Assembly (NCBI GenBank): GCA_900696575.1
Contig: CAADHD010000027.1
Coordinates: 1 to 64,000 of the forward strand
Source of the DNA: an uncultured Bacteroidota bacterium
GTDB lineage: Bacteria > Bacteroidota > Bacteroidia > AKYH767-A > OLB10
DNA length: 64,000 nt
Direction: 5' to 3'
Part shown: positions 1 to 64,000 of the stretch, piece by piece
How positions within the stretch are numbered: position 1 is the stretch's first letter
Layout: every line of letters starts with the position of its first letter
Made by a program: the position numbers and the translations under genes
Notes under the pieces: generated by a model
What the model was told of the DNA's origin: nothing
The model's database searches: none
What the model saw: the letters and a program-made list of their open reading frames with translations, nothing else

Positions 1-12
1 CCACAAAATCTG

Positions 13-150
13 CTACAATCATTCCATTCCTTCGGGATTGAATCGGTGCTGAAAATTTGATTCAGTAACGGAATTAAAACCGCAAAGCGGTGGAATGATT
101 ATAAAATGACCATTGATCATAAAAGGAATCCCGAAGGGATGGCATAAAAT
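13..150. repeat. 138-bp hairpin-rich repeat, copy 1 (upstream of nuoI)
   Basis: This 138-bp unit matches the one at 3778-3915 without gaps, with about 14 mismatches by hand alignment. It contains short palindromes with 3-base loops: a CCTTCGGGA-type hairpin near 28-40, ACCGC-AAA-GCGGT near 79-91, and ATCCC-GAA-GGGAT near 128-140; the last is the inverted counterpart of the first. Small paired hairpins of this kind are typical of REP-like elements mobilised in trans by Y1 transposases, and one lies beside copy 2. The rest of 1-235 shows no gene; the gene upstream of nuoI lies outside the window. Confidence 0.8.
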
Positions 151-235
151 AGTATTTCTTTGTAGTTTGCTAATTAACCCATCCGGGCTTTTGCTATTTT
201 CACCCCCGCATTCATCTTGGTTATTCTGCACCGAA

Positions 236-703
236 ATGCTGGGCGCATACATCAAAACAGTTTACACAAATGTTGTGTCTTTGCTGAAAGGCATGAGGCG
301 TACTGGATATTATTTTACGCATCACAAGGAAATCATCACACAGCAATATCCTGAATACAATCCGCCACTGCCTGAGCGTTTCCGCGGAGAGGTAGTAATG
401 CCTCACAACGAAAACAACGAACACCGTTGCACCGGCTGCACCGCCTGCGAATTAGCCTGCCCCAACGGAACCATTAAAATCGTTACCAAGTTTGAAGTGA
501 ATGCTGAAGGGAAAAAGAAAAAAGCCATTGATAAGTTTGTGTATCACCTCGAATTATGCACTATGTGTAATTTGTGCATTGAAGCCTGCCCTACGGCAGC
601 CATTAAAATGGACCAGGCCTTTGAACACAGTGTGTATGACCGCAGGGAGCTGACAAAAATTTTAAATAAACCAGACAGCAAGCTGATGGAGGGAGTGGAA
701 TAG
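236..703 (+). CDS. nuoI: NADH-quinone oxidoreductase subunit I
   Basis: This is the 155-residue peripheral-arm subunit of complex I that carries clusters N6a and N6b and passes electrons towards the quinone site. Two 4Fe-4S motifs are clear: C65-C68-C71-C75 and C108-C111-C114-C118, the fourth cysteine of each followed by proline. The frame is open from an ATG at 113, but those extra codons are repeat sequence plus a spacer, so I chose the ATG at 236, which starts MLGAYIKTVY and gives a normal family length. It is the first gene of a nuoI-J-K-L-M-N run. The amphipathic N-terminus should lie along the membrane. Confidence 0.93.
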   Translation: MLGAYIKTVYTNVVSLLKGMRRTGYYFTHHKEIITQQYPEYNPPLPERFRGEVVMPHNENNEHRCTGCTACELACPNGTIKIVTKFEVNAEGKKKKAIDKFVYHLELCTMCNLCIEACPTAAIKMDQAFEHSVYDRRELTKILNKPDSKLMEGVE

Positions 704-731
704 CATGGAAACAAAAGCTGAAAACTGAAAT

Positions 732-1244
732 ATGAAAGAATGGATTTTTTATTTGCTGATGGCCATGTCGCTGATAAGCGGAGCGATGGCTGTTACTTCT
801 ATTAAAATTTTCAGGGCGGCTATTTATTTATTGTTTTCCTTGATTGGCATTGCCTTTATTTACCTGATGCTCGGTTTTGAATTTGTGTTTGCCGTGCAGG
901 TAATTGTGTATGTAGGCGGCATTGTGGTGCTTATTATTTTCAGCATTTTTCTTACCCAACAATCGGGTACAGAATTGCCGGAACCATCACGCGGAAGAAA
1001 AATTGCTTCTATGCTGGCTGCCATTACCGGTTTCGGTTTTTTTGCATCGTTGCTCATGGCACATCACTTTCAGGGAACTACGCAGCATGCCATTGAACCG
1101 GAGGTCAATACCATCGGTACACAATTGCTCAACATTCATGAAACCGGCCTTGCCCTGCCGTTTGAAATTATTTCCATTCTTCTGCTTGCTGCCATGATCG
1201 GATGCATTGTTATTGCTATAAAAAAGGAAGCTAAAGCTGTATGA
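732..1244 (+). CDS. nuoJ: NADH-quinone oxidoreductase subunit J
   Basis: A 170-residue integral membrane subunit of complex I with about five hydrophobic segments. The conserved stretch around VQVIVYVGGIVVLIIF, near residues 56-71, corresponds to TM3, whose pi-bulge helix takes part in coupling quinone reduction to proton pumping. The gene starts 28 bases after nuoI and lies 38 bases before nuoK, as expected for one operon. The length is normal. Confidence 0.92.
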   Translation: MKEWIFYLLMAMSLISGAMAVTSIKIFRAAIYLLFSLIGIAFIYLMLGFEFVFAVQVIVYVGGIVVLIIFSIFLTQQSGTELPEPSRGRKIASMLAAITGFGFFASLLMAHHFQGTTQHAIEPEVNTIGTQLLNIHETGLALPFEIISILLLAAMIGCIVIAIKKEAKAV

Positions 1245-1282
1245 GAACGCAAAAAAGCACCATTCGTAATTCGAATTAATCA

Positions 1283-1594
1283 ATGAACATAACCTTACAC
1301 GAAATTTTAATTTTCAGCGCAGCGCTGTTTTTCATTGGCGTTTACGGTTTCCTAACGCGCAGGAATATGATCACCATGCTGATGGCTGTTGAACTGATGC
1401 TGAACAGCGTAAACATCAATTTCATTGCTTTTAACAAATACCTGTGGAATCACCAATTGGATGGAGTGTTCTTCACGCTCTTTATTATTGCCATAGCTGC
1501 TGCCGAAGCCGCTGTTGCTATTGCCATCATCATTCATGTTTATCGGCACTTTAAATCCATTGATGCCGAAGATGCTGTTGAGTTGAAAAATTGA
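1283..1594 (+). CDS. nuoK: NADH-quinone oxidoreductase subunit K
   Basis: A 103-residue, three-helix, antiporter-like membrane subunit of complex I. The two membrane glutamates that define the family are present: E37 in MAVELMLNSVN and E75 in IAAAEAAVAIA. Both lie on the proton-transfer path. It sits between nuoJ and nuoL and ends 13 bases before nuoL, consistent with co-transcription. Confidence 0.95.
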   Translation: MNITLHEILIFSAALFFIGVYGFLTRRNMITMLMAVELMLNSVNINFIAFNKYLWNHQLDGVFFTLFIIAIAAAEAAVAIAIIIHVYRHFKSIDAEDAVELKN

Positions 1595-1607
1595 AATCGC
1601 ATTTTAG

Positions 1608-3539
1608 ATGACCTCTCTCCTCCTCATTCCTCTCCTTCCCTTCGCAGTTTTTCTCCTTCTCGGGTTCTTCGGAAAAAAAATTCAGGGAAATGCATCGGGA
1701 TGGATTGCCTCTGTTGCTATGCTTGCTTCCTTCCTGCTCAGTGTAACAACGGCTGCCGATTATTTTTTTATTTCCGGTAAAACAGATGGTGTTTTTCAAA
1801 CCATCGTTGCATGGGAAATACCCTGGCTTAAATTTTCCGAAAACCTGTCCATCAACATGGGTATTCTGCTCGACCCTATTTCTGTCATGATGCTGTTGGT
1901 GGTAACGCTTGTTTCGCTCATGGTCCACGTTTACAGCATTAAATACATGAAAGGCGAAGAGCGTTATTCTGTATTCTTTTCGTACCTGTCATTGTTCACT
2001 TTCTCCATGCTGGGATTAGTGATGTCATCCAACCTGTTTCAGATTTATATTTTCTGGGAGCTGGTGGGCGTAAGTTCTTTCCTGCTCATTGGTTTTTATT
2101 ATGACAAACCATCAGCAGTAAAAGCATCTAAAAAAGCATTTATCGTAACACGTTTTGCCGATTTGGGATTTCTCATCGGCATTCTTATCCTTGCTTTTGG
2201 CGCTGATACCCTCGATTTTCATACACTTATCAACCGGCTTACCGATTCATCTTCCTCTCAGCTTAACGGAATGGTCACCACCGGTTTTCTCGGAGTCAGC
2301 GTGCTTACGTGGGGGCTGTCATTAGTGTTCATTGGCGGAGCGGGAAAGTCAGCCATGTTTCCATTGCACATTTGGCTGCCCGATGCCATGGAAGGCCCTA
2401 CACCTGTTTCTGCTTTAATCCATGCAGCTACCATGGTGGTTGCCGGTGTTTATCTCGTAGCAAGGCTGTTTCCGGTAATGGCCTTATCCTGTCCGGCTGT
2501 ACTTGATCTGGTAACAACGGTTGGATTACTTTCTGCAGCAATGGCTGCTGTTATTGCCTGTACGCAAACCGATATTAAACGCATCCTTGCCTACAGCACC
2601 ATGTCGCAGATCGGCTACATGATGTTTTCGCTCGGTGTAGCACGTTGGGGTGGTGACCTTAGCCTTGGCTATACCGCTTCCATGTTTCACCTGTTCACTC
2701 ATGCATTTTTTAAAGCACTGCTCTTCCTGGGTGCCGGTGTTGTGATTCATCATGTTCACAGCAACGAACTGAAAGACATGGGCGGACTGCGAAAGCATCT
2801 CCCTGTTACTCATCTCACTTTCCTGATTGCCTGTCTTGCCATTGCAGGCATTCCTCCGCTCAGCGGTTTTTTCAGCAAGGAAGAAATACTGTTGGCATCA
2901 TGGAATCACAGCAAGGTGGTTTATTTCATCGCATTGTTTACATCAGCGCTTACAGCTTTTTATATGTTCCGTCTTTATTTCGGGATATTCTTTGCCTCTC
3001 CTCATGTCGTTAAGTACCATGAGAACGGGGCTCATCGGGAAGGCGGAGCGGTCATTCTTTTACCATTACTTCTTCTCTGCACCGGAGCAGCGCTTGCCGG
3101 ATTTATTCCTTTCGGAAATTATGTTTCGGCAGATGGCGCAGCCTTGCATACCGAAGTACATTTTGATTTTGCATTTGCTCCTGTGCTGCTCAGTTTGGCA
3201 GGAATTTTAACAGCCATGATGATGTATAAAACGCAAAGTGAGTTACCACAGAAAATTTCAAATTCATTTGGCGTGGCATACCGTTGGGTGTATCATAAGT
3301 TTTTTGTGGATGAATTGTATTTGTTCTTCACCAAGAAAATTTTATTTAAAGCCGTAGGTCGTCCGGCAGCCTGGATAGACCGCAAGGTGGTTGACGGCAG
3401 CGTAAACATTACAGCCGATGCAGCCGAAACAATAGCTGAAGGCATGCGGCCGTGGCAAAGCGGACGGGTGCAGGAGTATGCCTGGTGGTTTGTTGCAGGA
3501 ATTGCGGTGATGGTGATCGTGGTGATGTGTTGGAAGTGA
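1608..3539 (+). CDS. nuoL: NADH-quinone oxidoreductase subunit L
   Basis: A 643-residue proton-pumping antiporter-like subunit at the distal end of the complex I membrane arm. Visible family features are the TM5 glutamate in FWELVGVSSFLLIGFYY, the lysine in GGAGKSAMFPLHIWLPDAM, and the histidine-containing stretch SALIHAATMVVAGVY. The C-terminus has the long lateral helix and a final membrane anchor (WWFVAGIAVMVIVVM). The frame is intact. Downstream, the nuo order is interrupted by a repeat cluster and a transposase before nuoM resumes. Confidence 0.95.
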   Translation: MTSLLLIPLLPFAVFLLLGFFGKKIQGNASGWIASVAMLASFLLSVTTAADYFFISGKTDGVFQTIVAWEIPWLKFSENLSINMGILLDPISVMMLLVVTLVSLMVHVYSIKYMKGEERYSVFFSYLSLFTFSMLGLVMSSNLFQIYIFWELVGVSSFLLIGFYYDKPSAVKASKKAFIVTRFADLGFLIGILILAFGADTLDFHTLINRLTDSSSSQLNGMVTTGFLGVSVLTWGLSLVFIGGAGKSAMFPLHIWLPDAMEGPTPVSALIHAATMVVAGVYLVARLFPVMALSCPAVLDLVTTVGLLSAAMAAVIACTQTDIKRILAYSTMSQIGYMMFSLGVARWGGDLSLGYTASMFHLFTHAFFKALLFLGAGVVIHHVHSNELKDMGGLRKHLPVTHLTFLIACLAIAGIPPLSGFFSKEEILLASWNHSKVVYFIALFTSALTAFYMFRLYFGIFFASPHVVKYHENGAHREGGAVILLPLLLLCTGAALAGFIPFGNYVSADGAALHTEVHFDFAFAPVLLSLAGILTAMMMYKTQSELPQKISNSFGVAYRWVYHKFFVDELYLFFTKKILFKAVGRPAAWIDRKVVDGSVNITADAAETIAEGMRPWQSGRVQEYAWWFVAGIAVMVIVVMCWK

Positions 3540-3603
3540 ATGAAAGAAGGTGACAGGGGCCTGGCAAAAGCGTTTTTGTTTTATTTAAAAAGCATAGTTT
3601 CTG

Positions 3604-3756
3604 TCGGGGTTCAGTTTTGCATTGTCATAGTGGCTACAATCATTTCATCCCTTCGGGATTGAAACAACGTATGATTACAATTCTTAACCGAAAACAAAAC
3701 CGCGAAGCGGTGAAATAAATAATCGAAGAAAGTTATATCACCCCTTCGGGGTTCAG
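3604..3756. repeat. Partial hairpin repeats between nuoL and copy 2
   Basis: The first 29 bases of the 138-bp repeat recur at 3634-3662 (CTACAATCATT...TCCCTTCGGGATTGAA), followed after divergent sequence by its second hairpin, ACCGC-GAA-GCGGT, near 3699-3711. A separate perfect palindrome, ACCCC-TTC-GGGGT, lies at 3740-3752. The string TCGGGGTTCAG occurs twice, near 3604 and 3746, so a second small repeat type may be present. No reading frame of note exists in 3540-3988 apart from the 5' extension of the transposase frame. Confidence 0.7.
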
Positions 3757-3777
3757 CAAATACCGGGTTAATTTTTA

Positions 3778-3915
3778 CTACAATCATTTTATCCCTTCGG
3801 GATTGAATCGGTGTTGAAAATTTGATTTATGAACGAAATTAAAACCGCGAAGCGGAGGAATGATTATAGAATGACCAATGATCATAAAAAGAATCCCGAA
3901 GGGATGGTATAAAAT
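3778..3915. repeat. 138-bp hairpin-rich repeat, copy 2 (upstream of Y1 transposase)
   Basis: Same length and order of elements as the unit at 13-150: ATCCC-TTC-GGGAT near 3791-3803, CCGC-GAA-GCGG near 3844-3854, and ATCCC-GAA-GGGAT near 3893-3905. It lies 73 bases upstream of the transposase start codon. Differences between copies often fall where they keep or restore hairpin pairing; for example the first stem is perfect here and imperfect in copy 1. Confidence 0.8.
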
Positions 3916-3988
3916 TAACATCCAGCCTTCTAGCACAGCCATCAGAATTTATAATTTAATTTGTGGCATCATTGACCTATTAGCCACC

Positions 3989-4450
3989 ATGGCCGGAACA
4001 TTCTCACAGCTTTACATTCATATTGTTTTTGCAGTTAAAGGCAGAGAAAATCTTATATCCAAATCATGGAAAGACGAACTACATAAATACATTTCCGGCA
4101 TCATTAAAGCTAAACAGCAAAAGCCAATTATCATAAATGGCATGCCCGATCATATTCATGCTTTCATCGGCTTGCGACCTGCCTTGTCTATTGCTGATCT
4201 TGTCCGGGACATAAAAAACAATAGTTCCCGGTTCATCAATGATAAGAAGTGGGTAAAAGGTAGATTTGCCTGGCAGGAAGGGTATGGAGCATTCTCCTAT
4301 TCTCAATCTCACATTGAAAAACTATATGACTACATCAAAAATCAGGAACAGCACCATAAGAAAAAATCATTTCGCGAAGAATACCTTGATTTGCTGAAGA
4401 AATTTCAGATTCTCTTTGAAGAAAAATACTTATTTGAATGGATAGATTAG
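3989..4450 (+). CDS. IS200/REP-associated-type Y1 transposase
   Basis: A 153-residue HUH single-strand transposase of the Y1 family. The HUH pair is H55-x-H57 in PDHIHAFIG. The likely catalytic tyrosine is Y115 in YDYIKNQEQHH, with Q119 four residues later, as in IS200/IS605 TnpA. The family cuts and joins hairpin-bearing single-stranded ends at replication forks. The frame is open from 3878 inside the repeat, but the ATG at 3989 (MAGTFSQLYIHIVFA) matches the usual N-terminus. It ends 19 bases before nuoM and shares its orientation, so it is probably read by nuo transcription. All catalytic residues are present. Whether it is a plain IS200 TnpA or a domesticated repeat-associated transposase is open; the repeats favour the latter. 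Confidence 0.88.
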   Translation: MAGTFSQLYIHIVFAVKGRENLISKSWKDELHKYISGIIKAKQQKPIIINGMPDHIHAFIGLRPALSIADLVRDIKNNSSRFINDKKWVKGRFAWQEGYGAFSYSQSHIEKLYDYIKNQEQHHKKKSFREEYLDLLKKFQILFEEKYLFEWID

Positions 4451-4469
4451 AATCTGAAATCAACAAAGT

Positions 4470-5954
4470 ATGAACCTTACCCTCCTTCTCATCATTCCGC
4501 TGCTTACTGCCGTTGGTGTATTGTTCTGCCGTAATGCGCAGCAGGTACGGTGGCTGTCGCTGGCAGGCGCTGCCGTGCAGTTTATACTGGTGATGGCGCT
4601 CCTCTTTGCTTTTTATGCGGCACGAAGCAATGGTAATACTGATGCCTTTCTGTTTTCGGAAAGATGTATGTGGTTTGCCCCGTTGAACATTCAGTTTATT
4701 ACGGGAGCGGATGGCATTTCGGTAAGTATGTTGCTGCTTACGGCTGCTGTGGTTTTAGCCGGTGTTCTGGTTTCGTGGAAGGAAGAAACAATGGCCAAAG
4801 AATTTTTCTTCCTGCTTCACCTGCTGGCCTTTGGAGCTTATGGCTTTTTTATTTCGCTCGATGTATTCACGCTTTTCTTCTTCCTCGAAATTGCTGTCAT
4901 CCCAAAATACCTGCTCATTGGCATTTGGGGAAGCGGCCGTAAAGAATACAGCGCTAACAAACTTGCTTTAATGCTGATGGGCGGCTCAGCGCTTGTATTA
5001 ATCGGAATGCTGGGCATGTATTATCAGTCGGGCGCCAATACATTCGATTTGATTCGCCTTTCCGAAGTGCATATTCCTTATGCAACCCAGCTTCAATTCT
5101 TCCCTTTGCTGTTTCTTGGTTTTGGCGTGTTCACTGCCATCTTCCCCTTTCATACCTGGGTACCTGACGGGCACAGTGCTGCACCCACAGCCGGAAGTAT
5201 GTTTCTGGCCGGCATCTCCATGAAACTTGGCGGATACGGATGCCTACGTGTGGCAACTTATCTGATGCCCGATGCTGCCGCTTATTATGCTCCTTATATA
5301 ATCGGCTTAGCAACTATCGCCATTATTTACGGTGCATTTGCTACCCTCATGCAAACCGATCTAAAATACATCAATGCATATTCATCTGTTTCTCACTGCG
5401 GATTTGTTTTGCTCGGTATCGGTATGCTCAATCAAACGGCCATAACAGGTGCCGTAATGCAAATGGTTTCTCACGGACTTATGACAGCTCTCTTCTTTGC
5501 TGTTATCGGAATGATTTACCAGCGAACGCATACACGTATGGTCAGGCAGATGGGAGGTTTACTGAAAGCCATGCCTTTTATTATGACAGTGTTCTTCATT
5601 GCCGGTCTTACTTCGCTCGGCTTGCCCGGCTTCAGCGGTTTTGTAGCTGAGATGACCGTGCTTATGGGTGCCTGGCAAAACCCTAAAACCATGTACCGCA
5701 TTGCCACCATTCTTGCCTGTGCATCTATTGTTGTAACAGCCGTGTATATTTTGCGCGCAACAGGGCAGGTAGCCATGGGGCCATTAAAACAACATGATGA
5801 ACCTTTAAATGATGCCCGGTGGTATGAAAAACTGGCTGCTTTTATATTAATTGCCGGAATAGTGGCTATTGGGGTGGCTCCTTTCTGGTTGAATGATTTG
5901 ATAACTCCCGGGGCGAAAATCATCATGCAAAAAATTGTTTCACTGAGCCGTTGA
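4470..5954 (+). CDS. nuoM: NADH-quinone oxidoreductase subunit M
   Basis: A 494-residue antiporter-like proton-pumping subunit of complex I. The TM5 glutamate lies in FFFLEIAVIPKYLLIGIWG, and the discontinuous-helix region in FHTWVPDGHSAAPTAGSM is clear, followed by AGISMKLGGYGCLR. Length and hydrophobic profile are normal (about 14 helices). It starts 19 bases after the transposase and ends 3 bases before nuoN. The transposase cluster may affect its expression relative to nuoL, although no terminator with a U-tract is evident between them. Confidence 0.95.
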   Translation: MNLTLLLIIPLLTAVGVLFCRNAQQVRWLSLAGAAVQFILVMALLFAFYAARSNGNTDAFLFSERCMWFAPLNIQFITGADGISVSMLLLTAAVVLAGVLVSWKEETMAKEFFFLLHLLAFGAYGFFISLDVFTLFFFLEIAVIPKYLLIGIWGSGRKEYSANKLALMLMGGSALVLIGMLGMYYQSGANTFDLIRLSEVHIPYATQLQFFPLLFLGFGVFTAIFPFHTWVPDGHSAAPTAGSMFLAGISMKLGGYGCLRVATYLMPDAAAYYAPYIIGLATIAIIYGAFATLMQTDLKYINAYSSVSHCGFVLLGIGMLNQTAITGAVMQMVSHGLMTALFFAVIGMIYQRTHTRMVRQMGGLLKAMPFIMTVFFIAGLTSLGLPGFSGFVAEMTVLMGAWQNPKTMYRIATILACASIVVTAVYILRATGQVAMGPLKQHDEPLNDARWYEKLAAFILIAGIVAIGVAPFWLNDLITPGAKIIMQKIVSLSR

Positions 5955-5957
5955 TGT

Positions 5958-7379
5958 ATGACTGACCTTATCCTCCTCAAACACGAACTGCTGCTAACAG
6001 CATTGTTGCTCATTTTCATTCTGATGAAACTCGGGAAAGACATATCCAATTCCTCATTTCTGAAAATGTCAAACGCCTTACTGCTCATTAATTTTATTAT
6101 CGGGTTTTTCGGAAATCAACACGGGCAAATGTTTGCATCCATGTTTCAAACCAATGAATTAATGGCTTTGCAGAAAAACATGCTGAACGGTGGGTTGCTG
6201 CTCATTTCCCTTTCCTCATCACGCTGGCTGAACAATCACATCCATCTGCCTGAATTTTTTATGTTGATTGTGGCCACCCTGCTCGGCATGTTCTTTATGA
6301 TTTCATCGAACAACCTGTTAGTGTTTTACCTCGCTCTTGAATTAGCCACTATTCCGCTGGCTGCATTGTGCAGTTTTGATTTAGATAAACGCCAATCTTC
6401 AGAAGCCGGAATGAAGATGATAATGTCATCAGCATTTGCTTCAGGCATTTTACTAATGGGGATTTCTCTTGTTTACGGTGTTACCGGTACGCTTGCTTTT
6501 ACTGAAATGTCATCACTCATAGCATCAGATCATCTTACTGTTTTTGCGCTGATACTTCTGTTTGCAGGTTTTGCTTTCAAACTTTCTGTTGTTCCCTTTC
6601 ACCTTTGGACGGCTGATGTGTATGAAGGCTCGCCTGTTGCCGTAACCTCATACCTGTCTGTTATATCAAAAGGAGCCATGGTGTTTGTATTCACTTCCGT
6701 GTTATATCAGGTTTTCAAACCCATGCAGGAAGTCATGTATCAACTCATTTATATTGGCGCTGTGTTGAGCATGACTATCGGGAACCTGTTTGCCATGCGT
6801 CAGCAGAACATCAAACGGTTTCTGGCTTTTTCTTCCATTGCTCAGGTGGGTTTTATTCTCACCGGCATCAGCGGGTTCTCGCATACTGGAGCAGCTTCAG
6901 CTACTTTTTTTATATTGGTGTATGTGTTTTCAAACATGGCTGCTTTTGCAGTAGCCGGCATCGTTTCATCTGCCATAGGAAGAGAAACCATTGATGATTA
7001 CAAAGGTTTTTACCGTACAAATCCTTTCCTTTCGTGGGTGCTGGCAATAGCCTTATTCTCTCTGGCCGGTATTCCTCCCACAGCAGGTTTCTTCGGAAAG
7101 TTTTTTCTGCTTTCGGCCGGTGCTGCCAAAGGAAACTATGTGTTGATTACGATTGCTGCGCTCAACATGATTATCTCGCTTTACTATTACCTGCGTATTG
7201 TCAGAGCCATGTTTATGGATAAAAATGAAACCCCCATCGGTTCTGTTAACTTATCCTTCAATGAACGGGCAGCCATTATTATTTGCATAGCAGGCATTCT
7301 GATTTCCGGAATATGGAATGGGCCGTTCCACACCATTCATCATTCTGTAACAGAAGCCTTTTCCATCACTCCATTTTGA
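5958..7379 (+). CDS. nuoN: NADH-quinone oxidoreductase subunit N
   Basis: A 473-residue third antiporter-like subunit of complex I, closing the nuo run. Key features are the TM5 glutamate in YLALELATIPLAALCSFD, the lysine in FAGFAFKLSVVPFHLWTADVY, and the conserved GSPVAVTSYLSV. Only 3 bases separate it from nuoM, pointing to translational coupling. No strong terminator is visible in the 65 bases before the next gene. Confidence 0.95.
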   Translation: MTDLILLKHELLLTALLLIFILMKLGKDISNSSFLKMSNALLLINFIIGFFGNQHGQMFASMFQTNELMALQKNMLNGGLLLISLSSSRWLNNHIHLPEFFMLIVATLLGMFFMISSNNLLVFYLALELATIPLAALCSFDLDKRQSSEAGMKMIMSSAFASGILLMGISLVYGVTGTLAFTEMSSLIASDHLTVFALILLFAGFAFKLSVVPFHLWTADVYEGSPVAVTSYLSVISKGAMVFVFTSVLYQVFKPMQEVMYQLIYIGAVLSMTIGNLFAMRQQNIKRFLAFSSIAQVGFILTGISGFSHTGAASATFFILVYVFSNMAAFAVAGIVSSAIGRETIDDYKGFYRTNPFLSWVLAIALFSLAGIPPTAGFFGKFFLLSAGAAKGNYVLITIAALNMIISLYYYLRIVRAMFMDKNETPIGSVNLSFNERAAIIICIAGILISGIWNGPFHTIHHSVTEAFSITPF

Positions 7380-7444
7380 TGTAATTCTGAGACTGCCTTT
7401 TTCAATCCATCAAACTTATTCTCACATTTGCTCAAACATATCTT

Positions 7445-10072
7445 ATGAAACGAATACTGTTTTTAATTTCACTTGCTTTTCTATGGTCATGCAAACCTGC
7501 ACAAAAAACAACGGTTGAACTTCCGCCCGTTGAAGTAAAGAAGGAAGAGAAAAAACTTCCGGAACAGAAAGTTTACCGCGCTGCCAATACACGATTGAGC
7601 GATATTCAGCACATGGAACTACGTGTAAGTTTCGACTGGAATAAAAAATACCTCTTTGGCGAAGCCACACTTACCGTGAAGCCCTATTGGTATCCGCAGA
7701 ACATGCTTTACCTTGATGCACGGGGGATGGAAATAAAAGAAGTAAGCCTGATAACAACCAAAGAAAAAAAGCCATTGGTTTATGAATACAAAAACGACAG
7801 CCTTTTTATTTCGCTTGATAAAACTTACACGCGCGATGAATCTTACAAGGTATTTATTGATTACACCGCTAAGCCCGATGAGCTGAAAAAAACAGGAGGC
7901 AGTGCAGCCATATCCTCTGACAAAGGTTTGTACTTTATCAATGCCGATGGCAGCGATCCTAAAAAACCAATGCAAATATGGACGCAGGGCGAAACGCAAA
8001 GCAACTCCGTTTGGTTTCCGACTATTGACTCGCCTAACGAGCAGATTACACAGGAACTCTACATTACGGTTGACACCTCCTTTGTTACCCTTTCCAACGG
8101 GTTGCTGATCAGTTCCATCGTCAATAAAAATCAAGGCACACGAACAGATTACTGGAAACAGACCATTCCGCATGCTCCTTATCTTGTGATGATGGCTATT
8201 GGTAAATACTCCATTGTAAAAGATAAATGGCGCAAAATTTCCGTTGATTATTATGTAGAACCCGAGTATGCTCCTCATGCCCATGCCATTTTCGGAAATA
8301 CACCGGAGATGCTTGAGTTTTATTCTAAAATTCTGGGGGTTGATTATCCGTGGGAAAAATATGCTCAGGTAGTTGTGCGCGATTTTGTTTCGGGTGCAAT
8401 GGAAAATACTACGGCCACCATTCATGGTGAGTTTCTCCAGACCGACAGCCGGTATTTACTGGATAACAGTTTTGAAGATGTTATTGCCCATGAATTGTTT
8501 CATCACTGGTTTGGCGATCTGGTAACATGTGAATCGTGGGCCAATATTTCCATGAATGAATCCTTTGCTACCTATGGAGAGTATGTTTGGAATGAATACA
8601 AGTACGGCCGCGATTATGCAGATGCCGGCCTGAATAATGATCTGGATTCTTATACCGGGCAAACACGCGCACGCCACAAGCATCTTATCCGCTTTGACTA
8701 TGAAAACCGTGAAGATGTTTTTGATGTGGTTTCGTATCAGAAGGGAGCGCGGGTGCTGCACATGCTCAGAAATACAATGGGCGATGAAGCCTTCTTTAAA
8801 TCATTGCAGCTTTATCTTAACCGCCATCGCCATCAGCCTGTGGAAGCGCATCAGTTAAGACTGGCGATGGAAGAGGTAACCGGCCGCGACCTCAACTGGT
8901 TTTTCAATCAATGGTTTTTTAACAATGGACATCCCGAAATGGAAATTAATTATGAGTGGGATGAAACAAACAAAATGCAAAAAGTAATTATTGAGCAAAA
9001 ACAGGATTTTGAAAAAAACCCGCTTTACCGTTTACCCATGGCCATTGATGTTTATACTGCCGGTGGAAAGCAGCGGCATCAGATTGAAGTAAGCAAAGTG
9101 AAAGATGTTTTTGAATTTCCTGTTGACTCCAGGCCAATTTTGGTAATTGTGGATGCAGATAAATACCTGCTCTGCACTAAAAAAGACAACCTTCCGAAAG
9201 AACAATGGATTGAACTATACAACCGCGGTACCTTGTATATGGACAGATACGAAGCACTTCAGAAAATTTCGAAGAATGTAAAATCCGGAACACAGGAAGC
9301 AGAAACATTGATTAAAGCCATGGATGATAAGTATCCGGGCCTTCGGCAAATGGCTATCAGGGCAATTGCTCCATTGGCTAAGGATGAAAAAACAAAACTG
9401 CAGGTTAAAGATGTTCTGTTGCGCATTGCATCGCGCGATGAAAAGGCCCCGGTAAGAGCGGCTGCCTTAACAGCACTTTACAAAAACTATAAAGACGATG
9501 AAACGGTAGCCGATGTGCTTGATAAGGCAGTGCGCGATTCCTCTTACCGTGTCATCGAAACGGCATTGACCGGAATTTGCGAAATGAACAAGAAGAAAGG
9601 AGTTTCGCTTACAGCTTCCCTGGAAGATTCACCGAATAAGTACCTGCGCAAAATTGCATTTAGCATTTATACAGCATATGGCAGTGAGGAACAGAATCAG
9701 TTTCTGATGACAGCGTTGGAGGATATTGCTGGCGGAGATAAGTATCAGGCTGTACTCAACTATGGCAAATTTCTTACCCGCAGCAAACCTGCCACTGTTG
9801 AAACCGGGTTATCTTCTATTCTGGATATTGCCCGAAACGGAAAACCCTGGTGGATTAAGCTTTCAGGACATCAGGCATTAAGCGAACTGAGCAAAACCTG
9901 CGAAAAGAAAGCAGAAGAAGCCGGCAATGATGTTGCCCTTGCCGACAGATTTAAATCTTTGAAAGCGCATATAGACAATAAGATTAAAGAAATTAAAGAA
10001 GCCGAAACCGACAGCAACCTGCGCAGAATGTGGGGAATGGAAGCCGGAGGAGAGGAAGAGGACGAAGAATAA
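7445..10072 (+). CDS. M1 family zinc aminopeptidase, lipoprotein, with C-terminal HEAT-like region
   Basis: An 875-residue M1 metallopeptidase that should remove N-terminal residues from peptides in the periplasm or at the outer membrane. The N-terminus is a lipoprotein signal with lipobox LWSC (C16). The exopeptidase motif GAMEN starts at residue 317, the zinc motif is H349-E350-x-x-H353, and the third ligand is E372 in MNESFATYGEY, giving the exact HEXXH-X18-E spacing. Residues from about 610 to 830 form alpha-helical HEAT-like repeats, and the tail is very acidic. It follows nuoN in the same direction after 65 bases but has no functional link to complex I. Confidence 0.9.
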   Translation: MKRILFLISLAFLWSCKPAQKTTVELPPVEVKKEEKKLPEQKVYRAANTRLSDIQHMELRVSFDWNKKYLFGEATLTVKPYWYPQNMLYLDARGMEIKEVSLITTKEKKPLVYEYKNDSLFISLDKTYTRDESYKVFIDYTAKPDELKKTGGSAAISSDKGLYFINADGSDPKKPMQIWTQGETQSNSVWFPTIDSPNEQITQELYITVDTSFVTLSNGLLISSIVNKNQGTRTDYWKQTIPHAPYLVMMAIGKYSIVKDKWRKISVDYYVEPEYAPHAHAIFGNTPEMLEFYSKILGVDYPWEKYAQVVVRDFVSGAMENTTATIHGEFLQTDSRYLLDNSFEDVIAHELFHHWFGDLVTCESWANISMNESFATYGEYVWNEYKYGRDYADAGLNNDLDSYTGQTRARHKHLIRFDYENREDVFDVVSYQKGARVLHMLRNTMGDEAFFKSLQLYLNRHRHQPVEAHQLRLAMEEVTGRDLNWFFNQWFFNNGHPEMEINYEWDETNKMQKVIIEQKQDFEKNPLYRLPMAIDVYTAGGKQRHQIEVSKVKDVFEFPVDSRPILVIVDADKYLLCTKKDNLPKEQWIELYNRGTLYMDRYEALQKISKNVKSGTQEAETLIKAMDDKYPGLRQMAIRAIAPLAKDEKTKLQVKDVLLRIASRDEKAPVRAAALTALYKNYKDDETVADVLDKAVRDSSYRVIETALTGICEMNKKKGVSLTASLEDSPNKYLRKIAFSIYTAYGSEEQNQFLMTALEDIAGGDKYQAVLNYGKFLTRSKPATVETGLSSILDIARNGKPWWIKLSGHQALSELSKTCEKKAEEAGNDVALADRFKSLKAHIDNKIKEIKEAETDSNLRRMWGMEAGGEEEDEE

Positions 10073-10091
10073 ACCCTTACGTTGTATCTTT

Positions 10092-11369
10092 CTATTTCCC
10101 GGAAAACGGAAATTTTGATTTGTCGAACAGCATGACCAGAATAAAAATCAAAAACGGCAATGCCGGCACTTTAAACCTGACCAATGATCCGGCTGTGGTG
10201 GCAGTAAATCCAATGAGGATATAAAGCATTACAACAAAAAATACCGAGAGTACAAACAGCGGAAGATACCGTGATTTCACTTTTTTCGAAAAAGTGATAG
10301 ATAGCAGCAGACAGCACAGCAGCAATAAATTTTCAATTGCTGAGAACAAGGCAAACGGGTTATGTGCATCGGTTATCAATGGATGAATGATGGCACTCCA
10401 TAGCGCTGCCGGTACGTTCAACAGGATACTCATGGCCGATAAATCAATGATGGGAGGATGGATAATGCTACGCGATTGCATGTAATCGGCAAATACAATG
10501 GAATTGTGCTGTTTGTAGTAAAGAACTTCTACCGGATTGAAAGAAGAAATGATGTAGGGTATGTTAAACAGCAGCAGAAAATAAAAAGCATGCGCAACTC
10601 CGTGTTTCAGCCAGATATGTTTCGGTGATGTTTTTTCCGTCCATATCCATGCCGCAAGGCCGGGAATCAGCAGCGCCAGCACATACATCTTCACCATCAT
10701 CAACAGCAGTAAGGAGGAGAAAAGAAATACATAAGCACTGCAGAAACGGGTATTAAAACGGAGCAGCAGATGCAATCCATAGAACAGGAATCCCATACCA
10801 AGAACAAGAATACCTTCTTTCAGAATGCCCGATGTCCAGAACATAAGCGAAGGAAGCATAAACAGCCCGGCAAACAACAGTTTATGGTTGCGCCAGGCAG
10901 GCCTGCGCATGATGCGGTAAAATGCCATGATGCCGGTAAGCGAAAAAAACGAAAAGAACAACACATGCACATTATAAATACCGAAAGAAACAAAACGAAT
11001 AAGTGCATTGATGCGGATGATGGTCTGTGCATCGAAATCAAACAGTTCGTAGGATTTCCATAATCCCAGCGAATCGTAAAACGGAGTAAGTTCAGGAGCA
11101 TCGCAGCCGGCCATCACCATCCAGAATTGCTTAGGATTGCTTAATACAAGTTCATGAATGCGGCAGGCATTTTCAAAATACGAATAAGTATCTCCTCCAT
11201 TAAAATACTTGATGAAAAGAAATGCCAGCGTAATCCCGGCCATAAATTTCAGCAGATACACTGCAACAAAATACCAGCGCGGAATTTCAGGAACATCAAA
11301 AAATTTCCACCTGTAAATAATTAATATAAAACCGGCAGCAAACAACAGCGTTATCAGATGCTCAGCCAT
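10092..11369 (-). CDS. Polytopic membrane protein, tandem paralog A
   Basis: A 425-residue inner-membrane protein with roughly ten hydrophobic segments. I do not recognise a named family. It is clearly related to the next gene upstream: both share the N-terminal order KFF-x6-IP-x-W, LK-x-MAGITLA-type helices, I-R-IN-x-L-x-RF-x-S, and a signature LPSL-x-FW-x-SG-x2-K-x-GI. That layout resembles Wzy/EpsG-like or GT-C-like envelope polysaccharide proteins, but this is only a resemblance. It is the last gene of a minus-strand run that includes an ABC exporter, starting 13 bases after its paralog ends. Confidence 0.7.
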   Translation of the reverse strand: MAEHLITLLFAAGFILIIYRWKFFDVPEIPRWYFVAVYLLKFMAGITLAFLFIKYFNGGDTYSYFENACRIHELVLSNPKQFWMVMAGCDAPELTPFYDSLGLWKSYELFDFDAQTIIRINALIRFVSFGIYNVHVLFFSFFSLTGIMAFYRIMRRPAWRNHKLLFAGLFMLPSLMFWTSGILKEGILVLGMGFLFYGLHLLLRFNTRFCSAYVFLFSSLLLLMMVKMYVLALLIPGLAAWIWTEKTSPKHIWLKHGVAHAFYFLLLFNIPYIISSFNPVEVLYYKQHNSIVFADYMQSRSIIHPPIIDLSAMSILLNVPAALWSAIIHPLITDAHNPFALFSAIENLLLLCCLLLSITFSKKVKSRYLPLFVLSVFFVVMLYILIGFTATTAGSLVRFKVPALPFLIFILVMLFDKSKFPFSGK

Positions 11370-11382
11370 GCTGCGAATTAAG

Positions 11383-12708
11383 CTATTCTTTTGTCTTGCT
11401 TTCCATCAGCCGGAATAATGCAAAAAACAAAAACGGCAATCCCTGTATTTTATACCTCACCAATGCTCCGGATACAGGAGTTATCATGCCAATGACTGAA
11501 AATAATATCAGCACAAACAGTAATGAGAAAAAGAAAAAAACCGGTTGATGACCTTTTCTTTTGAAGAACCGGAAAAGCATGTACACAACGGCAATCAGAA
11601 CCATGATGTTTTCTGCAGCGGACAACATCATCAAAGGCGAATTAACTTCATACGGTAACGGGCGAATCATTGAATTCATGAATCCGGCCGGAATATTAAT
11701 AATGAAATTAAACAGCGTTCCATCCAATACCGGAATTTCAAAATAACTTCCTGCCTTCGATTCAACAGCCATGCGGATGTTCTCGGCTTGTTTTTCAGCC
11801 ATGAAAGCAAATAAATCGGCCGATGCAAAGAGCCATTTCAAGGCTGCAGCCGAAAGGAAAAATAACACCAGCGGAATCAGTAACGACATCCACCATTTCA
11901 GTTTCAGGTGAAATGAAAACAACATAAATAATAAGCATGGTATCAGCACTAAGAAAATATGCAATTTGCTGAAAAACGTAAGCGTTGAGAAAAATACCAG
12001 CCCTGCTGCAAACTTTCCTTTGGTTATTTGATGCCGTTGAAATAGGGAAAGCATCAGCATGATTCCGCCAGTGCCGGCAAGGATAATTCCGTCTTTCATT
12101 ACTCCGCTGCTCCAGAAGGTGAGCGATGGAAACAGGAAGACTGCATACACAAAATGTTTTTGGTAACGGCTTAAAAACGGGAGCAGCGCTTTGCAGTAAG
12201 CGGTTAAGCCGCAGAAAGTGATAAAACAGAAAATGATGCTATGCACATGATAGTATCCGAGTGAAATAAAACGCAGCAAAGTATTGATGCGTACCATCGT
12301 CCGGCCATCATTATAGATGGTGTATTGATTCCACCAGGTATTCAGGGTGTTCGAAAAGTCGAGATACTCTTGGCTGTAATGAACAGTACCGAGTAAAAAC
12401 TGAAAGAACAGATTTCTGTCTTTAGAGAAGAGGTTAAAAAGTTTTTCACTGTCATCAAAATATTTGAACGTGTCAGCCGCTACACGGTCGGTGTACCAAT
12501 GTGTGTATATCCATGCAAGGGTAATACCGGCAAGAATTTTCAGGACAAAAAATCCGGACATCTGCCACTGTGGAATACCAGTAAGGTTGAAGAATTTCAA
12601 TTTAGAAATCAGCCACAGAAAAAAAACGGTATAAATAACAGCAAGAGTGATATGCATGCAAACGGAATGCATAGCAAAGAACAACATAAATGCGCTATTC
12701 TTCATCAT
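11383..12708 (-). CDS. Polytopic membrane protein, tandem paralog B
   Basis: A membrane protein of about 441 residues, paralogous to the adjacent 425-residue protein. Shared landmarks include GIPQW near the N-terminus, LKILAGITLAWIY, RTMVRINTLLRFISLGYYHVH and FPSLTFWSSGVMKDGIILAG. The frame extends to a TTG at 12738, but ATG codons at 12708 and 12705 are better starts. The ATG at 12657 is another option because the protein then aligns with the paralog's first residue. Function unknown; possible roles are glycan polymerisation or transfer. It lies 55 bases downstream of the ABC ATPase gene. Confidence 0.65.
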   Translation of the reverse strand: MMKNSAFMLFFAMHSVCMHITLAVIYTVFFLWLISKLKFFNLTGIPQWQMSGFFVLKILAGITLAWIYTHWYTDRVAADTFKYFDDSEKLFNLFSKDRNLFFQFLLGTVHYSQEYLDFSNTLNTWWNQYTIYNDGRTMVRINTLLRFISLGYYHVHSIIFCFITFCGLTAYCKALLPFLSRYQKHFVYAVFLFPSLTFWSSGVMKDGIILAGTGGIMLMLSLFQRHQITKGKFAAGLVFFSTLTFFSKLHIFLVLIPCLLFMLFSFHLKLKWWMSLLIPLVLFFLSAAALKWLFASADLFAFMAEKQAENIRMAVESKAGSYFEIPVLDGTLFNFIINIPAGFMNSMIRPLPYEVNSPLMMLSAAENIMVLIAVVYMLFRFFKRKGHQPVFFFFSLLFVLILFSVIGMITPVSGALVRYKIQGLPFLFFALFRLMESKTKE

Positions 12709-12763
12709 ACAAAAGCATGAATGTTGCGGCAAGTTCAAATTGGAAGGAGAAGAACGGAAGGAA

Positions 12764-13450
12764 TTAAAGATGGAGAGGAGAAATAATTTTTCCGTCTTCC
12801 ATTTCTATGATGCGGTGTGTGCGTGAGGCGAACTCATTATCGTGAGTAACAATCAGAAGCGTTTGATGGAATTCATTGGCTAACCGGCTGAAAATTTCAA
12901 GAACGGTTTCGCTGTTTCTTTTATCAAGGTTTCCCGTTGGCTCATCAGCCATAATGATAAGCGGATTGTTAATCAGCGCACGCGCAATGGCTACCCGTTG
13001 TTTCTCGCCTCCCGAAAGCTGATTAGGTTTTTTCAGCACATGTTTTTCCATGCCAAGAATCTTTAGTTTTTCAAAGGCCATTTGTTCGATTTCGTCAAGC
13101 GGCCGTTCCGCTAACTTCATACCTGGAAGCATTACATTTTTCAAAACCGTAAACTCGTTCAGCAGGTAGTGAAACTGAAAGACGAAGCCGATTTTTTTAT
13201 TCCTCACCCGGGCTAATTCCCTTTCCGTTTTGTTCTTCATAAGTTCCCCGTCAATCAGCAATGCTCCTTCGTATTCCGTGTCCATGGTGGAAAGGATATA
13301 AAGCAGGGTGGACTTGCCGCAGCCTGATTTTCCGATAATGGAAACAAACTCTCCCTTCTTGATTTCAAAACTGATTTTTTTAATAACCTGAAAGGAAACA
13401 GGATCGTGGAAGTACTTAATGATGTCGCGGGCCTCGAGAGCATTTTCCAT
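12764..13450 (-). CDS. ABC transporter ATP-binding protein (LolD/MacB type)
   Basis: A 228-residue nucleotide-binding subunit. Walker A is GKSGCGKST (residues 40-48), the signature is LSGGEKQ (145-151), Walker B is LIIMADE (164-170), and the switch histidine is H203. The insertion ARVRNKKIGFVFQFHYLLNEFTV is typical of the LolD/MacB/FtsE group, which powers mechanical work on lipoproteins or periplasmic substrates instead of solute passage. The start is a single base from the permease stop. Its partners are the permease at 13452-14711 and the adaptor at 14711-15793. Confidence 0.92.
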   Translation of the reverse strand: MENALEARDIIKYFHDPVSFQVIKKISFEIKKGEFVSIIGKSGCGKSTLLYILSTMDTEYEGALLIDGELMKNKTERELARVRNKKIGFVFQFHYLLNEFTVLKNVMLPGMKLAERPLDEIEQMAFEKLKILGMEKHVLKKPNQLSGGEKQRVAIARALINNPLIIMADEPTGNLDKRNSETVLEIFSRLANEFHQTLLIVTHDNEFASRTHRIIEMEDGKIISPLHL

Positions 13451-13451
13451 G

Positions 13452-14711
13452 TTATTTGCCTCTGATAATAATTACAGGGTCAATACGGCTGGCTTTTTTT
13501 GCAGGAAAGAATCCTGACAGGTACGTAGTGATCAGAGAAAACACAATGCCGATGAGGTAAAACTTTGGATTATAGTTTACCGGGTATGTGGTGATAGTTG
13601 GCAGCGCCTGCGTGCGGAAGGGTATCAGATCAATTATGGAAGACAACCCGTATCCGAAAGCCAGCCCTGCCGAACCTCCGAAAAGTCCGATGGATAAAGC
13701 AATACCGATAAATATCATTTTAACATCACGCCCACTGAATCCGGTCGCTTTCATTATAGCAATAGAATCCATCTTTTCATAAATCATCATATTAAGAATG
13801 TTGTAAATGCCGAATCCGGCAACAATGAGCAGCGTGATGCCAACGGTGTAAGAAATTAAGGTACGGATAAAAGTTCCGGTTTCAAACTGTGCATTGGCCG
13901 TTTGAATATCCAGCGCTTCTGTACCATAAATCAGGCTGTACTCTTTGGCAACAGCAGGTGCCAGGTTGATGTCATAAAGCTTCACCTGAATATCCGTGAT
14001 ATAATCGGAGGCTTCCCCCATCATCTTTTGAGCAGTGGCAATGGAAGTGTAGCTGTTTACTTTGTCAAAATCGGCAAGTCCTGACTGAAAAAAGCCAACT
14101 ACCTTTAATTGCATTTTATTCCCTTTCACAGTGGTAACTGTAATAACATCTCCCGGCTCTACCATCATTTTTTCTGCAGCGCCTTTTCCGAGTATTATGC
14201 TATTGGGAGTGTTTTTAAGGTCAGCAGTATTTCCTGTTGTTACATAATCGTGAAAGAAAAACAAACGGCTTTCTTCTTCCGGATCAATGCCGTTTATTAC
14301 TCCGGTAAGGTCAACGGTTCCAACAGTGTAAAATACCTGTTCCGAAAGTTTTGGCGCAATACCCATTACACGTTTGTCCTGTTTTAAAGAATGCATTATG
14401 GCTAAGCTGTTTCTGATGTTTGCCAGGTCCTTTTTTGGTTTGATGGAATGAATGAAATGATGCATTCCTTTAAAGGATTCATATTGATTTACAGGCTGTT
14501 CTGCCGATGGCCTTATTTCATTGTAAAGCCTGATATGCGGAGTGCGGTTAACAATTAAGCTGTCAAGCATATTATTCAATCCTGTCATAAAACTCAGCAA
14601 GGTTATAAACATAGTAATGCTGAAGGTTACTCCTATGGCAGCCACCAGCGTTTGTTTAAAGCGGGCCAGCAGCAACGAACGGGCAATTTCTGCAATAAGC
14701 CTGATGTTCAT
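13452..14711 (-). CDS. ABC transporter permease, FtsX/MacB fold
   Basis: A 419-residue permease with the type VII ABC layout: one N-terminal helix (about 20-45), a large periplasmic domain (about 46-275), and three C-terminal helices (TVGITLLIVAGFGIYNIL, MIFIGIALSIGLFGGSAGLAFG, FYLIGIVFSLITTYLSGFFPA). The C-terminal FPAKKASRIDPVIIIRGK matches the conserved end of FtsX-domain permeases. It overlaps the adaptor stop by one base (TAATG), so the two are probably translationally coupled. LolC/E-like or MacB/DevC-like function cannot be separated here; the adaptor partner favours export. Confidence 0.88.
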   Translation of the reverse strand: MNIRLIAEIARSLLLARFKQTLVAAIGVTFSITMFITLLSFMTGLNNMLDSLIVNRTPHIRLYNEIRPSAEQPVNQYESFKGMHHFIHSIKPKKDLANIRNSLAIMHSLKQDKRVMGIAPKLSEQVFYTVGTVDLTGVINGIDPEEESRLFFFHDYVTTGNTADLKNTPNSIILGKGAAEKMMVEPGDVITVTTVKGNKMQLKVVGFFQSGLADFDKVNSYTSIATAQKMMGEASDYITDIQVKLYDINLAPAVAKEYSLIYGTEALDIQTANAQFETGTFIRTLISYTVGITLLIVAGFGIYNILNMMIYEKMDSIAIMKATGFSGRDVKMIFIGIALSIGLFGGSAGLAFGYGLSSIIDLIPFRTQALPTITTYPVNYNPKFYLIGIVFSLITTYLSGFFPAKKASRIDPVIIIRGK

Positions 14712-15793
14712 TATTCCGGTTTTAAAATTTCATCATCAGCCGAAATTCCCGAAAGGATTTCAATGAATTGATAATCTTTCATTCCGGTTTTTACGGTTGT
14801 AACACCTTCGTTTTTCCGGTTTACCAGTGAATCATTTTTCACATAACTTCTGGGTAATAACAAGGCATCCCTTTTTTCATGGATAATGATGCTTGCTTCA
14901 AGTGAAGTATTGGGATACAGTTTATCCGGAATTTTTAAAAAGGCTGCTTCAACGTTAAATGATTTTGTGCGCTCATCCATCATTGGCAAAACCCGCATAA
15001 CGGAAGCTTCAAACACTTCGCCTTTATATGCATCCATGGTGATTAATACTTTCTGACCGGGTTCAATTCTTGTAATATCCTTTTCATCCACTTGCAGTTC
15101 AATAATAAATTCATTCGCTGAACCAATTACAGCCACAGGAGTCTGCGGGCTTACCATTTCGCCTTTCGATTTAAAAAGAAAATAAACCTTGCCCTGTATT
15201 TCACTCTTTAAAAGATAATCTCCACCAAGTGAAGCAGCAATGCCAATGTTATTCTTGGCTTGCTTTTCTGCAATAGAAAGCTGTCGGCTCAGGTCATCGC
15301 GTCTTACTTTGGCTGAGTACCATGCAGTTTTCGAATTTTCATAACTGAGTTGCCGTTGTTCCAGTTCTAGTTTACTCCCTATCTGCTGTTGCCACAATGC
15401 TGCCTGACGGAAGCAGAGCAGTGAATCGTTTTTCATCTTGTTAAAAGCCAGTTCCTCCTGAAGTTTAGCTTCATTTAATTTTCCCTGATTTGAGTTGAAA
15501 TCGGAAAGTACTGCAGCCAGTTCGGCATTGGCTTTTGATAAACGTTGCGATTCGCTGGTAACTAACAGAATGGGCGAACCCGGTTTAACAGAATCGCCTT
15601 CGTTCACAAACACTTCTTTTATAATTCCGCTGGCTGTGGAATATGCCTGGTATTGATCCTTGCTTTTAATGATGCCTGATGCATAAACCGACTCGGTAAT
15701 TCCGGATGTTATCGGCTTAATGGCATCTTTATTTTGATGGCAGGCTGAAAAAAGAAAAGCAATTATTAAAAAGGGAAAGGTGATTTTGTTCAT
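14711..15793 (-). CDS. Membrane-fusion (HlyD/MacA-like) adaptor lipoprotein
   Basis: A 360-residue periplasmic adaptor. The N-terminus is a lipoprotein signal with lipobox FSAC (C18). A lipoyl half-motif is GIIKEVFVNEGDSVKPGSPI, followed by a helical hairpin rich in Q, E, K and A (about 85-180), the second lipoyl half, and a beta-barrel region with VDEKDITRIEPGQKVLI. It should link the permease to an outer-membrane channel, but no TolC-like gene is in the window. It is the first gene of the five-gene minus-strand run. A TAAATTTG box lies just upstream. Confidence 0.88.
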   Translation of the reverse strand: MNKITFPFLIIAFLFSACHQNKDAIKPITSGITESVYASGIIKSKDQYQAYSTASGIIKEVFVNEGDSVKPGSPILLVTSESQRLSKANAELAAVLSDFNSNQGKLNEAKLQEELAFNKMKNDSLLCFRQAALWQQQIGSKLELEQRQLSYENSKTAWYSAKVRRDDLSRQLSIAEKQAKNNIGIAASLGGDYLLKSEIQGKVYFLFKSKGEMVSPQTPVAVIGSANEFIIELQVDEKDITRIEPGQKVLITMDAYKGEVFEASVMRVLPMMDERTKSFNVEAAFLKIPDKLYPNTSLEASIIIHEKRDALLLPRSYVKNDSLVNRKNEGVTTVKTGMKDYQFIEILSGISADDEILKPE

Positions 15794-15800
15794 GGAGTGG

Positions 15801-15808
15801 CAAATTTA
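15801..15808 (-). promoter_or_regulatory. Candidate -7 box for the adaptor/ABC operon
   Basis: Read on the minus strand this is TAAATTTG, a fit to the Bacteroidota -7 consensus TAnnTTTG. It ends 7 bases before the adaptor ATG, which would leave a very short leader. The nearest upstream TTG is too far away (about 27 bases) to be a good -33 box, so support is moderate. Confidence 0.35.
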
Positions 15809-15885
15809 AATCTAAACCTGTGTTCTGATTTGCTGCAAAGTATCATAGACAAATCTGATTAATCCGTTTAGAGGAGCCAAGTCCT

Positions 15886-15893
15886 TACATTTG
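15886..15893 (+). promoter_or_regulatory. Candidate -7 box for ileS
   Basis: TACATTTG matches TAnnTTTG and lies 23 bases before the ileS ATG. A clear -33 TTG at the usual 17-23 base spacing is absent; GTTTA near 15866 is the closest sequence. It lies back to back with the candidate box of the divergent ABC operon. Confidence 0.45.
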
Positions 15894-15916
15894 CCCCCTT
15901 TATTTTTTTCAACCCC

Positions 15917-18900
15917 ATGAGCCGTAAAATCTATCCTGAATTCAAGCAACTGGATTTGCCCGGTATTGCCGTCCAAATCCTGCAGCAATGGGAAAAGGAC
16001 AAAACCTTCCTAAGAAGCATTGAAGTGCGCGAAGGTTGCCCTGATTTTACTTTTTACGAAGGGCCGCCATCAGCCAACGGGCTTCCCGGTATTCATCATG
16101 TAATGGCGCGCACCATAAAAGATATTTTTTGCCGATTCAAAACGATTCAGGGCTACCGGGTGAAAAGAAAAGGCGGATGGGATACACATGGTCTGCCCAT
16201 TGAACTCAGCGTTGAAAAAACATTGGGCATAACAAAAGAAGATATCGGTAAGAAAATTACTGTTGACCAATACAACAAAGCTTGCCGTACCGAAGTGATG
16301 AAGTATAAAAATGTATGGGATGATTTAACTAAGAAGATGGGTTATTGGGTTGACCTGGATAATCCTTACATCACCTTTAACAACAGTTACATTGAAAGCT
16401 GCTGGTATTTGCTGAGCAAACTTTATGAGAAAGGATTGCTTTATAAAGGATACACCATTCAACCTTACTCGCCTGCAGCCGGAACAGGACTCAGTTCGCA
16501 TGAACTGAACATGCCCGGCACTTACCGGAACATTAAAGACACATCCGTAGTGGCCATGTTTAAAGTAATACGCGATGAAAAATCAGCATTTCTTTTTGAA
16601 AAGGCCAATGGCGAAATCCACTTTCTTGCATGGACTACCACTCCATGGACATTGCCTGCCAACTGTGCATTGGCCGTAGGAAAAAATATTGAGTATGCAA
16701 TGGTTCAAACGCTGAATCCCTACACAGCTTCAGCTATAAATGTCGTCCTCGCCAAAGATTTATTGCCGAAATACTTTTCTGAGCAGAATGAAAAAGGCGA
16801 TTTTTCTGCTTTTAAAGCCGGTGATAAAAACCTTCCATGGAGAACCATTGCTGAATTTAAAGGCAAAGATTTTCCGGGAATCAGGTACTATCAACTGATG
16901 CCCTATGTGCAACCTAAAGGTAAAGCCTTTGAAGTAATAGCCGGTGATTTTGTAACTACCGAAGATGGAACAGGCATAGTACACACGGCTTCCGTTTTCG
17001 GAGCTGATGATTTCCGGGTTTGCAATGAAAACGGAATTGTTTCTATTATGGTGGAAGGCGAAGACGGCAAGCCATCGCCATTGGTTGACAAACGCGGCCG
17101 CTTTGTAACAGAAGTAACCGACTTTGCCGGGGAGTATGTGAAAGAAGAATTTTACACCGATGCCGAAAAAGAAGAAGAGCGCAAAAAACAAGGAGGCCAG
17201 AAATACCTCAGCACCGATGAACGCATTGCCATCAAATTGAAAAAAGAAGGCAAAGCCTTTAAAGTTGAAAAATACGAACACAGCTACCCGCATTGCTGGC
17301 GAACCGATAAGCCGGTTCTTTACTATCCGCTTGATTCATGGTTTATTAAAACCACGGCTCTTAAGGAGCGAATGGTTGAACTGAATAAAACCATCAACTG
17401 GAAACCGGAATCAACAGGAACGGGAAGGTTTGGCAACTGGCTTGAAAATTTAGTGGACTGGAACCTCTCGCGTTCACGTTTCTGGGGAATTCCCTTGCCG
17501 GTTTGGAGAACGGAAGATGGCAAAGAAGAAATCTGCATCGGAAACATAGAGCAGTTGTATGATGAAATTGAAAAAGCTGTGAAAGCCGGAATCATGAAAT
17601 CAAATCCGTTGCCGGCCGATTCAAAAACCAATCCTGAGGAAGCCTTAAATAACCCTTCATTCGATTTACACCGCCCCTACATTGATGATGTTTTTCTTGT
17701 TTCCCCTTCAGGAAAAAAGATGGTACGCGAAAGCGATTTGATTGATGTGTGGTTCGACAGCGGAGCCATGCCTTACGCTCAATGGGGCCTTGATCATCAG
17801 AAACTGAAAAAAGGAGATATGCGGCCTTTTAAAAAAGATTTTGAAACCGCTTATCCGGCCGACTTTATTGCCGAAGGGGTTGACCAAACACGAGGTTGGT
17901 TTTTTACCCTTCACGCCATTGCCGTTATGCTGTTCAATTCCGTTGCTTTTAAAAATGTAGTGAGCAATGGCTTGGTGCTTGATAAAAACGGAAATAAAAT
18001 GAGTAAGCGCCTTGGCAATGCCGTTGATCCGTTTGAAACCATAAATAAGTTCGGCCCGGATGCCACGCGATGGTATATGATTTCCAATGCCCCGCCATGG
18101 GACAACCTTAAGTTTAATGCTGATGGAATTGCAGAAGTACAACGCAAGTTTTTCGGAACGTTGTACAACACATACTCGTTTTTCTCCCTCTATGCCAACA
18201 TTGACGGATTTAAAATAAATGAAAAGGATCTGGTGCCGGTTCATGAAAGGGCAGAGCTTGACCGCTGGATAATTTCCAAACTTCACAGTCTGATAAAGTA
18301 TGTAACCGAAAGCTTTGGTGCATATGAACCAACTCAGGCAGTCCGTGCTACTGAAGAATTTGTAGATGAACATCTGAGCAACTGGTATGTACGGTTGTCA
18401 AGAAGGCGTTTTTGGAAAGGAGAAATGAGCATGGATAAGAAAGCTGCTTATGAAACATTGTACGAATGTTTAATGGTGGTTTCACAACTTATCAGCCCGG
18501 TAGCTCCGTTTTTTTCGGAATGGCTTTACAAAAATCTTTCTGACAACATCAGGCAGGAGGCCAAAAAAAACAACACCCCGCTGAGGTTTGAGTCTGTGCA
18601 TTTAACCTTGTTAACTGATGCAAATGACAAACTGATTGATTCCGTTTTGGAAGAGCGCATGGCGCTTGCACAGAAAATTTCGAGCATGATACTTTCGCTA
18701 CGTAAAAAAGCAAACATACGTGTAAGGCAGCCGCTGAACCGTATTCTGATTCCTGTTTTAGATTCATCCTTGAAACCAAAAATTGATTCTGTTAAAGACA
18801 TCATCCTTGCCGAAGTCAACATTAAAAACATTGAATACATTGATAATACCGAAGGGCTGCTTACAAAAAAAATTAAACCTGACTTTAAAGCATTGGGCAA

Positions 18901-19396
18901 AAAGTTAGGACCGAAAATGAAAGAAGCTGCTAACATTATTTCCGGAATGAACCAGCAGCAAATTGCCGATTTTGAAAAGCATAAATCCTTTTCTTTTCTG
19001 AGTGCTGACGGAAGTTCGGTGGTTATTTCCATGGATGAAGTGGAGATTCTGACGGATGATTTGCCGGGCTGGGCAGTAAACTCCGAAGGCTTTTTAACCG
19101 TTGCCCTTGATACGGCCATTACCCCTGAATTAAGGAATGAAGGCCTTGCACGTGAACTGATTAACCGCGTTCAGAACCTCAGAAAGGACATGGGTTTTGA
19201 GGTAACAGACCGCATTAAAGTGAGACTGAAAAATCACGATAGTCTAACCCATGCTGTCAGGGCTAATTTAGACTATATTTGCGCGGAAATTTTAGCAGGG
19301 TCTTTTGAAATGGATGACCAGATCAACCCCCCTGCTGCCACCGAAATTGAGGTGGATGACAACATAAAAACACTGATTAAAATAGAAAGGATCTGA
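15917..19396 (+). CDS. ileS: Isoleucyl-tRNA synthetase (IleS2-like)
   Basis: A 1,159-residue class I aminoacyl-tRNA synthetase that charges tRNA-Ile. The HIGH element appears as GIHH at residues 58-61 within the stretch GPPSANGLPGIHH, and KMSKR is at 694-698. Length, HIGH context and C-terminal region resemble the eukaryote-like type 2 enzyme common in Bacteroidota. That type often has low mupirocin sensitivity; this is a family trait, not something the sequence proves. The editing domain lies roughly between residues 190 and 440. The dksA-like gene follows 4 bases downstream. Confidence 0.96.
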   Translation: MSRKIYPEFKQLDLPGIAVQILQQWEKDKTFLRSIEVREGCPDFTFYEGPPSANGLPGIHHVMARTIKDIFCRFKTIQGYRVKRKGGWDTHGLPIELSVEKTLGITKEDIGKKITVDQYNKACRTEVMKYKNVWDDLTKKMGYWVDLDNPYITFNNSYIESCWYLLSKLYEKGLLYKGYTIQPYSPAAGTGLSSHELNMPGTYRNIKDTSVVAMFKVIRDEKSAFLFEKANGEIHFLAWTTTPWTLPANCALAVGKNIEYAMVQTLNPYTASAINVVLAKDLLPKYFSEQNEKGDFSAFKAGDKNLPWRTIAEFKGKDFPGIRYYQLMPYVQPKGKAFEVIAGDFVTTEDGTGIVHTASVFGADDFRVCNENGIVSIMVEGEDGKPSPLVDKRGRFVTEVTDFAGEYVKEEFYTDAEKEEERKKQGGQKYLSTDERIAIKLKKEGKAFKVEKYEHSYPHCWRTDKPVLYYPLDSWFIKTTALKERMVELNKTINWKPESTGTGRFGNWLENLVDWNLSRSRFWGIPLPVWRTEDGKEEICIGNIEQLYDEIEKAVKAGIMKSNPLPADSKTNPEEALNNPSFDLHRPYIDDVFLVSPSGKKMVRESDLIDVWFDSGAMPYAQWGLDHQKLKKGDMRPFKKDFETAYPADFIAEGVDQTRGWFFTLHAIAVMLFNSVAFKNVVSNGLVLDKNGNKMSKRLGNAVDPFETINKFGPDATRWYMISNAPPWDNLKFNADGIAEVQRKFFGTLYNTYSFFSLYANIDGFKINEKDLVPVHERAELDRWIISKLHSLIKYVTESFGAYEPTQAVRATEEFVDEHLSNWYVRLSRRRFWKGEMSMDKKAAYETLYECLMVVSQLISPVAPFFSEWLYKNLSDNIRQEAKKNNTPLRFESVHLTLLTDANDKLIDSVLEERMALAQKISSMILSLRKKANIRVRQPLNRILIPVLDSSLKPKIDSVKDIILAEVNIKNIEYIDNTEGLLTKKIKPDFKALGKKLGPKMKEAANIISGMNQQQIADFEKHKSFSFLSADGSSVVISMDEVEILTDDLPGWAVNSEGFLTVALDTAITPELRNEGLARELINRVQNLRKDMGFEVTDRIKVRLKNHDSLTHAVRANLDYICAEILAGSFEMDDQINPPAATEIEVDDNIKTLIKIERI

Positions 19397-19400
19397 CATT

Positions 19401-20294
19401 ATGGCTAAAGCTAAAAAGAAACCATCTGCTGCTAAAAAAGCGACAAAAAAACCTGTAAAAAAGGCAGCTAAAAAACCGAAACCGGTTGTAAAGAAGGCGG
19501 CTAAACCGGCAAAAAAGAAAATTGCTAAACCAGTACTTAAAAAGGTAAAGCCTGTTAAAAAGGCTGTAAAACCCGCTGCAAAAAAAGTAACAAAGAAGCC
19601 CGTAAAACCGGTAAAGCCCGCTAAGGTGGTTGCTAAAAAAGAAGCAAAACCTGAAAAGAAAAAAGCCTTAGCACCAAATGCAGAACCGAAAAATGGAATG
19701 TTGACCAAAACTACTGCCGGACTTGCTGATGCTCCACGCAGAAGAGGCAGAAAACCAAATCCAAAACCGGAGAATGAAAAATCTTCTCAACCAAGAATTT
19801 TTGATGTGGTATATGTGCCGGTTGAACCTAAACCAAAACCGGCTCCTACTTTTATCCCTATGCGCCAGATGCCTGATGTGAAGTTACCTGAAAAAAAATC
19901 TTCCGCTTCATCTGCAGGCAAAACCCGTTATTCTGATAAAGAGCTTCAGGAGTTCAAGCAGTTGGTTGAGCGTAAATTAGCCGATGCCCGTGTTGAACTT
20001 GATAACTTGCAGGCTGCTTTAGTCAACTTGAATGAGCATGGTACTGACGATACCGGTACACATTTTAAAATGCTTGAAGACGGATCAGAAGCTTTGGCAA
20101 AGGAAGAAGCCGGTCAACTTGCAATTCGCCAGCGCAAGTATGTTGAGCAATTGGAAAATGCTCTGAAAAGAATCGAAAATAAAACGTATGGCATTTGCCG
20201 CGTAACCGGCAACCTGATTCCTAAAGAAAGACTGCTGGCAGTGCCGCATACTACTCAAAGCATTGAAGCAAAAATGAAGCAATACGGAAATTAA
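19401..20294 (+). CDS. DksA/TraR-type protein with histone H1-like lysine-rich N-terminus
   Basis: A 297-residue protein in two parts. Residues 1 to about 95 are almost entirely K, A, P and V, like histone H1 tails, followed by an AT-hook-like RRRGRKPNPKP. Residues about 170-297 are a DksA/TraR fold: a coiled-coil hairpin and a C-terminal globule ending YGICRVTGNLIPKERL. The zinc ribbon is degenerate: only one cysteine remains and the second pair is missing. DksA-type proteins bind the RNA polymerase secondary channel; the tail suggests that this one also binds nucleic acid. It lies between ileS and lspA, an order I recall from other Bacteroidota. The repetitive tail produces a long antisense open frame that is not a gene. 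Confidence 0.85.
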   Translation: MAKAKKKPSAAKKATKKPVKKAAKKPKPVVKKAAKPAKKKIAKPVLKKVKPVKKAVKPAAKKVTKKPVKPVKPAKVVAKKEAKPEKKKALAPNAEPKNGMLTKTTAGLADAPRRRGRKPNPKPENEKSSQPRIFDVVYVPVEPKPKPAPTFIPMRQMPDVKLPEKKSSASSAGKTRYSDKELQEFKQLVERKLADARVELDNLQAALVNLNEHGTDDTGTHFKMLEDGSEALAKEEAGQLAIRQRKYVEQLENALKRIENKTYGICRVTGNLIPKERLLAVPHTTQSIEAKMKQYGN

Positions 20295-20324
20295 TTCCGT
20301 TTTGATTTTTATTGATTCCAAAAA

Positions 20325-20990
20325 TTGTCTTTAAGTCCCTCTTTCCGTAAGCCGTTGCTGATTATCGGCCTCATATTATTGGCCGATCAGCTCCTGAAGT
20401 TTTATATCAAAACTTCCATGATGCTCGGACAGGAGCATCATATTGCCGATTGGTTTATCATTCATTTTACCGAAAACAACGGAATGGCTTTCGGATTTGA
20501 GTTTGAAGGTGAATTTGGAAAACTATCCCTGACTCTTTTCAGAATTGCAGCGTTGATTGCTATAGGTTTTTACCTTTTCCGCTCAGCAAGAAAAAATTCA
20601 AACCCAAAACTGATTACAGCTTTGTCATTCGTTTTTGCCGGAGCCATGGGCAACATTATTGACTGTGTTTTTTACGGAAAGATTTTTTCTTCAAGTCAAT
20701 ACCAGATCGCATCCCTGTTTCCTGCCGAAGGCGGTTATGCTTCATGGCTGCACGGTAAAGTTGTGGATATGTTTTACTTCCCTATTATTCAGACCACATT
20801 ACCCGGCTGGATTCCATTCTGGGGAGGCGAGTATTTTGTTTTCTTCCGTCCGGTATTTAACCTTGCCGATGCTTCCATTTCCATAGGGGTGGCGTTTATG
20901 CTGCTCTTTCAGAAACAGATTTTTCATCATGAGAAAGGGGAGGAGCAGAAAAAAAGCGTAACGGATGCCGCGGCCCCCGAACAACATTAA
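20325..20990 (+). CDS. lspA: Lipoprotein signal peptidase (signal peptidase II)
   Basis: A 221-residue inner-membrane aspartic protease that cleaves prolipoproteins ahead of the lipidated cysteine. Motifs are DQLLKFYIK in TM1, NNGMAFGF, GAMGNIIDCVFYG, GKVVDMF and FNLADASISIG. D148 and D182 should be the catalytic pair. The roughly 15-residue insertion between them is usual for Bacteroidota. The start is TTG: the first ATG (20418) would remove the first helix and the conserved DQ. It begins 30 bases after the dksA-like gene and ends one base short of the convergent plsY stop. Many lipoproteins in this window would be its substrates. Confidence 0.92.
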   Translation: MSLSPSFRKPLLIIGLILLADQLLKFYIKTSMMLGQEHHIADWFIIHFTENNGMAFGFEFEGEFGKLSLTLFRIAALIAIGFYLFRSARKNSNPKLITALSFVFAGAMGNIIDCVFYGKIFSSSQYQIASLFPAEGGYASWLHGKVVDMFYFPIIQTTLPGWIPFWGGEYFVFFRPVFNLADASISIGVAFMLLFQKQIFHHEKGEEQKKSVTDAAAPEQH

Positions 20991-20991
20991 T

Positions 20992-21630
20992 TTATTTTTT
21001 CTTCCCTGCCAGAAAAGCAACCTTTGATTCTTTACCTCTGAGCAGCCGCTCAATGTTTTTCTGATGGGTGGTTAATACCAGAATGGAAACTGCCATTGAG
21101 AAAAGATTTACTGTCGGGAGTGTTTCTTTGTAAATAAGCATAACGATAAACGGAAATGCCAGCGCAGCAACCATAGAGCCCAGAGAAACATAATGAGTGA
21201 TGAGCAACATCACAGTAAAAATTCCGGCACACCATAACGCAGCCCACGGATGAATGGCAATCAGTACACCTAACAGGGTAGCTACTCCTTTTCCTCCGCG
21301 AAAACCGGCAAAAACCGGAAACACATGCCCTGCCAGTGCGCTGATGCCAAGAGCTAATTCAAAATTTATAAGCTGCTGCGAATGGGGAAGATATAGACCC
21401 GACAGCCAGGCAATTTTTACAGCCAGCCAGCCTTTGGCAATATCCAGAATCAGAACCGGCAATCCGGCTTTCCACCCCAAAACACGGAAAGTATTGGTAG
21501 CTCCTGCATTCCCGCTTCCGTATTCGCGTACATCTGTTCCATAAAAAAATTTACCCATCCAGACTGCCGATGGCACTGAGCCTAAAAGGTAGGCCACAAT
21601 TAATGCAAGGGTGTTTGCCGGGGTAATCAA
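20992..21630 (-). CDS. plsY: Glycerol-3-phosphate acyltransferase PlsY
   Basis: A 212-residue polytopic acyltransferase that uses acyl-phosphate to make lysophosphatidate, the first step of phospholipid synthesis. Conserved motifs are GSVPSAVWMGK, GSGNAGATNTFR and FRGGKGVATLLG. The start is TTG at 21630, 6 bases after the stop of the upstream large gene; the next ATG lies inside the GSVPSAVWMGK motif and would lose TM1. The tight spacing suggests translation coupled to that large gene. The partner plsX is not in the window. Confidence 0.93.
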   Translation of the reverse strand: MITPANTLALIVAYLLGSVPSAVWMGKFFYGTDVREYGSGNAGATNTFRVLGWKAGLPVLILDIAKGWLAVKIAWLSGLYLPHSQQLINFELALGISALAGHVFPVFAGFRGGKGVATLLGVLIAIHPWAALWCAGIFTVMLLITHYVSLGSMVAALAFPFIVMLIYKETLPTVNLFSMAVSILVLTTHQKNIERLLRGKESKVAFLAGKKK

Positions 21631-21636
21631 GCGTTG

Positions 21637-24600
21637 TTAATTTTCTTCGGTGAATTTTTTTACAAACTCATTTTTCTTGCGCTCTGTTGAGAGCATATAC
21701 TGATATGGCGCTTTGTTATCCTTCTCCTTGGCCACCCGTTTTTCTTCTTTCGTGTTACTGATGATGTCATTGTATTTGGTTTCTGATGAGATGGACTGCA
21801 TCACTCCGCGGGCATAATTGAAATAGTACCATGTAGATGGGTCGGTTTCAAAATAAAAATTGAATACATCACCCGATTTTCTTTTTTGTATTTCAAGATA
21901 TCCTTTTACCATACGGCTTATGGACTGTTTGTTAATGATGCCTATTCCGATGTTGCCGGTTGATTTGTAAGACTGCGTCTGTTTATCCCAGTACATTTTG
22001 ATTTCGGGCAACACTAAGGAATGCTGCAGTTCCTCCGGAATTTTTTTCACTGAACCATACAGGCTCATATCTGCAATAAGTTTATCGCCTTTTGCTTTTC
22101 CTAAAATTTCTGTGATGGCTTTATGATATACCGGACGGTTGTCAGTTGTTCCGCTGAGTGAAGGGTTGAACAGGATTTGGTCAGCCATGGTTTTCAACGC
22201 GTCTTCAGAAAACATAAAATCAAGATCCATGAACAAATCAAACTTCAATGAATCGCGGTAATAATCATGCTCAATGTTTCCGATGGCCTTCATAACAAAC
22301 TGTCCGAAGTCGGCTCCGAAATCAACCTTGCCTTCTCCGCTGACAAGGCATTTGTTATCAGTAAGGGTGATGCTGTTACCTGAAATTAATCCGGTTTTTT
22401 CATCAGCAAGCGGAGCAATGCTATAGGTACTGTTCTGCGGATTGTATTTCAGAAATCCTTCTGCTGTCATCAGGTCTTTATCCGATGAGCGTTTTTTCGG
22501 AGAGAGAAAAGTTGAATATACATTGAGTGAATCGGTTGACATGCTTATAGAAACCGTAAGTTTTTCTTTTGTTTCGCTAACCGGATTCACCACCGGTATG
22601 TTTACTCCGGCAGGGTCAATTTCAGAAGCAAATGAAAACCAGTATTTATCCAGTGCATCACAGCCGTGATTTAACCGGGCTAATCCGGAGAAGTAAAGCA
22701 GTTTGCTGGCCGCATGCAGCGTAACTTTGCCTTTGTATTGAATGTTGGGGCTGAGTGAAAAGTTCATGGTATCAGGAATTTCGCCATTGGCAAATGTTTG
22801 TCCTGAAGTATCAATACTGATTAAAGGCAAACGGATAAGGTGTTTCACTTTAGCCATATCGGTGTAGCTGTAATCGCCCATACCGGAATATTTTTTTCTT
22901 CCGGCTATGTTGATGGTTGCATTCAGCATGGTGTGGTACTTGGTAGAAGTGTTGGCAATTACTTTAGCATTCCTTAGTGTCTGCATTCGCGCTTCTTTTT
23001 CAACCACTACATTCCCTTCGTCAGGAATTACAGAGGCATCGGCCACCAGAATTTGCTTTACGCCTTTGGTGCGGATGTTGTAATCAGTCAGGCTGTAATT
23101 TGCTTCAGGAGCAAAGAACCGCAGAGAATCCTGGGCCGGATGAACCGAAACAAATTCCGCACCTTCTACATTCATTTTTGTTTTTCCCGCTGAAGCTAAG
23201 AACTGAATATCCTTCCGGTCGAAGTACCATTTAAACTGTTCAATAAAACAGATGTACTGGTTAACAGGAAAATTGACATACGAACCGCTGCCGTTGGAAC
23301 TGAATTCGCCCTCGCGTTTATCAAGGTCAATTTTTGTTCTCATGTTTTTAGTGGTAAGTGCAAGGGCTTTGTCAATATCCGAGTTGAGTTTAAAATCGGC
23401 AGTATCGGCCCCGAAAACCGTTTGCTTCAGATAAAACTGATTGGATAAAAGTTCTGCCTGATCGAACAGGATTCTGCCATTGGCATCCACCCCTTTGTTG
23501 GAAAGTACAAGGTTGCCATCGAGCGCGGCTTTGCGATCATACAAATCCATATTCGAAGTTTTTTTGAAAACAAACATTTTATCCTCCTTAGGCCTCCAGT
23601 TGATGTAAACATCTTTTGCTTTTACATCGGGATAAGCAGTATTCCCTACAGTTCGTTTTTGCAGTTCAAACACAGTGGCATCATAGTTGGCCGAATCGGG
23701 AAAGAAAGTAATGTCGTTGGAAACGGAGGTAGAAGCTAAATAATCTATCTTTCCTTTTCCTCTCAAACCTTTATGGCTGAGTTGCAGCTTTTCATAAAAT
23801 GTTCCTTTTCCGTTGTAGGCAAGCAGGCCTTCGGCCGGAGTCATGCGTGAAAATCCAAGCGATAAATCCTGCTGAATGACCAGGGTTTCACGCATGGGGG
23901 TAAAAATATCGGCAGAATTAAAAACTCCGTTAAAGGCAATTCCTTCGCGGCTGTAATTATCGAGGCTGTCAAGAGTAAAGGGATCAAGCTTGAAATAAAA
24001 ATTACTTTTTCTGTAAATCGAATCAAAAATATGTTTGTACTCATAATATACATACGATTCTTTAGTACTGTTAAAAACCGGGAAGGAAGGGCTGGGGCGG
24101 AAACTTGATTTGTTGTTTTCCGAATCAATAAGCAAATCACCGGTAAGATGTTCAATAACGCTGCGTACCGGAATTTTAACCTTCTGTCCATTCTGATCCG
24201 GTTCATCTCCCGGAACACGCAGCCGGAGGGAGTCAACATTCTGCAAACTGATTTTGAATTTCTCATAATTAAACACAAAATCATTTCCGAAAAAATCAAG
24301 ATGTCCGGCACGCACGCGGCCACTGCATATAAAATTACGGTTGGCTTTCAATAGCAGTTCCTGATCCTTTGGGACAACATACACCTGCTGCGAATCGCTG
24401 AGCATCACTTGCGAAACGCCCCGCATGGTAATATCAAAGTTGAGCAGGTTGATGGTGGCATTTGGTTTAGCAGAGATAAGCGAGTTGAAGGCTATGATGT
24501 CATAATCTAATTTACCAACGCTGGCTTTCAGATAAAAATTCACTTTGTCTTTCAATACAGCTTTTCCTTCTTCGGCATCATAGCTAAGGAACCCTTCATT

Positions 24601-26085
24601 GGAAAGATCAATAAAGAGATTCCGGATTTGTGTTTCGCTTATTTTCCAGGCTGCGGCAAGGTCGGATGCATAAATGGCGCGTGCCCCTGTAAGTTCTGCA
24701 TATTTCCTGATGCGGTAAAGCGGATGCTCATCATTCAATCCCTGCAGTTTCCGGTATCGTTGTTCGCGAAAGTAATTGACCGATTCAAAAGCCATTTTGC
24801 TTTCGGCACCGCCCGATACCATTTTGATATGAATCTGCGGGTCGCGCACTTTCCAGACAATGGCATCGCAGAACATATCCACATCATGATAGGTGTTGTA
24901 AAACGGGCTGTTGCTGTTGCTCTGTGTATTACGAAGAATGGTTACTTCTTCTTCGCGGGTCAGGTATTTGAATTCAATATCGCTGTGAAAGATGGAATCG
25001 GTTTTGCCGTCATGCTCCCAGTAAATGATCATGGAAGCACGGTCAGAGGAAACTCGCTCCGGACGTACCACAAAACTTTTTGAAGAGAGTACCATCAGCG
25101 GTTTATTCTGATACCGGAAAATCAATTTAGCATCGCCATCAGCCGTGCCTGAACCAATCATGCGTGAGCCATGCAATGAAAATCCTCCTTTAAAATCGGC
25201 TGCCGGAATCAAATCTTTAATCTGCTGATTGAGCGAATAAGAGCGGAAGCGTGGGTAAGTGGCGTTTTCAACGGTAGTATTGGCAAGAAGCTTATCCGTC
25301 AGTTTGCCTTGCATCGGCTCAGGGAAAATCATGCGGTAGTAAAATGTAACGGTATCTGCCGAATATTCCGAACCGGCAAGATTGATTTGGTACCGCTTCA
25401 GTTGAGCATACACATCGGCAGCAGGAAGACCTGCCCGTTCCCAGGAAACACGGCCTCCATTACCGTAAAACATTTTGAGCGAGGGATAATAAACCCCCTT
25501 GGCATTCTGTATTTGCAGGCTGTCATTTTTTGCACTGCAAATAAGAGTCATTTCTCCGAATGTAATTTTAGGAAGAGTGTCGAAACCGAATGTGTAAGAA
25601 GAGGTACTGCTGCTCCAGCGTACATTGGCTGATTCATAAAGTACATTTTGCTGAAAAAGGCCGGTGCATACTTCTAAGTAGTCGCTGAATCTGCGTACGC
25701 TGCCTTGCAACATTCGCCCCATGCTTGCATGCCATTGTTTGAAATTTTCTGCCGGCTGATTGCTCTTTACAAATCCGGTAAGTGCCTGCATGTACATGAC
25801 AAAGTCAGGAAATGCTTTCAGTCTTTTCTTCAGCATGGCATTGCTGTTTTCATACACAAGTTCTTTTTGTGCAGATGACAGTGCTCCCGAATTCCAGAAC
25901 GGTATAAATTCTTTCATCAGCTTCTCTGTTTCTTTCTGATTGGTTTCTGAAAGAAACTTCTGCAGGTCGCTGATAAACCCGGTTTCAGTAGCAGTAAAAT
26001 TTTTTATGGATTGAGCGCTGGCTGAAAACGCTGAAAGTAAAAAAGCTGCTAAGCAGAGAGCCTTAAGTTCATAAATCAGTTTCAT
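21637..26085 (-). CDS. Very large secreted/periplasmic protein of unknown function
   Basis: A protein of 1,482 residues with a cleavable signal peptide (MKLIYELKALCLAAFLLSAFSASAQ). I cannot assign a family. An alpha-helical region covers about 30-160. A short winged-helix-like stretch lies near 470-510 (LAAAWKISETQIRNLFIDLS). Most of the rest is beta-rich with recurring G-x-G and T-x-D-N patterns, like repeated beta-strand layers. Two related blocks are visible: MRGVSQVMLSDSQ from residue 555 and TKGVKQILVADAS from 1007 (numbering from the TTG at 26088), which suggests an internal duplication. The C-terminus is charged and has no T9SS sorting signature. Start: the open frame begins at TTG 26088 but ATG 26085 is adjacent and better. 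It precedes plsY by 6 bases. Confidence 0.8.
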   Translation of the reverse strand: MKLIYELKALCLAAFLLSAFSASAQSIKNFTATETGFISDLQKFLSETNQKETEKLMKEFIPFWNSGALSSAQKELVYENSNAMLKKRLKAFPDFVMYMQALTGFVKSNQPAENFKQWHASMGRMLQGSVRRFSDYLEVCTGLFQQNVLYESANVRWSSSTSSYTFGFDTLPKITFGEMTLICSAKNDSLQIQNAKGVYYPSLKMFYGNGGRVSWERAGLPAADVYAQLKRYQINLAGSEYSADTVTFYYRMIFPEPMQGKLTDKLLANTTVENATYPRFRSYSLNQQIKDLIPAADFKGGFSLHGSRMIGSGTADGDAKLIFRYQNKPLMVLSSKSFVVRPERVSSDRASMIIYWEHDGKTDSIFHSDIEFKYLTREEEVTILRNTQSNSNSPFYNTYHDVDMFCDAIVWKVRDPQIHIKMVSGGAESKMAFESVNYFREQRYRKLQGLNDEHPLYRIRKYAELTGARAIYASDLAAAWKISETQIRNLFIDLSNEGFLSYDAEEGKAVLKDKVNFYLKASVGKLDYDIIAFNSLISAKPNATINLLNFDITMRGVSQVMLSDSQQVYVVPKDQELLLKANRNFICSGRVRAGHLDFFGNDFVFNYEKFKISLQNVDSLRLRVPGDEPDQNGQKVKIPVRSVIEHLTGDLLIDSENNKSSFRPSPSFPVFNSTKESYVYYEYKHIFDSIYRKSNFYFKLDPFTLDSLDNYSREGIAFNGVFNSADIFTPMRETLVIQQDLSLGFSRMTPAEGLLAYNGKGTFYEKLQLSHKGLRGKGKIDYLASTSVSNDITFFPDSANYDATVFELQKRTVGNTAYPDVKAKDVYINWRPKEDKMFVFKKTSNMDLYDRKAALDGNLVLSNKGVDANGRILFDQAELLSNQFYLKQTVFGADTADFKLNSDIDKALALTTKNMRTKIDLDKREGEFSSNGSGSYVNFPVNQYICFIEQFKWYFDRKDIQFLASAGKTKMNVEGAEFVSVHPAQDSLRFFAPEANYSLTDYNIRTKGVKQILVADASVIPDEGNVVVEKEARMQTLRNAKVIANTSTKYHTMLNATINIAGRKKYSGMGDYSYTDMAKVKHLIRLPLISIDTSGQTFANGEIPDTMNFSLSPNIQYKGKVTLHAASKLLYFSGLARLNHGCDALDKYWFSFASEIDPAGVNIPVVNPVSETKEKLTVSISMSTDSLNVYSTFLSPKKRSSDKDLMTAEGFLKYNPQNSTYSIAPLADEKTGLISGNSITLTDNKCLVSGEGKVDFGADFGQFVMKAIGNIEHDYYRDSLKFDLFMDLDFMFSEDALKTMADQILFNPSLSGTTDNRPVYHKAITEILGKAKGDKLIADMSLYGSVKKIPEELQHSLVLPEIKMYWDKQTQSYKSTGNIGIGIINKQSISRMVKGYLEIQKRKSGDVFNFYFETDPSTWYYFNYARGVMQSISSETKYNDIISNTKEEKRVAKEKDNKAPYQYMLSTERKKNEFVKKFTEEN

Positions 26086-26105
26086 CAAATGGCAAACGTG
26101 ATGGC

Positions 26106-26113
26106 CAAAAGTA
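26106..26113 (-). promoter_or_regulatory. Candidate -7 box for the large secreted protein gene
   Basis: TACTTTTG on the minus strand fits TAnnTTTG and lies 20 bases before the ATG at 26085. No TTG at the right distance upstream was found, so only half of the promoter consensus is supported. Confidence 0.4.
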
Positions 26114-26186
26114 AAATTTTATGAAACGGAAGCATGAAAGATCTTCGGAAGTTTTTAGCAGAGGTAATCAAACGACCGGATAGGCC

Positions 26187-27752
26187 TTAAATCCTTTCAA
26201 GGCTGATATTCCGGCTGACAGCATCTGCACACCTCTCTCCATCCATTGCTGCCGAAACAATACCTCCGGCATAACCGGCCCCTTCGCCACAGGGAAACAA
26301 ACCATCACAATCGGGATGCATCCGTGTTTTTTCATCTCGCGGTATGCGAACAGGCGATGAAGTGCGCGATTCGGTGGCCACCACCACGGCTTCGTTGGTA
26401 AAGTATCCTTTCATCTTTTTCCCGAAATCCCTGAATGCGGCTTTTAATGCCTGAGTTATTTCTTTCGGAAAAATATCTGCAAGTGGTGCAGAGGTTATGC
26501 CGGGCTTGTAGGAACATGCCGGCAGCAAGGACGAAATTTTTCCTTCCGTAAAATCAACCATACGTTGTGCCGGGGCAAATAAATTTTCACCTCCGGCCAG
26601 AAATGATTTTTGTTCTGTCTCTTTCTGAAAATGCAAAAAACGAAGGGCTCCTGTTTTGGAAAACCGCTTTACATCATCTTCAGTAATCGTTACCACAATG
26701 CCTGAATTGGAATACGGATTGTTTCTTTTCGATGGCGACCATCCGTTAACCACTACTTCACCGGGCGAGGTAGCTGCCGGAGCAATAATTCCTCCCGGGC
26801 ACATACAAAAAGAGTACACTCCGCGGTTGCCGGATTGAGTCTTAAGCGAGTAAGCAGCAGGTGGCAGATAGTCGTTCCTCTTTTTACAGCGATACTGAAT
26901 GCTGTCAATCAGCGACTGCTGATGTTCAATGCGAACTCCCAGAGCAAACGGCTTGGCTTCGATAGTAAGTTTGTTTTCAGGCAGCATGCCAAAAACATCG
27001 CGTGCCGAATGGCCGGTAGCAAGTATCAACGCTGTTGCTTTTTCTGTCCATTCACCGGAGGCGCTGCAAAGTTTTATGCCTTTCAGTTTTCTGTTCTGAA
27101 TCACAAGCCCTGTAAGTTTTGTATTGAAGAAAAACGCTCCGCCACAATCAAGAATCTGTTTACGGATAGCTGTGATAATGCCCGGCAGTTTATTGGTACC
27201 GATATGCGGATGAGCATCAATGGCAATATCGCTGTCAGCTCCGAAAGAGATAAACGTATTCAGGATATGCCCAATACTGCCGCGTTTGCCTGATCGGGTG
27301 TATAGTTTTCCATCGGAGTAAGTCCCGGCTCCGCCTTCGCCAAAGCAGTAATTCGAATCGGGGTTAACGATGCCTTGTTTGGTTATCAAAGCCAGATCTC
27401 GCCTGCGTTCGCGTACTTCTTTTCCGCGTTCAATAATAACGGGTTTAAAACCGGATTCAATCAGGCGCAATGCCGCAAACAAACCTGCCGGACCGCTGCC
27501 GGCAATAAATACCGGTTGGGCGGAAGAAACATTCAGGTATTTCCGTTCAAACTTTTCCTGATTTTGCTTTTCCGAATCCTCAATAACATTGACAAGAAAA
27601 ACAACTTTCACTTTTCCATGTCTTGCATCAATGGATCTTTTAAGAATGACAAAATTTTTTCCTGATAAATCAGGGTGATTTTTAAAAACAGAATCACGCT
27701 GATGCTCATCAAAAGCCTGTTCGGGGTTCAGGATGATATCAATCTGTTTCAT
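26187..27752 (-). CDS. FAD-dependent oxidoreductase (COG2509-like)
   Basis: A 521-residue flavoprotein. A short N-terminal domain (1-78) precedes the dinucleotide-binding motif IAGSGPAGLFAALRL, with GSGPAG at 85-90 and E-R at the end of the second strand. FGEGGAGTYSDGKLYTR and the late motif GLFPCGEGAGYAGGIVSAA are typical of the uncharacterised FAD-dependent dehydrogenase group. The substrate is unknown. It is the last gene of the minus-strand hldE-trkH-ubiE-porT run, 9 bases after porT. A link to quinone or T9SS function is possible but unproven. Confidence 0.85.
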   Translation of the reverse strand: MKQIDIILNPEQAFDEHQRDSVFKNHPDLSGKNFVILKRSIDARHGKVKVVFLVNVIEDSEKQNQEKFERKYLNVSSAQPVFIAGSGPAGLFAALRLIESGFKPVIIERGKEVRERRRDLALITKQGIVNPDSNYCFGEGGAGTYSDGKLYTRSGKRGSIGHILNTFISFGADSDIAIDAHPHIGTNKLPGIITAIRKQILDCGGAFFFNTKLTGLVIQNRKLKGIKLCSASGEWTEKATALILATGHSARDVFGMLPENKLTIEAKPFALGVRIEHQQSLIDSIQYRCKKRNDYLPPAAYSLKTQSGNRGVYSFCMCPGGIIAPAATSPGEVVVNGWSPSKRNNPYSNSGIVVTITEDDVKRFSKTGALRFLHFQKETEQKSFLAGGENLFAPAQRMVDFTEGKISSLLPACSYKPGITSAPLADIFPKEITQALKAAFRDFGKKMKGYFTNEAVVVATESRTSSPVRIPRDEKTRMHPDCDGLFPCGEGAGYAGGIVSAAMDGERCADAVSRNISLERI

Positions 27753-27761
27753 CCTGAAAAA

Positions 27762-28466
27762 TCACTCAAAGGTGAGCGAAAATTGCCAGATTTTAGACCT
27801 CAGGCTGCTTAGGGAGGTGGAGAAAATCCTGTTATCAGGCACTAACAGATCAGGAATGCCGTGATACATTTTTATTTCGGGCGACAGTTTAAAAAGCTGC
27901 ATGTACAAATCAAACCCTAATCCGATAGTATAGCCATAATCTTTTCGTGAAAGCCGTACGAAATCGCGGTCTTTATTTTCCACTTTTTCCTGCGAAACCA
28001 TATCAATGCTATAACGGAATCCTGCCAGAACATACACGCGATAATTTTTTACGCGGGCTGATTTGTATTTCACTTCGAGCGGAAATTCGAGAAAGGTGGA
28101 TTCAATCTGCTTTATTGTAGTACTGAATGGAGTTCCGTTTTCATAAAAAGAATAAATCAGGTTGCGCTGCGAAAAGGACAGGTCGGGAACAAATCGCAGA
28201 TCAAAATATTCTGCTAGCCGAAGGTTGGAAACAATGCCGAGGTTAAAACCGCTGGTGGGCTGCACTTCCACCACATAAAGAGAATCAAGATAATTGAAGG
28301 TGCCAATGCGTTTAACTACAAAATCAGTTTTATTCATCCCCAGCAGAAAACCGAAATGCAGTTTCTGTTTATCGTATTTCGGAAGATTCTGAACTGTATT
28401 GCGCTGTGCATTAACAACAGCGTTAAATAGAAAAAACGAAAGTGAAAAAAAAATCAACCTCATCAT
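27762..28466 (-). CDS. porT: T9SS outer-membrane protein PorT (SprT) family
   Basis: A 234-residue outer-membrane beta-barrel with a signal peptide ending in VVNAQ. The mature N-terminus carries the PorT-like order LPKYDKQKLHFGFLLGMN, then VEVQPTSGFNLGIVSNLRL and YFDLRFVPDLSFSQRNLIY. The barrel ends in a C-terminal aromatic strand (WQFSLTFE). PorT is required for type IX secretion in Porphyromonas and gliding Flavobacteria. The gene lies directly after ubiE, a neighbourhood I recall for porT in other Bacteroidota. T9SS cargo with sorting domains occurs elsewhere in this window. The frame starts with two ATG codons, and either could be used. Confidence 0.83.
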   Translation of the reverse strand: MMRLIFFSLSFFLFNAVVNAQRNTVQNLPKYDKQKLHFGFLLGMNKTDFVVKRIGTFNYLDSLYVVEVQPTSGFNLGIVSNLRLAEYFDLRFVPDLSFSQRNLIYSFYENGTPFSTTIKQIESTFLEFPLEVKYKSARVKNYRVYVLAGFRYSIDMVSQEKVENKDRDFVRLSRKDYGYTIGLGFDLYMQLFKLSPEIKMYHGIPDLLVPDNRIFSTSLSSLRSKIWQFSLTFE

Positions 28467-28473
28467 AAGTCAA

Positions 28474-29205
28474 TCAATTTTTGTGCGCAGTATAAAGCGA
28501 AGCGATGCCAAAAGTAAGATAGCGATGCCATGTTTTTGTGAACCCGCAGGAATGAAGAATTCCGCAAAAATTTTCTGGAGATGGAAATGCATACACTGAT
28601 TCAGGAAGGTATTGATAAGCTCTTTTGTCACGTGAAAAAAATCGCCCGATGGCAGGCAGCACATAACGGAAATAAAACAGGTAAAATTGTTTTACCGGAA
28701 ATTGCGGAGGAGTAGAAAACTCAAGCACGGCAATTACTCCGTTTTTCTTGAGCACGCGGTTAATCTCTTTTAACCCTGCTTCTATGTTTTCAAAATTGCG
28801 CACACCAAAAGCAATGGTGCAGGCATCAAAGGAGCCATCCGTAAATGGAAGACTGAGTGCATCGGCCTGAAGAAATTTGATTTTACCGGCCTGCAAGCTT
28901 TTTTTCTTTTTTTCTTCGGCAATGCTGAGCATGTTAGCTGCAATATCCACCCCTGTAACTTCTGCATTTAATTGTTTGGCTGATGCAAAGGCTAAGTCTC
29001 CGGTGCCGGTAGCAACATCCAGAATATTAGCCGGCTGTTTTTTTTTTAATTCGCTGATTACTTTTTTTCTCCATCGTTTGTCAATTCCCATGGAGAGAAA
29101 ATGATTCAGAAAATCATAACGGTGGGCAATGTTGTTGAACATTTGCTCTACCTGTTTCCGTTTTCCATCGGGCAGATCGTGATAGGGGAGTACTTCACTC
29201 ATCAT
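28474..29205 (-). CDS. ubiE: Demethylmenaquinone methyltransferase (UbiE/MenG)
   Basis: A 243-residue SAM-dependent C-methyltransferase that finishes menaquinone (or ubiquinone) synthesis. The SAM motif is LDVATGTGDLAFA at residues 62-74. Family motifs VEQMFNNIAHRYDFLNHFLSMGID and DACTIAFGVRNFEN are intact. In Bacteroidota the product is expected to be menaquinone, which would serve the complex I encoded at the start of this window. It overlaps trkH by 4 bases (ATGATGA context) and precedes porT by 7 bases. Confidence 0.94.
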   Translation of the reverse strand: MMSEVLPYHDLPDGKRKQVEQMFNNIAHRYDFLNHFLSMGIDKRWRKKVISELKKKQPANILDVATGTGDLAFASAKQLNAEVTGVDIAANMLSIAEEKKKKSLQAGKIKFLQADALSLPFTDGSFDACTIAFGVRNFENIEAGLKEINRVLKKNGVIAVLEFSTPPQFPVKQFYLFYFRYVLPAIGRFFSRDKRAYQYLPESVYAFPSPENFCGILHSCGFTKTWHRYLTFGIASLYTAHKN

Positions 29206-31016
29206 CCAACCATGAAATGCGTTTCGGGATAACGGTAGTTTACCGTTTTCACTCTCTTGCTGAGTGCAAAAGCCAATGTAAGCGGTCCGATCCTTCCAAT
29301 AAACATACTGACAATTAGAACCAATTTCCCGCTTTCAGAAAGCAGCGGAGTAATGCCGGTTGAAAGTCCGACAGTACCGATAGCCGAAACCTGTTCGAAC
29401 ATGATTTTGACTAAATCAATCTGAGGGTCGGTAATGGTAAGCAGAAATGTTCCGAGAAACACTCCGCCCGCAAAAAAGGTAAAGATGGAAAACGCTTTAT
29501 TCAACAACTCCCAATTGATGGTGCGCTTGAAGAGTTCAATGTTTCTTTTGCCGCGAATGGTGGCATAAGCCGAAAGAAGTATGAGCGTGAACGTTGTTGT
29601 TTTAATTCCTCCGCCTGTCGAGCCGGGCGAAGCGCCAACAAACATCAGGAACATAAAGAGTACCAGCGTGGAGGAATGAACCAAGCCGAAGTCAACAGTG
29701 CTGAAACCGGCTGTGCGTGCAGAAGCGGCATGAAAAAGTGAAGTAAGGAAACGCTCCACGGGTTTTTCTTTCAGAATTGTATTATTCGCTTCAAGCCAAT
29801 CGAATATGAAACCTCCGCCAATAGTCAGCATAATAGCAGCATACAGGCAAACCCGGGTACTGGTTTTGAAATTCTTCCAGGGCATTTTCATGCGCTGACG
29901 CATGTTTTCAATTCCGAAAATATCCTGTATGGAATAGAAACCAAGGCTGCCCATGAAAATAATAACGGTCATAGCCAAATGAAGAATGTAACTTGAGGAG
30001 TTGAGCGGATGCATCATTCCATTGGTGAAAGTGGAAAAGCCTGCATTGTTAAAACAGGAGATGGAATGGAAAACCGATACATAAATTTTTTCGATGGTAC
30101 TTTTCCATTCCAGATCGGGGTTCCAGAGCGAATAAATAGCTATGGCTCCGGCCGTTTCAATTACTAAGGTGGTGAGGAGAACCTGCCTCAGCAGACTCTT
30201 GGCATCGTAAAGCATATCGCTGCTGAAATGGTCATGCACCATGCTGTGATGTTTCAGGCCCATGCCCCTTGAATAAAACGATGCGAAGAAGGTGGCAAAT
30301 GACAAAATATTCAAACCTCCTAATTGCATCAGCATCATTATTACCAACTGACCTTTAAGAGTGAAATACGTTCCGGTATCCACCACTATTAATCCTGTTA
30401 CACAGCTTGCACTGGTTGAGGTGAACAAGGCTTCGAGCCATGTAGCTCCCTGTCCGTTAACGGTCATCTCAGGCAAAACAAGGAGTAGAGTTCCACCACC
30501 AATAAGCACTGCGTAAGCAAGGATGAAAAGACCGGATGTGCTTATCTTAAAAAAGTCAAGCAACGTACCGAGTTTGGCTACATCAATAAGCAGAAAAGTT
30601 ATGAGCAATCCCTGCAATACAAACATATACCAGAAAACAAATTGCTCCCTGCCCAATGATTTTACAATATGATAAACAAGTGGCCGGTCAATAATTAAAT
30701 CGGTAAGCGCTTCAATGATGATGAGAATAAGCAGTACCAATTCAAGCCATGTAGTACGGATAAATTTTCCGGGTTCGAACGTGTAAAAGAATCTTACAAA
30801 ATAATTAAGCAGGTAGAAACCGAAAATAAATTTGAGAAAGAAAATCTCAATCTTACGCGATTCTTCGGTTTGAGGAAAACCGAATACATAAACCAGAAAA
30901 GCAATGCCGAAACAGGCTACCAGAATACTTTGCACTCTGAATATCTTCAGTACAATGGGCTTGCTGCTGAAAATTTTCAGGTTTACTTTTTCGCGAAACC
31001 GGTCAACAGATGACAT
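29202..31016 (-). CDS. trkH: TrkH/KtrB family potassium uptake protein
   Basis: A 604-residue K+ translocating subunit. An N-terminal extension of about 130 residues with extra hydrophobic helices precedes the four pore repeats. The filter segments are SASCVTGLIVVDTG (about 200), FNNAGFSTFT (about 322), RTAGFSTVDFG (about 432) and IGTVGLSTGITP (about 549), each keeping the filter glycine. No trkA/ktrA regulator lies next to it in this window. It is second in the hldE-trkH-ubiE-porT-FAD run and starts 12 bases after the hldE stop. Confidence 0.92.
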   Translation of the reverse strand: MSSVDRFREKVNLKIFSSKPIVLKIFRVQSILVACFGIAFLVYVFGFPQTEESRKIEIFFLKFIFGFYLLNYFVRFFYTFEPGKFIRTTWLELVLLILIIIEALTDLIIDRPLVYHIVKSLGREQFVFWYMFVLQGLLITFLLIDVAKLGTLLDFFKISTSGLFILAYAVLIGGGTLLLVLPEMTVNGQGATWLEALFTSTSASCVTGLIVVDTGTYFTLKGQLVIMMLMQLGGLNILSFATFFASFYSRGMGLKHHSMVHDHFSSDMLYDAKSLLRQVLLTTLVIETAGAIAIYSLWNPDLEWKSTIEKIYVSVFHSISCFNNAGFSTFTNGMMHPLNSSSYILHLAMTVIIFMGSLGFYSIQDIFGIENMRQRMKMPWKNFKTSTRVCLYAAIMLTIGGGFIFDWLEANNTILKEKPVERFLTSLFHAASARTAGFSTVDFGLVHSSTLVLFMFLMFVGASPGSTGGGIKTTTFTLILLSAYATIRGKRNIELFKRTINWELLNKAFSIFTFFAGGVFLGTFLLTITDPQIDLVKIMFEQVSAIGTVGLSTGITPLLSESGKLVLIVSMFIGRIGPLTLAFALSKRVKTVNYRYPETHFMVG

Positions 31017-31028
31017 GCAGATGCAATC

Positions 31029-32021
31029 TTAAACCAAACCCTCCCTGTGCGCTTCTTCCATCAGTTGGTTTTTATTCACAGGCACAACCCCCACTTTTTC
31101 GCAAACCAATCCTCCGGCCAGATTGGCCAAAGCGGCTGTGTATGAAGGATGACAGTTCATAGCCAGGCATAAGGCAGCTACGCTGATGACGGTATCGCCC
31201 GCCCCGGAGACATCGGATATATTACGAACATGAGCAGGAATTATTTCACTTTTTCCTTTGGCCGAATAATAAACGCCATGATCGGATAGCGTTACAATAA
31301 GCTGTTTGATTTGATGCCGGCTGATGAATTTTTTCAATTCGGTGTTTTTATTCAGGTTTTCATGCGATAGCGAATCAAGCTTTAACCCTTCTCTCAGTTC
31401 TTTAAGGTTTGGTTTAAACAGAGTTGCTCCTTTGTAATGATGAAAGTTTTTCTTCTTGGGGTCAACAGCTACCGGTATTCCGGAGTTAGATGCCATAGCC
31501 ATAACTGCGCTTATTACTTCAGGAGTTATCAATCCTTTATCATAATCTTCGAAAATAATGACATGCGGTTTTACCGTGCTTATCATTTTGCGAAGCGAAC
31601 CAATAAATGCATGCGATTCTTTTTTGCTCAGGTCAAGCAATGTTTCTTCATCCACCCTCATCAACTGGTGCCGGTTACCGATAACTCTTGTTTTAACAGT
31701 AGTAACTCTTTCATTGCTTGTAATGATTCCATTTACAGGCAACCCGTTTTTTTTCATCAGGCTGACGAACTTCTTGCCGGCCTCATCCTTCCCTGTCATA
31801 GTACATAAAACAGGCATGGCACCCATGGCTTTTATATTCAAGGCCACATTGGCCGCTCCGCCCGGGCGATCTTCTTTTTTATTGACTGTTACTACCGGTA
31901 CGGGAGCTTCGGGCGAAATGCGTTCTACCTGTCCCCATACATAGGCATCAACCATGGCATCTCCTATTATCAGGACTTTAAGCCGGTTAAAATTTTCGAA
32001 TAATTTTTTGAGGGAATCCAC
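31029..32021 (-). CDS. D-glycero-beta-D-manno-heptose-7-phosphate kinase (RfaE1/HldE kinase domain)
   Basis: A PfkB-fold sugar kinase of about 330 residues. LIIGDAMVDAYVWG with VERISPEAPVPVV is the hallmark of the HldE/RfaE N-terminal domain; GGAAN is at 54-58 and the catalytic DVSGAGDT near 272. It adds phosphate to C1 of heptose-7-phosphate during ADP-heptose synthesis. The nucleotidyltransferase half of the fused HldE is absent, so another gene must supply it. The frame is open up to a TTG at 32066, but that triplet is the -33 promoter element; I chose GTG at 32021. gmhA, the preceding pathway step, is at 55.1 kb. Confidence 0.88.
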   Translation of the reverse strand: MDSLKKLFENFNRLKVLIIGDAMVDAYVWGQVERISPEAPVPVVTVNKKEDRPGGAANVALNIKAMGAMPVLCTMTGKDEAGKKFVSLMKKNGLPVNGIITSNERVTTVKTRVIGNRHQLMRVDEETLLDLSKKESHAFIGSLRKMISTVKPHVIIFEDYDKGLITPEVISAVMAMASNSGIPVAVDPKKKNFHHYKGATLFKPNLKELREGLKLDSLSHENLNKNTELKKFISRHQIKQLIVTLSDHGVYYSAKGKSEIIPAHVRNISDVSGAGDTVISVAALCLAMNCHPSYTAALANLAGGLVCEKVGVVPVNKNQLMEEAHREGLV

Positions 32022-32037
32022 TGTGTGAAAAGCCGGC

Positions 32038-32066
32038 CAAAGATATGGGAATAGGGAATGAAACAA
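32038..32066 (-). promoter_or_regulatory. Bacteroidota-type promoter of the hldE-trkH-ubiE-porT operon
   Basis: On the minus strand TTG at 32066-32064 is followed, after 18 bases, by TATCTTTG at 32045-32038. This fits the primary sigma factor consensus TTG-N(17-23)-TAnnTTTG. The -7 box is 16 bases upstream of the GTG start at 32021. It is the best-formed promoter in the window, and its position rules out translation of the 45 bases upstream of that GTG. Confidence 0.7.
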
Positions 32067-32084
32067 GTCTTTTGTTGTTAAGGC

Positions 32085-32987
32085 ATGAGTTCCCTTCTCC
32101 CTTTCTTTGCTCCTCTGAAAAAACTTTTATCCCTCTCATTTTCATCCGGCATAGCCCATATGCTGGTGGCCGTTGTAAGCTTTTCGCTGATGAATGTGTT
32201 TGTAAAGCTTGCCGGCCGCCTGCCTGTAATGGAATTGGTTTTTTTCCGTTGCGGCATTTCAACAATACTGAGTATGGCGGTGCTGTTATCCATCCGTGAA
32301 AACCTGATTGGTAATAACCATCGCCTGCTTATACTGCGGGGTGTATTCGGGACTATTGCCCTGCTCACTTATTTTGTTACCGTTAAAGAAATGCCGCTGG
32401 GTACTGCCGTTACTATTCAGTACCTGTCGCCCATTTTTACTGCCATCATCGCTTTGTTTTTTCTTAATGAAAAGGTAAAGCCCGTACAATGGCTTTTCTT
32501 CCTGATTTCATTTTCGGGTGTGGTACTCATCAAGGGTTTCGATTCACGAGTTTCGCTTTGGTGCCTTGGAATCGGATTATTTTCTGCCTTGTGTTCGGCT
32601 ATTGCTTACAACTTTGTACGTACACTAAGCGGCAGGGAGCATCCGTTAGTAGTGGTGCTGCATTTTCAACTGATAGGCGCCATCACCGGCCTGGCTTTTT
32701 CAATTTTTGATTGGGGGCAACCGCAGGGTTGGGAGTGGTTTTACCTGCTGATGATTGGCATTACTACGCAGTTAGGACAGGTACATCTTACCAAAGCGCT
32801 GCAAAAAGACAAGGCGGCTAAGGTTTCCATTATTCAATACATAGGAGTTGTGTTTGCCGTTGGCTTTGGTATATTTATTTTTAATGAACATTATTCAATG
32901 GCTGCACTTTCAGGACTAGCGCTGGTAGTGGCGGGAGTTGTTTTGGATGTGCTGTCAGGGAGTAAGAAACAAAAGAGCAACGGCTAA
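32085..32987 (+). CDS. EamA/DMT-family transporter
   Basis: A 300-residue inner-membrane protein with ten predicted helices arranged as two EamA repeats. Typical features are FSLMNVFVKLAGRLPVMELVFFRC in the first repeat, and FLNEKVKPVQWLFFLISFSGV and FNEHYSMAALSGLALVVAGVVL at the ends of the two repeats. The family exports small metabolites; the substrate cannot be told. It is divergent from the hldE operon. An AAGG just before the ATG could serve as a weak ribosome-binding site. Confidence 0.87.
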   Translation: MSSLLPFFAPLKKLLSLSFSSGIAHMLVAVVSFSLMNVFVKLAGRLPVMELVFFRCGISTILSMAVLLSIRENLIGNNHRLLILRGVFGTIALLTYFVTVKEMPLGTAVTIQYLSPIFTAIIALFFLNEKVKPVQWLFFLISFSGVVLIKGFDSRVSLWCLGIGLFSALCSAIAYNFVRTLSGREHPLVVVLHFQLIGAITGLAFSIFDWGQPQGWEWFYLLMIGITTQLGQVHLTKALQKDKAAKVSIIQYIGVVFAVGFGIFIFNEHYSMAALSGLALVVAGVVLDVLSGSKKQKSNG

Positions 32988-33119
32988 AATGGAGTAAGCA
33001 GGTAGCAGAGTGATGGCCGGCAGACTGCCAATTGTCCTGATAAACTGTTTCAGGCCAAATCATAACACACCCTCCGTTATTCTTTGCATTTGTTTTCAAA
33101 TCTTAAAATCTGCCAGATT

Positions 33120-34904
33120 ATGAAAAACATGATTTCCTTTTTTTCGGTTGTGCTTATGCTGACAGTACAGGGTAGTTGGGGGCAGAATTACTCCTGGAAA
33201 CAAAAAGCAGATTTGCCCGGTATGTCACGGTGGGGTGCGCTTTCATTCTCAATCGGTAATTTCGGTTATGTGGGTGGAGGGCGCAACACAGTTAATCTGA
33301 ATGATTTCTGGCAATATGACCCTGCAACCGACACATGGACACAAAAATCAAATTTACCTGTTGCCGTAAGAACGGCAGGCACTTTTAGCATTGGCGGACT
33401 GGGGTACTTTATAGGCGGCATTGCCTCAGGACTTATCAATAGTCTTTATGAATATAATCCTGTATTAAACACATGGTCTCAAAAAGCTCCGTTTCCCGGC
33501 CCTGCAAGATATGGCGCTGCCGCTTTTGCAATAGGTCAAAATGGCTATTACGGGTTGGGAAATATAGGATCAAGTACGGGTCCTTTTGTAAATGATTTTT
33601 ATGAGTACAATGCTATTTCAGACACTTGGACTCAGAAAGCAAGTTTTCCGGGTATTGCCCGCTACGGAGTTTGTGGTATTGGAACTTCTACGGCCGGATA
33701 CGCTGGCTTTGGATTTGAAAACAACGGAGCCACATCAGCATTTTTTTATGATTGGTGGGAGTACTCGCCCTTATCAAATTCATGGACACAAAAAAGCAAT
33801 TTGCCGGCAGCCGCCCGATCATATCCGGGTGTTTTTTGTTTAAATGATATTATTTATGCAGGCACAGGTAACATTGGTGCAAGTGCAGCAAGTGATTTTT
33901 TTAAGTATGATCCTGCCATCAATCAATGGCAGCCGCTCGCTAACTTTCCGGGTGGCGGCCGCTGGCTGGTTTCTTCTCTGTCTATTGGTAATGCTGGATA
34001 CTTCGGTTTTGGAGACAACTTTAATACGCTTTTTAATGACTGGTGGGAATACTCCCCCGACTCGGTCGGATCTTTGATTTGCTTCACCCTAAAACCGGAT
34101 GCTGCTGAAGGAAAGGATGCAAATATTTTAAGTGGTATGCCGAACACTAACACTGAGCCTTCTACAGAATCAGGCGCCATTGCATGGACTTGTGGCGGCA
34201 TTTCTTGTATTGACCGGGCATTAATTGAGTTTGACTTTACGCAGATTCCCATTGGTTCATCTATTATTTCTGCAGGTTTAAGTTTGTATGCTCATCCCAG
34301 CCCCATAACTACACCTACAGCCATGTATGGAACCAATAATGCCGTTTTAATTCAGCGGATAACTTCACCATGGAGTGAAAATGCAGTAACCTGGAATACG
34401 CAGCCGTCCACAACTACTTTAAACCAGATTGTGCTTTCTCATACCGGCAATCCCGCACAGAATTACCTCAACATAGATGTAAAAAATCTTGTTCAGGACA
34501 TGATTGATTATCCCAACAGTTATGGTTTCATGCTGCGCCTGCAAACAGAAGCGTATTACAATGCAAAAAATTTTGCCTCAAGCGATTATCCTAATCCATT
34601 TTATCATCCGTCTATTGAAGTTTGTTATGTAGCTCCAACTTCCGTAATACAACAAGAATTTCAGCCCCGCCTTTTCGTGTATCCTAATCCTGTTGCCGAC
34701 TGGCTTTTTATTGAAACATCAGGCATTGATTTCATAGAATCGGTTACTGTAATGGATGCTGCAAGCCGCATTATTATTAAAAAGACACAAGACAAGAGTA
34801 GTCGCTTTTTTATGCTCGAATGTTCCAACATGGCCATGGGGTATTATCTCATAACCATTAAGACATCAACTGGCCTCTATAAGAAGAAGATTGTAAAAAT
34901 CTGA
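33120..34904 (+). CDS. Secreted kelch-repeat protein with DNRLRE-like domain and T9SS sorting domain
   Basis: A 594-residue protein with a signal peptide (MKNMISFFSVVLMLTVQGSWGQ). Residues about 25-325 hold six or so kelch repeats recognisable by DTWTQKSNLP-type strands and paired glycines. Residues about 330-515 resemble the DNRLRE domain, with ALIEFDFTQIPIGSSIISAGL and WSENAVTWNTQP. The final 75 residues form a type A T9SS sorting domain starting VYPNPVADWL. It should be exported across the outer membrane by the T9SS and anchored or released. The open frame starts 36 bases earlier, but the signal peptide sets the start at 33120. Confidence 0.88.
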   Translation: MKNMISFFSVVLMLTVQGSWGQNYSWKQKADLPGMSRWGALSFSIGNFGYVGGGRNTVNLNDFWQYDPATDTWTQKSNLPVAVRTAGTFSIGGLGYFIGGIASGLINSLYEYNPVLNTWSQKAPFPGPARYGAAAFAIGQNGYYGLGNIGSSTGPFVNDFYEYNAISDTWTQKASFPGIARYGVCGIGTSTAGYAGFGFENNGATSAFFYDWWEYSPLSNSWTQKSNLPAAARSYPGVFCLNDIIYAGTGNIGASAASDFFKYDPAINQWQPLANFPGGGRWLVSSLSIGNAGYFGFGDNFNTLFNDWWEYSPDSVGSLICFTLKPDAAEGKDANILSGMPNTNTEPSTESGAIAWTCGGISCIDRALIEFDFTQIPIGSSIISAGLSLYAHPSPITTPTAMYGTNNAVLIQRITSPWSENAVTWNTQPSTTTLNQIVLSHTGNPAQNYLNIDVKNLVQDMIDYPNSYGFMLRLQTEAYYNAKNFASSDYPNPFYHPSIEVCYVAPTSVIQQEFQPRLFVYPNPVADWLFIETSGIDFIESVTVMDAASRIIIKKTQDKSSRFFMLECSNMAMGYYLITIKTSTGLYKKKIVKI

Positions 34905-34927
34905 TTGTTTCTTTACAGTTTTGCTGC

Positions 34928-35932
34928 ATGCTGAAATCATTTTATCGTGCAGCGGTATTCCCTGCAGCCATTCGTTTGGGTTTGGATAAGGTGCTCAGGC
35001 GGCTGTCTGAAAGAAAGCGCATCATTTTAATGTATCATGGAGTAGTTCCGAAGCCGGACTTAAAACTTTCCGTAAACCATCTTTCAGTGAATGACTTTGA
35101 ACAGCACATGGCTTACCTGAACCGAAGTTTTAAAATCAGGAAACTCTGTGATTTGTTTGAAGATTACCGCAACGATGTGGTTCCTAAAGATTATGAGGTT
35201 GCCATCACATTTGATGACGGGTATGCGAATAATTATCACTATGCCTTTCCGGTGTTAAAACAATTAAAGATGCCGGCAACTATATTCATGGTAACAAAAG
35301 CATTGGATAATCCCAACCATATTTTATGGTACGATTTTATTGACGGGGTAAAGCCGCAGATTGATTACAAGAGCCTGACGGCAGTTAATTTCGGGTTCCC
35401 GCCATCCAAAGAGGGGGTATTTAAAAAAATACGAGACGCTGAATCGCTGAAGGCTTTCATGAAACTGATCAGCGTAATCGAAAAGAACCGAATTATTCAG
35501 TGGATTACCGAACAAGGCATCCAGCCTGATACGACCGGTCATAAAGAATTTTTTGAATTGCTCTCTGCTGAACAGATAAAAGAAATGACAGATTCAGGAC
35601 TTATTGAAATAGGCTCACATACACACAACCATCCAAATTTATCTGAAATTTCGGTCTCAGAAGCAGAGCAGGAAATCAGCTATTCCAAAGCGCTGATTGA
35701 AAGAATTACAGGTGATGCTGTAGAGAGCATTGCATTTCCTGACGGCAGTTACAACGAGGAAATAAAAAACCTTTGTATCAATGCCGGATATCGTAATCTG
35801 CTGGCTGTTGATTATAAACTTAAATCAGATATTTACAAAAAAAATATTTTATCTCGCTTTTGCATAAGCAATACAACCACTAATGAGTCTAATTTTCTAA
35901 GATTAGGAGTTCGCTTTTTATTTGAGCCTTAG
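34928..35932 (+). CDS. Polysaccharide deacetylase family protein
   Basis: A 334-residue NodB-fold protein of carbohydrate esterase family 4. The motif order is ILMYHGVV, the metal and catalytic motif TFDDGYANN (about 96-104), and the H-x3-H metal motif SHTHNHPNLS; the late FPDGSYNEEI loop is also present. It should remove N-acetyl groups from surface or capsular glycan, probably at the cytoplasmic side since no signal peptide is seen. The 3' end overlaps the convergent FkbM gene by 15 bases. It opens a surface-carbohydrate region running to 44.5 kb. Confidence 0.88.
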   Translation: MLKSFYRAAVFPAAIRLGLDKVLRRLSERKRIILMYHGVVPKPDLKLSVNHLSVNDFEQHMAYLNRSFKIRKLCDLFEDYRNDVVPKDYEVAITFDDGYANNYHYAFPVLKQLKMPATIFMVTKALDNPNHILWYDFIDGVKPQIDYKSLTAVNFGFPPSKEGVFKKIRDAESLKAFMKLISVIEKNRIIQWITEQGIQPDTTGHKEFFELLSAEQIKEMTDSGLIEIGSHTHNHPNLSEISVSEAEQEISYSKALIERITGDAVESIAFPDGSYNEEIKNLCINAGYRNLLAVDYKLKSDIYKKNILSRFCISNTTTNESNFLRLGVRFLFEP

Positions 35933-36808
35933 TTTTTTGGAAGTTTCAGGTTTGCAAATCAAGAAGTTTAAGCCATTGGCTTTTCGAAGATTTTTTTCAC
36001 ACAATATTCCTTTTGTTTCATCAATACTATAGAATTCATACTGTAAACCACTAAGTAAATTTTCAATTTCGTACCCCAATTCATTCGATTGGATCTCAAT
36101 AATCATGTCTGGCATAAATTGTTTTAAATATTTCCCCATACCCTTCAATACTTGCGGCTCGTGGGTTTCAACATCTAATTTCATCACATCAATTTTATTG
36201 ATTTTATGATGTTCAATAAAGTCCTCCAATCTAATGACATCAATTTCTTCCTCGTAAACCTTCTCGTTCACAAATAAATTTTTGTTTACCGTTACAGAAT
36301 ATACATGGTCCAAGGAGGTTGGGAAAATCTTTGCTTTACCCGTGAAGTCTGATAAGGCTAATTTGTGTAAAGAAATATTATGGCTATTGAGTTTAACGTT
36401 ATGGCTAAGTTTTTTAAAGATGGAGTCCATTGGTTCAAATGCATAGATTTGAGATGAGCGGTTAATGGTTTTGGCTATTAAGGCATAACAGCCGGTATTT
36501 GCTCCAATGTCAAAAATGACCTCTGCATCATTGCATAAACCAATCCAAATTCTACTGGATTCTTTCTCCCATCCATTCTTGATGCCTCCCCAAAAAAAAT
36601 GATTTTCTACATGATACCTATAACCATAATTCATCATTTTAAAACTTGATTTTCCTATCGAAGTTTTAAAAACACCTTGGAAATAAAAATATTCATGCCA
36701 GCTAAAAGGTAATCTAATGCATCGTCTTAAAATTTTATAGAAAAAGATTTTTCCTGGAATAGCCTCATAAAGGCGTCTAAGCCATCGCTTCAATTTAGGG
36801 TTTATCAT
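35918..36808 (-). CDS. FkbM-family methyltransferase
   Basis: A 296-residue SAM-dependent methyltransferase. The SAM site is IFDIGANTGCYALIA followed by IYAFEPMDSIFKKL, and the family signature DVMKLDVETHEPQVLKGM is present. FkbM enzymes O-methylate sugars or other hydroxyl groups, often in surface polysaccharide clusters. The ATG overlaps the end of the upstream ATP-grasp/phosphatase gene by 14 bases, so the two are likely coupled. The gene reads as more A+T-rich than its neighbours, with many ATT, TTT and AAA codons. Confidence 0.88.
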   Translation of the reverse strand: MINPKLKRWLRRLYEAIPGKIFFYKILRRCIRLPFSWHEYFYFQGVFKTSIGKSSFKMMNYGYRYHVENHFFWGGIKNGWEKESSRIWIGLCNDAEVIFDIGANTGCYALIAKTINRSSQIYAFEPMDSIFKKLSHNVKLNSHNISLHKLALSDFTGKAKIFPTSLDHVYSVTVNKNLFVNEKVYEEEIDVIRLEDFIEHHKINKIDVMKLDVETHEPQVLKGMGKYLKQFMPDMIIEIQSNELGYEIENLLSGLQYEFYSIDETKGILCEKNLRKANGLNFLICKPETSKKLRLK

Positions 36809-38426
36809 TTATAAAAGTGTAATCCAACGACTGTTTTATTTGATTAAAGGTGTTTAAAAACACGGAGGTGTCCTTTCCATATGGATCGGGAATATCTTTA
36901 TCGGAAATAAAATAAACTCGCGACTTTTCAACACCCAGTTTTATAAGGTGAAAATAATTAATTCTATCCATGACAATGAATGCATCGTATTTACTCTTTT
37001 CTTTAACATTAAAGCATCGAGATAGGTGATTTGATATATCAACATTCATCTGTTGAGCAACTAAGACAGCATTGAGAGGAGGGAGTCTTTCTTCAATATT
37101 TACAAATCCAAATGAGGCGAACTTGTGCTTAGGAAAGTGTTTTTTTGAATAAATTTCTGCAAATGGACTTCGGCAAATATTGCCGTGGCAAATAAAAGCT
37201 ATTGATAATGATCTGGAGGATTTAATTTTTAATTTATTTCTTGTAATCAGTGAGTATTTCTGAATAAACTTAGAATATAATCTTTTTAAATCATGAAAAT
37301 AAAGTTCAACAAAGTGTAGCGGATCACGGAAAAATCCATCTTCAATTATCTCGTTTCTTTTAAAGTTAAAAAGAATGCTACAAGACCACTTAAAAAATTC
37401 CAAAAATTTTCCTTGCATACATTTTGAGCCATATAGCATAGCTTCCATATGGAGGTTTCGCACTTTTAGCTTCTTAAGAGAGCTAATTTTATTGATTTTT
37501 TTATTAAGCACAATCATCTCATAAAGCTGAACGGGGAAGTTCAATCCGCTGTAAATTCCAACATTCAGAGACCCCCAAAATCTGCCATTCATTTCCATTA
37601 AAACAGCTTTATTTGAATCGGCTTTAAATTCAATCATGGCTACCCCTGTCCAGCCAATGCTTTTTAAAAGACTTTCTATTTTTGTTTCAAGGTTATATGT
37701 ACTTGAATTGATAATTTCCCGATAGCTACTTACTCCATTAATCTCCGTAATTCTTTTATGAAGGTAATAGTTAATTATTTCCCCATTGTAAGCAATCAAA
37801 TTAAAACCTATACCTGTCCCTCTCACTCTTTTTTGTATGATCAACGGTGTTGAATGGATAAGCTCTCTGACCAAATCAGAAAGGTGTTCTCTTGATTCAG
37901 CAATCCGCACTTTAAATTCTAAGATTTTATTGTTTTTTATTTTAGCGGAGAAGGCAGGTTTTAGAATACATGGAAATTCGAAATCAGGCTTAATCAGATT
38001 TAAATCGGTTATATTTTCAATAAAGACACTTTCAGGAATTTCAATTCCATGCCTGCCGGCTTCCAACAAAAGTTTCCTTTTATCATGTGCAAATTCATAA
38101 ACACGGCTGGGATTTAAATTAAGAATGGGTGTATGCAAATTGATTTCTCTTTCATGCTTATGGCAAATCTCCATTGCCGGATCATTTATTGGCAAGATAC
38201 ATTTGTAAGATCCCTTTTTTACAATTTCAATAAGCCTTTCTGAAAATTCCATTTCATCTTCCGAAGGATTACCAATATCAATGTATTTATGAATATACCT
38301 GGAATTTCTAATAGGAAGTTTATACCAGTCAATAATGTTGATTTCTAGTCCGTAATCATACAATGATTTGGCTACAGCCATCCCGGATTGCAAACTAGCC
38401 CCTATGAGCAATATTCTATTCTTCAT
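36795..38426 (-). CDS. ATP-grasp ligase fused to a low-molecular-weight tyrosine phosphatase
   Basis: A 543-residue two-domain protein. Residues 1 to about 320 are an ATP-grasp (PylC/CarB-like) enzyme: Rossmann-like start ILLIGASLQSGMAVAKSL, ATP lysine in FPCILKPAFSA, and metal site VAMIEFK...LMEMNGRFWGS. Residues about 400-543 are a low-molecular-weight protein tyrosine phosphatase: CX5R loop CHGNICRS (C413, R419) and acid loop KDIPDPYGKD. ATP-grasp enzymes of this class join a carboxylate to an amine; the phosphatase class in glycan loci often acts on tyrosine kinases that control export. The open frame extends to TTG 38432, but ATG 38426 is the better start. The gene is clearly A+T-rich. 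Confidence 0.88.
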   Translation of the reverse strand: MKNRILLIGASLQSGMAVAKSLYDYGLEINIIDWYKLPIRNSRYIHKYIDIGNPSEDEMEFSERLIEIVKKGSYKCILPINDPAMEICHKHEREINLHTPILNLNPSRVYEFAHDKRKLLLEAGRHGIEIPESVFIENITDLNLIKPDFEFPCILKPAFSAKIKNNKILEFKVRIAESREHLSDLVRELIHSTPLIIQKRVRGTGIGFNLIAYNGEIINYYLHKRITEINGVSSYREIINSSTYNLETKIESLLKSIGWTGVAMIEFKADSNKAVLMEMNGRFWGSLNVGIYSGLNFPVQLYEMIVLNKKINKISSLKKLKVRNLHMEAMLYGSKCMQGKFLEFFKWSCSILFNFKRNEIIEDGFFRDPLHFVELYFHDLKRLYSKFIQKYSLITRNKLKIKSSRSLSIAFICHGNICRSPFAEIYSKKHFPKHKFASFGFVNIEERLPPLNAVLVAQQMNVDISNHLSRCFNVKEKSKYDAFIVMDRINYFHLIKLGVEKSRVYFISDKDIPDPYGKDTSVFLNTFNQIKQSLDYTFINDKP

Positions 38427-38532
38427 GAACAAGCATTCGTTTTTGGGGGATTATGATCAGTTATTTTTTAAAAGGGAATATTGATGAAAGTAGCAATACA
38501 ATTCTCTTTACTAGGACAAATGCTTAAAAGTA

Positions 38533-40431
38533 TTATCTCATCCATTTCAAAAACCAAAGTTTAAAAACAAACAAAGACCAGATGCGTTGAAAGGTAACCG
38601 GTTTATTATCAAAATAATTTTTGATCATCTTTTTAATTTCAGTCTCATTAAAAATGCCGTTGCAACCCAGCTGGGAATCAAAAATAGTGTAATTAAGCAT
38701 TTTTTTTAGGTCTGACTGAAACCATTTTTCGTAAGGTATATTAAACCCCATCTTCTTCCGTTCCATCATTTCTGCCGGTACATATTGATGAACAATATGC
38801 CTCAGCAGGCGTTTGCCTTTGTCGTTGTGCCATTTAAAGTGTGATGGCAATGATGCTGCGTATTCAATAATGCGGTGATCTAACAGCGGCTCGCGTGCTT
38901 CTAAAGAAACAGCCATGCCGGCACGGTCAACCTTGCAAAGAATGTCATCCACTAAGAATGTACGGTAATCGGTATGCAAATAGTGTGCAAGCGGATCATG
39001 TTTTGTCATCACCAATACATCTTCAAAAGCCGTTGGCGGAAAAGCGGCATCCACCGAAAGCAGGCGTTTTATTTCGCGCTGTGTCATGGCTTGTGTAATG
39101 ATGTTGAACAGCGCAGCCGGATGCTTTTCGCGCAGGGCAAGTATCAGTTTATTAAGCCTGTCAGGTCTTGCAAGGTTGGAAACAGGCATTAACCTCTGAA
39201 CTAAAGAAAGCAATGAAGCCGCAGACATTTTTAAAAAGCCGGGCAACAGGTGCAACTGCGAGTTATAACGCAGGCACTTGCCGTATTTATCATAACCTGC
39301 AAAGATTTCATCACCGCCATCGGCACTAAGGGCAACGGTAACCTGCTGTTGCGCCATTTTGCTTACTAAGTAAGTAGGTATGGCAGAGGAGTCGGCAAAA
39401 GGCTCATCATATATTTCAGGAAGTTGTGGAATTATATTCATGGCTTCGCGCCAGGTGCAGATGTATTCATGATGGTCGGTGCCCAGATGAGCGGCCACCT
39501 GCCGTGCATAAGGGGCTTCGTTAAAAGTATTTTCTTCAAAACCGATGGTAAATGTCTTGAGCTTCTGCTGTTGGTTTTTCTGAATTAAAGCCGTAACCAA
39601 AGTACTGTCGTAGCCACCGCTAAGGAATACACCAACAGGTACATCGCTTACCATGCGCAACTGAAAGGCCTGCTGCATAATACGCTCGGTTTCTGCTGCA
39701 GCTTCATTAAAAGAAATTGGAGGAGAAGGCTTATTGTAAAACTCAGTTACACTCCAATACTGTTTCTGTAAAACACTTTTCGATTTAAGGCTGATGGTGA
39801 GGTAATGCCCCGGCAACAGTTTGTACGTTCTGCTGAAGATGGTATATGGTGCAGGGATGTAACCATGTTGAAAATACAAGGCCAGTGCAGCGGGGCTTAT
39901 CACATTTAAAAAATGCGGATGTTTATGAAAAGCTTTCAGTTCTGAGGCAAAAAGAAAATGCTGCCCGTCATTAAAATAATAAAGCGGCTTAACACCTGCT
40001 CGGTCGCGTATCAGGTGCAGCAGTTCGTTTTTACGATCAAGTATGGCAATGGCAAACATGCCGCGGAACCGGTGAATGCAGTTTATTCCCCAGTGCGAAA
40101 ATGCTTTGAGCAGAACTTCCGTATCGGTGCGGCTTTTAAAAGTGTGCCCGAGTTTTTCGAGTTCGGTTTTTACTTCCGTAAAATTGTAAAGCTCTCCATT
40201 AAGCATGGCGGTTAATCCGGCCTCTTCAAAATGCATAGGCTGATGGCCTGCAGGTGTAAGGTCAAGAATGCTAAGCCTTCTGAATCCGAATCCCACTTGT
40301 GTATTTGCGAAATCAAACAATTCATAGCCGCTGTCGTCTGGTCCGCGGTATTCGAGTGTGTCGGCCATTTGCCGAACGGTGTCAATAGTTGACTGTCCGT
40401 CAAAATCAACAAAACCTGCAATGCCGCACAT
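38533..40431 (-). CDS. asnB: Asparagine synthase (glutamine-hydrolysing), AsnB type
   Basis: A 632-residue amidotransferase. The N-terminal nucleophile C2 in MCGIAGFVDF starts a class II glutaminase domain (1 to about 205), with RLSILDLTPAGHQPM and LNGELYNF. The synthetase domain has the PP-loop GVFLSGGYDSTL near 267-278 and ALSADGGDEIFAGY. In polysaccharide clusters such enzymes may amidate sugar acids or other carboxylates in place of free aspartate; the context makes that possible here. It follows a small membrane protein gene by 26 bases. Confidence 0.9.
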   Translation of the reverse strand: MCGIAGFVDFDGQSTIDTVRQMADTLEYRGPDDSGYELFDFANTQVGFGFRRLSILDLTPAGHQPMHFEEAGLTAMLNGELYNFTEVKTELEKLGHTFKSRTDTEVLLKAFSHWGINCIHRFRGMFAIAILDRKNELLHLIRDRAGVKPLYYFNDGQHFLFASELKAFHKHPHFLNVISPAALALYFQHGYIPAPYTIFSRTYKLLPGHYLTISLKSKSVLQKQYWSVTEFYNKPSPPISFNEAAAETERIMQQAFQLRMVSDVPVGVFLSGGYDSTLVTALIQKNQQQKLKTFTIGFEENTFNEAPYARQVAAHLGTDHHEYICTWREAMNIIPQLPEIYDEPFADSSAIPTYLVSKMAQQQVTVALSADGGDEIFAGYDKYGKCLRYNSQLHLLPGFLKMSAASLLSLVQRLMPVSNLARPDRLNKLILALREKHPAALFNIITQAMTQREIKRLLSVDAAFPPTAFEDVLVMTKHDPLAHYLHTDYRTFLVDDILCKVDRAGMAVSLEAREPLLDHRIIEYAASLPSHFKWHNDKGKRLLRHIVHQYVPAEMMERKKMGFNIPYEKWFQSDLKKMLNYTIFDSQLGCNGIFNETEIKKMIKNYFDNKPVTFQRIWSLFVFKLWFLKWMR

Positions 40432-40457
40432 GGGTGTAAAAATGAGATATTGAAAAA

Positions 40458-41159
40458 TTATGTGCTGATTTCGGTTTTTATTTCCGTAAGTATTTTACGG
40501 ATGGAAATAATGTGAGCAAACAATACAACTGGCACTACTACGGCAGGCAGCCATACAAATGGGAAATATGTTACGGCCAGATTAGGCTGTGCCTGCCCGA
40601 AAACCTGAAACGGGGTCGGCAATGAAAGTATGGCAGTGATTACAATGTTGAAGAGTAACGTCAATCCTACACAGTTCCAGATAAACAGAAATTTTAAACC
40701 TGTTTTTGAATCATAAAACCAGCGATGAGAAAAAATAATGGCAGAAAGCCCTGCAACAATGTCGAAGTTTCTTCCTTCAAAAGTCATTTCAACAGGAATT
40801 TCTTTGTCATAAAAAAGGCTTAATAAAAGGAGTTCAACCGGAATGCGGACAAGATGAATAAAGGTGAGTTTACGAAGGTGAAAATGATTTAATTTATTTC
40901 TGACCACCCCGAAATAGATAACAGTTAATACGGCAGGTATAACAGCCAGAAACATTCTTGGGAACAGGGAAACAAAATTTCTGTAAAAACCTGTGCCGGC
41001 AATTAAAGCCTGAAGCAGCATCCAGATACCAATCGCAGAAAAAACAATCAGCAACGTTGGCTTACCCGTTTGCTGAAATGCATTTAAAAATAGAAAGAGT
41101 GTAAGCAGAACCGTAAAAAGAAATCCAAGGGAAAGGTCGGGTTCATAAAGCTGTGACAC
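40458..41159 (-). CDS. Conserved seven-helix membrane protein of unknown function
   Basis: A 233-residue integral membrane protein with about seven hydrophobic segments and a charged C-terminal end (SIRKILTEIKTEIST). I recognise no catalytic motif. VRIPVELLLLSLFYDKEIPVEMTFEGRNFDIVAG is a distinctive polar stretch in the middle. The start is GTG at 41159, since the next ATG would remove the first helix. It precedes asnB by 26 bases in the same direction, so the two may be co-transcribed, although a role in glycan amidation is only a guess. Confidence 0.65.
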   Translation of the reverse strand: MSQLYEPDLSLGFLFTVLLTLFLFLNAFQQTGKPTLLIVFSAIGIWMLLQALIAGTGFYRNFVSLFPRMFLAVIPAVLTVIYFGVVRNKLNHFHLRKLTFIHLVRIPVELLLLSLFYDKEIPVEMTFEGRNFDIVAGLSAIIFSHRWFYDSKTGLKFLFIWNCVGLTLLFNIVITAILSLPTPFQVFGQAQPNLAVTYFPFVWLPAVVVPVVLFAHIISIRKILTEIKTEIST

Positions 41160-41163
41160 CGGG

Positions 41164-41171
41164 CAAAGGTA
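41164..41171 (-). promoter_or_regulatory. Candidate -7 box upstream of the seven-helix protein gene
   Basis: TACCTTTG on the minus strand fits TAnnTTTG, but lies only 4 bases before the GTG, implying an almost leaderless message. It sits between a strong terminator and the gene, where a promoter is expected. No -33 TTG is visible. Confidence 0.35.
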
Positions 41172-41183
41172 AATTTGAAACCC

Positions 41184-41227
41184 ATATAAAAAAAATCCTC
41201 CCGACTGATGCCGGGAGGATTTTATAT
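41184..41227. terminator. Strong hairpin terminator, works best on the minus strand
   Basis: ATCCTCCCG (41195-41203) pairs perfectly with CGGGAGGAT (41212-41220) around an 8-base loop. Flanking A and T tracts extend the pairing to ATATAAAA/TTTTATAT. Read on the minus strand, an eight-T run follows the stem, a standard intrinsic terminator for the lipoprotein gene ending at 41251. The shorter T run on the other side may give some termination on the plus strand as well. Confidence 0.9.
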
Positions 41228-41250
41228 GTTACTATCAACTAAGAAGAAGC

Positions 41251-42162
41251 TTAATCCCAGCTCTGAATGGTATTCAGTTTTGCCGTCTGTGCATTCAGTA
41301 CCTGCATGTTGGAAGCATTGTAAACGTATGCTACTACATAACAGTTGCTGATGTTAAACAAAGGAGGCAAATCAAAAGTTACACGATGACGGAAATGGCC
41401 GCCCATAACAAGGTGAGAAGAAGGAATGCTTACCCCATCAACAGAAGTTAGCATCTGGCGGACCACATAATTATGAGTATAATTCGGAATCGGGTTACCC
41501 ATGTTATAGAAAGGGCTGGCCGGATCGTTATTACCTGAGTTTGCCTGATCAAAACCCTGGCCTGCACCGGTTACATTATTTTCAACTAAGTAAGCAACCA
41601 GTTTATAGTTTCCGCTTAACGTAGTGTTAAACCCTGAATGCAGAAATACATTGACAAGATTCGTAGCGGAAACTGACGATTGAATGGCAAGGCCGGCAAC
41701 TGCGGTTGATGAAAGAGTAGCCGGTAGGTTGCTGTTCCAGTTCATACTTGTGTTAAATAAGTTGCCATTGTAAGGAATTCTGTTCTGCATGGTAGCCGGA
41801 ATCTGAGAAGGCTGGCTTCCGATAAATCCAAGCAATTCATCGCTGGCAGAAGAACTCAATTTGTCATTATTGTGAAAATTGGCTGCAACAATCCGGTTAG
41901 GATATAATCCGCGAACAGTGTTAAGCATGTAATCGTTCATTGGTGTACGTCCTTCGTTAGCACTCACGTACGATTCCACCAGCGCTTTTTGTGTAAAGGT
42001 GGAGGGCGGAGTGCTAATAACAGGATTGATAATTGTGCCTGAACCCTGACGGTTGTTTCCATTTTCATTAGGCACCATGGCATTGTCGCTTTCCTTCTGG
42101 CAGGAAACAAGGGCCAGACCGATAACTGCAAGCGATAGCAGGTTTGTGATTTGTTTTTTCAT
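41251..42162 (-). CDS. Omp28-like lipoprotein lacking the CxxC
   Basis: A 303-residue lipoprotein (lipobox LVSC, C21). After a low-complexity linker, TFTQKALVESYVSANEGRTPMNDYML and the following YPNRIVAANFHNNDKL align in pattern with Omp28-related proteins, where a thioredoxin-like CxxC normally follows the VE-x-[FY] strand. Here both cysteines are absent, so no redox activity is expected. The C-terminal part has the beta-rich VRQMLTSVDGVSIPSS and HRVTFDLPPLFNISNCYVVAYVYN features of the family. It appears monocistronic, with its own terminator downstream and a candidate -7 box upstream. Confidence 0.65.
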   Translation of the reverse strand: MKKQITNLLSLAVIGLALVSCQKESDNAMVPNENGNNRQGSGTIINPVISTPPSTFTQKALVESYVSANEGRTPMNDYMLNTVRGLYPNRIVAANFHNNDKLSSSASDELLGFIGSQPSQIPATMQNRIPYNGNLFNTSMNWNSNLPATLSSTAVAGLAIQSSVSATNLVNVFLHSGFNTTLSGNYKLVAYLVENNVTGAGQGFDQANSGNNDPASPFYNMGNPIPNYTHNYVVRQMLTSVDGVSIPSSHLVMGGHFRHRVTFDLPPLFNISNCYVVAYVYNASNMQVLNAQTAKLNTIQSWD

Positions 42163-42196
42163 ATTGTAGCTGTGTTTTATTTTGTCTGTTGAATGA

Positions 42197-42204
42197 CAAA
42201 ACTA
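42197..42204 (-). promoter_or_regulatory. Candidate -7 box for the Omp28-like gene
   Basis: TAGTTTTG on the minus strand fits TAnnTTTG and lies 34 bases before the ATG at 42162. A TTG at -33 is not evident. The gap between this gene and the upstream glycosyltransferase is 125 bases, enough for an independent promoter. Confidence 0.4.
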
Positions 42205-42287
42205 AAGCCCCATTTCTGCTGATTTTTTCATGGATTGGAAAATCCTTGCAAATGCAAGCGTTCAATTAAAGGAGAACCACAAATGAG

Positions 42288-43433
42288 TTATCGCAGGGCC
42301 GATAATACCTTTCGGTAAGATTCAACCTGAGACTCTTTTGTGAAAAAACGTTGTACCAGAGAAGCCATTTCTTCTGCCGGAAAACGGGTAAGCGCTGCTG
42401 CTGAAATGCTTTGTCCTTCTTCTAAAACAATTCCGCATCGGTTATTTCTTACAAAATCAGCGTAGTCGCCAATGCCTGCAGAAATGATAACAGGCAATCC
42501 GGCACCTAGATACTCGGCAAATTTGGTAGGCGATGCCACGCGGTTGGTAACAGACGATTCGCGAATCAATACTCCGTAATCGCAGGCTGATAATAAAGGA
42601 GTAACTTCATCATGTTTAACCCAGGCCCGGAAAATCCTTTCCGGCAATTCCTTCTGCATTTCCTCAATATGCTTGTCAGGCGGAGACAAAAACAGCAATG
42701 CTGCATTTTCCGACTCCTTTAATAATGGCCTTAAGGTTTGCTTTACCAGTCCGAAGGATTGCCAACCGGAAACGGAGCCGGAGTAAACCAATACAAAAGC
42801 ATCGGGATGAATTCCATGTTTCTGACGGATAGCCGTTTTTTCTTCTTTACTTAGCTGCTGAAATTTAAAACTTGAATTTACTAAGCAGGGAATGACTACG
42901 TGTTTATCATCCTGATAACTGAAACGCTCTTTCCAGTATTCCACTAATTTTTCGGAAACAGAGATTCTGAAATCCGGATTTAATGCTGCATTTTTTTCAA
43001 GATGATGGATGGTTATTTTCAGGTTCGGATACGGCACCACATCATATTCGGACCATTCGGCAGCAATGGCTCCGCGGCCATCGTATCCTGCCTTTTTAAT
43101 AAAACCTGCTTTTCGGCACAGCAGAGCCAGATTGCAGGCAAGTACTCCGCGGGCAAGAATAGATTTTGTTCGCGTTAAAAGACAGATGATTAACAACAGT
43201 GGCAGCGAGCACTTCCAATAATTCGCTTTCGGTATCATCGGCAGGATGATGGCATCTTTCACTTCTGACTGAATTCTCTTTTTTGTTTCAAAAAAATTTC
43301 GCAGCGAAACAAAAGCTACCAGCCGAATGTCGGCATGCAGGTTGTCATTCAAAAAATTAACCACATCGCACACCTGGCTGCTGTAAACGCCCGATGGCTG
43401 GTCGGCATAGGTAAGGTATATCATCCGGCTCAT
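42288..43433 (-). CDS. Glycosyltransferase, GT4-like
   Basis: A 381-residue glycosyltransferase of GT-B fold. The N-terminal domain starts MIYLTYADQPSGVYSSQV. The C-terminal half has the nucleotide-sugar region: FVLVYSGSVSGWQSF, then LLSACDYGVLIRESS and SPTKFAEYLGAGLPVI, which corresponds to the GT4 EX7E area with E in KFAEYL. A hydrophobic stretch near 75-90 (LPLLLIICLLT) could anchor it to the membrane. The start overlaps the upstream deacetylase-like gene by 4 bases (ATGA), so the pair is coupled. The acceptor and donor sugars are unknown. Confidence 0.82.
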   Translation of the reverse strand: MSRMIYLTYADQPSGVYSSQVCDVVNFLNDNLHADIRLVAFVSLRNFFETKKRIQSEVKDAIILPMIPKANYWKCSLPLLLIICLLTRTKSILARGVLACNLALLCRKAGFIKKAGYDGRGAIAAEWSEYDVVPYPNLKITIHHLEKNAALNPDFRISVSEKLVEYWKERFSYQDDKHVVIPCLVNSSFKFQQLSKEEKTAIRQKHGIHPDAFVLVYSGSVSGWQSFGLVKQTLRPLLKESENAALLFLSPPDKHIEEMQKELPERIFRAWVKHDEVTPLLSACDYGVLIRESSVTNRVASPTKFAEYLGAGLPVIISAGIGDYADFVRNNRCGIVLEEGQSISAAALTRFPAEEMASLVQRFFTKESQVESYRKVLSALR

Positions 43434-44491
43434 TCCAATCCTTTTTCTTTCAGGCAGATTTTAAAATCGGTAATTACTTCGAAGTTTTTAAATGCATCAT
43501 CCAAAAACTTTTCAAAAAGCAGATGATGGTTTCGGGTTATCATTTTAGGATGGGAAAGAAAATGCATATAGTCATTGCCTTTCAGAAACGACTTATATAA
43601 TGGCATGGAAACCGGTGTGAGTAATTCAACGGCTATACGTTGTCTGAGATTCTGCATGACATCAAATCCCGGTTTCCGTTTTTCGGGCTGAGGAATCAAT
43701 GGTTGCGAAGCATGTCCGTTTCCTGATGCAGGTAAATTGTTTTTGATAAAGTACGGTGAAAATTTTAGCCAGATTCTGTCCAGAATTCTATGAACCGATG
43801 TAAATGGAACCGAGGATACCGTAAGCTGAATAAAACGTCCGTTTTCTTTTTCGATACACTCATCTTCTTCAAAACGGTAAATGTTTTTTCCGGGGCAATC
43901 CGTAAAATCAAAATGCTGCGCATTGGTAAAAGAGTAAAAACCGGGCAGCACGCTCATTTCATAACGGAGGCCATGCTCAATAAATAAATTCCTGAAATCG
44001 CTAAAGGGCTGTATGCACCAACCTCCGGCACGGAATCCGTCTAATTTGTAATCAGGCACTATCGGTAAAATAATTTCTTTCAAAATCTCGATTGAACGAA
44101 TGAAAGCTTCCTTTCGTGTTTCAGCATTGCATTGATGAAAACGGTATCTGCTTACATCCGACAAATTCCATTGATGGGTGGATGAATCATAAACTGCATC
44201 GAGCCAATGGGTATGAATATGCGGATAGATGTAATGACCCAGCGAAATGATTTTTTCAAACTGCTCCTTAAGCAATGCGAAGTCCTTCTGTGCATGAATG
44301 TTTCCGTTAGCGGCAAGTTCTTTCAGCCGTACCAATTGAAGAGTATCGGTAAAAAAGATAGCCTTGGCTTGGTGTTTTTTTAGAATAGACAGGGTTTTTT
44401 CCGTAGGTATGATCTGACACTGAGCCACCGTTCCGCTACGCCTGCCGAGAAACAATTCGTAGTCGTAAGTAAGTATCAGGTATTTTTTCAT
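43430..44491 (-). CDS. Polysaccharide deacetylase-like protein
   Basis: A 353-residue protein with a NodB-like pattern: YLILTYDYELFLGRRSGT at the N-terminus supplies a D-x-E in place of the usual DD, KAIFFTDTLQL is the next strand, and YPHIHTHWLD is the metal-binding histidine motif. GFRAGGWC near 180 matches the later R-x-G motif. It may therefore act on, or only bind, acetylated or related glycans. The open frame reaches a TTG at 44518, but ATG 44491 is the natural start (MKKYLILTYDYE). It overlaps the glycosyltransferase downstream by 4 bases. Confidence 0.72.
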   Translation of the reverse strand: MKKYLILTYDYELFLGRRSGTVAQCQIIPTEKTLSILKKHQAKAIFFTDTLQLVRLKELAANGNIHAQKDFALLKEQFEKIISLGHYIYPHIHTHWLDAVYDSSTHQWNLSDVSRYRFHQCNAETRKEAFIRSIEILKEIILPIVPDYKLDGFRAGGWCIQPFSDFRNLFIEHGLRYEMSVLPGFYSFTNAQHFDFTDCPGKNIYRFEEDECIEKENGRFIQLTVSSVPFTSVHRILDRIWLKFSPYFIKNNLPASGNGHASQPLIPQPEKRKPGFDVMQNLRQRIAVELLTPVSMPLYKSFLKGNDYMHFLSHPKMITRNHHLLFEKFLDDAFKNFEVITDFKICLKEKGLE

Positions 44492-44501
44492 GGACAGGCG
44501 G

Positions 44502-44509
44502 CAAAAATA
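44502..44509 (-). promoter_or_regulatory. Candidate -7 box for the deacetylase-like/glycosyltransferase pair
   Basis: TATTTTTG on the minus strand fits TAnnTTTG and lies 10 bases before the ATG at 44491. The closest TTG upstream at a plausible distance is about 25 bases away, slightly too far. Confidence 0.4.
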
Positions 44510-44630
44510 GACGGACAATCACCGTAAGTTTTACCAAAACAGAAAAATCGTGCAGGGTTTTTAAACATCGGGCTTTGAAAAGAAACAGTGTTTAATTATT
44601 GTCATGAACAGCTTCACCTCAGTGAATGGT

Positions 44631-44638
44631 TATTTTTG
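44631..44638 (+). promoter_or_regulatory. Candidate -7 box for ftsX
   Basis: TATTTTTG matches TAnnTTTG exactly and ends 17 bases before the ftsX ATG at 44656. The nearest TTG (44599-44601) is 29 bases upstream, longer than the usual spacing. If it is used, the upstream alternative start at 44626 would be excluded. Confidence 0.45.
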
Positions 44639-44655
44639 CCCGCTTTAATATAGGC

Positions 44656-45531
44656 ATGTCGTCAGACGGAAGCAAAATGGCGCAGCGCGCTTTGCGCTCT
44701 TCTTATGTAAGCACGGTGGTAAGTACTTCGCTCGTGCTTTTCATAGCCGGAGTACTGGCAGTACTTATTTTAAATGCCAAAAAGGTTTCGGATTACTTCA
44801 AAGAAAACATCCTGATAAGCTTTGTTATGAAAAGTCAGGCAGGGGAGGATGAAATAAAAAAGTTTGCGGAGGAATTGTCGGCTCATCCTGCCGTAAAAAC
44901 CGTAACCATCATCAGCCGGGAAGAGGCAGCCGAAAAGCTTTCAAAAGAGTTGGGCGAAGACTTTGTTACGTTCCTTGGCTCCAATCCGCTGCTTCCTTCA
45001 GTAGATGTAAACATAAAAGCGGATTATGCCGAAAAGGATTCTATCCGTGCTTTGGTGAATCATTTCAGCAAAAATCCGTTGGTGATGGAAGCACGCTATG
45101 ATGAAACATTGACGGAAGCACTGGCCTCGAACATTAAAAAAATAAGCCTGATTATTCTGGCTTTCGGAAGTTTGTTGTTTTTTATCATGATGGTGCTAAT
45201 TAATAACACCATCAGGCTTACCCTCTATGCAAAACGATTTCTGATTAAAAGCATGCAACTGGTGGGCGCAACCCGCAGTTTTATACGCTGGCCGTTTGTA
45301 CTGCGCGGCATTCTGAGCGGCATTTACGGAGCCATCATTGCTAATGTGTTGCTTGTAGTGCTGCTTTATTTTTTACAGAAACATCTGGCTGATATTTTCG
45401 GGCTGCAGGATGTTGTATTCATGCTAACGCTGTTTGCTATTGTACTCATTACCGGTGTGCTCATTTCGGGTATCAGTACGTGGTTTGCAGTGAACCGCTA
45501 TCTTCGTAAAAGTTTTGACGAATTATTTTAA
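44656..45531 (+). CDS. ftsX: Cell division protein FtsX
   Basis: A 291-residue division protein. It has one N-terminal helix (VSTVVSTSLVLFIAGVLAVLIL), an extracytoplasmic domain of about 110 residues, and three C-terminal helices with MQLVGATRSFIRWPFVLRGILSGI, the conserved coupling region that meets FtsE. FtsEX controls peptidoglycan hydrolases at the septum. ftsE is not adjacent. The frame is open from 44626, but the ATG at 44656 (MSSDGSKMAQRALRSS) fits the family. It heads the ftsX-DUF3098-uppP-truB-DUF3817 run. Confidence 0.92.
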   Translation: MSSDGSKMAQRALRSSYVSTVVSTSLVLFIAGVLAVLILNAKKVSDYFKENILISFVMKSQAGEDEIKKFAEELSAHPAVKTVTIISREEAAEKLSKELGEDFVTFLGSNPLLPSVDVNIKADYAEKDSIRALVNHFSKNPLVMEARYDETLTEALASNIKKISLIILAFGSLLFFIMMVLINNTIRLTLYAKRFLIKSMQLVGATRSFIRWPFVLRGILSGIYGAIIANVLLVVLLYFLQKHLADIFGLQDVVFMLTLFAIVLITGVLISGISTWFAVNRYLRKSFDELF

Positions 45532-45543
45532 TCTCTTCATATC

Positions 45544-45810
45544 ATGGCAAAAACCAACCAACCTGCTGCTAAAAAGGAATTGTTACCCAAATCTGACTTT
45601 GCATTTGGCAGAATCAATTATATCCTCATGTTATCGGGCATCGGCCTGATTGTACTTGGGTTCATCCTCATGGCCGGAGGTAAATCAGATGATCCTAATG
45701 TGTTCAACCCCGATGTATTCAGCTTCCGCAGAATTACGCTGGCTCCCATTGTCGTGCTTTCAGGATTTGCTTTAAACATTTATGCTATTCTGAAAAAATC
45801 GAAAGACTGA
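45544..45810 (+). CDS. DUF3098 small membrane protein
   Basis: An 88-residue protein with a basic N-terminal tail and two hydrophobic helices (YILMLSGIGLIVLGFILMAGG and ITLAPIVVLSGFALNIYAIL). The segment GGKSDDPNVFNPDVFSFRRI between them is the family hallmark. Genes of this DUF commonly sit between ftsX and uppP in Bacteroidota, as here (12 bases after ftsX, 25 before uppP). Function unknown. Confidence 0.85.
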   Translation: MAKTNQPAAKKELLPKSDFAFGRINYILMLSGIGLIVLGFILMAGGKSDDPNVFNPDVFSFRRITLAPIVVLSGFALNIYAILKKSKD

Positions 45811-45835
45811 ACCTGCTACAACTCTGCCTTGATTA

Positions 45836-46651
45836 ATGACATTCATTGAAGCCATCATACTTGCCATTGTAGAAGGGATAACGGAATTTCTTCCCATCTC
45901 TTCAACCGGTCACATGATAATTGCCTCTTCGCTGATGGGCATTGCCGAAGATAGTTTTACCAAAACATTTACGGTTTCTATTCAGTTCGGAGCCATTCTT
46001 TCCGTAGTATGGCTTTACCGCGACCGTTTTATTCCAAAAGGGGGAATCAACAGAACCATCATTGATTTTTATTCGAGAATTTTAGTGGCTTTTATACCGG
46101 CCATTATTCTCGGTTTTGTTTTTGATGATTTTATTGATTCTCTTTTAGGCAATGTAATGGTAGTGGCATTTACACTACTGGCTGGTGGGATTTTTATTTT
46201 ATTTCTGGATGTTTTTATCCGTGAGAATAAAGATAAAGACAGCGATACGGTAACCTACCGGTCAGCCTTCATTATCGGCTTGTATCAATGTATTGCCATG
46301 ATTCCCGGAGTATCGCGCTCGGCCGCTACTATTATTGGCGGCTTGCAGCAGCGGCTGAATCTGAAATCATCGGCTGAGTTTTCTTTCTTTCTGGCAGTGC
46401 CTACCATGTTTGCGGCTACCGCTTACAAAACGTTGAAATTTTTTAAAGAAGGAGCAGCTATAGAGCAGAATCAGGTGTGGATGCTTGTAGCTGGTAATAT
46501 AGTTGCTTTTATTGTGGCGGCTTTGGCCATTAAATCCTTTATCGGTTTTCTGACCAAATACGGTTTGCGTGCATTCGGCTACTACCGCATTATTGTCGGA
46601 GTACTCATCATCTTGCTTTCCGCCCTGGGTATTGATTTGAAAATTGTCTGA
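45836..46651 (+). CDS. uppP: Undecaprenyl-diphosphatase
   Basis: A 271-residue integral membrane phosphatase that recycles undecaprenyl diphosphate to the monophosphate carrier for peptidoglycan and surface glycans. Active-site motifs are [14 protein letters not shown] near the N-terminus and [14 protein letters not shown] in the middle. The length is normal. The truB ATG at 46662 lies 10 bases beyond the stop. It fits with the envelope-glycan genes nearby. Confidence 0.95.
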
Positions 46652-46661
46652 TCATTTGCCT

Positions 46662-47369
46662 ATGGATTTTTTTAAGGGCGAAATACTGTTGGTGGATAAA
46701 CCCCTTCGTTGGACTTCGTTTGATGTGGTCAACAAAATCAAGCATCTGCTAAAAAAAATTCCGCCTCCCGAAGCAGGCAGAAAACTAAAAACAGGACATG
46801 CCGGTACGCTTGATCCGTTAGCTACAGGGCTTTTGATAATTTGCACCGGAAACATGAACAAGCAGATTGAGCAGTTTCAGAATGCAGAGAAGCAGTACAC
46901 CGGCACTTTTTTTTTGGGTGCGACCACTCCGACTTATGATCTTGAATCGGAACCGGAGAATTTTAAAGACATCAGCGTTTTAACTAAAGAGAAAATTTTT
47001 GAATGCGCTGAGAAACTAACCGGCAACATCATGCAAATTCCGCCTGCTCATTCCGCCATGAAAATTGAAGGGCAGCGGGCGTACAAACGTGCGCGCAAAG
47101 GCCATGAGGTAAGGCTGGAAGCCCGTCCGGTAACAATTCATGAGTTTGAAATTACCAACATAGAAATGCCTGTTGTCAGTTTCCGTATTGTTTGCAGCAA
47201 AGGCACCTACATCCGCAGCATAGCGCATGACTTCGGGCAGTTGACCGGTACCGGAGCCTACCTTGCTTCGCTTTGCCGCACCCGCATCGGGAATTATTGG
47301 TTGAAAGATGCATGGAACCTTGAAACGCTCATTGCCGAACTGAAAAACAACATTCTTACTGCTCCCTGA
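46662..47369 (+). CDS. truB: tRNA pseudouridine(55) synthase
   Basis: A 235-residue enzyme that makes the universal pseudouridine at position 55 of tRNA. The catalytic aspartate is D51 in [12 protein letters not shown]. Other conserved elements are [36 protein letters not shown] and [15 protein letters not shown]. The open frame begins at a TTG (46644) inside uppP, but the ATG at 46662 gives the standard N-terminus. DUF3817 follows after 11 bases. Confidence 0.95.
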
Positions 47370-47380
47370 TTTGTAAATGC

Positions 47381-47674
47381 ATGAAAAAATATTTCTCAAC
47401 ACCTCGCCTCACCCTGATTAACACCGGCCATCTGGAAGGAATCTCCTTTCTCCTTTTATTGTTTATTGCCATGCCGTTAAAATACATGTGGGATATGCCC
47501 CGGGCGGTTACCCTTGTCGGCAGTATTCACGGCATTTTGTTCATAGCATTTGTTTCTGTGTTGTGGGATGCCAAAAGAAAAATTCCGTTAAGCATGAAAA
47601 CAGGCATCATTTGTTTTTTGCTTTCGATAATTCCGTTTGGAACTTTTTTTCTTGGCAGGGCAGTGAAGGGGTGA
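47381..47674 (+). CDS. DUF3817 membrane protein
   Basis: A 97-residue protein with three hydrophobic segments. The family pattern is GHLEGISFLLLLFIAMPLKY, GSIHGILFIAFV and a final FGTFFLGR. The histidines and the E-G near the first helix are characteristic. DUF3817 proteins are of unknown function; some are coupled to cytochrome or transport genes, but nothing here says which. It ends 41 bases from the convergent T9SS cargo gene, with no clear terminator between. Confidence 0.85.
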   Translation: MKKYFSTPRLTLINTGHLEGISFLLLLFIAMPLKYMWDMPRAVTLVGSIHGILFIAFVSVLWDAKRKIPLSMKTGIICFLLSIIPFGTFFLGRAVKG

Positions 47675-47715
47675 TTTACGGCCGAAAGTTCAGGATGGCC
47701 ATTCAATTATTTCTC

Positions 47716-50700
47716 TCAATTCACTTTCGCCATCTTCTTGCTTTTCACAATTTTTCCATCCACAACGAGGGTGTAGGTATAAACGCCTGAATATAGTCTG
47801 GAGCCGAATACCTGCAGTTCGCCATTGCCTTTTTCGGTTATGCGGTATTGATTGATCTGCTGCCCGCGCTCATCATAAAAGAAGATAACGGCATTAGTGA
47901 AGTCGTTAGTAATTGACCAGCGGATGATGGTTGATTCTGAAAACGGATTAGGATCCGCTGTTAAGAGTTGAAGCGATTTAATATTCTTCAATTCTATTGA
48001 GCCTGTTTCATCAGGATTGTTTGGGAGGCGCAGGTTGCAGCAGGAGTTGATTTGTTGCTGTAGGGAATCAAGTCTTGTGAACAGGGAATCTAATAAATGG
48101 GATTGTTGCTGATGACCGTGGATTAAAAGAGCAATGAATTCTGAATAATTCAAAGCTAAAAATTCCTTTTCCGGATAAATAACAGTCCCGGAATCTGAAA
48201 GCCATTCCGGCTCAACAAATGGCTTTACAAGCTGAGGAAAAAAACCGGCCACTTCTTGTGAAATCATTCCATAATGTGTTCCATGAGGAAGATTCATCTG
48301 AGGCGCAACAATGGTGTCAAACTCAAAGGAGTAAATATGGATGCTGTCAAGAACACTGAATGAATCAGGAAGAAGGCTTATATTATTTTTAAGACTTGAA
48401 TCGGAAGGCATGAAATTCACTGTTGAATAAACCGGCCCGCTGAAATATCCTGCAGCCACCGGACATGTATTTATTCCGGGTGCGCAATTAGGATTCTGAA
48501 CTGTAGCATACATACCATAAGCAAAAGTTCCTCCTTGTGCATTAAAATAAGCTCCATAATTACGATCGCTACCGCTTGCAAAGAAGTTTCCGCCAAGATT
48601 TCGGCCACGTAAAGTGTTCCTGACCCCTGTGCTTGTTCCCTGAACGCCAATCTGGCTGTAATATGGATTATCCGCTGTACCCAGATGATTACCCCAAATG
48701 GATGAAGTATATTTTTCGACTTCCTGAGGCAATGTTGTTTCAACATAAAAGTGTGGGCGATTCCAAACTGAAAAAGTTAAAGGCAAGGCAGTAGTTGAAA
48801 AATCGCGTTTGATAATAACATTTTCCTCCTGGGGATATATTGTCAAATAATCTTCAGTAGTTGAATTAAGCCCCCAAGGCCCAAGTCTTCTGAATGTTAT
48901 CGGCTTACCCAAAGTTTCTATGATTGATTGCCCATCGGTTATTTGACTCAGAGGAGTTCCTGAATTATTCTCAACATAAATTTTGAAGTGATCGCTGCTT
49001 GGAATATTTCCGGGAGCAAGTACCGGTTGATTGGAATAAACAATCAATCCAAACCTTGTATTACCATCCACATGGGTTTGAACTGCCAATGGAGTTTTAA
49101 TGCCAATGTTTGTATTGTAAGTTGGCAAAATCGCGGCAGGCGGTGTGTTTGAAAACAAACCTGCACCTGCATTTTGAAAAGTATAGAATAATTGCTGAGA
49201 AGGATTGGTTAAATTGGTATTTACACCAAAATGACTGCCGTCATCAAAGGCAATGGTGTTACACAATTCAGTAGAGCCGCTAACGGCTGAAAACTTGACC
49301 ACGTGGTTAATGGCAGGTCCGGGAGTCTGGCAGGCAAAAACTCCGCTATTGCCGCCTTCATCGTACACAAAAATTACATCACCATTGGCATCAACGCTTA
49401 GAACGCCTTTTTGCAGGTCAGGGTTCGCAATGGGCGTTACATTATTGGTAAGGTTACGGAATCTTAAGCCTGCTAATTGAGGAGATAAAGCTGTGGAATT
49501 TATTTCAAGCGTATTCAGCGGAGGAAATGCACTTGAACAATTGATACCGACAAAATGAGGCTCAGGATTCTGTCCATTCATCCGCTGCGTATTGATAAGC
49601 AAATCTCCTTGATCAGTATTTCGAAAATCAGTCCATACACCATTGGCAACATTGATATTGTAAGTATGCGAAAGCCGCAACTGCGCATTATCTGCATCCT
49701 GTATATGCAGTTTACGATGCGGCCCGCCTGAAACATTTGACAGACCTATGCCTACATTTATTTGATTGTCTCCTAAAATCATTTTGTTATCATTAAGAAC
49801 TGTGGCATTAGCGCCAATGGCTGCGGCATTTATTAAATTACTGATAATGCCTGATCCGCTATTAAAACCGAGAAAAGTATTCTCGGAACCTATAGTATTT
49901 GAAAGCCCGGCATCAGCCCCTATGAAAACATTATTAATGCCTTTTGTATTTCTGAATCCGGCACGTCTTCCAAAGAAGGAATTCTGACTCCCAGTTGTAT
50001 TGGATGGTCCGCTTTCTGATCCATAAAAACTATTGTAATCGGCATCATTTGAGAAGCCCGATTGAAAACCCGAAAACACATTCTCATTCCCATTGGCATT
50101 TCTTCCGCTTTCGTATCCTGAAAATACATTGAAATCTCCTGAAATAAACTGCTGACCAGAACTATTACCAATAAATAAATTTTGACTGCCTTCGTTAACC
50201 GTACCGGTAAACATCCCAATAAAAGTATTCAAATTTCCCGAATTTCTGAATCCACTTCCTCCGCCAACAAATACATTTGATACACCCGTATTATCCTCAC
50301 CTGAACGACTTCCTACAAATGTATTTTCTCCTCTGTCATAATTTCTTCCTGCATTCCATCCGACATAGGTATTACCCCCCTGAACCGAGTTATTATATCC
50401 AGCATCCATCCCGAAAAATGCATTGGCAAATCCAGTGGAATTGTTTCTTCCGGCCCCAACACCCACAAAAATATTCTGAGTACCCCAGTTATGCAGCACG
50501 GTTTCATTGTTTATTCCAATGCCTGTATTCGGGAAATTGGCATCCGGTAAAATATCGAGTATGTCATTGCCCGGCATGTGGTTAAGGCCTATGCCGATGT
50601 GGCCGGGTGTACGGTCTATGATCAGGCGCTGGTTGTTGAATATGCCGTTGCCGGCATTGGTGTAAAATCGGATGGGTTTATCCAGTTCATGTTTTATATT

Positions 50701-50844
50701 CAAATCCGGCCCCCCTGGATTAATATCCCAACCAAGATAATCCGCTTGTGAAAACCAAGTATTTGGTGTTATTGTAGCTTGTCCAAAGGTTTTAAAACTA
50801 AAGAATGAGCTTATACAGATAATTAAATATGTTATATTTTTCAT
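47716..50844 (-). CDS. Large secreted protein with 16-17-residue head repeats, peptidase S74 chaperone domain and T9SS sorting domain
   Basis: A 1,042-residue protein with a signal peptide (MKNITYLIICISSFFSFKTFG). Residues about 120-340 hold some 13 repeats of 16-17 residues with the pattern N-x-F-x-G-x2-[AS]-G-x2-N, like trimeric adhesin heads. A domain near 810-880 (DSSLKNNISLLPDSFSVLD, then GMISQEVAGFFP) matches the S74 intramolecular chaperone of phage tail fibres. It is followed by a coiled coil (SHLLDSLFTRLDSLQQQIN) and a final T9SS sorting domain starting LTADPNPFSES. It is probably a trimeric surface fibre. The first in-frame TTG (50853) lies inside the upstream gene, so ATG 50844 was chosen. 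Confidence 0.85.
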   Translation of the reverse strand: MKNITYLIICISSFFSFKTFGQATITPNTWFSQADYLGWDINPGGPDLNIKHELDKPIRFYTNAGNGIFNNQRLIIDRTPGHIGIGLNHMPGNDILDILPDANFPNTGIGINNETVLHNWGTQNIFVGVGAGRNNSTGFANAFFGMDAGYNNSVQGGNTYVGWNAGRNYDRGENTFVGSRSGEDNTGVSNVFVGGGSGFRNSGNLNTFIGMFTGTVNEGSQNLFIGNSSGQQFISGDFNVFSGYESGRNANGNENVFSGFQSGFSNDADYNSFYGSESGPSNTTGSQNSFFGRRAGFRNTKGINNVFIGADAGLSNTIGSENTFLGFNSGSGIISNLINAAAIGANATVLNDNKMILGDNQINVGIGLSNVSGGPHRKLHIQDADNAQLRLSHTYNINVANGVWTDFRNTDQGDLLINTQRMNGQNPEPHFVGINCSSAFPPLNTLEINSTALSPQLAGLRFRNLTNNVTPIANPDLQKGVLSVDANGDVIFVYDEGGNSGVFACQTPGPAINHVVKFSAVSGSTELCNTIAFDDGSHFGVNTNLTNPSQQLFYTFQNAGAGLFSNTPPAAILPTYNTNIGIKTPLAVQTHVDGNTRFGLIVYSNQPVLAPGNIPSSDHFKIYVENNSGTPLSQITDGQSIIETLGKPITFRRLGPWGLNSTTEDYLTIYPQEENVIIKRDFSTTALPLTFSVWNRPHFYVETTLPQEVEKYTSSIWGNHLGTADNPYYSQIGVQGTSTGVRNTLRGRNLGGNFFASGSDRNYGAYFNAQGGTFAYGMYATVQNPNCAPGINTCPVAAGYFSGPVYSTVNFMPSDSSLKNNISLLPDSFSVLDSIHIYSFEFDTIVAPQMNLPHGTHYGMISQEVAGFFPQLVKPFVEPEWLSDSGTVIYPEKEFLALNYSEFIALLIHGHQQQSHLLDSLFTRLDSLQQQINSCCNLRLPNNPDETGSIELKNIKSLQLLTADPNPFSESTIIRWSITNDFTNAVIFFYDERGQQINQYRITEKGNGELQVFGSRLYSGVYTYTLVVDGKIVKSKKMAKVN
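49830..50485 (-). repeat. Coding tandem repeats of the head region
   Basis: About 13 units of 48-51 bases encode N-x-F-x-G-x-x-[AS]-G-x-x-N-x(4-5). The DNA is only loosely repeated, so the units are old. The glycine positions are strictly kept while the exposed positions vary strongly. Confidence 0.8.
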
Positions 50845-50845
50845 G

Positions 50846-51793
50846 TTATTCAATCTTGATAAGTTTATGTAATGTAGAGGTATTGTCTTTATATATTAGT
50901 TTTAAAACGTAAACACCGGCCTTTAAAAAGCCGAGATTAATTCTTGAAATTGAATTTCGGGAATTCTCTAGCTCAGTTGCAGTAATTAATGACTTACTGT
51001 CAATGTCATAAATTTCGAATAAAATTGCTTTTTTGTTTTCAAATTGTATATTTACTGATTCAAGAAAAGGGTTCGGAGAAATGAGTACTTCAGTAGCATA
51101 GGAGGAATTTTTAATTCCAGTTAAACTATCTACCATAACGGTAAAACTGTCGAAGAAATAGTAAGCCGCAGAGCTTGGTATAATGAAGGTTGTATCTGTA
51201 TGCGCATCATCAAAAAAATTTCCGACTGATAAGAATGCATAATTAGAATCAGCTATAAAGCTACCTTCTATTTTTACCCAGTTTAGTGTATCGGAAATTA
51301 TTGAATCAGTATAAATATGAGCAAAATTATTTGTTGGCGGAGGGTTACTTAAAGTATAGCTTGTTGTACTGAATAGTACCCCTAATTTATTACATGGAAT
51401 TTGTTTTCCACCCCCTCCGGCCAGCGAAACATAAAATGAATAATAATATTTTACTCCTATCTGCAAAATGCTTGTTAACTCACAAGTAAAATATTCACGA
51501 ATGTTTTGTACTGGTCTATAGTAAGCAATGAAACCCACATAGGCAGAACCATGATTCGCGTATTGAAATCCACAAAAATTCTGGGGCACTGCGGTATTAC
51601 CATTCATCCAGTCGCATTCATGAAAATAATCAGGGGATTCATTACTTGGCCACCATCCAACTGCCTTATCTACCTGATTATTAAAATGCGGACACTCAAC
51701 CGTATCCTCAAAACTCGGATTAGGCACAAGGTTAATTTGTGCTTGCACTTTAATGTAAACTATCAATAAACAAAATGCTAGTATGTATTTCAT
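50846..51793 (-). CDS. Secreted T9SS cargo protein, module copy 1
   Basis: A 315-residue protein with signal peptide MKYILAFCLLIVYIKVQAQ. The mature start INLVPNPSFEDTVECPHF, then GWWPSNESPDYFHECDW and FTCELTS, forms a domain of about 210 residues common in Bacteroidota secreted proteins; it looks like a beta-sandwich and may bind carbohydrate. The last 75 residues, from LISPNPFLESVN, are a type A T9SS sorting domain. It is a paralog of the protein at 52536-53453 and ends one base before the start of the head-repeat protein, so the two are probably made together. Confidence 0.8.
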   Translation of the reverse strand: MKYILAFCLLIVYIKVQAQINLVPNPSFEDTVECPHFNNQVDKAVGWWPSNESPDYFHECDWMNGNTAVPQNFCGFQYANHGSAYVGFIAYYRPVQNIREYFTCELTSILQIGVKYYYSFYVSLAGGGGKQIPCNKLGVLFSTTSYTLSNPPPTNNFAHIYTDSIISDTLNWVKIEGSFIADSNYAFLSVGNFFDDAHTDTTFIIPSSAAYYFFDSFTVMVDSLTGIKNSSYATEVLISPNPFLESVNIQFENKKAILFEIYDIDSKSLITATELENSRNSISRINLGFLKAGVYVLKLIYKDNTSTLHKLIKIE

Positions 51794-51805
51794 TGTTTAA
51801 CAATT

Positions 51806-52532
51806 TTAATTTTTAATGGAAGCAGTTATTTGCTGTTTCAGTACTTCAATATCTGCTTTTAGCTGCATAACCAAAGCCATCAAATCGGTTTTGCCTTCAT
51901 TTGTTATCAAAAATAATTCTTTGGTAGCTAAAGAGCCGTTCACTTCAAGCGTTGCCTGCGGCCTGTCTGTGTTAATGCCTGTAAACCTGCCGCCTATTAC
52001 CGTGCAATCGCTGCAGTTTACTTTTGTATGGCTGCCAATGGCTATGGCATTATTCACTTCCAAATCAGAACCGGAGTGGCTTCCGATAAAGGTATTGCCG
52101 TTTCCGGTTATGTTTTGCTTGCCGGCCCCAACACTCACAAAAATATTCTGAGTACCCCAGTTATGCAGCACGGTTTCATGGTTTATGCCAATACCTGTAT
52201 TCGGGAATACCGGCATCCGGTAAAATATCGAGTATGTCATTGCCCGGCATGTGGTTAAGGCCTATGCCGATGTGGCCGGGATTGACATCAATGATCATGC
52301 GTTGGTTGTTGAATAATCCAACCCCATTAGCTGCGTCAGTGAAAAAACGAATAGGTTGATTTAACTCGTGTTTAATAAATAATGGGGTAATGTTAGTAGG
52401 GGTTAAATCCCATCCTAAAAATTCATTCCCGCCTAAAACCCATACGTTTCCCGGAGTTGTTGACTGTGCAAAGGCTGCATTGCATATCATGGTTATAGCT
52501 GAGATTTGTTATAATTGAATGAGTTGTTTCAT
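51806..52532 (-). pseudogene. Broken head-repeat protein gene (module copy 2)
   Basis: Two overlapping open frames, 52490-52176 and 52240-51806, are halves of one gene related to the head-repeat protein at 47716-50844. Two lesions are visible. The natural ATG at 52532 is followed at codon 8 by an in-frame TAA (52511-52509) within the signal peptide. A one-base insertion near 52204-52212 then shifts the frame, shown by comparison with the intact copy: GCC and CCG are separated by 7 bases here and 6 there. The remainder holds two or three head repeats, a coiled-coil end (LMALVMQLKADIEVLKQQI), and no S74 or sorting domain. A sequencing error could explain one lesion, but hardly both. Confidence 0.8.
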
Positions 52533-52535
52533 AAT

Positions 52536-53453
52536 TTATAGTTTTTGAATTTTTTGAATTGAAAATGTTTTTTTAGAAATGAGTTCTATCAGATATAAGC
52601 CAGGAGGAAAATTGCTCAAATCAATTTCGCCATCATGATGAATTAATTCGAACTTTCGGCCACTGTAATCTATCAGATTAACAGTTATAAGTGATTCAAA
52701 CCCAGACTTGATTGCAATGCTACCGGTTGTCGGGTTCGGATAAATAGTTAAATGCTTGACAGGATTTTCATTTATGTTTAAGGCAGTATCTTCCGTTAAA
52801 GAAATAGCGTCAATATAATAATATGCATAAGGATAAGCTGGCGGAAAAAAAATAACAGAGGTTAGAGAGTCACTGAAAACTCTGCCAATGGTCATAAAGG
52901 TATAAGCTGAATCTGCTATAAAACGGCCGCTTACTAAAACCCAATTTGCCGTATCGGTGATAACACTATCAGTATAAAGCTGCGCATAATTTTGGATTGT
53001 AAATGGTGAGTTTACATTAAAATCAACCGTACTGAAAAAAGTGCCTATCATATTACAGGTTAGCCGGTAAAAAAGGTCGCCTACGGAAAGGTAGAAGGAA
53101 ATATTATATTTTTTGCCGATGTTTAATGGAGAAAGAAGTTGACAGGTGAACGATTCCGTAAAATTGCTAATGCTACTTGAATAAACTCCGATTCCTGTGT
53201 ATGCAAGTCCGTCTTGTGCGAATTGATAGCCTCGATAGTTGCTCGGTACCGAAGTCGTTCCATTTAACCAATCGCATTCATGGAAATAATCAGGAGTCCA
53301 TGAACTTGTATGCCATCCGACAGCTTTATCAATTTGAGAGGCAAAGTGAGGGCAACTCACCGTATCCTCAAAACTTGGATTAGGCACTAAATTAATTTGA
53401 GCAAATAAAACCTGAGAGTAAAATAAAGCGGAATAAAAGCATATTTTTTTCAT
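52536..53453 (-). CDS. Secreted T9SS cargo protein, module copy 2
   Basis: A 305-residue paralog of the protein at 50846-51793. Signal peptide MKKICFYSALFYSQVLFAQ, mature start INLVPNPSFEDTVSCPHF, then GWHTSSWTPDYFHECDWLNG and FTCQLLSPLNIG. The C-terminal sorting domain starts LTIYPNPTTGS. The open frame reaches 53507, but the signal peptide places the start at ATG 53453. Three bases separate its stop from the start of the broken head-repeat gene, the same arrangement as in copy 1. Confidence 0.82.
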   Translation of the reverse strand: MKKICFYSALFYSQVLFAQINLVPNPSFEDTVSCPHFASQIDKAVGWHTSSWTPDYFHECDWLNGTTSVPSNYRGYQFAQDGLAYTGIGVYSSSISNFTESFTCQLLSPLNIGKKYNISFYLSVGDLFYRLTCNMIGTFFSTVDFNVNSPFTIQNYAQLYTDSVITDTANWVLVSGRFIADSAYTFMTIGRVFSDSLTSVIFFPPAYPYAYYYIDAISLTEDTALNINENPVKHLTIYPNPTTGSIAIKSGFESLITVNLIDYSGRKFELIHHDGEIDLSNFPPGLYLIELISKKTFSIQKIQKL

Positions 53454-53510
53454 GCGTGTAAAATTAATATAAAAGAATTTTTTTAAAAAAAACGAGTAGC
53501 CATTCAAATA

Positions 53511-55049
53511 CTATCCCGCCCAGCCTTCTCTGTCTAAACTGCGGTATTGAATGGCTTCGGCTAAATGTTCTGTGCGGATTTGTTCGCTGCTGTCAAGGTC
53601 TGCAATGGTGCGCGACACTTTCAGGATGCGGTCATAAGCGCGGGCGCTAAGGCCGAGCTTTTCCATAGCGGTTTTCAGCAGTTGTGTTCCGGCTTCGGGT
53701 ATTTGACAATACTCAGGAAGTTGCTTGGCAGAAATCTGTGCATTGCAGTAAACGCCCGGATTGTCTTTAAACCTTTCTGATTGTATTTCTCTTGCATTTA
53801 CCACCCGTTGCCTTACGGATTCACTTTTCTCGGATGCTTTCTGTTTGGATAGTTCATTAAAGGAAACAGGAGTTACTTCCACATGCAGGTCAATGCGGTC
53901 TAACAGCGGCCCTGAAATTTTGTTCAGGTATTTCTGCACTACGCCCGGGGCACACACACATTCTTTTTCGGGATGATTAAAAAATCCGCAAGGACATGGA
54001 TTCATGCTTGCCACCAACATGAACGATGCAGGGTATTCAATCGAAAATTTTGCCCGCGAGATGGTTACCTTTCTTTCTTCCAGAGGCTGGCGCATTACTT
54101 CGAGTACGGTGCGTTTAAATTCGGGCAACTCATCCAGAAACAACACCCCGTTATGCGCCAAAGAAATTTCACCGGGCTGCGGAACGCCTCCGCCACCTAC
54201 CAGCGCTACATCGCTGATGGTATGATGGGGAGCGCGAAACGGACGGATGGAAATCAGCGATGCCTGTTTTCCGGTTTTACCGGCAACGGAATGAATCTTG
54301 GTTGTTTCGAGCGCTTCGTGCAATGACAATGGCGGAAGAATAGTAGGAAGCCTTTTGGCTAACATCGTTTTTCCTGCACCGGGCGGACCAATGAGGATAA
54401 CATTATGCCCTCCGGCTGCAGCAATTTCCAGCGCGCGTTTTATGTTTTCCTGTCCTTTCACTTCGCTGAAATCAAATTCGCTTTCGCTCTGGCGGGCATA
54501 AAATTCTTCGCGGGTGTTTACCACCGTTCGGGTTAATGATCCATTGCCTGTAAAAAAATCAATCACTTCGCGCATGGAAGTAACGCCATACACTTCCAGT
54601 TCGTCAACAATAGCTGCTTCGCGTGCATTGGCCTCGGGCAGGATGAAACCTTTAAACCCTGCTTTGTGTGCTTCAATAGCAATGGGCAAGGCTCCTTTGA
54701 TGGGCTGCAATCCTCCGTCAAGCGATAATTCGCCCATAATCATGTAATGTTCCAGATCGGGAGCATCAATCTGCTGGCTGGCGGCCAGTATTCCCATGGC
54801 AATGGTAAGATCGTAAGACGAACCTTCTTTACGTATATCAGCCGGAGCCATATTTACTGTGGTTTTCATACCCGGCATTTTAAAGCCGATGTTTTTCAAT
54901 GCAGCTTCAATACGTTGCTGACTTTCCTTAACGGCATTGTCAGGCAGACCTACCAGAAAAAATTTACTACCCTGAGAACAGTTTACTTCAACCGTAATGG
55001 TAGTGGCATTGATTCCATACACTGCGCAGCCATACGTTTTAACAAGCAT
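53511..55049 (-). CDS. comM: YifB/ComM family Mg-chelatase-like ATPase
   Basis: A 512-residue AAA+ protein. The N-terminal Lon-like fold domain starts MLVKTYGCAVYGINATTITVEV and has VGLPDNAVKESQQRIEAAL. Walker A is GPPGAGKT near 220, and the Walker B region is LFLDELPEF. The C-terminal part carries the CPCG motif and ARAYDRILKVSRTIADLD. ComM is a hexameric helicase that promotes branch migration in natural transformation of Gram-negatives; the same family is widespread in non-competent species. It is the third gene of dsbD-gmhA-comM, 11 bases after gmhA. Confidence 0.92.
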   Translation of the reverse strand: MLVKTYGCAVYGINATTITVEVNCSQGSKFFLVGLPDNAVKESQQRIEAALKNIGFKMPGMKTTVNMAPADIRKEGSSYDLTIAMGILAASQQIDAPDLEHYMIMGELSLDGGLQPIKGALPIAIEAHKAGFKGFILPEANAREAAIVDELEVYGVTSMREVIDFFTGNGSLTRTVVNTREEFYARQSESEFDFSEVKGQENIKRALEIAAAGGHNVILIGPPGAGKTMLAKRLPTILPPLSLHEALETTKIHSVAGKTGKQASLISIRPFRAPHHTISDVALVGGGGVPQPGEISLAHNGVLFLDELPEFKRTVLEVMRQPLEERKVTISRAKFSIEYPASFMLVASMNPCPCGFFNHPEKECVCAPGVVQKYLNKISGPLLDRIDLHVEVTPVSFNELSKQKASEKSESVRQRVVNAREIQSERFKDNPGVYCNAQISAKQLPEYCQIPEAGTQLLKTAMEKLGLSARAYDRILKVSRTIADLDSSEQIRTEHLAEAIQYRSLDREGWAG

Positions 55050-55060
55050 AATTAAATCAA

Positions 55061-55633
55061 TTAAGCAAGCGCTTTTTCAATTAACAGGATGAGGCAGTGA
55101 ATTACCTTTATATGGATTTCCTGAGCGCGGTCGGCATAAGGGGTATGCGGAGCGCGTATTTCCACCTCGGCCATTGTTTTCAGTTTACCTCCGTCTTTTC
55201 CTGTCAGTGCTATTATTTTCATTCCTTTATTCTGTGCAGCATGAGCCGCCTGAACAATATTTTCTGAATTTCCGCTGGTGCTTATGCACAGCAGCACATC
55301 ACCTTTATTTCCCATGCCTTCCACAAAACGGGAAAAGACAAACTGAAAACCGTAATCGTTGCCGGTGCAGGTAAGGTATGACGGGTCGCAGATGGCAATG
55401 GCGGGTAATGGTTTACGGTCATCACGGAACCGGCCGCAAAGCTCTTCGGCAAAGTGCATGGCATCGCACATACTTCCACCGTTGCCGCAGGAAATAATTT
55501 TTCCGCCCTGCTTTAACGATTCAATCATCAAAGCGGCTGCTTTTTCTATTTGCTGAACGGAATGTTCATCCGCAAGAAATTTTTCGAGCGATTGTTTCGC
55601 TTCTTCCAATTGCTGACGGATAAGTTCTTTCAT
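55061..55633 (-). CDS. gmhA: Sedoheptulose-7-phosphate isomerase
   Basis: A 190-residue SIS-domain isomerase making D-glycero-D-manno-heptose-7-phosphate. The motif [17 protein letters not shown] is the GmhA phosphate loop with metal histidine, and [14 protein letters not shown] is the second phosphate loop. [19 protein letters not shown] supplies the late E, Q and H residues. DiaA is a close relative but lacks the same active-site set. The open frame reaches TTG 55639, while ATG 55633 is preferred. The next enzyme, a heptose kinase, is at 31.0-32.0 kb, so the pathway is split. Confidence 0.9.
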
Positions 55634-55642
55634 CTTCAAAAA

Positions 55643-57655
55643 TCAATTTCTTTTTCTGAAACGGCACAGGCCTTCTTCAAGAAAACGGTTGTAAACTTCT
55701 ATTTCGGGAGTGTAGCCGCGGGGTTTGGCCAACAGTTTTCCGTTAGGGTCGAGCAGAACGTAATATGGCTGTGAGTTGGTATGATAAACAGCAGCCTGCA
55801 TTTCGCTCCACTTGTTGCCGGTGGTGCGAATGCGTTTTCCGGTAACCGGAGAAACATATTGTTTATCGGCCGGCAAGGGAGTTTTATCATCCACATAAAG
55901 TGAAATGAGCACATAATCTTCGCGGAGTTTTTTCAACACGCGGCTGTCGCTCCATACATTGTCTTCCATCTTACGGCAATTCACACAGCTCCATCCTGTA
56001 TAATCAACCATCACAGGTTTATTGTTGTTCTTCGCATACCGCATGCCTTCTTCGTAGTCGTGAAAACAGCTTAATCCGTGCGGGCAATGATCGCCTGCCT
56101 GTCCGGTGTTCCATTCCCTGTAAAATTCGGGAGGCGGAAAACCGCTGATGAGTTTAAGCGGGGCCCCCCAAAGGCCGGGAACCAGATAAACAGTGAATGA
56201 CAAGGTGAGAATGGCCATGAGTAAGCGCGGAATGCCGATGTGCTGAACTTCGCTGTCGTGTTCAAACTTCAGCCAGCCCAGCAAATAAATTCCCATCAGG
56301 CCGAAAATGACAATCCAAAGAGTAAGGAAAATTTCGCGTTGCAGGAAGCCCCAGTGATAAGCAAGATCAACATTGCTTAAAAATTTGAAGGCAAGAGCCA
56401 GTTCAAGAAATCCGAGCGAAACTTTAACGGTGTTTAGCCATCCGCCAGACTTTGGCAACGAATTAAGCCATCCCGGAAATGCTGCAAACAGAGCAAAAGG
56501 CAACGCAAGCGCTAAAGCAAAACCGCTCATGCCGGCCAACGGACCGAGATAACTGCGGCCATGCGCTGCTTCAACTAACAATGTTCCGATGATTGGTCCG
56601 GTACATGAAAACGAAACAAGCGAAAGCGTAAAAGCCATGAAAAAAATTCCAATCAACCCGCCTTTATCGCTGGCCTGATCAGCTTTGTTTATCCATGAGC
56701 TTGGCAGTACAATTTCAAAGGCACCGAAAAAGGAAATAGCGAAAATCAGGAAAATAAAAAAGAAAGCAAGGTTGAAGAAAGCATTGCTGGCTAACTCATT
56801 CAAGGCATCGCTGCCCAGTGTAACGGTAACCAATAATCCCAGTCCTACATAAATAACCATGATGAACAAGGCATAGATTAAGGCATTGATTACTCCTTTT
56901 CTGCGGTTGCCGCTGCGTTTGGTAAAAAAGCTTACGGTTAGCGGAATCATAGGGAATACACAAGGTGTAAGCAGGGCTAATAATCCGCCTATCATTCCAC
57001 CGATAAAAATTCCCCAAAGCGATGAGTAATCTTTTACTGCTCCTTCGGTTTCTCCGCAGCCTTCTTCGAGATAAGAATAATCAAGCATGTTGTCCGGTGG
57101 CGATAGCCCTGCTTGTGTTTTAGAAGTGGTATCAATTACCGGAGCCGGAGTATCAATGGTTGACGAGGTTTCGGGCGGAGCATCACTTCCGGTTTTTCCT
57201 TCGTTGATTTTAAAAACAAACTCGGCATCATCAGGCGGCAAACACATTTTATCATCGCAAATCTGATAGCCTATGCTTGCGTTGATTTGAAACGGTGCCT
57301 GATTTTTGATTTTTATTTTCTGTGAGAAGAAAGCACCATCGCTCAGGTAAGTAACTTCAAAACCCCAGGTGGCATCCATCATTTTATGACCGCCTGTTTC
57401 TTTGGGTTTGCCCAGCAATTCATAATCATTGGATTTGGCGAAGGTGATTTCAGTAGGTATCGGGCCATCGCCTTCAATTACCTGCCCGTAAATATGCCAT
57501 CCTTTTTCAATAATGGGTTTAAAGATGAGCGTGGCTTCGGTTTCGTTTTTCTGTTCAACGGAAGAAGACCACTTAATTGGATTCAGAATCTGAGCCTTGG
57601 CGGCAACGGAGAAAAGTAACAGGAGAGCGGCAAGCCCAAAGCGCCTCAACATCAT
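55643..57655 (-). CDS. dsbD: Thiol:disulfide interchange protein DsbD
   Basis: A 670-residue transmembrane reductant carrier. The order is a signal peptide (ending AAKA), an N-terminal periplasmic domain with QICDDKMCLPPDDAEF, an eight-helix core with redox cysteines C232 (TPCVFPMIPLTVSF) and C351 (SFSCTGPIIGTL), and a C-terminal thioredoxin domain with C557-VN-C560 (WSCVNCRKME). It passes electrons from cytoplasmic thioredoxin to periplasmic proteins. The long linker near 150-185 is rich in T, S, P and D. It ends 9 bases before the gmhA ATG and heads the three-gene unit. Confidence 0.94.
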   Translation of the reverse strand: MMLRRFGLAALLLLFSVAAKAQILNPIKWSSSVEQKNETEATLIFKPIIEKGWHIYGQVIEGDGPIPTEITFAKSNDYELLGKPKETGGHKMMDATWGFEVTYLSDGAFFSQKIKIKNQAPFQINASIGYQICDDKMCLPPDDAEFVFKINEGKTGSDAPPETSSTIDTPAPVIDTTSKTQAGLSPPDNMLDYSYLEEGCGETEGAVKDYSSLWGIFIGGMIGGLLALLTPCVFPMIPLTVSFFTKRSGNRRKGVINALIYALFIMVIYVGLGLLVTVTLGSDALNELASNAFFNLAFFFIFLIFAISFFGAFEIVLPSSWINKADQASDKGGLIGIFFMAFTLSLVSFSCTGPIIGTLLVEAAHGRSYLGPLAGMSGFALALALPFALFAAFPGWLNSLPKSGGWLNTVKVSLGFLELALAFKFLSNVDLAYHWGFLQREIFLTLWIVIFGLMGIYLLGWLKFEHDSEVQHIGIPRLLMAILTLSFTVYLVPGLWGAPLKLISGFPPPEFYREWNTGQAGDHCPHGLSCFHDYEEGMRYAKNNNKPVMVDYTGWSCVNCRKMEDNVWSDSRVLKKLREDYVLISLYVDDKTPLPADKQYVSPVTGKRIRTTGNKWSEMQAAVYHTNSQPYYVLLDPNGKLLAKPRGYTPEIEVYNRFLEEGLCRFRKRN

Positions 57656-57843
57656 AACTTACAGTTTTCGAAAAGGAGCGTAAAAATAGTATTTAGGATG
57701 CAGTTGGTAGACAGGAGGTATGAAGCTGAGCGCATTTGGTTTAGCTAATCGTAGTTTTTACCTCTTTATTTCATAGACCATTAACATTACAATTACAGCA
57801 CTCCCCAATTTCCCCTCCCGTTTTCCGTTTTAATTTCTGTCTA

Positions 57844-57851
57844 TACCTTTG
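57844..57851 (+). promoter_or_regulatory. Candidate -7 box upstream of the outer-membrane protein gene at 57868
   Basis: TACCTTTG fits TAnnTTTG and ends 16 bases before the ATG. At the -33 position only TTT is found. The 212-base gap between dsbD and this gene contains nothing else I can recognise. Confidence 0.45.
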
Positions 57852-57867
57852 AATAAACCCATCCGCT

Positions 57868-58686
57868 ATGAAAAAAATCGTCCTTGCACTGTTCATATTC
57901 TTTCCTGCATTTCTCTTCGCTCAGGATGTAATCTACTTGAAAAACGGAACTGAAATTAAAGCCCATGTTAAAGAAGTAGGTGTTTATGATATCCGTTACA
58001 AACGCGCTGATAATGCTGACGGGCCGATGATGGTGCTGATGAAAACAGAAGTGAATAAAATCAAGTATGAAAACGGAAGCACTGATGTTTTTAATGCTGC
58101 AGTTAAAACAACGGGTGAGCAGGAAGTTACTGATTACAAATTCAGCTTTATGCCTTTTCTCGGAGTTTCAACCACTACTGATAATTATGACCGCGCCATG
58201 GCCGGAGGCACTGCCGGTGTTGAAGCTGTTTTTCCAACTGCCAATTTGCGATGGGCTATCATGCTCAGGCTGGCTTACACCATTCATAATTTTAATTTGA
58301 ACTATTCCGTTCCGGTTGTTTGCGATTCGCCTCCCTGCTATCCCGGTTATGAAAATAAAACGACTTCGGGTTTGCAGCATATTATCAGTCCGGGTATCGG
58401 AATCCGTTTTCAATCGCTGCCGGCTCCTGCCCGGTTTTATGTTCATGCTGTTTTCGGAATGCAAACAATGGGTTATTCCGGCCTTGACCCGATTATCAGC
58501 AAGCGATGGATGTCGGGTTTGGAATCATCCATTGGCATTGGCGGTGAGTTTAACAAAAAGTTTAATGTGGGCATGAGGATAAACAACGGTTCAAACCACA
58601 GGGTGAGCAGCATTTATGGCAATTATTATGAAAGTGATTACAGCAACAACAACTCCGTGCAGATGATTTTCGGAATGCTGTTTTAA
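57868..58686 (+). CDS. Secreted/outer-membrane beta-barrel protein with N-terminal 'IYLKNG' module
   Basis: A 272-residue protein with signal peptide MKKIVLALFIFFPAFLFAQ. Residues 20-85 (DVIYLKNGTEIKAHVKEVG, then VNKIKYENGSTDVF) form a small beta module frequent in Bacteroidota envelope proteins. The rest, from FSFMPFLGVSTTTDN, is a beta-barrel whose last strand ends MIFGMLF with a terminal phenylalanine. Function unknown. A related N-terminal module appears in the protein at 63201-63815. It stands alone between divergent dsbD and the helicase. Confidence 0.75.
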   Translation: MKKIVLALFIFFPAFLFAQDVIYLKNGTEIKAHVKEVGVYDIRYKRADNADGPMMVLMKTEVNKIKYENGSTDVFNAAVKTTGEQEVTDYKFSFMPFLGVSTTTDNYDRAMAGGTAGVEAVFPTANLRWAIMLRLAYTIHNFNLNYSVPVVCDSPPCYPGYENKTTSGLQHIISPGIGIRFQSLPAPARFYVHAVFGMQTMGYSGLDPIISKRWMSGLESSIGIGGEFNKKFNVGMRINNGSNHRVSSIYGNYYESDYSNNNSVQMIFGMLF

Positions 58687-58833
58687 ATCTGCTCAGCTGC
58701 AACCAACCTCCTTCCGCAGTACCTGCTCAGGTTAACTGCATTTATGCAGACATTAGTTACAAAAGTCTCTCTTCTTCATTTTTACGTCTCTCTACTTTTT
58801 ACTAAATAACATACTTTCGCTCCACTAAACCTT

Positions 58834-61005
58834 ATGGCGAACCTAGAACTTCAGTTAGCCGAAAACTTTGCCCTGCATACCGATGAAAACATGTTCATTA
58901 CCGGCAATGCAGGAACCGGCAAAACCACATTATTAAAAAAGATAGTTGACAATTCTTTTAAGAATACACTCGTAGCAGCGCCTACCGGTGTGGCAGCTAT
59001 CAATGCCGGTGGCGTTACGCTGCACTCGCTTTTTCAACTTCCGGTTACCAGTTTTATTCCGGCTGATGATGCCTGCAACCCGGCTGTGTTTACCAACCGA
59101 TACATGCTGCTGCGTCATTTAAAACTGAGCAAGGAAAAAATTACGCTGCTGCGCGAACTCGAACAGTTGATTATTGACGAAGCCAGCATGGTACGCAGCG
59201 ATGTGCTCGATGCGGTTGATTTTGTTTTGCGTGCCGTAAGAAAAAATAAACATCCCTTTGGCGGAGTGCAGGTAGTGATGATTGGCGATTTGCACCAGTT
59301 GCCGCCCGTGATGAAAGACCATGAATGGGAAACACTGCAGCAGTTTTATCAAAGCCCTTATTTTTTCGATTCACTGATCTGGCAGGATGCTAATCCGGTG
59401 TATATTGAACTGATGGAAATTTTCAGGCAGCGCGATGAGCGGTTCATCCGTTTACTGAACAACATACGCAACCGCGAACCCGATGAAGATGATTTTAAAT
59501 TGCTCACACAGCGTTACCGCCCGCAGGATGAAACCGAAAATAATTTCATCCTGCTTACTACACATAATTACAAAGCCGATCAGGTTAATCTGGAAAAACT
59601 GAATAAGACGGATGGAAAACTGTTTTCCTATTTGGCAGAGGTTAAGGAAGACTTTCCTGAGCATTTGTTTCCCTGCGAAAAGAAACTTACGCTCAAACAG
59701 GGAGCAAGGGTGATGTTTATGAAAAACGATACGATGGAAGGGCAGTATTACAACGGCTTAACCGGAACGGTAACTCATCTCAATGAAAAAGAAGTAGTAG
59801 TTACTACCGATGACGGCAAAGAACTGAACGTTAAAAAATACACATGGGAAAACATCAAGTACATGACTAATGGCGAAACCGGAAAAATCCACAAAGAGCC
59901 GGCAGGAACATTCCGTCAGTATCCTTTACGGCTGGCCTGGGCGGTTACCATTCACAAAAGCCAGGGATTAACGTTTGACAAAGTGATGGTTGATGCAGGA
60001 AAATCATTTGCGCCCGGCCAAGTATATGTGGCTTTAAGCCGCTGCCGGTCACTGGAAGGAATTGTATTGCTTTCAAAAATTACTTCAGAAGTTTTGTTCA
60101 GCGACAGCCGCGTTCTGGAGTTTTCATCGTACTCAAAAAACAATGCTGCATTGCAATCAAGGCTTGAAGATGCGCGTACGCAGTATTCCGTTCGCCAGTT
60201 ATCGCTCATCTTCCGGTTTGAAAAACTTAAAAATTCCATCAGCCTGTGGGAAGATAGTTTTAAAGATTCCGAATTTCCTTTGAAAGAGAAAGCAATTGAA
60301 ACACTTGAAAAAATAAATGAGCTGATGATTGCTTTGGATGAGGTGTCAGGTAAATTCAACAAACAGTTGGATCAGCTAATTCCCTTGGCGTTGACCAGCA
60401 GCGAACATCAATATCTGTTAATTGAGCGCTGCTCCAAAGCGATTGATTACTTCACCGGTGAACTTTATCACAAGATTATTCTTCCGGTGAATGAGTACAT
60501 CAATCAATTGGCATTTAAAACAAAAGTGAAGCGCCATGTCAATGCAGCTATGGAGTTGAGCAATTATGTATGGCAGAATATCAGCCGGTTATATCAGGCT
60601 CAGTTTAATGGAGTGAGATTGTATGCAGGCGAAATCAGGTTTAAAAGAGAAGAGCTTGTGGTAGCGCAATCATCATCCACCAAAAAGAAAAAGGTAAAAG
60701 GCGATTCAATACTGGATACGTTTGCTTTATTTCAGCAGAAAAAAACAATAGAAGAAATTGCGGAAATAAGAAGCCTTGCCCGAAGCACTATCAAAGGCCA
60801 TTTTGCCGAACTGATAAAAAAGAACAAGGTGGATATTCATGAAGTGTTGCCGCACGATTCGATTTCCATCATCCGTACTGCCATTAATAAATCAGGCAGC
60901 ACAAGCTTTACGGAAGTGCGCAATCATCTTCCCGAGGGATTTGATTTAAACGAAGTAAGAATGGTGGTAAACTGGATAGAAGCCGGAAAAATTTTCAGGG
61001 TTTAA
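58834..61005 (+). CDS. PIF1-like DNA helicase with C-terminal helix-turn-helix domain
   Basis: A 723-residue superfamily 1B helicase. Walker A is GNAGTGKT (24-31), motif II is LIIDEASMV, motif III is VMIGDLHQLPPV, and the UvrD_C_2 region has AVTIHKSQGLTFDKV and YVALSRCRSLEG. The C-terminal 120 residues contain a basic linker (KKKKVKGDSILDTFALF) and an HTH_40-like motif (EIAEIRSLARSTIKGHFAEL). PIF1/RecD2-type enzymes unwind 5'-3' and resolve G-quadruplexes or stalled forks. The 3' end overlaps the convergent membrane protein gene by 4 bases. TACTTTCG at 58812-58819, a near fit to the -7 consensus, lies 14 bases before the start. Confidence 0.9.
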   Translation: MANLELQLAENFALHTDENMFITGNAGTGKTTLLKKIVDNSFKNTLVAAPTGVAAINAGGVTLHSLFQLPVTSFIPADDACNPAVFTNRYMLLRHLKLSKEKITLLRELEQLIIDEASMVRSDVLDAVDFVLRAVRKNKHPFGGVQVVMIGDLHQLPPVMKDHEWETLQQFYQSPYFFDSLIWQDANPVYIELMEIFRQRDERFIRLLNNIRNREPDEDDFKLLTQRYRPQDETENNFILLTTHNYKADQVNLEKLNKTDGKLFSYLAEVKEDFPEHLFPCEKKLTLKQGARVMFMKNDTMEGQYYNGLTGTVTHLNEKEVVVTTDDGKELNVKKYTWENIKYMTNGETGKIHKEPAGTFRQYPLRLAWAVTIHKSQGLTFDKVMVDAGKSFAPGQVYVALSRCRSLEGIVLLSKITSEVLFSDSRVLEFSSYSKNNAALQSRLEDARTQYSVRQLSLIFRFEKLKNSISLWEDSFKDSEFPLKEKAIETLEKINELMIALDEVSGKFNKQLDQLIPLALTSSEHQYLLIERCSKAIDYFTGELYHKIILPVNEYINQLAFKTKVKRHVNAAMELSNYVWQNISRLYQAQFNGVRLYAGEIRFKREELVVAQSSSTKKKKVKGDSILDTFALFQQKKTIEEIAEIRSLARSTIKGHFAELIKKNKVDIHEVLPHDSISIIRTAINKSGSTSFTEVRNHLPEGFDLNEVRMVVNWIEAGKIFRV

Positions 61006-62399
61006 GGCAAGGGCTGTGCATACTGCTTTGTGAACCTGCCTTGGTAACACAAATCATTATAGGCATCCTGTTCAGAGAGAAAATAAATTTCTTTTCCATG
61101 CGCTTTCCATTGTCTTAAAGAATCTTCCGGCTCGTAATACACCATGTGCAGATGAGCAGGAAGTGTATCTATTGGAAACATGACATCATTATACCAGAAA
61201 CCTGCAATGATGACGGAAGGATTTTTAAGCTGTTTTATTTTCTCTGCCGTGCGGTTTGCAAAATCCATTCTGTTGATGCGCTTGCTTTGTTCGGCAATTA
61301 CCGGCCCGCGCAGAAAATCTATTACCACCGCACGGTTCATCACGGTGGTCTTTATACTCCATGCACCGGGAGTAGCTGCCCTTTCTCCCGAATCGAGATT
61401 GATACTTACAAAAAAGGAAGACAACACCATGGAAAAAGAAAAAGCCGTAATGAATCTTGATGGAAACAAAACACAAATCAATACAATCACAAAAGGAACA
61501 ACAGGAATAAAAAAAGCAGCCTTATGTGGCAGCATGATGAATGAAGTGAGATAAATAATAATTACAAGCAATGCAAAAACGGCCATTACTTTCTGAAACG
61601 GTTTAAATGAAAGGTCAGCGCCTATTTGATTTCTGCGGATGAATCCTGCTGTAAGCAAAGCCAGCAAATCAATAAACCCGATAACGCCCCAGGTGCCGAT
61701 GGTTGCGCGGAACAGCGCTTTATCTGCCGGAGCAGGAACGCGTGCTGTGTAATCGAAGAAATGCAATCCGTAGCGGCTGTAAACCGGATAAAAAACAATA
61801 AGAAAAACAATGATAGCGGTAGAAAGCATGGCAGCCATACCAATATAGGACTCCCTTTTTTTCTCTTTATCATAAATCCAGTAACAGAACGGAAGAAGCA
61901 TGGCCAATGAGGTAATCCGGCAACCGGCTGCAATGCCCAGCGTTAATCCGCTCCAGCGTGGTTGCCGCCATTGCAGAAAATAAAAAGCTGCCATTACCAG
62001 GGCCTGTGTCCACATATAATCCATCACATTGCTGCTGTTAATGAATATGACCGGGGCAAAAGCAAAAGCAATACCGGCAGGCAGCCAACTACGAATACCC
62101 ATCATAATAAGGTTGAGCATAAAAAAACCCGTAGCCATTACGCTGAAAACAGCCGTGATAAGATTAAGCTCCCAAGCCGGGCGGTTACTGATGGCTGCAT
62201 AAATAAACTCCTGTACGGGATGGCCGGGCAAACGCGATACTTCATACTGGCCGGTGGCCGCAATCTTTTTCGCTGTTAAAATCAACCCCCAGGCATCTTC
62301 TTCACCCCCAAAACCTGCATTGATAAACGGAAGGCGCGAAGCGAAGACAAGCAGGAGCACTAAAAAAAATCCACGCCTGTCATAAGGTTTCTCTGCCAT
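61002..62399 (-). CDS. Polytopic membrane protein, GT-C-glycosyltransferase-like
   Basis: A 465-residue inner-membrane protein with about ten helices and a soluble C-terminal end. The first loop, FGGEEDAWGLILTAKKIAATGQYEVSRLPGHPVQE, sits where GT-C enzymes such as ArnT/GT39 place their acidic catalytic residues; E-D-x-W and the RLPGHP motif fit that idea. No family call is certain. The substrate would be a lipid-linked sugar. It is alone in its transcription unit, divergent from the barrel gene at 62478. Confidence 0.65.
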   Translation of the reverse strand: MAEKPYDRRGFFLVLLLVFASRLPFINAGFGGEEDAWGLILTAKKIAATGQYEVSRLPGHPVQEFIYAAISNRPAWELNLITAVFSVMATGFFMLNLIMMGIRSWLPAGIAFAFAPVIFINSSNVMDYMWTQALVMAAFYFLQWRQPRWSGLTLGIAAGCRITSLAMLLPFCYWIYDKEKKRESYIGMAAMLSTAIIVFLIVFYPVYSRYGLHFFDYTARVPAPADKALFRATIGTWGVIGFIDLLALLTAGFIRRNQIGADLSFKPFQKVMAVFALLVIIIYLTSFIMLPHKAAFFIPVVPFVIVLICVLFPSRFITAFSFSMVLSSFFVSINLDSGERAATPGAWSIKTTVMNRAVVIDFLRGPVIAEQSKRINRMDFANRTAEKIKQLKNPSVIIAGFWYNDVMFPIDTLPAHLHMVYYEPEDSLRQWKAHGKEIYFLSEQDAYNDLCYQGRFTKQYAQPLP

Positions 62400-62477
62400 T
62401 GAGCAAATATCGTAAGGTTATTCACGTTTCCTTTTTTGATCCCTTATGAGTCAATTGTCTTTGATTTTATTTGCTGT

Positions 62478-63137
62478 ATGAAACACTTAAGAATATTTTA
62501 CCTTCTCTTTCTATTTCTGATTTATTCAACCCTCAGTTATTCTCAGAAAGGAGAATTTCAGATACGTGGAGGGGTTGGCCTTGCCGTGTATGGAACCAAA
62601 TCCGAATTTATTTTCGATTTCTTCGGAATGAAATTTCATCAGACCGAAGAAGACGGGGCGGCTACCGTACATGTGCCGGTTGAACTCCGCTACGGATTAA
62701 CCGAACGGTTTTCTGCAGGGCTTGATGTAAAATTCGGCTCTTATTTATATGACCCCGACAGTGCAGAAGGAAAAAGCAACCGCTTTCTGGTTATTGGTCC
62801 GCATGTGGAGTTTAACTTGATAGCCAATGAGAATTTTAGATGGTACCTCGGTGCAGGGTTCAATACGGCCGCTCTCGAATTGCAGGAAGATAAAGAAGAA
62901 ACCATCCCCACCCGTTACATTTCCAAATATACAGGTGCAGGCATAAGGGTTAACACCGGCATTCTCTGGTTTTTTACCCACCCGCTGGGGCTGCACTTTA
63001 ATGTAGCTTTCGACAGTCATGCTTTTAAGCTGAAAAATTTTTCTGTTAACGGAAACGATACGAATCTTGATAATATAGAAGGCAAACTGACCGTGAAAGG
63101 AGCCGACATGGTACTCGGTTTGGTGTTCAGGTTTTAG
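62478..63137 (+). CDS. Outer-membrane beta-barrel protein
   Basis: A 219-residue protein with signal peptide MKHLRIFYLLFLFLIYSTLSYSQ. The mature part begins KGEFQIRGGVGLAVYGTKSE and consists of alternating strands ending GADMVLGLVFRF with a C-terminal phenylalanine, typical of an 8- to 10-stranded barrel. Function unknown. The open frame begins at 62436, but the signal peptide marks ATG 62478 as the start. Confidence 0.72.
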   Translation: MKHLRIFYLLFLFLIYSTLSYSQKGEFQIRGGVGLAVYGTKSEFIFDFFGMKFHQTEEDGAATVHVPVELRYGLTERFSAGLDVKFGSYLYDPDSAEGKSNRFLVIGPHVEFNLIANENFRWYLGAGFNTAALELQEDKEETIPTRYISKYTGAGIRVNTGILWFFTHPLGLHFNVAFDSHAFKLKNFSVNGNDTNLDNIEGKLTVKGADMVLGLVFRF

Positions 63138-63179
63138 TATGATTTATTAACCCTCACATCCTTTCAGGTTTTTTTCTTT

Positions 63180-63187
63180 TAGTTTTG
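63180..63187 (+). promoter_or_regulatory. Candidate -7 box upstream of the gene at 63201
   Basis: TAGTTTTG fits TAnnTTTG and ends 13 bases before the ATG. No TTG lies at the expected distance upstream; TTTC near 63162 is the nearest sequence. Confidence 0.4.
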
Positions 63188-63200
63188 GCAACAATCTGAT

Positions 63201-63815
63201 ATGAATTGCCGCTGGCTTTTTTCCCTACTGATTTTCTGCATGATGATGACTGCTATTCATGCTCAGGATAAAATCGTAAAACTTAATGGACGAACCATTG
63301 ACATTAAGAACTACTCATTGAAAGGCGACTGGCTTTTTTACGTAAAGCAGGATGATGCCAAAGAGAAACAACGCAGGGTGGAGCGATATGATGTCTTTTC
63401 TGTTTTGATGGCTGATGGTACTGAAGAAATTATTTATGACCCCGATACCGTCAATGAAGGCGATCCGTCAATAGAACAGGTAAGGCGGTATATAAAAGGA
63501 GAACAGTATGGTATGCAGATGTATCATCCACCCTGGACTAAACCTGCCGGAGCGGCTGCCGGTATCGGCAGTGGTTTCATCGGTTTTTACGGGCCGCCTT
63601 TTGTGTTTGGATATGCGCTCATTGCAGGAGCAGTTCCGGTAAAGAAAATTCCGCCCAGCGATACGATTGACCCGGCTATTTTCAACTCCGATGAATTTAT
63701 AACCGGTTACCGAAGATATGCCCGTAATAAAAAAATGCGTGATGGATTAATCTGGGGCGGAGTAGCATTTGCTGTCAGTTTCCCGACATTCTATTTTATT
63801 TTCCACGACAAATAA
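63201..63815 (+). CDS. Hypothetical secreted protein with 'NG' beta module and two late hydrophobic segments
   Basis: A 204-residue protein with signal peptide MNCRWLFSLLIFCMMMTAIHAQ. Residues 23-80 (DKIVKLNGRTIDIKNYSLKG, then YDVFSVLMADGTEEIIY) follow the same plan as the N-terminal module of the protein at 57868. A Gly/Ala-rich hydrophobic stretch (AGAAAGIGSGFIGFYGPPF, about 118-136) and a C-terminal hydrophobic helix (LIWGGVAFAVSFPTFYFIF) suggest membrane association. Function unknown. Its neighbours are envelope proteins. Confidence 0.7.
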   Translation: MNCRWLFSLLIFCMMMTAIHAQDKIVKLNGRTIDIKNYSLKGDWLFYVKQDDAKEKQRRVERYDVFSVLMADGTEEIIYDPDTVNEGDPSIEQVRRYIKGEQYGMQMYHPPWTKPAGAAAGIGSGFIGFYGPPFVFGYALIAGAVPVKKIPPSDTIDPAIFNSDEFITGYRRYARNKKMRDGLIWGGVAFAVSFPTFYFIFHDK

Positions 63816-63835
63816 AGGCTTAATAGTGCGCAACG

Positions 63836-64000
63836 CTCATCAACCTTTGCGCCTTGTTCAGCCATTAGCGGCTTATTCGCTAACACAGCAATCATTGATT
63901 TTTTCAGGCTTTTCATTTCACTGGTTTCAACCGGTTGCAATGCTGATTTTTTCGGGAGGGTTTATAGCTTACAACTTCTACAGCGCAGGGTTCTTTCTTC
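63836..64000 (+). CDS. Membrane protein N-terminus, cut by window edge (possibly UbiA-like)
   Basis: An open frame runs from GTG 63836 to the window end (55 codons). It encodes RNAHQPLRLVQPLAAYSLTQ, then hydrophobic stretches ending AMLIFSGGFIAYNFYSAGFF. The FIAYNF pattern resembles the first helices of UbiA-like prenyltransferases of Bacteroidota, but so little is visible that this is only a suggestion. The start is uncertain; upstream stop codons (TAATAG at 63831) limit it to this region. Confidence 0.4.

Follow-up and report, generated by a model that had tools for sequence, protein, structure and literature searches.

The window analysed here comprises 64,000 nucleotides from an uncultured Bacteroidota bacterium (GCA_900696575.1, CAADHD010000027.1:1-64000). 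Its minus strand encodes a large exported protein at 21637–26085, and plsY lies 3′ of this gene on the same strand after a gap of 6 bases. The open reading frame (21637–26088) reaches a TTG start immediately before the ATG at 26085; residue numbers in the list of parts count the TTG as 1, and the positions of the two short motif blocks (residues 554 and 1006) follow ATG numbering.

21637–26085 (−): gene for the exported beta-rich protein, 1,482 codons from the ATG or 1,483 from the TTG at 26088
26014–26085 (−): signal peptide (Sec/SPI), cleaved before the conserved Gln26 (sequence, conservation and the Q-rule, PMC5837995)
25648–25986 (−): predicted N-terminal all-helical domain, six helices, residues 35–147 (DSSP of the AlphaFold2 model)
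24340–25389 (−): first copy of the internal beta repeat, residues 234–583, with a winged helix inserted (profile–profile alignment, model)
24508–24765 (−): winged-helix insert, residues 442–527 (Pfam, profile, Foldseek)
24394–24426 (−): motif block 1 of the initial annotation, MRGVSQVMLSD
22993–23751 (−): second copy of the internal beta repeat, residues 780–1032 (profile–profile alignment, models)
23038–23070 (−): motif block 2 of the initial annotation, TKGVKQILVAD
22207–22992 (−): predicted additional beta strands, residues 1033–1294 (AlphaFold2 model)
21640–22206 (−): predicted C-terminal part with three helices, a six-stranded sheet and a lysine-rich helical tail (AlphaFold2 model)
20992–21630 (−): plsY, acyl-phosphate glycerol-3-phosphate acyltransferase (TIGR00023, E 9e-58)

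Gene, family and genomic surroundings

The gene encodes a large, unnamed, conserved and exported protein of environmental Bacteroidota. It is real: a single copy is present in the genome from which the window comes, and the gene recurs in 60 of 61 close genomes (spanning 41 of 42 genera, mostly near full length) but in just 14 of 395 Bacteroidota genomes sampled phylum-wide, homologue counts being taken from samples of genomes. The initial annotation had recognised no family, and database searches agreed: the top Pfam match of the protein (GMC_oxred_C, E 0.12) fell under the cut-off and was dismissed as chance, and both NCBIfam and a phmmer search of the PDB with the protein sequence returned zero matches. 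The family was not described in any paper found by searches of the open-licence literature. A profile built from 39 members recovered the same 14 phylum genomes and only three short, weak extra matches, so the edges of the family are sharp; the three lie outside it, one (L185) being a TPR-like protein that matches the helical part and the others (L186 and L187) stretches of ~60 residues. Scanning of named genomes yielded 457 confirmed relatives; the 80 kept came mainly from environmental Bacteroidota and included one named isolate, Acidiluteibacter ferrifornacis (L164). Zero matches to the gene were found in a plasmid collection. The dN to the nearest relative was 0.17, and dN/dS between relatives was not computable because synonymous sites were saturated. 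In two assemblies (L146 and L166), the gene appears as two adjoining open reading frames, reflecting a frameshift or an assembly error, and a bin titled Verrucomicrobia bacterium SAT140 (L139) contains the whole Bacteroidota gene cluster and is probably misnamed.

The plsY gene had been placed 6 bases away by the initial annotation, which the TIGR00023 match bears out. In a survey of 120 loci with the gene, plsY came next after it in 60 of 114, prmA lay directly upstream in 80 of 114 and tpiA was second upstream in 43 of 105; genes for DUF1599, DoxX/MauE-type and ABC permease proteins recurred farther upstream. Adjacency to plsY and prmA occurred in both of the clades that diverge at the base of the family tree (a fast-method tree with long branches and a midpoint root) and was repeatedly lost (19 and 18 changes), and the order tpiA–prmA–gene–plsY therefore looks ancestral. 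The synteny with plsY, which the initial annotation suggested checking, thus persists in about half of the loci but carries little functional meaning, because the cluster also contains the housekeeping genes tpiA and prmA, which have no envelope role. We did not take plsY adjacency as proof of function, prmA being the more conserved neighbour.

Immediately after the gene, or after plsY, 37 loci encode a large TPR–PD40 protein (with SPOR domains in some cases), always on the same strand (L164:10645-16356, L088:12630-16412, L073:12099-17570 and 34 others). This protein is a possible envelope partner; a relative is encoded elsewhere in the window's genome. Other contigs of this genome encode TamB, AsmA, an LptA-like OstA_2 protein, LptD and LptC, which makes the protein studied here an additional one. 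No linkage of the gene to lpt genes was seen: the LptA-like, LptC and LptD genes of its own genome sit on other contigs, and the neighbours in the locus survey are prmA, tpiA and plsY. In two related genomes (G419:C9, locus L085, and G422:C11, locus L039), an LptA-like OstA_2 gene lies ~10 kb from the gene. Beyond plsY in the window, the envelope gene lspA (20325–20990 (+)) converges on plsY (20992–21630 (−)) with ends one base apart, and the gene at 19401–20294 (+) encodes a DksA/TraR-type zinc-finger protein whose long N-terminal tail is rich in Lys, Ala and Pro and resembles histone H1.

Export signal, internal duplication and predicted anatomy

The protein begins with a signal peptide, as initially annotated, whose cleavage site reads ...SAFSASA|Q. 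The Gln after this site did not vary among 17 relatives and reached at least 90% conservation in a set of 39, consistent with the Q-rule for Bacteroidetes, in which Gln follows the cleavage site of signal peptidase I substrates (PMC5837995). The protein should therefore be soluble and exported, and neither a lipoprotein nor membrane-anchored.

Two motif blocks reported at residues 555 and 1007 were recovered within one residue of those positions (554 and 1006). Across 20,000 shuffles of the protein sequence the block pattern was never matched, a result that excludes only an effect of composition, the pattern having been derived from these two sites. Profile–profile alignment of residues 150–740 (winged helix removed) with residues 741–1180 gave a probability of 95.3 (E 2.2e-8) and paired residues 234–583 with 780–1032, whereas the signal was gone when the columns of one side were reversed (E 0.35). 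By these alignments, the two blocks are parts of a longer, genuine internal duplication. The pairing spans residues 234–583, and the winged helix therefore sits within the first copy; the second copy carries, at roughly the equivalent position, a loop (residues 967–974 of the window's protein), the sole very-low-confidence stretch of the models. Four of 17 relatives gave a Pfam TFIIE_alpha match to the winged helix (best E 9.7e-5), with weaker matches to other winged-helix families; profile matches to TFE and SmtB and Foldseek matches to MarR/ArsR-type regulators (probability 0.96–0.99) agreed, and all 120 homologues checked kept the insert.

AlphaFold2 was run on two overlapping parts (residues 26–1125 and 430–1483, 66 sequences each, taken from the window and its related loci) and gave mean pLDDT values of 88.7 and 88.9, and pTM values of 0.59 and 0.55, respectively, the latter as expected of an extended or modular chain. 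In the DSSP order, six helices extend to residue 147 and strands begin at 149, the winged helix occupies residues ~442–527 and strands continue to ~1290, after which come three helices, a sheet of six strands and a helical tail. The helical N terminus, winged helix and beta-rich remainder of the initial annotation were all present in these models, and the N-terminal helical domain was occupied in nearly all homologues. The initial annotation had named unrelated globular domains or an enzyme fold, together with a non-conserved plsY neighbour, as what would speak against its idea of lipid handling; this combination was not found.

Comparison with Lpt, AsmA/TamB and other beta structures

Foldseek comparison with the PDB matched both AlphaFold2 models to LptC, LptA and LptH with probabilities of 0.99–1.00, TM scores of 0.5–0.7 (normalized by targets of 125–175 residues) and rmsd values mostly of 3–4 Å, but with E-values of just 0.02–0.2. 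LptC (4b54) gave TM 0.70–0.71 at 3.5–3.7 Å with both models, and LptA gave 0.61–0.64, also with both, so that the predicted structures match the Lpt beta-jellyroll fold (TM up to 0.71). Given the near-equal LptC scores, the LptC/LptA-like jellyroll is probably within the part shared by the models (residues 430–1125), where a ladder of short strands in the second copy (~909–1030) is a candidate for this module. Matches with lower E-values (LptD, Teneurin and DDB1) had rmsd values of ~38–53 Å and were not real superpositions. ApoB100, LPD-3 and giant-virus chorein/VPS13-like proteins were weak long-range matches and, like the matched LptD, are lipid-binding beta structures; the lists also held unrelated beta-rich proteins (Teneurin, DDB1, DPP4 and ushers), with beta-propellers and ushers reaching a probability of ~0.2 at most.

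Polar/apolar alternation, a rough sign of single-layer sheets, was z 3.1 above shuffles over the whole chain, compared with ~6 for the genome's TamB and AsmA, 4.4 for LptD, −0.1 for OstA_2 and at most 1.6 for other window proteins longer than 430 residues; because OstA_2 lacks it, the measure does not define Lpt folds. The mean face difference of predicted strands was 2.28 (1.50 when shuffled), and several long strands showed no alternation and were not very apolar.

The protein resembles LptC, LptA and LptH in being periplasmic and in having at least one predicted module of their fold, but it is about ten times larger, with several modules per chain, a winged-helix insert and helical ends, and true LptA-like, LptC and LptD genes are separate in the same genome. 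No OstA or LptC domain was matched by Pfam in the protein or its 17 relatives. Short DS[LV] motifs recur in both this protein and OstA_2 (PF13100), the Bacteroidota LptA-like protein, by sequence inspection only, whereas hhalign against the genome's OstA_2 protein gave a probability of ~1 or less, equal to the reversed control; direct homology to OstA_2 was accordingly rejected. The long beta structure predicted by AlphaFold2 invites comparison with the beta-taco of AsmA/TamB proteins, and the size is near that of the genome's TamB (1,493 codons), with long amphipathic beta structure predicted in this protein as in that group. The likeness to AsmA/TamB drawn by the initial annotation did not hold beyond this: by the alignment, a signal peptide is cleaved off where AsmA/TamB proteins have an inner-membrane anchor, no AsmA or TamB domain was matched in the protein or 17 relatives, strand alternation is weaker, and the genome has its true TamB and AsmA genes on other contigs. 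Likeness to VPS13/chorein bridge-like proteins and ApoB100 extends to weak long-range structural matches (probability ≤~0.5, rmsd >20 Å), with no Pfam chorein domain. By the features tested, the protein is not a member of AsmA/TamB, and by sequence it is not one of OstA/LptC; it may work like either.

Proposed role and alternatives

The passage of phospholipids and lipopolysaccharide (LPS) across the periplasm is currently being elucidated mainly in Escherichia coli, where AsmA-like proteins are phospholipid bridges and Lpt is the LPS bridge. In Bacteroidota, TamB/TamL is the sole such system studied in the literature found (PMC12045153). We give about an even chance to the reading that the present protein carries or bridges lipids in the periplasm by means of a beta groove assembled from Lpt-type modules. 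In this scheme, Sec would export the protein and, once the signal peptide was removed, a long soluble rod would remain in the periplasm. Most of the rod would form an open or half-open beta groove made of two tandem Lpt-type beta-jellyroll modules and extra strands, and partner proteins at both membranes would dock onto the winged helix of the first copy and onto the helical ends. As in LptC–LptA–LptD, the groove would let acyl chains slide along it, whether those of a phospholipid or those of lipid A in LPS, and the outer membrane would thereby be supplied by one more carrier or bridge. Of this scheme, the gene, its export signal, the duplication and the conservation are observed and the Lpt-like beta modules are predicted; we infer the groove, its lipid cargo, the bridging, the partners and the direction of transport.

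Points in favour of the carrier are the Lpt matches, the long-range matches to lipid-binding structures, the alternation (z 3.1), export without a membrane anchor, plsY in 60/114 loci, the TPR–PD40–SPOR-type neighbour in 37 loci and the single copy in 60/61 close genomes. Points against it are the E-values of the Lpt matches (0.02–0.2), the pTM values (0.55–0.59), the lack of OstA_2 profile similarity, the long strands without alternation, the tpiA and prmA neighbours and the absence from most sampled Bacteroidota. The lipid-handling or envelope-bridging idea of the initial annotation is thus supported in part, in that the predicted fold matches lipid-carrying beta-grooves, but these are of the Lpt jellyroll kind and not of the AsmA/TamB kind.

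The main rival is that the protein scaffolds or otherwise aids the assembly of outer-membrane proteins or surface lipoproteins, in which case beta edges would hold client strands, as has been proposed for TamB and for GspN in lipoprotein transport, the winged helix and helical ends would bind partners, and the cargo would not be lipid. Long amphipathic beta structure with helical and winged-helix docking modules would suit such a role, as would the TPR- and SPOR-domain neighbour present at 37 loci. For TamB-type proteins, functions in protein as well as lipid handling are under discussion (PMC11014939), and in type II secretion GspN acts for lipoproteins (PMC12802150). However, the domain-scale structural matches are to lipid-carrying LptA and LptC and not to chaperones, and no client or barrel partner gene is linked, leaving this role unlikely. 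Those same matches could instead arise by chance between beta-rich folds, the protein being a structural, adhesive or ligand-binding envelope beta protein without a groove, as the presence of Teneurin, DDB1, DPP4 and ushers among the matches and the LptA/LptC E-values, not significant alone, would allow. We consider this quite improbable, since many independent LptA, LptC and LptH structures recur with both models at 0.99–1.00 over nearly the whole target domain, whereas beta-propellers and ushers score far lower.

If the jellyroll matches are taken at face value, the protein could also be an accessory part of the Lpt machine that offers LPS or some other glycolipid a further or alternative slide through the periplasm, with which the LptA-like gene ~10 kb away in two related genomes would agree. 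Against this, the genome already has LptA-like, LptC and LptD proteins, all encoded on other contigs, the sequence profiles show no relation to OstA_2, and most Bacteroidota lack the protein, so LPS export does not need it; an accessory Lpt role is therefore decidedly improbable. A more specific form of the carrier reading, an undescribed single-chain inter-membrane lipid bridge of Bacteroidota that has duplicated Lpt-type jellyrolls, docks through its winged helix, differs from the Lpt machine as well as from AsmA/TamB and was ancestrally co-encoded with plsY, is a tentative proposal that we hold to be possible but doubtful.

On the basis of the predicted structures, the protein may be an undescribed lipid carrier between both membranes. 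If so, it would represent a further kind of beta-groove protein, in which Lpt-like modules are joined in one soluble chain, and hence a new route or carrier. Even without a lipid cargo, it is a conserved, unnamed envelope protein of ~1,500 residues with a real internal duplication.

Follow-up and report, generated by a model that had tools for sequence, protein, structure and literature searches.

The window, a stretch of 64,000 nucleotides from the genome of an uncultured Bacteroidota bacterium (assembly GCA_900696575.1, contig CAADHD010000027.1), encodes a repeat fiber in which an S74 domain with an intact Ser/Lys dyad is followed by a coiled coil and a T9SS sorting domain (CTD). We hypothesize that this protein is a T9SS-exported trimeric fiber that cuts itself off its export tag after export. 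We consider this reading somewhat probable rather than secure, as we infer the cutting, its timing, the disulfide and the release from sequence, structure models and analogy. The first-pass annotation of this DNA had drawn attention to the order of fiber, S74 domain and export signal, and to the logical problem that self-cutting would part the fiber from the signal that exports it. Both the layout and the problem are real, and they occur in many genomes.

Layout of the Fiber Protein

The fiber gene (47,716–50,844; this and all other features given here are on the minus strand) was read as a single open frame of 1042 aa with its ATG at 50,844. Its product comprises, in order, a signal peptide, head repeats, a long middle part, the S74 domain, a helix, a linker and the T9SS CTD. 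The Sec-type signal peptide covers approximately aa 1–21 (50,782–50,844), with a cut before Gln22 placed by eye. The head repeats, N-x-[FY]-x-G-x2-[AS]-G, occupy aa 124–330 (49,855–50,475) and number 12 by the strict pattern and 13 by a looser one, in agreement with the approximately 13 N-x-F-x-G-x2-[AS]-G repeats first reported; after shuffling of the protein (1000 times), matches averaged 0.015 and never exceeded 1. PHROG tail spike and virion structural profiles matched the head (aa 243–417), and a PHROG tail fiber profile matched the S74 part. A sequence search of the PDB returned nothing beyond a chance match (E 0.46), and the whole protein as a query against the genome contigs found no relatives. 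In a related genome, two contigs (L253, L266) stop within head repeats, and fiber genes with long repeats are therefore probably under-counted in draft genomes.

The S74 domain, an intramolecular chaperone and autoprotease type (aa 814–874; 48,223–48,405), scored 26.3 bits with PF13884, above the cut-off of 22, and 32 bits in the search of its own genome, which bears out the S74-like region previously placed near aa 810–880. The coiled coil and sorting domain proposed to follow it were also recovered. The former is a predicted C-terminal helix of the S74 unit (aa 901–937; 48,034–48,144), which in the model ends in Cys935-Cys936 (48,037–48,042) plus one further residue and leads into a low-confidence linker. 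The latter is a T9SS type A CTD (aa 965–1038; 47,731–47,952) whose TIGR04183 score barely clears the cut-off (23.2 vs. 23 bits; 27.5 bits when the genome was searched) and is marginal taken alone; we accept it because its predicted fold matches solved T9SS CTDs. The host genome has T9SS machinery, including PorU (1352.6 bits) and SprA (2616.5 bits), and 150 TIGR04183 matches. The initial description of the gene had missed the intact SDxxxK dyad, the cysteine pair at 935–936 and a T9SS partner gene one base upstream.

Catalytic Motif and Predicted Structure

The S74 domain of the fiber starts with P-S-D-S-S-L-K and so carries SDxxxK, which is the motif given for S74 in PMC10769870. Both the predicted nucleophile, Ser814 (48,403–48,405), and the predicted catalytic Lys819 (48,388–48,390) are present. 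As described in PMC8326128, the equivalents in MyRF are S587 and K592, and either S587A or K592A abolishes cutting. The bond cut in MyRF is P586|S587 (PMC8326128), which the predicted cut of the fiber, P813|S814, matches. The same paper reports that MyRF cutting requires the trimer, that MyRF S587A and endoNF S911A crystallized as trimers, so that the serine is not needed for folding, that the chaperone of phage S74 proteins is freed once cut, and that in endoNF the cut waits for folding of the stalk, with a stalk arginine taking part. In a bacterial surface fiber, Bd3182, the substitution S782A stops cutting (PMC10769870).

An AlphaFold2 single-chain model of aa 790–1042, made with 48 homologues, had a mean pLDDT of 86.5 and a pTM of 0.57. 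It matched the endosialidase chaperone 3GW6 (Foldseek E 1.3e-3, prob 1.00, TM 0.33 over the two-domain model) and the ICA domain of MyRF, 7DC3 (VIA Z 9.5, 2.8 Å, 125 residues); by these matches the S74 fold and the C-terminal trimerization helix are both present in the fiber. Most rows of the VIA list for this model were CTD-like beta-sandwiches. The CTD part matched the CTDs of PorU (6za2; VIA Z 10.7, 2.5 Å over 88 residues, 25% identity), mirolase (8qb1; VIA Z 9.9) and PorZ, and the Ig-like CTD fold is thus present as well. Set against S74 structures, as the first-pass annotation had advised, the fiber has an intact Ser814/Lys819 dyad in a predicted fold that matches 3GW6 and 7DC3.

Conservation of the Dyad

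We surveyed 61 genomes, including that of the window, and found PF13884 matches in 43. Fetching 133 regions around these gave 146 S74 matches, from which 11 with a domain E > 0.01 were dropped and one duplicate was removed, leaving 134 S74 domains. Nine of the dropped matches were second pieces of counted domains, and the other two (L109, L160) also read SDxxxK; five regions (L109, L135, L158, L160, L163) had no counted domain. CTD state was assigned with home-made profiles, and L165, which stops at a contig end, was counted as lacking a CTD although its state cannot be read. When ten tails were checked with NCBIfam, TIGR04183 matched nine, four of them above the cut-off (best 30.8 bits) and five below (L105, L141, L099, L096, L106), with none in the tenth.

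Serine and lysine were both kept in 58/59 S74 domains with a CTD after them and in 74 of the 75 without. The sole CTD-bearing exception, L122, has Phe in place of Ser and retains the Lys, coiled coil, Cys-Cys pair and CTD, making it a natural uncut control; the alignment of the CTD-less exception, L161, begins inside the S74 domain (partial). Positions 1, 2 and 6 (S, D and K) were the most conserved columns in both groups, followed in the CTD group by a Gly (56/59). As a control for detection bias, the search was repeated with a profile lacking the first nine S74 positions and so blind to the dyad. It returned no intact dyad-less S74, only the same places, decayed fragments and chance matches; the extra low-scoring places (L234–L240) proved to be chance matches apart from two decayed fragments, L234 and L235. 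We also drew a phylum sample, in which 35 of 148 genomes had matches at E ≤ 1e-8 and part of the matches listed was taken in: 30 loci chosen automatically (2 already in the first survey) and 20 regions, with 50 new ORFs counted. Among the matches sampled, the dyad was present in 9/9 with a CTD and 41/41 without. In the window's genome all three S74 proteins have both dyad and CTD. Pro preceded the Ser in 12/59 domains of the CTD group and 7/75 of the CTD-less group, a difference that was not significant (Fisher 0.084). Four single ORFs (L096, L083, L129, L280) have a tandem S74 pair, each with Ser and Lys, and then a CTD, which would mean two predicted self-cuts per T9SS protein.

Since S74 proteins with Ser changed to Ala (3GW6, MyRF S587A) still form trimers, selection for cutting is the likeliest reason for the conservation of the dyad, and self-cutting by S74 has very probably been retained. 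The first-pass annotation had left room for cleavage having been lost, and had named absence of the catalytic residues throughout the family, together with a full-length protein on the cell, as the finding that would speak against self-cutting. With the dyad in 58/59 and 9/9 CTD-bearing domains, the residues are not absent from the family and such a loss is unlikely. We rejected the idea that the dyad itself had been lost on these counts and because the dyad-blind search found no hidden class.

Gain and Loss of the CTD

CTD-bearing S74 ORFs made up 56/131 of those examined and CTD-less ones 75/131. A tree of 130 of the 134 S74 domains, built without the motif letters, placed 16 changes of CTD presence on its best topology vs. 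43 for shuffled labels. At least five of these changes sit on strongly supported branches, with the dyad kept. A single lineage of CTD-bearing S74 domains was rejected on the same 16 label changes, at least 5 of them strongly supported. Among the complete CTD-less ORFs, 62/70 have a Sec-like N-terminus by a crude rule. CTD-less S74 ORFs include L012 and L046, of the same genus.

The Cysteine Pair at the Coiled-Coil End

In 33/56 CTD-bearing S74 ORFs, two adjacent cysteines are found where the coiled coil ends, in the stretch that links S74 to the CTD, vs. 0.8 expected (maximum 5) when the letters of the region were shuffled. None of the 75 CTD-less S74 ORFs has such a pair (Fisher 3e-16, a p value that ignores kinship), nor was one found within 60 aa of the CTD in 28 other T9SS proteins, drawn from the top TIGR04183 matches of this genome. 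In the phylum sample the pair was seen in 2/9 ORFs with a CTD vs. 0/41 without (Fisher 0.029, weakened by kinship). On the S74 tree, a test of independent pairs for Cys-Cys against CTD gave five pairs, none opposite, too few for significance. The Cys-Cys pair is not essential, since 23/56 CTD-bearing proteins lack it, as do 7/9 in the phylum sample. Three CTD-bearing proteins (L098, L137, L087) have C-x4-C near the same spot instead. The pair sits on the CTD side of the predicted cut. As a parallel three-stranded coil would gather six cysteines, an inter-chain disulfide ring at Cys935-Cys936 is a natural guess.

Proposed Mechanism and Alternatives

In the reading that we favor, the fiber chain would reach the periplasm by way of Sec and then be led through the T9SS by its C-terminal CTD. 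Three chains would come together through the S74 unit and the coiled coil, with trimer folding beginning at the S74 end. Once the stalk before S74 is correctly paired, Ser814 and Lys819 would cut between Pro813 and Ser814. Because this site precedes the S74 domain, the coiled coil and the CTD, the cut would remove chaperone and export tag together, and because it would separate the fiber from its own export tag, it should follow translocation or be completed after it. The fiber would then be free, or held non-covalently only. By stapling the S74-CTD stubs of all three chains, the Cys-Cys pair may keep the trimer from being pulled apart while the T9SS handles each CTD. Even with the coil trimerized and stapled already in the periplasm, cutting could be delayed until the stalk has folded, as described for endoNF.

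Of the readings left for the architecture, cutting after export fits best: the CTD has been retained with a sound structure, cutting would sever it, and a trimer is expected to be needed for cutting. Some observations weigh against the proposed mechanism. A review (PMC10202324) proposes that T9SS effectors fold while still in the periplasm, though it calls the stage of their final folding unclear, and trimerization and cutting could accordingly precede export. Further, the CTD-less S74 proteins, mostly Sec-exported in appearance, indicate that S74 can work without the T9SS, and L122, a homologue with a CTD, has lost the Ser.

A more elaborate scheme, which we offer tentatively, is that the three CTD-tagged chains, with the S74 coil and a disulfide ring, form a tripod of three CTDs that is exported C-terminus first. 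The fiber would fold outside from the S74 end, folding would trigger its release, and the adjacent CBM-like T9SS protein described below would cooperate. If so, the T9SS would pass a quality-controlled trimer and release would be gated by folding.

The proposal that T9SS cargo folds in the periplasm (PMC10202324), and the finding of the Cys-Cys staple only where a CTD follows, also suit a scheme in which the trimer is assembled and stapled in the periplasm and cut there or en route, the fiber staying docked non-covalently on its S74-CTD stub and the whole being exported as one unit. We regard this as unlikely, because a trimeric fiber is a large cargo, because in phage S74 proteins the chaperone leaves after the cut (PMC8326128), and because a stub pulled by its CTD would come away from the fiber. 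The export problem would vanish altogether if S74 acted as a trimerizing chaperone only and the full-length fiber were displayed on the cell, and L122 demonstrates that the Ser can be lost. This is improbable, because conservation of the domain peaks at Ser and Lys even though S74 proteins with Ser changed to Ala still trimerize (PMC8326128), which points to cutting. A periplasmic cut, after which the fiber stays or exits by another route, the CTD serving to export the stub alone or surviving as a passive relic, accords with CTD-less S74 proteins with signal peptides in the same class (e.g., L012 of the same genus) but is very improbable, as a CTD that retains a good motif and fold, occurs in 56 ORFs and was repeatedly gained or lost is expected to have a use.

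Comparison with Known Systems

Each part of this system is already known on its own: bacteria can carry S74 fibers (Bdellovibrio), S74 can release a protein tethered at its C-terminus (MyRF), and the T9SS exports cargo with a CTD. In the open-licence PMC literature, where partial coverage means that absence is not proven, we found no paper on the combination of S74 and T9SS; in genomes, S74 with a T9SS CTD is common.

A close bacterial likeness is to the MAT fiber Bd3182 of Bdellovibrio bacteriovorus, a non-phage trimeric surface fiber with an SDxxxK S74 domain for which self-cutting at the Ser has been demonstrated (PMC10769870). In that paper, MAT fibers have a conserved beta-rich domain of ~130 aa directly behind the signal peptide, and those with S74 are described as ending in it, whereas the window fiber adds a coiled coil, Cys-Cys pair and T9SS CTD, so that its cut would remove the export tag. 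In MyRF, as in the fiber, S74 has the functional part on one side and a C-terminal tether on the other, with Pro before Ser, and its trimer-gated cut frees an N-terminal trimer (PMC8326128), as is predicted for the window fiber. However, the tether of MyRF is an ER membrane helix and its product a transcription factor, while the tether of the window fiber is a secretion signal.

Phage tail fibers and endosialidases (3GW6, the T5 L-shaped fiber) share the S74 fold and SDxxxK. In a tblastn comparison, a Bacteroidota S74 domain found matches in 1287 phage records, and SDxxxK was present in 9/10 fetched phage loci, the tenth being a broken frame. Unlike the window fiber, phage S74 proteins end ~90–132 aa after the Ser and have no sorting domain. 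With T9SS type A cargo (gingipains, RemA, the PorU CTD) the fiber shares a Sec signal peptide and a C-terminal Ig-like CTD, but in such cargo the CTD is removed by PorU, whereas the window fiber additionally has a predicted autoprotease of its own ahead of the CTD. Type A CTDs lead to static anchoring at the surface or to release into the medium, according to PMC12618676, and self-severing would be one route to such release. It would extend the S74 release principle of phage fibers, MyRF and Bdellovibrio fibers to a secretion tether, accompanied by a repeated Cys-Cys feature that we saw only where S74 and T9SS tag meet. If S74 cuts only as a trimer and the cut removes the export tag, the protein would be a natural reporter of where cargo folds and trimerizes.

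A Partner Gene and a Second Copy of the Pair

Directly upstream of the fiber gene, with one base between its stop and the fiber ATG, lies a gene for a 315 aa protein (50,846–51,793) with a predicted CBM-like beta-sandwich and a T9SS CTD (TIGR04183, 36.8 bits). Its model (mean pLDDT 77.8) matched CBM4, CBM16 and CBM61 (VIA Z ~12) and CBM22 (Foldseek), and also the K2 adhesin domain of gingipain. Since other beta-sandwich proteins score as well as the CBMs, glycan binding, or a glycan-related function, is suggested at most. Relatives of the partner lie just upstream of 14/56 CTD-bearing S74 ORFs and of 0/75 CTD-less ones; among ORFs preceded by 900 or more bases of sequence, the counts are 14/45 and 0/63, respectively (Fisher 1e-6). 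The fiber and partner pair recurs on contig C32 of the same genome. Further upstream in the window, the ORFs give a degenerate second copy of the fiber head (51,806–52,490), which is spread across two overlapping frames and has neither S74 nor CTD, and, upstream of it, a second copy of the partner gene (52,536–53,456). In the region from 51,806 to 53,456, either the gene pair was duplicated and the copy has decayed, or the assembly is wrong.
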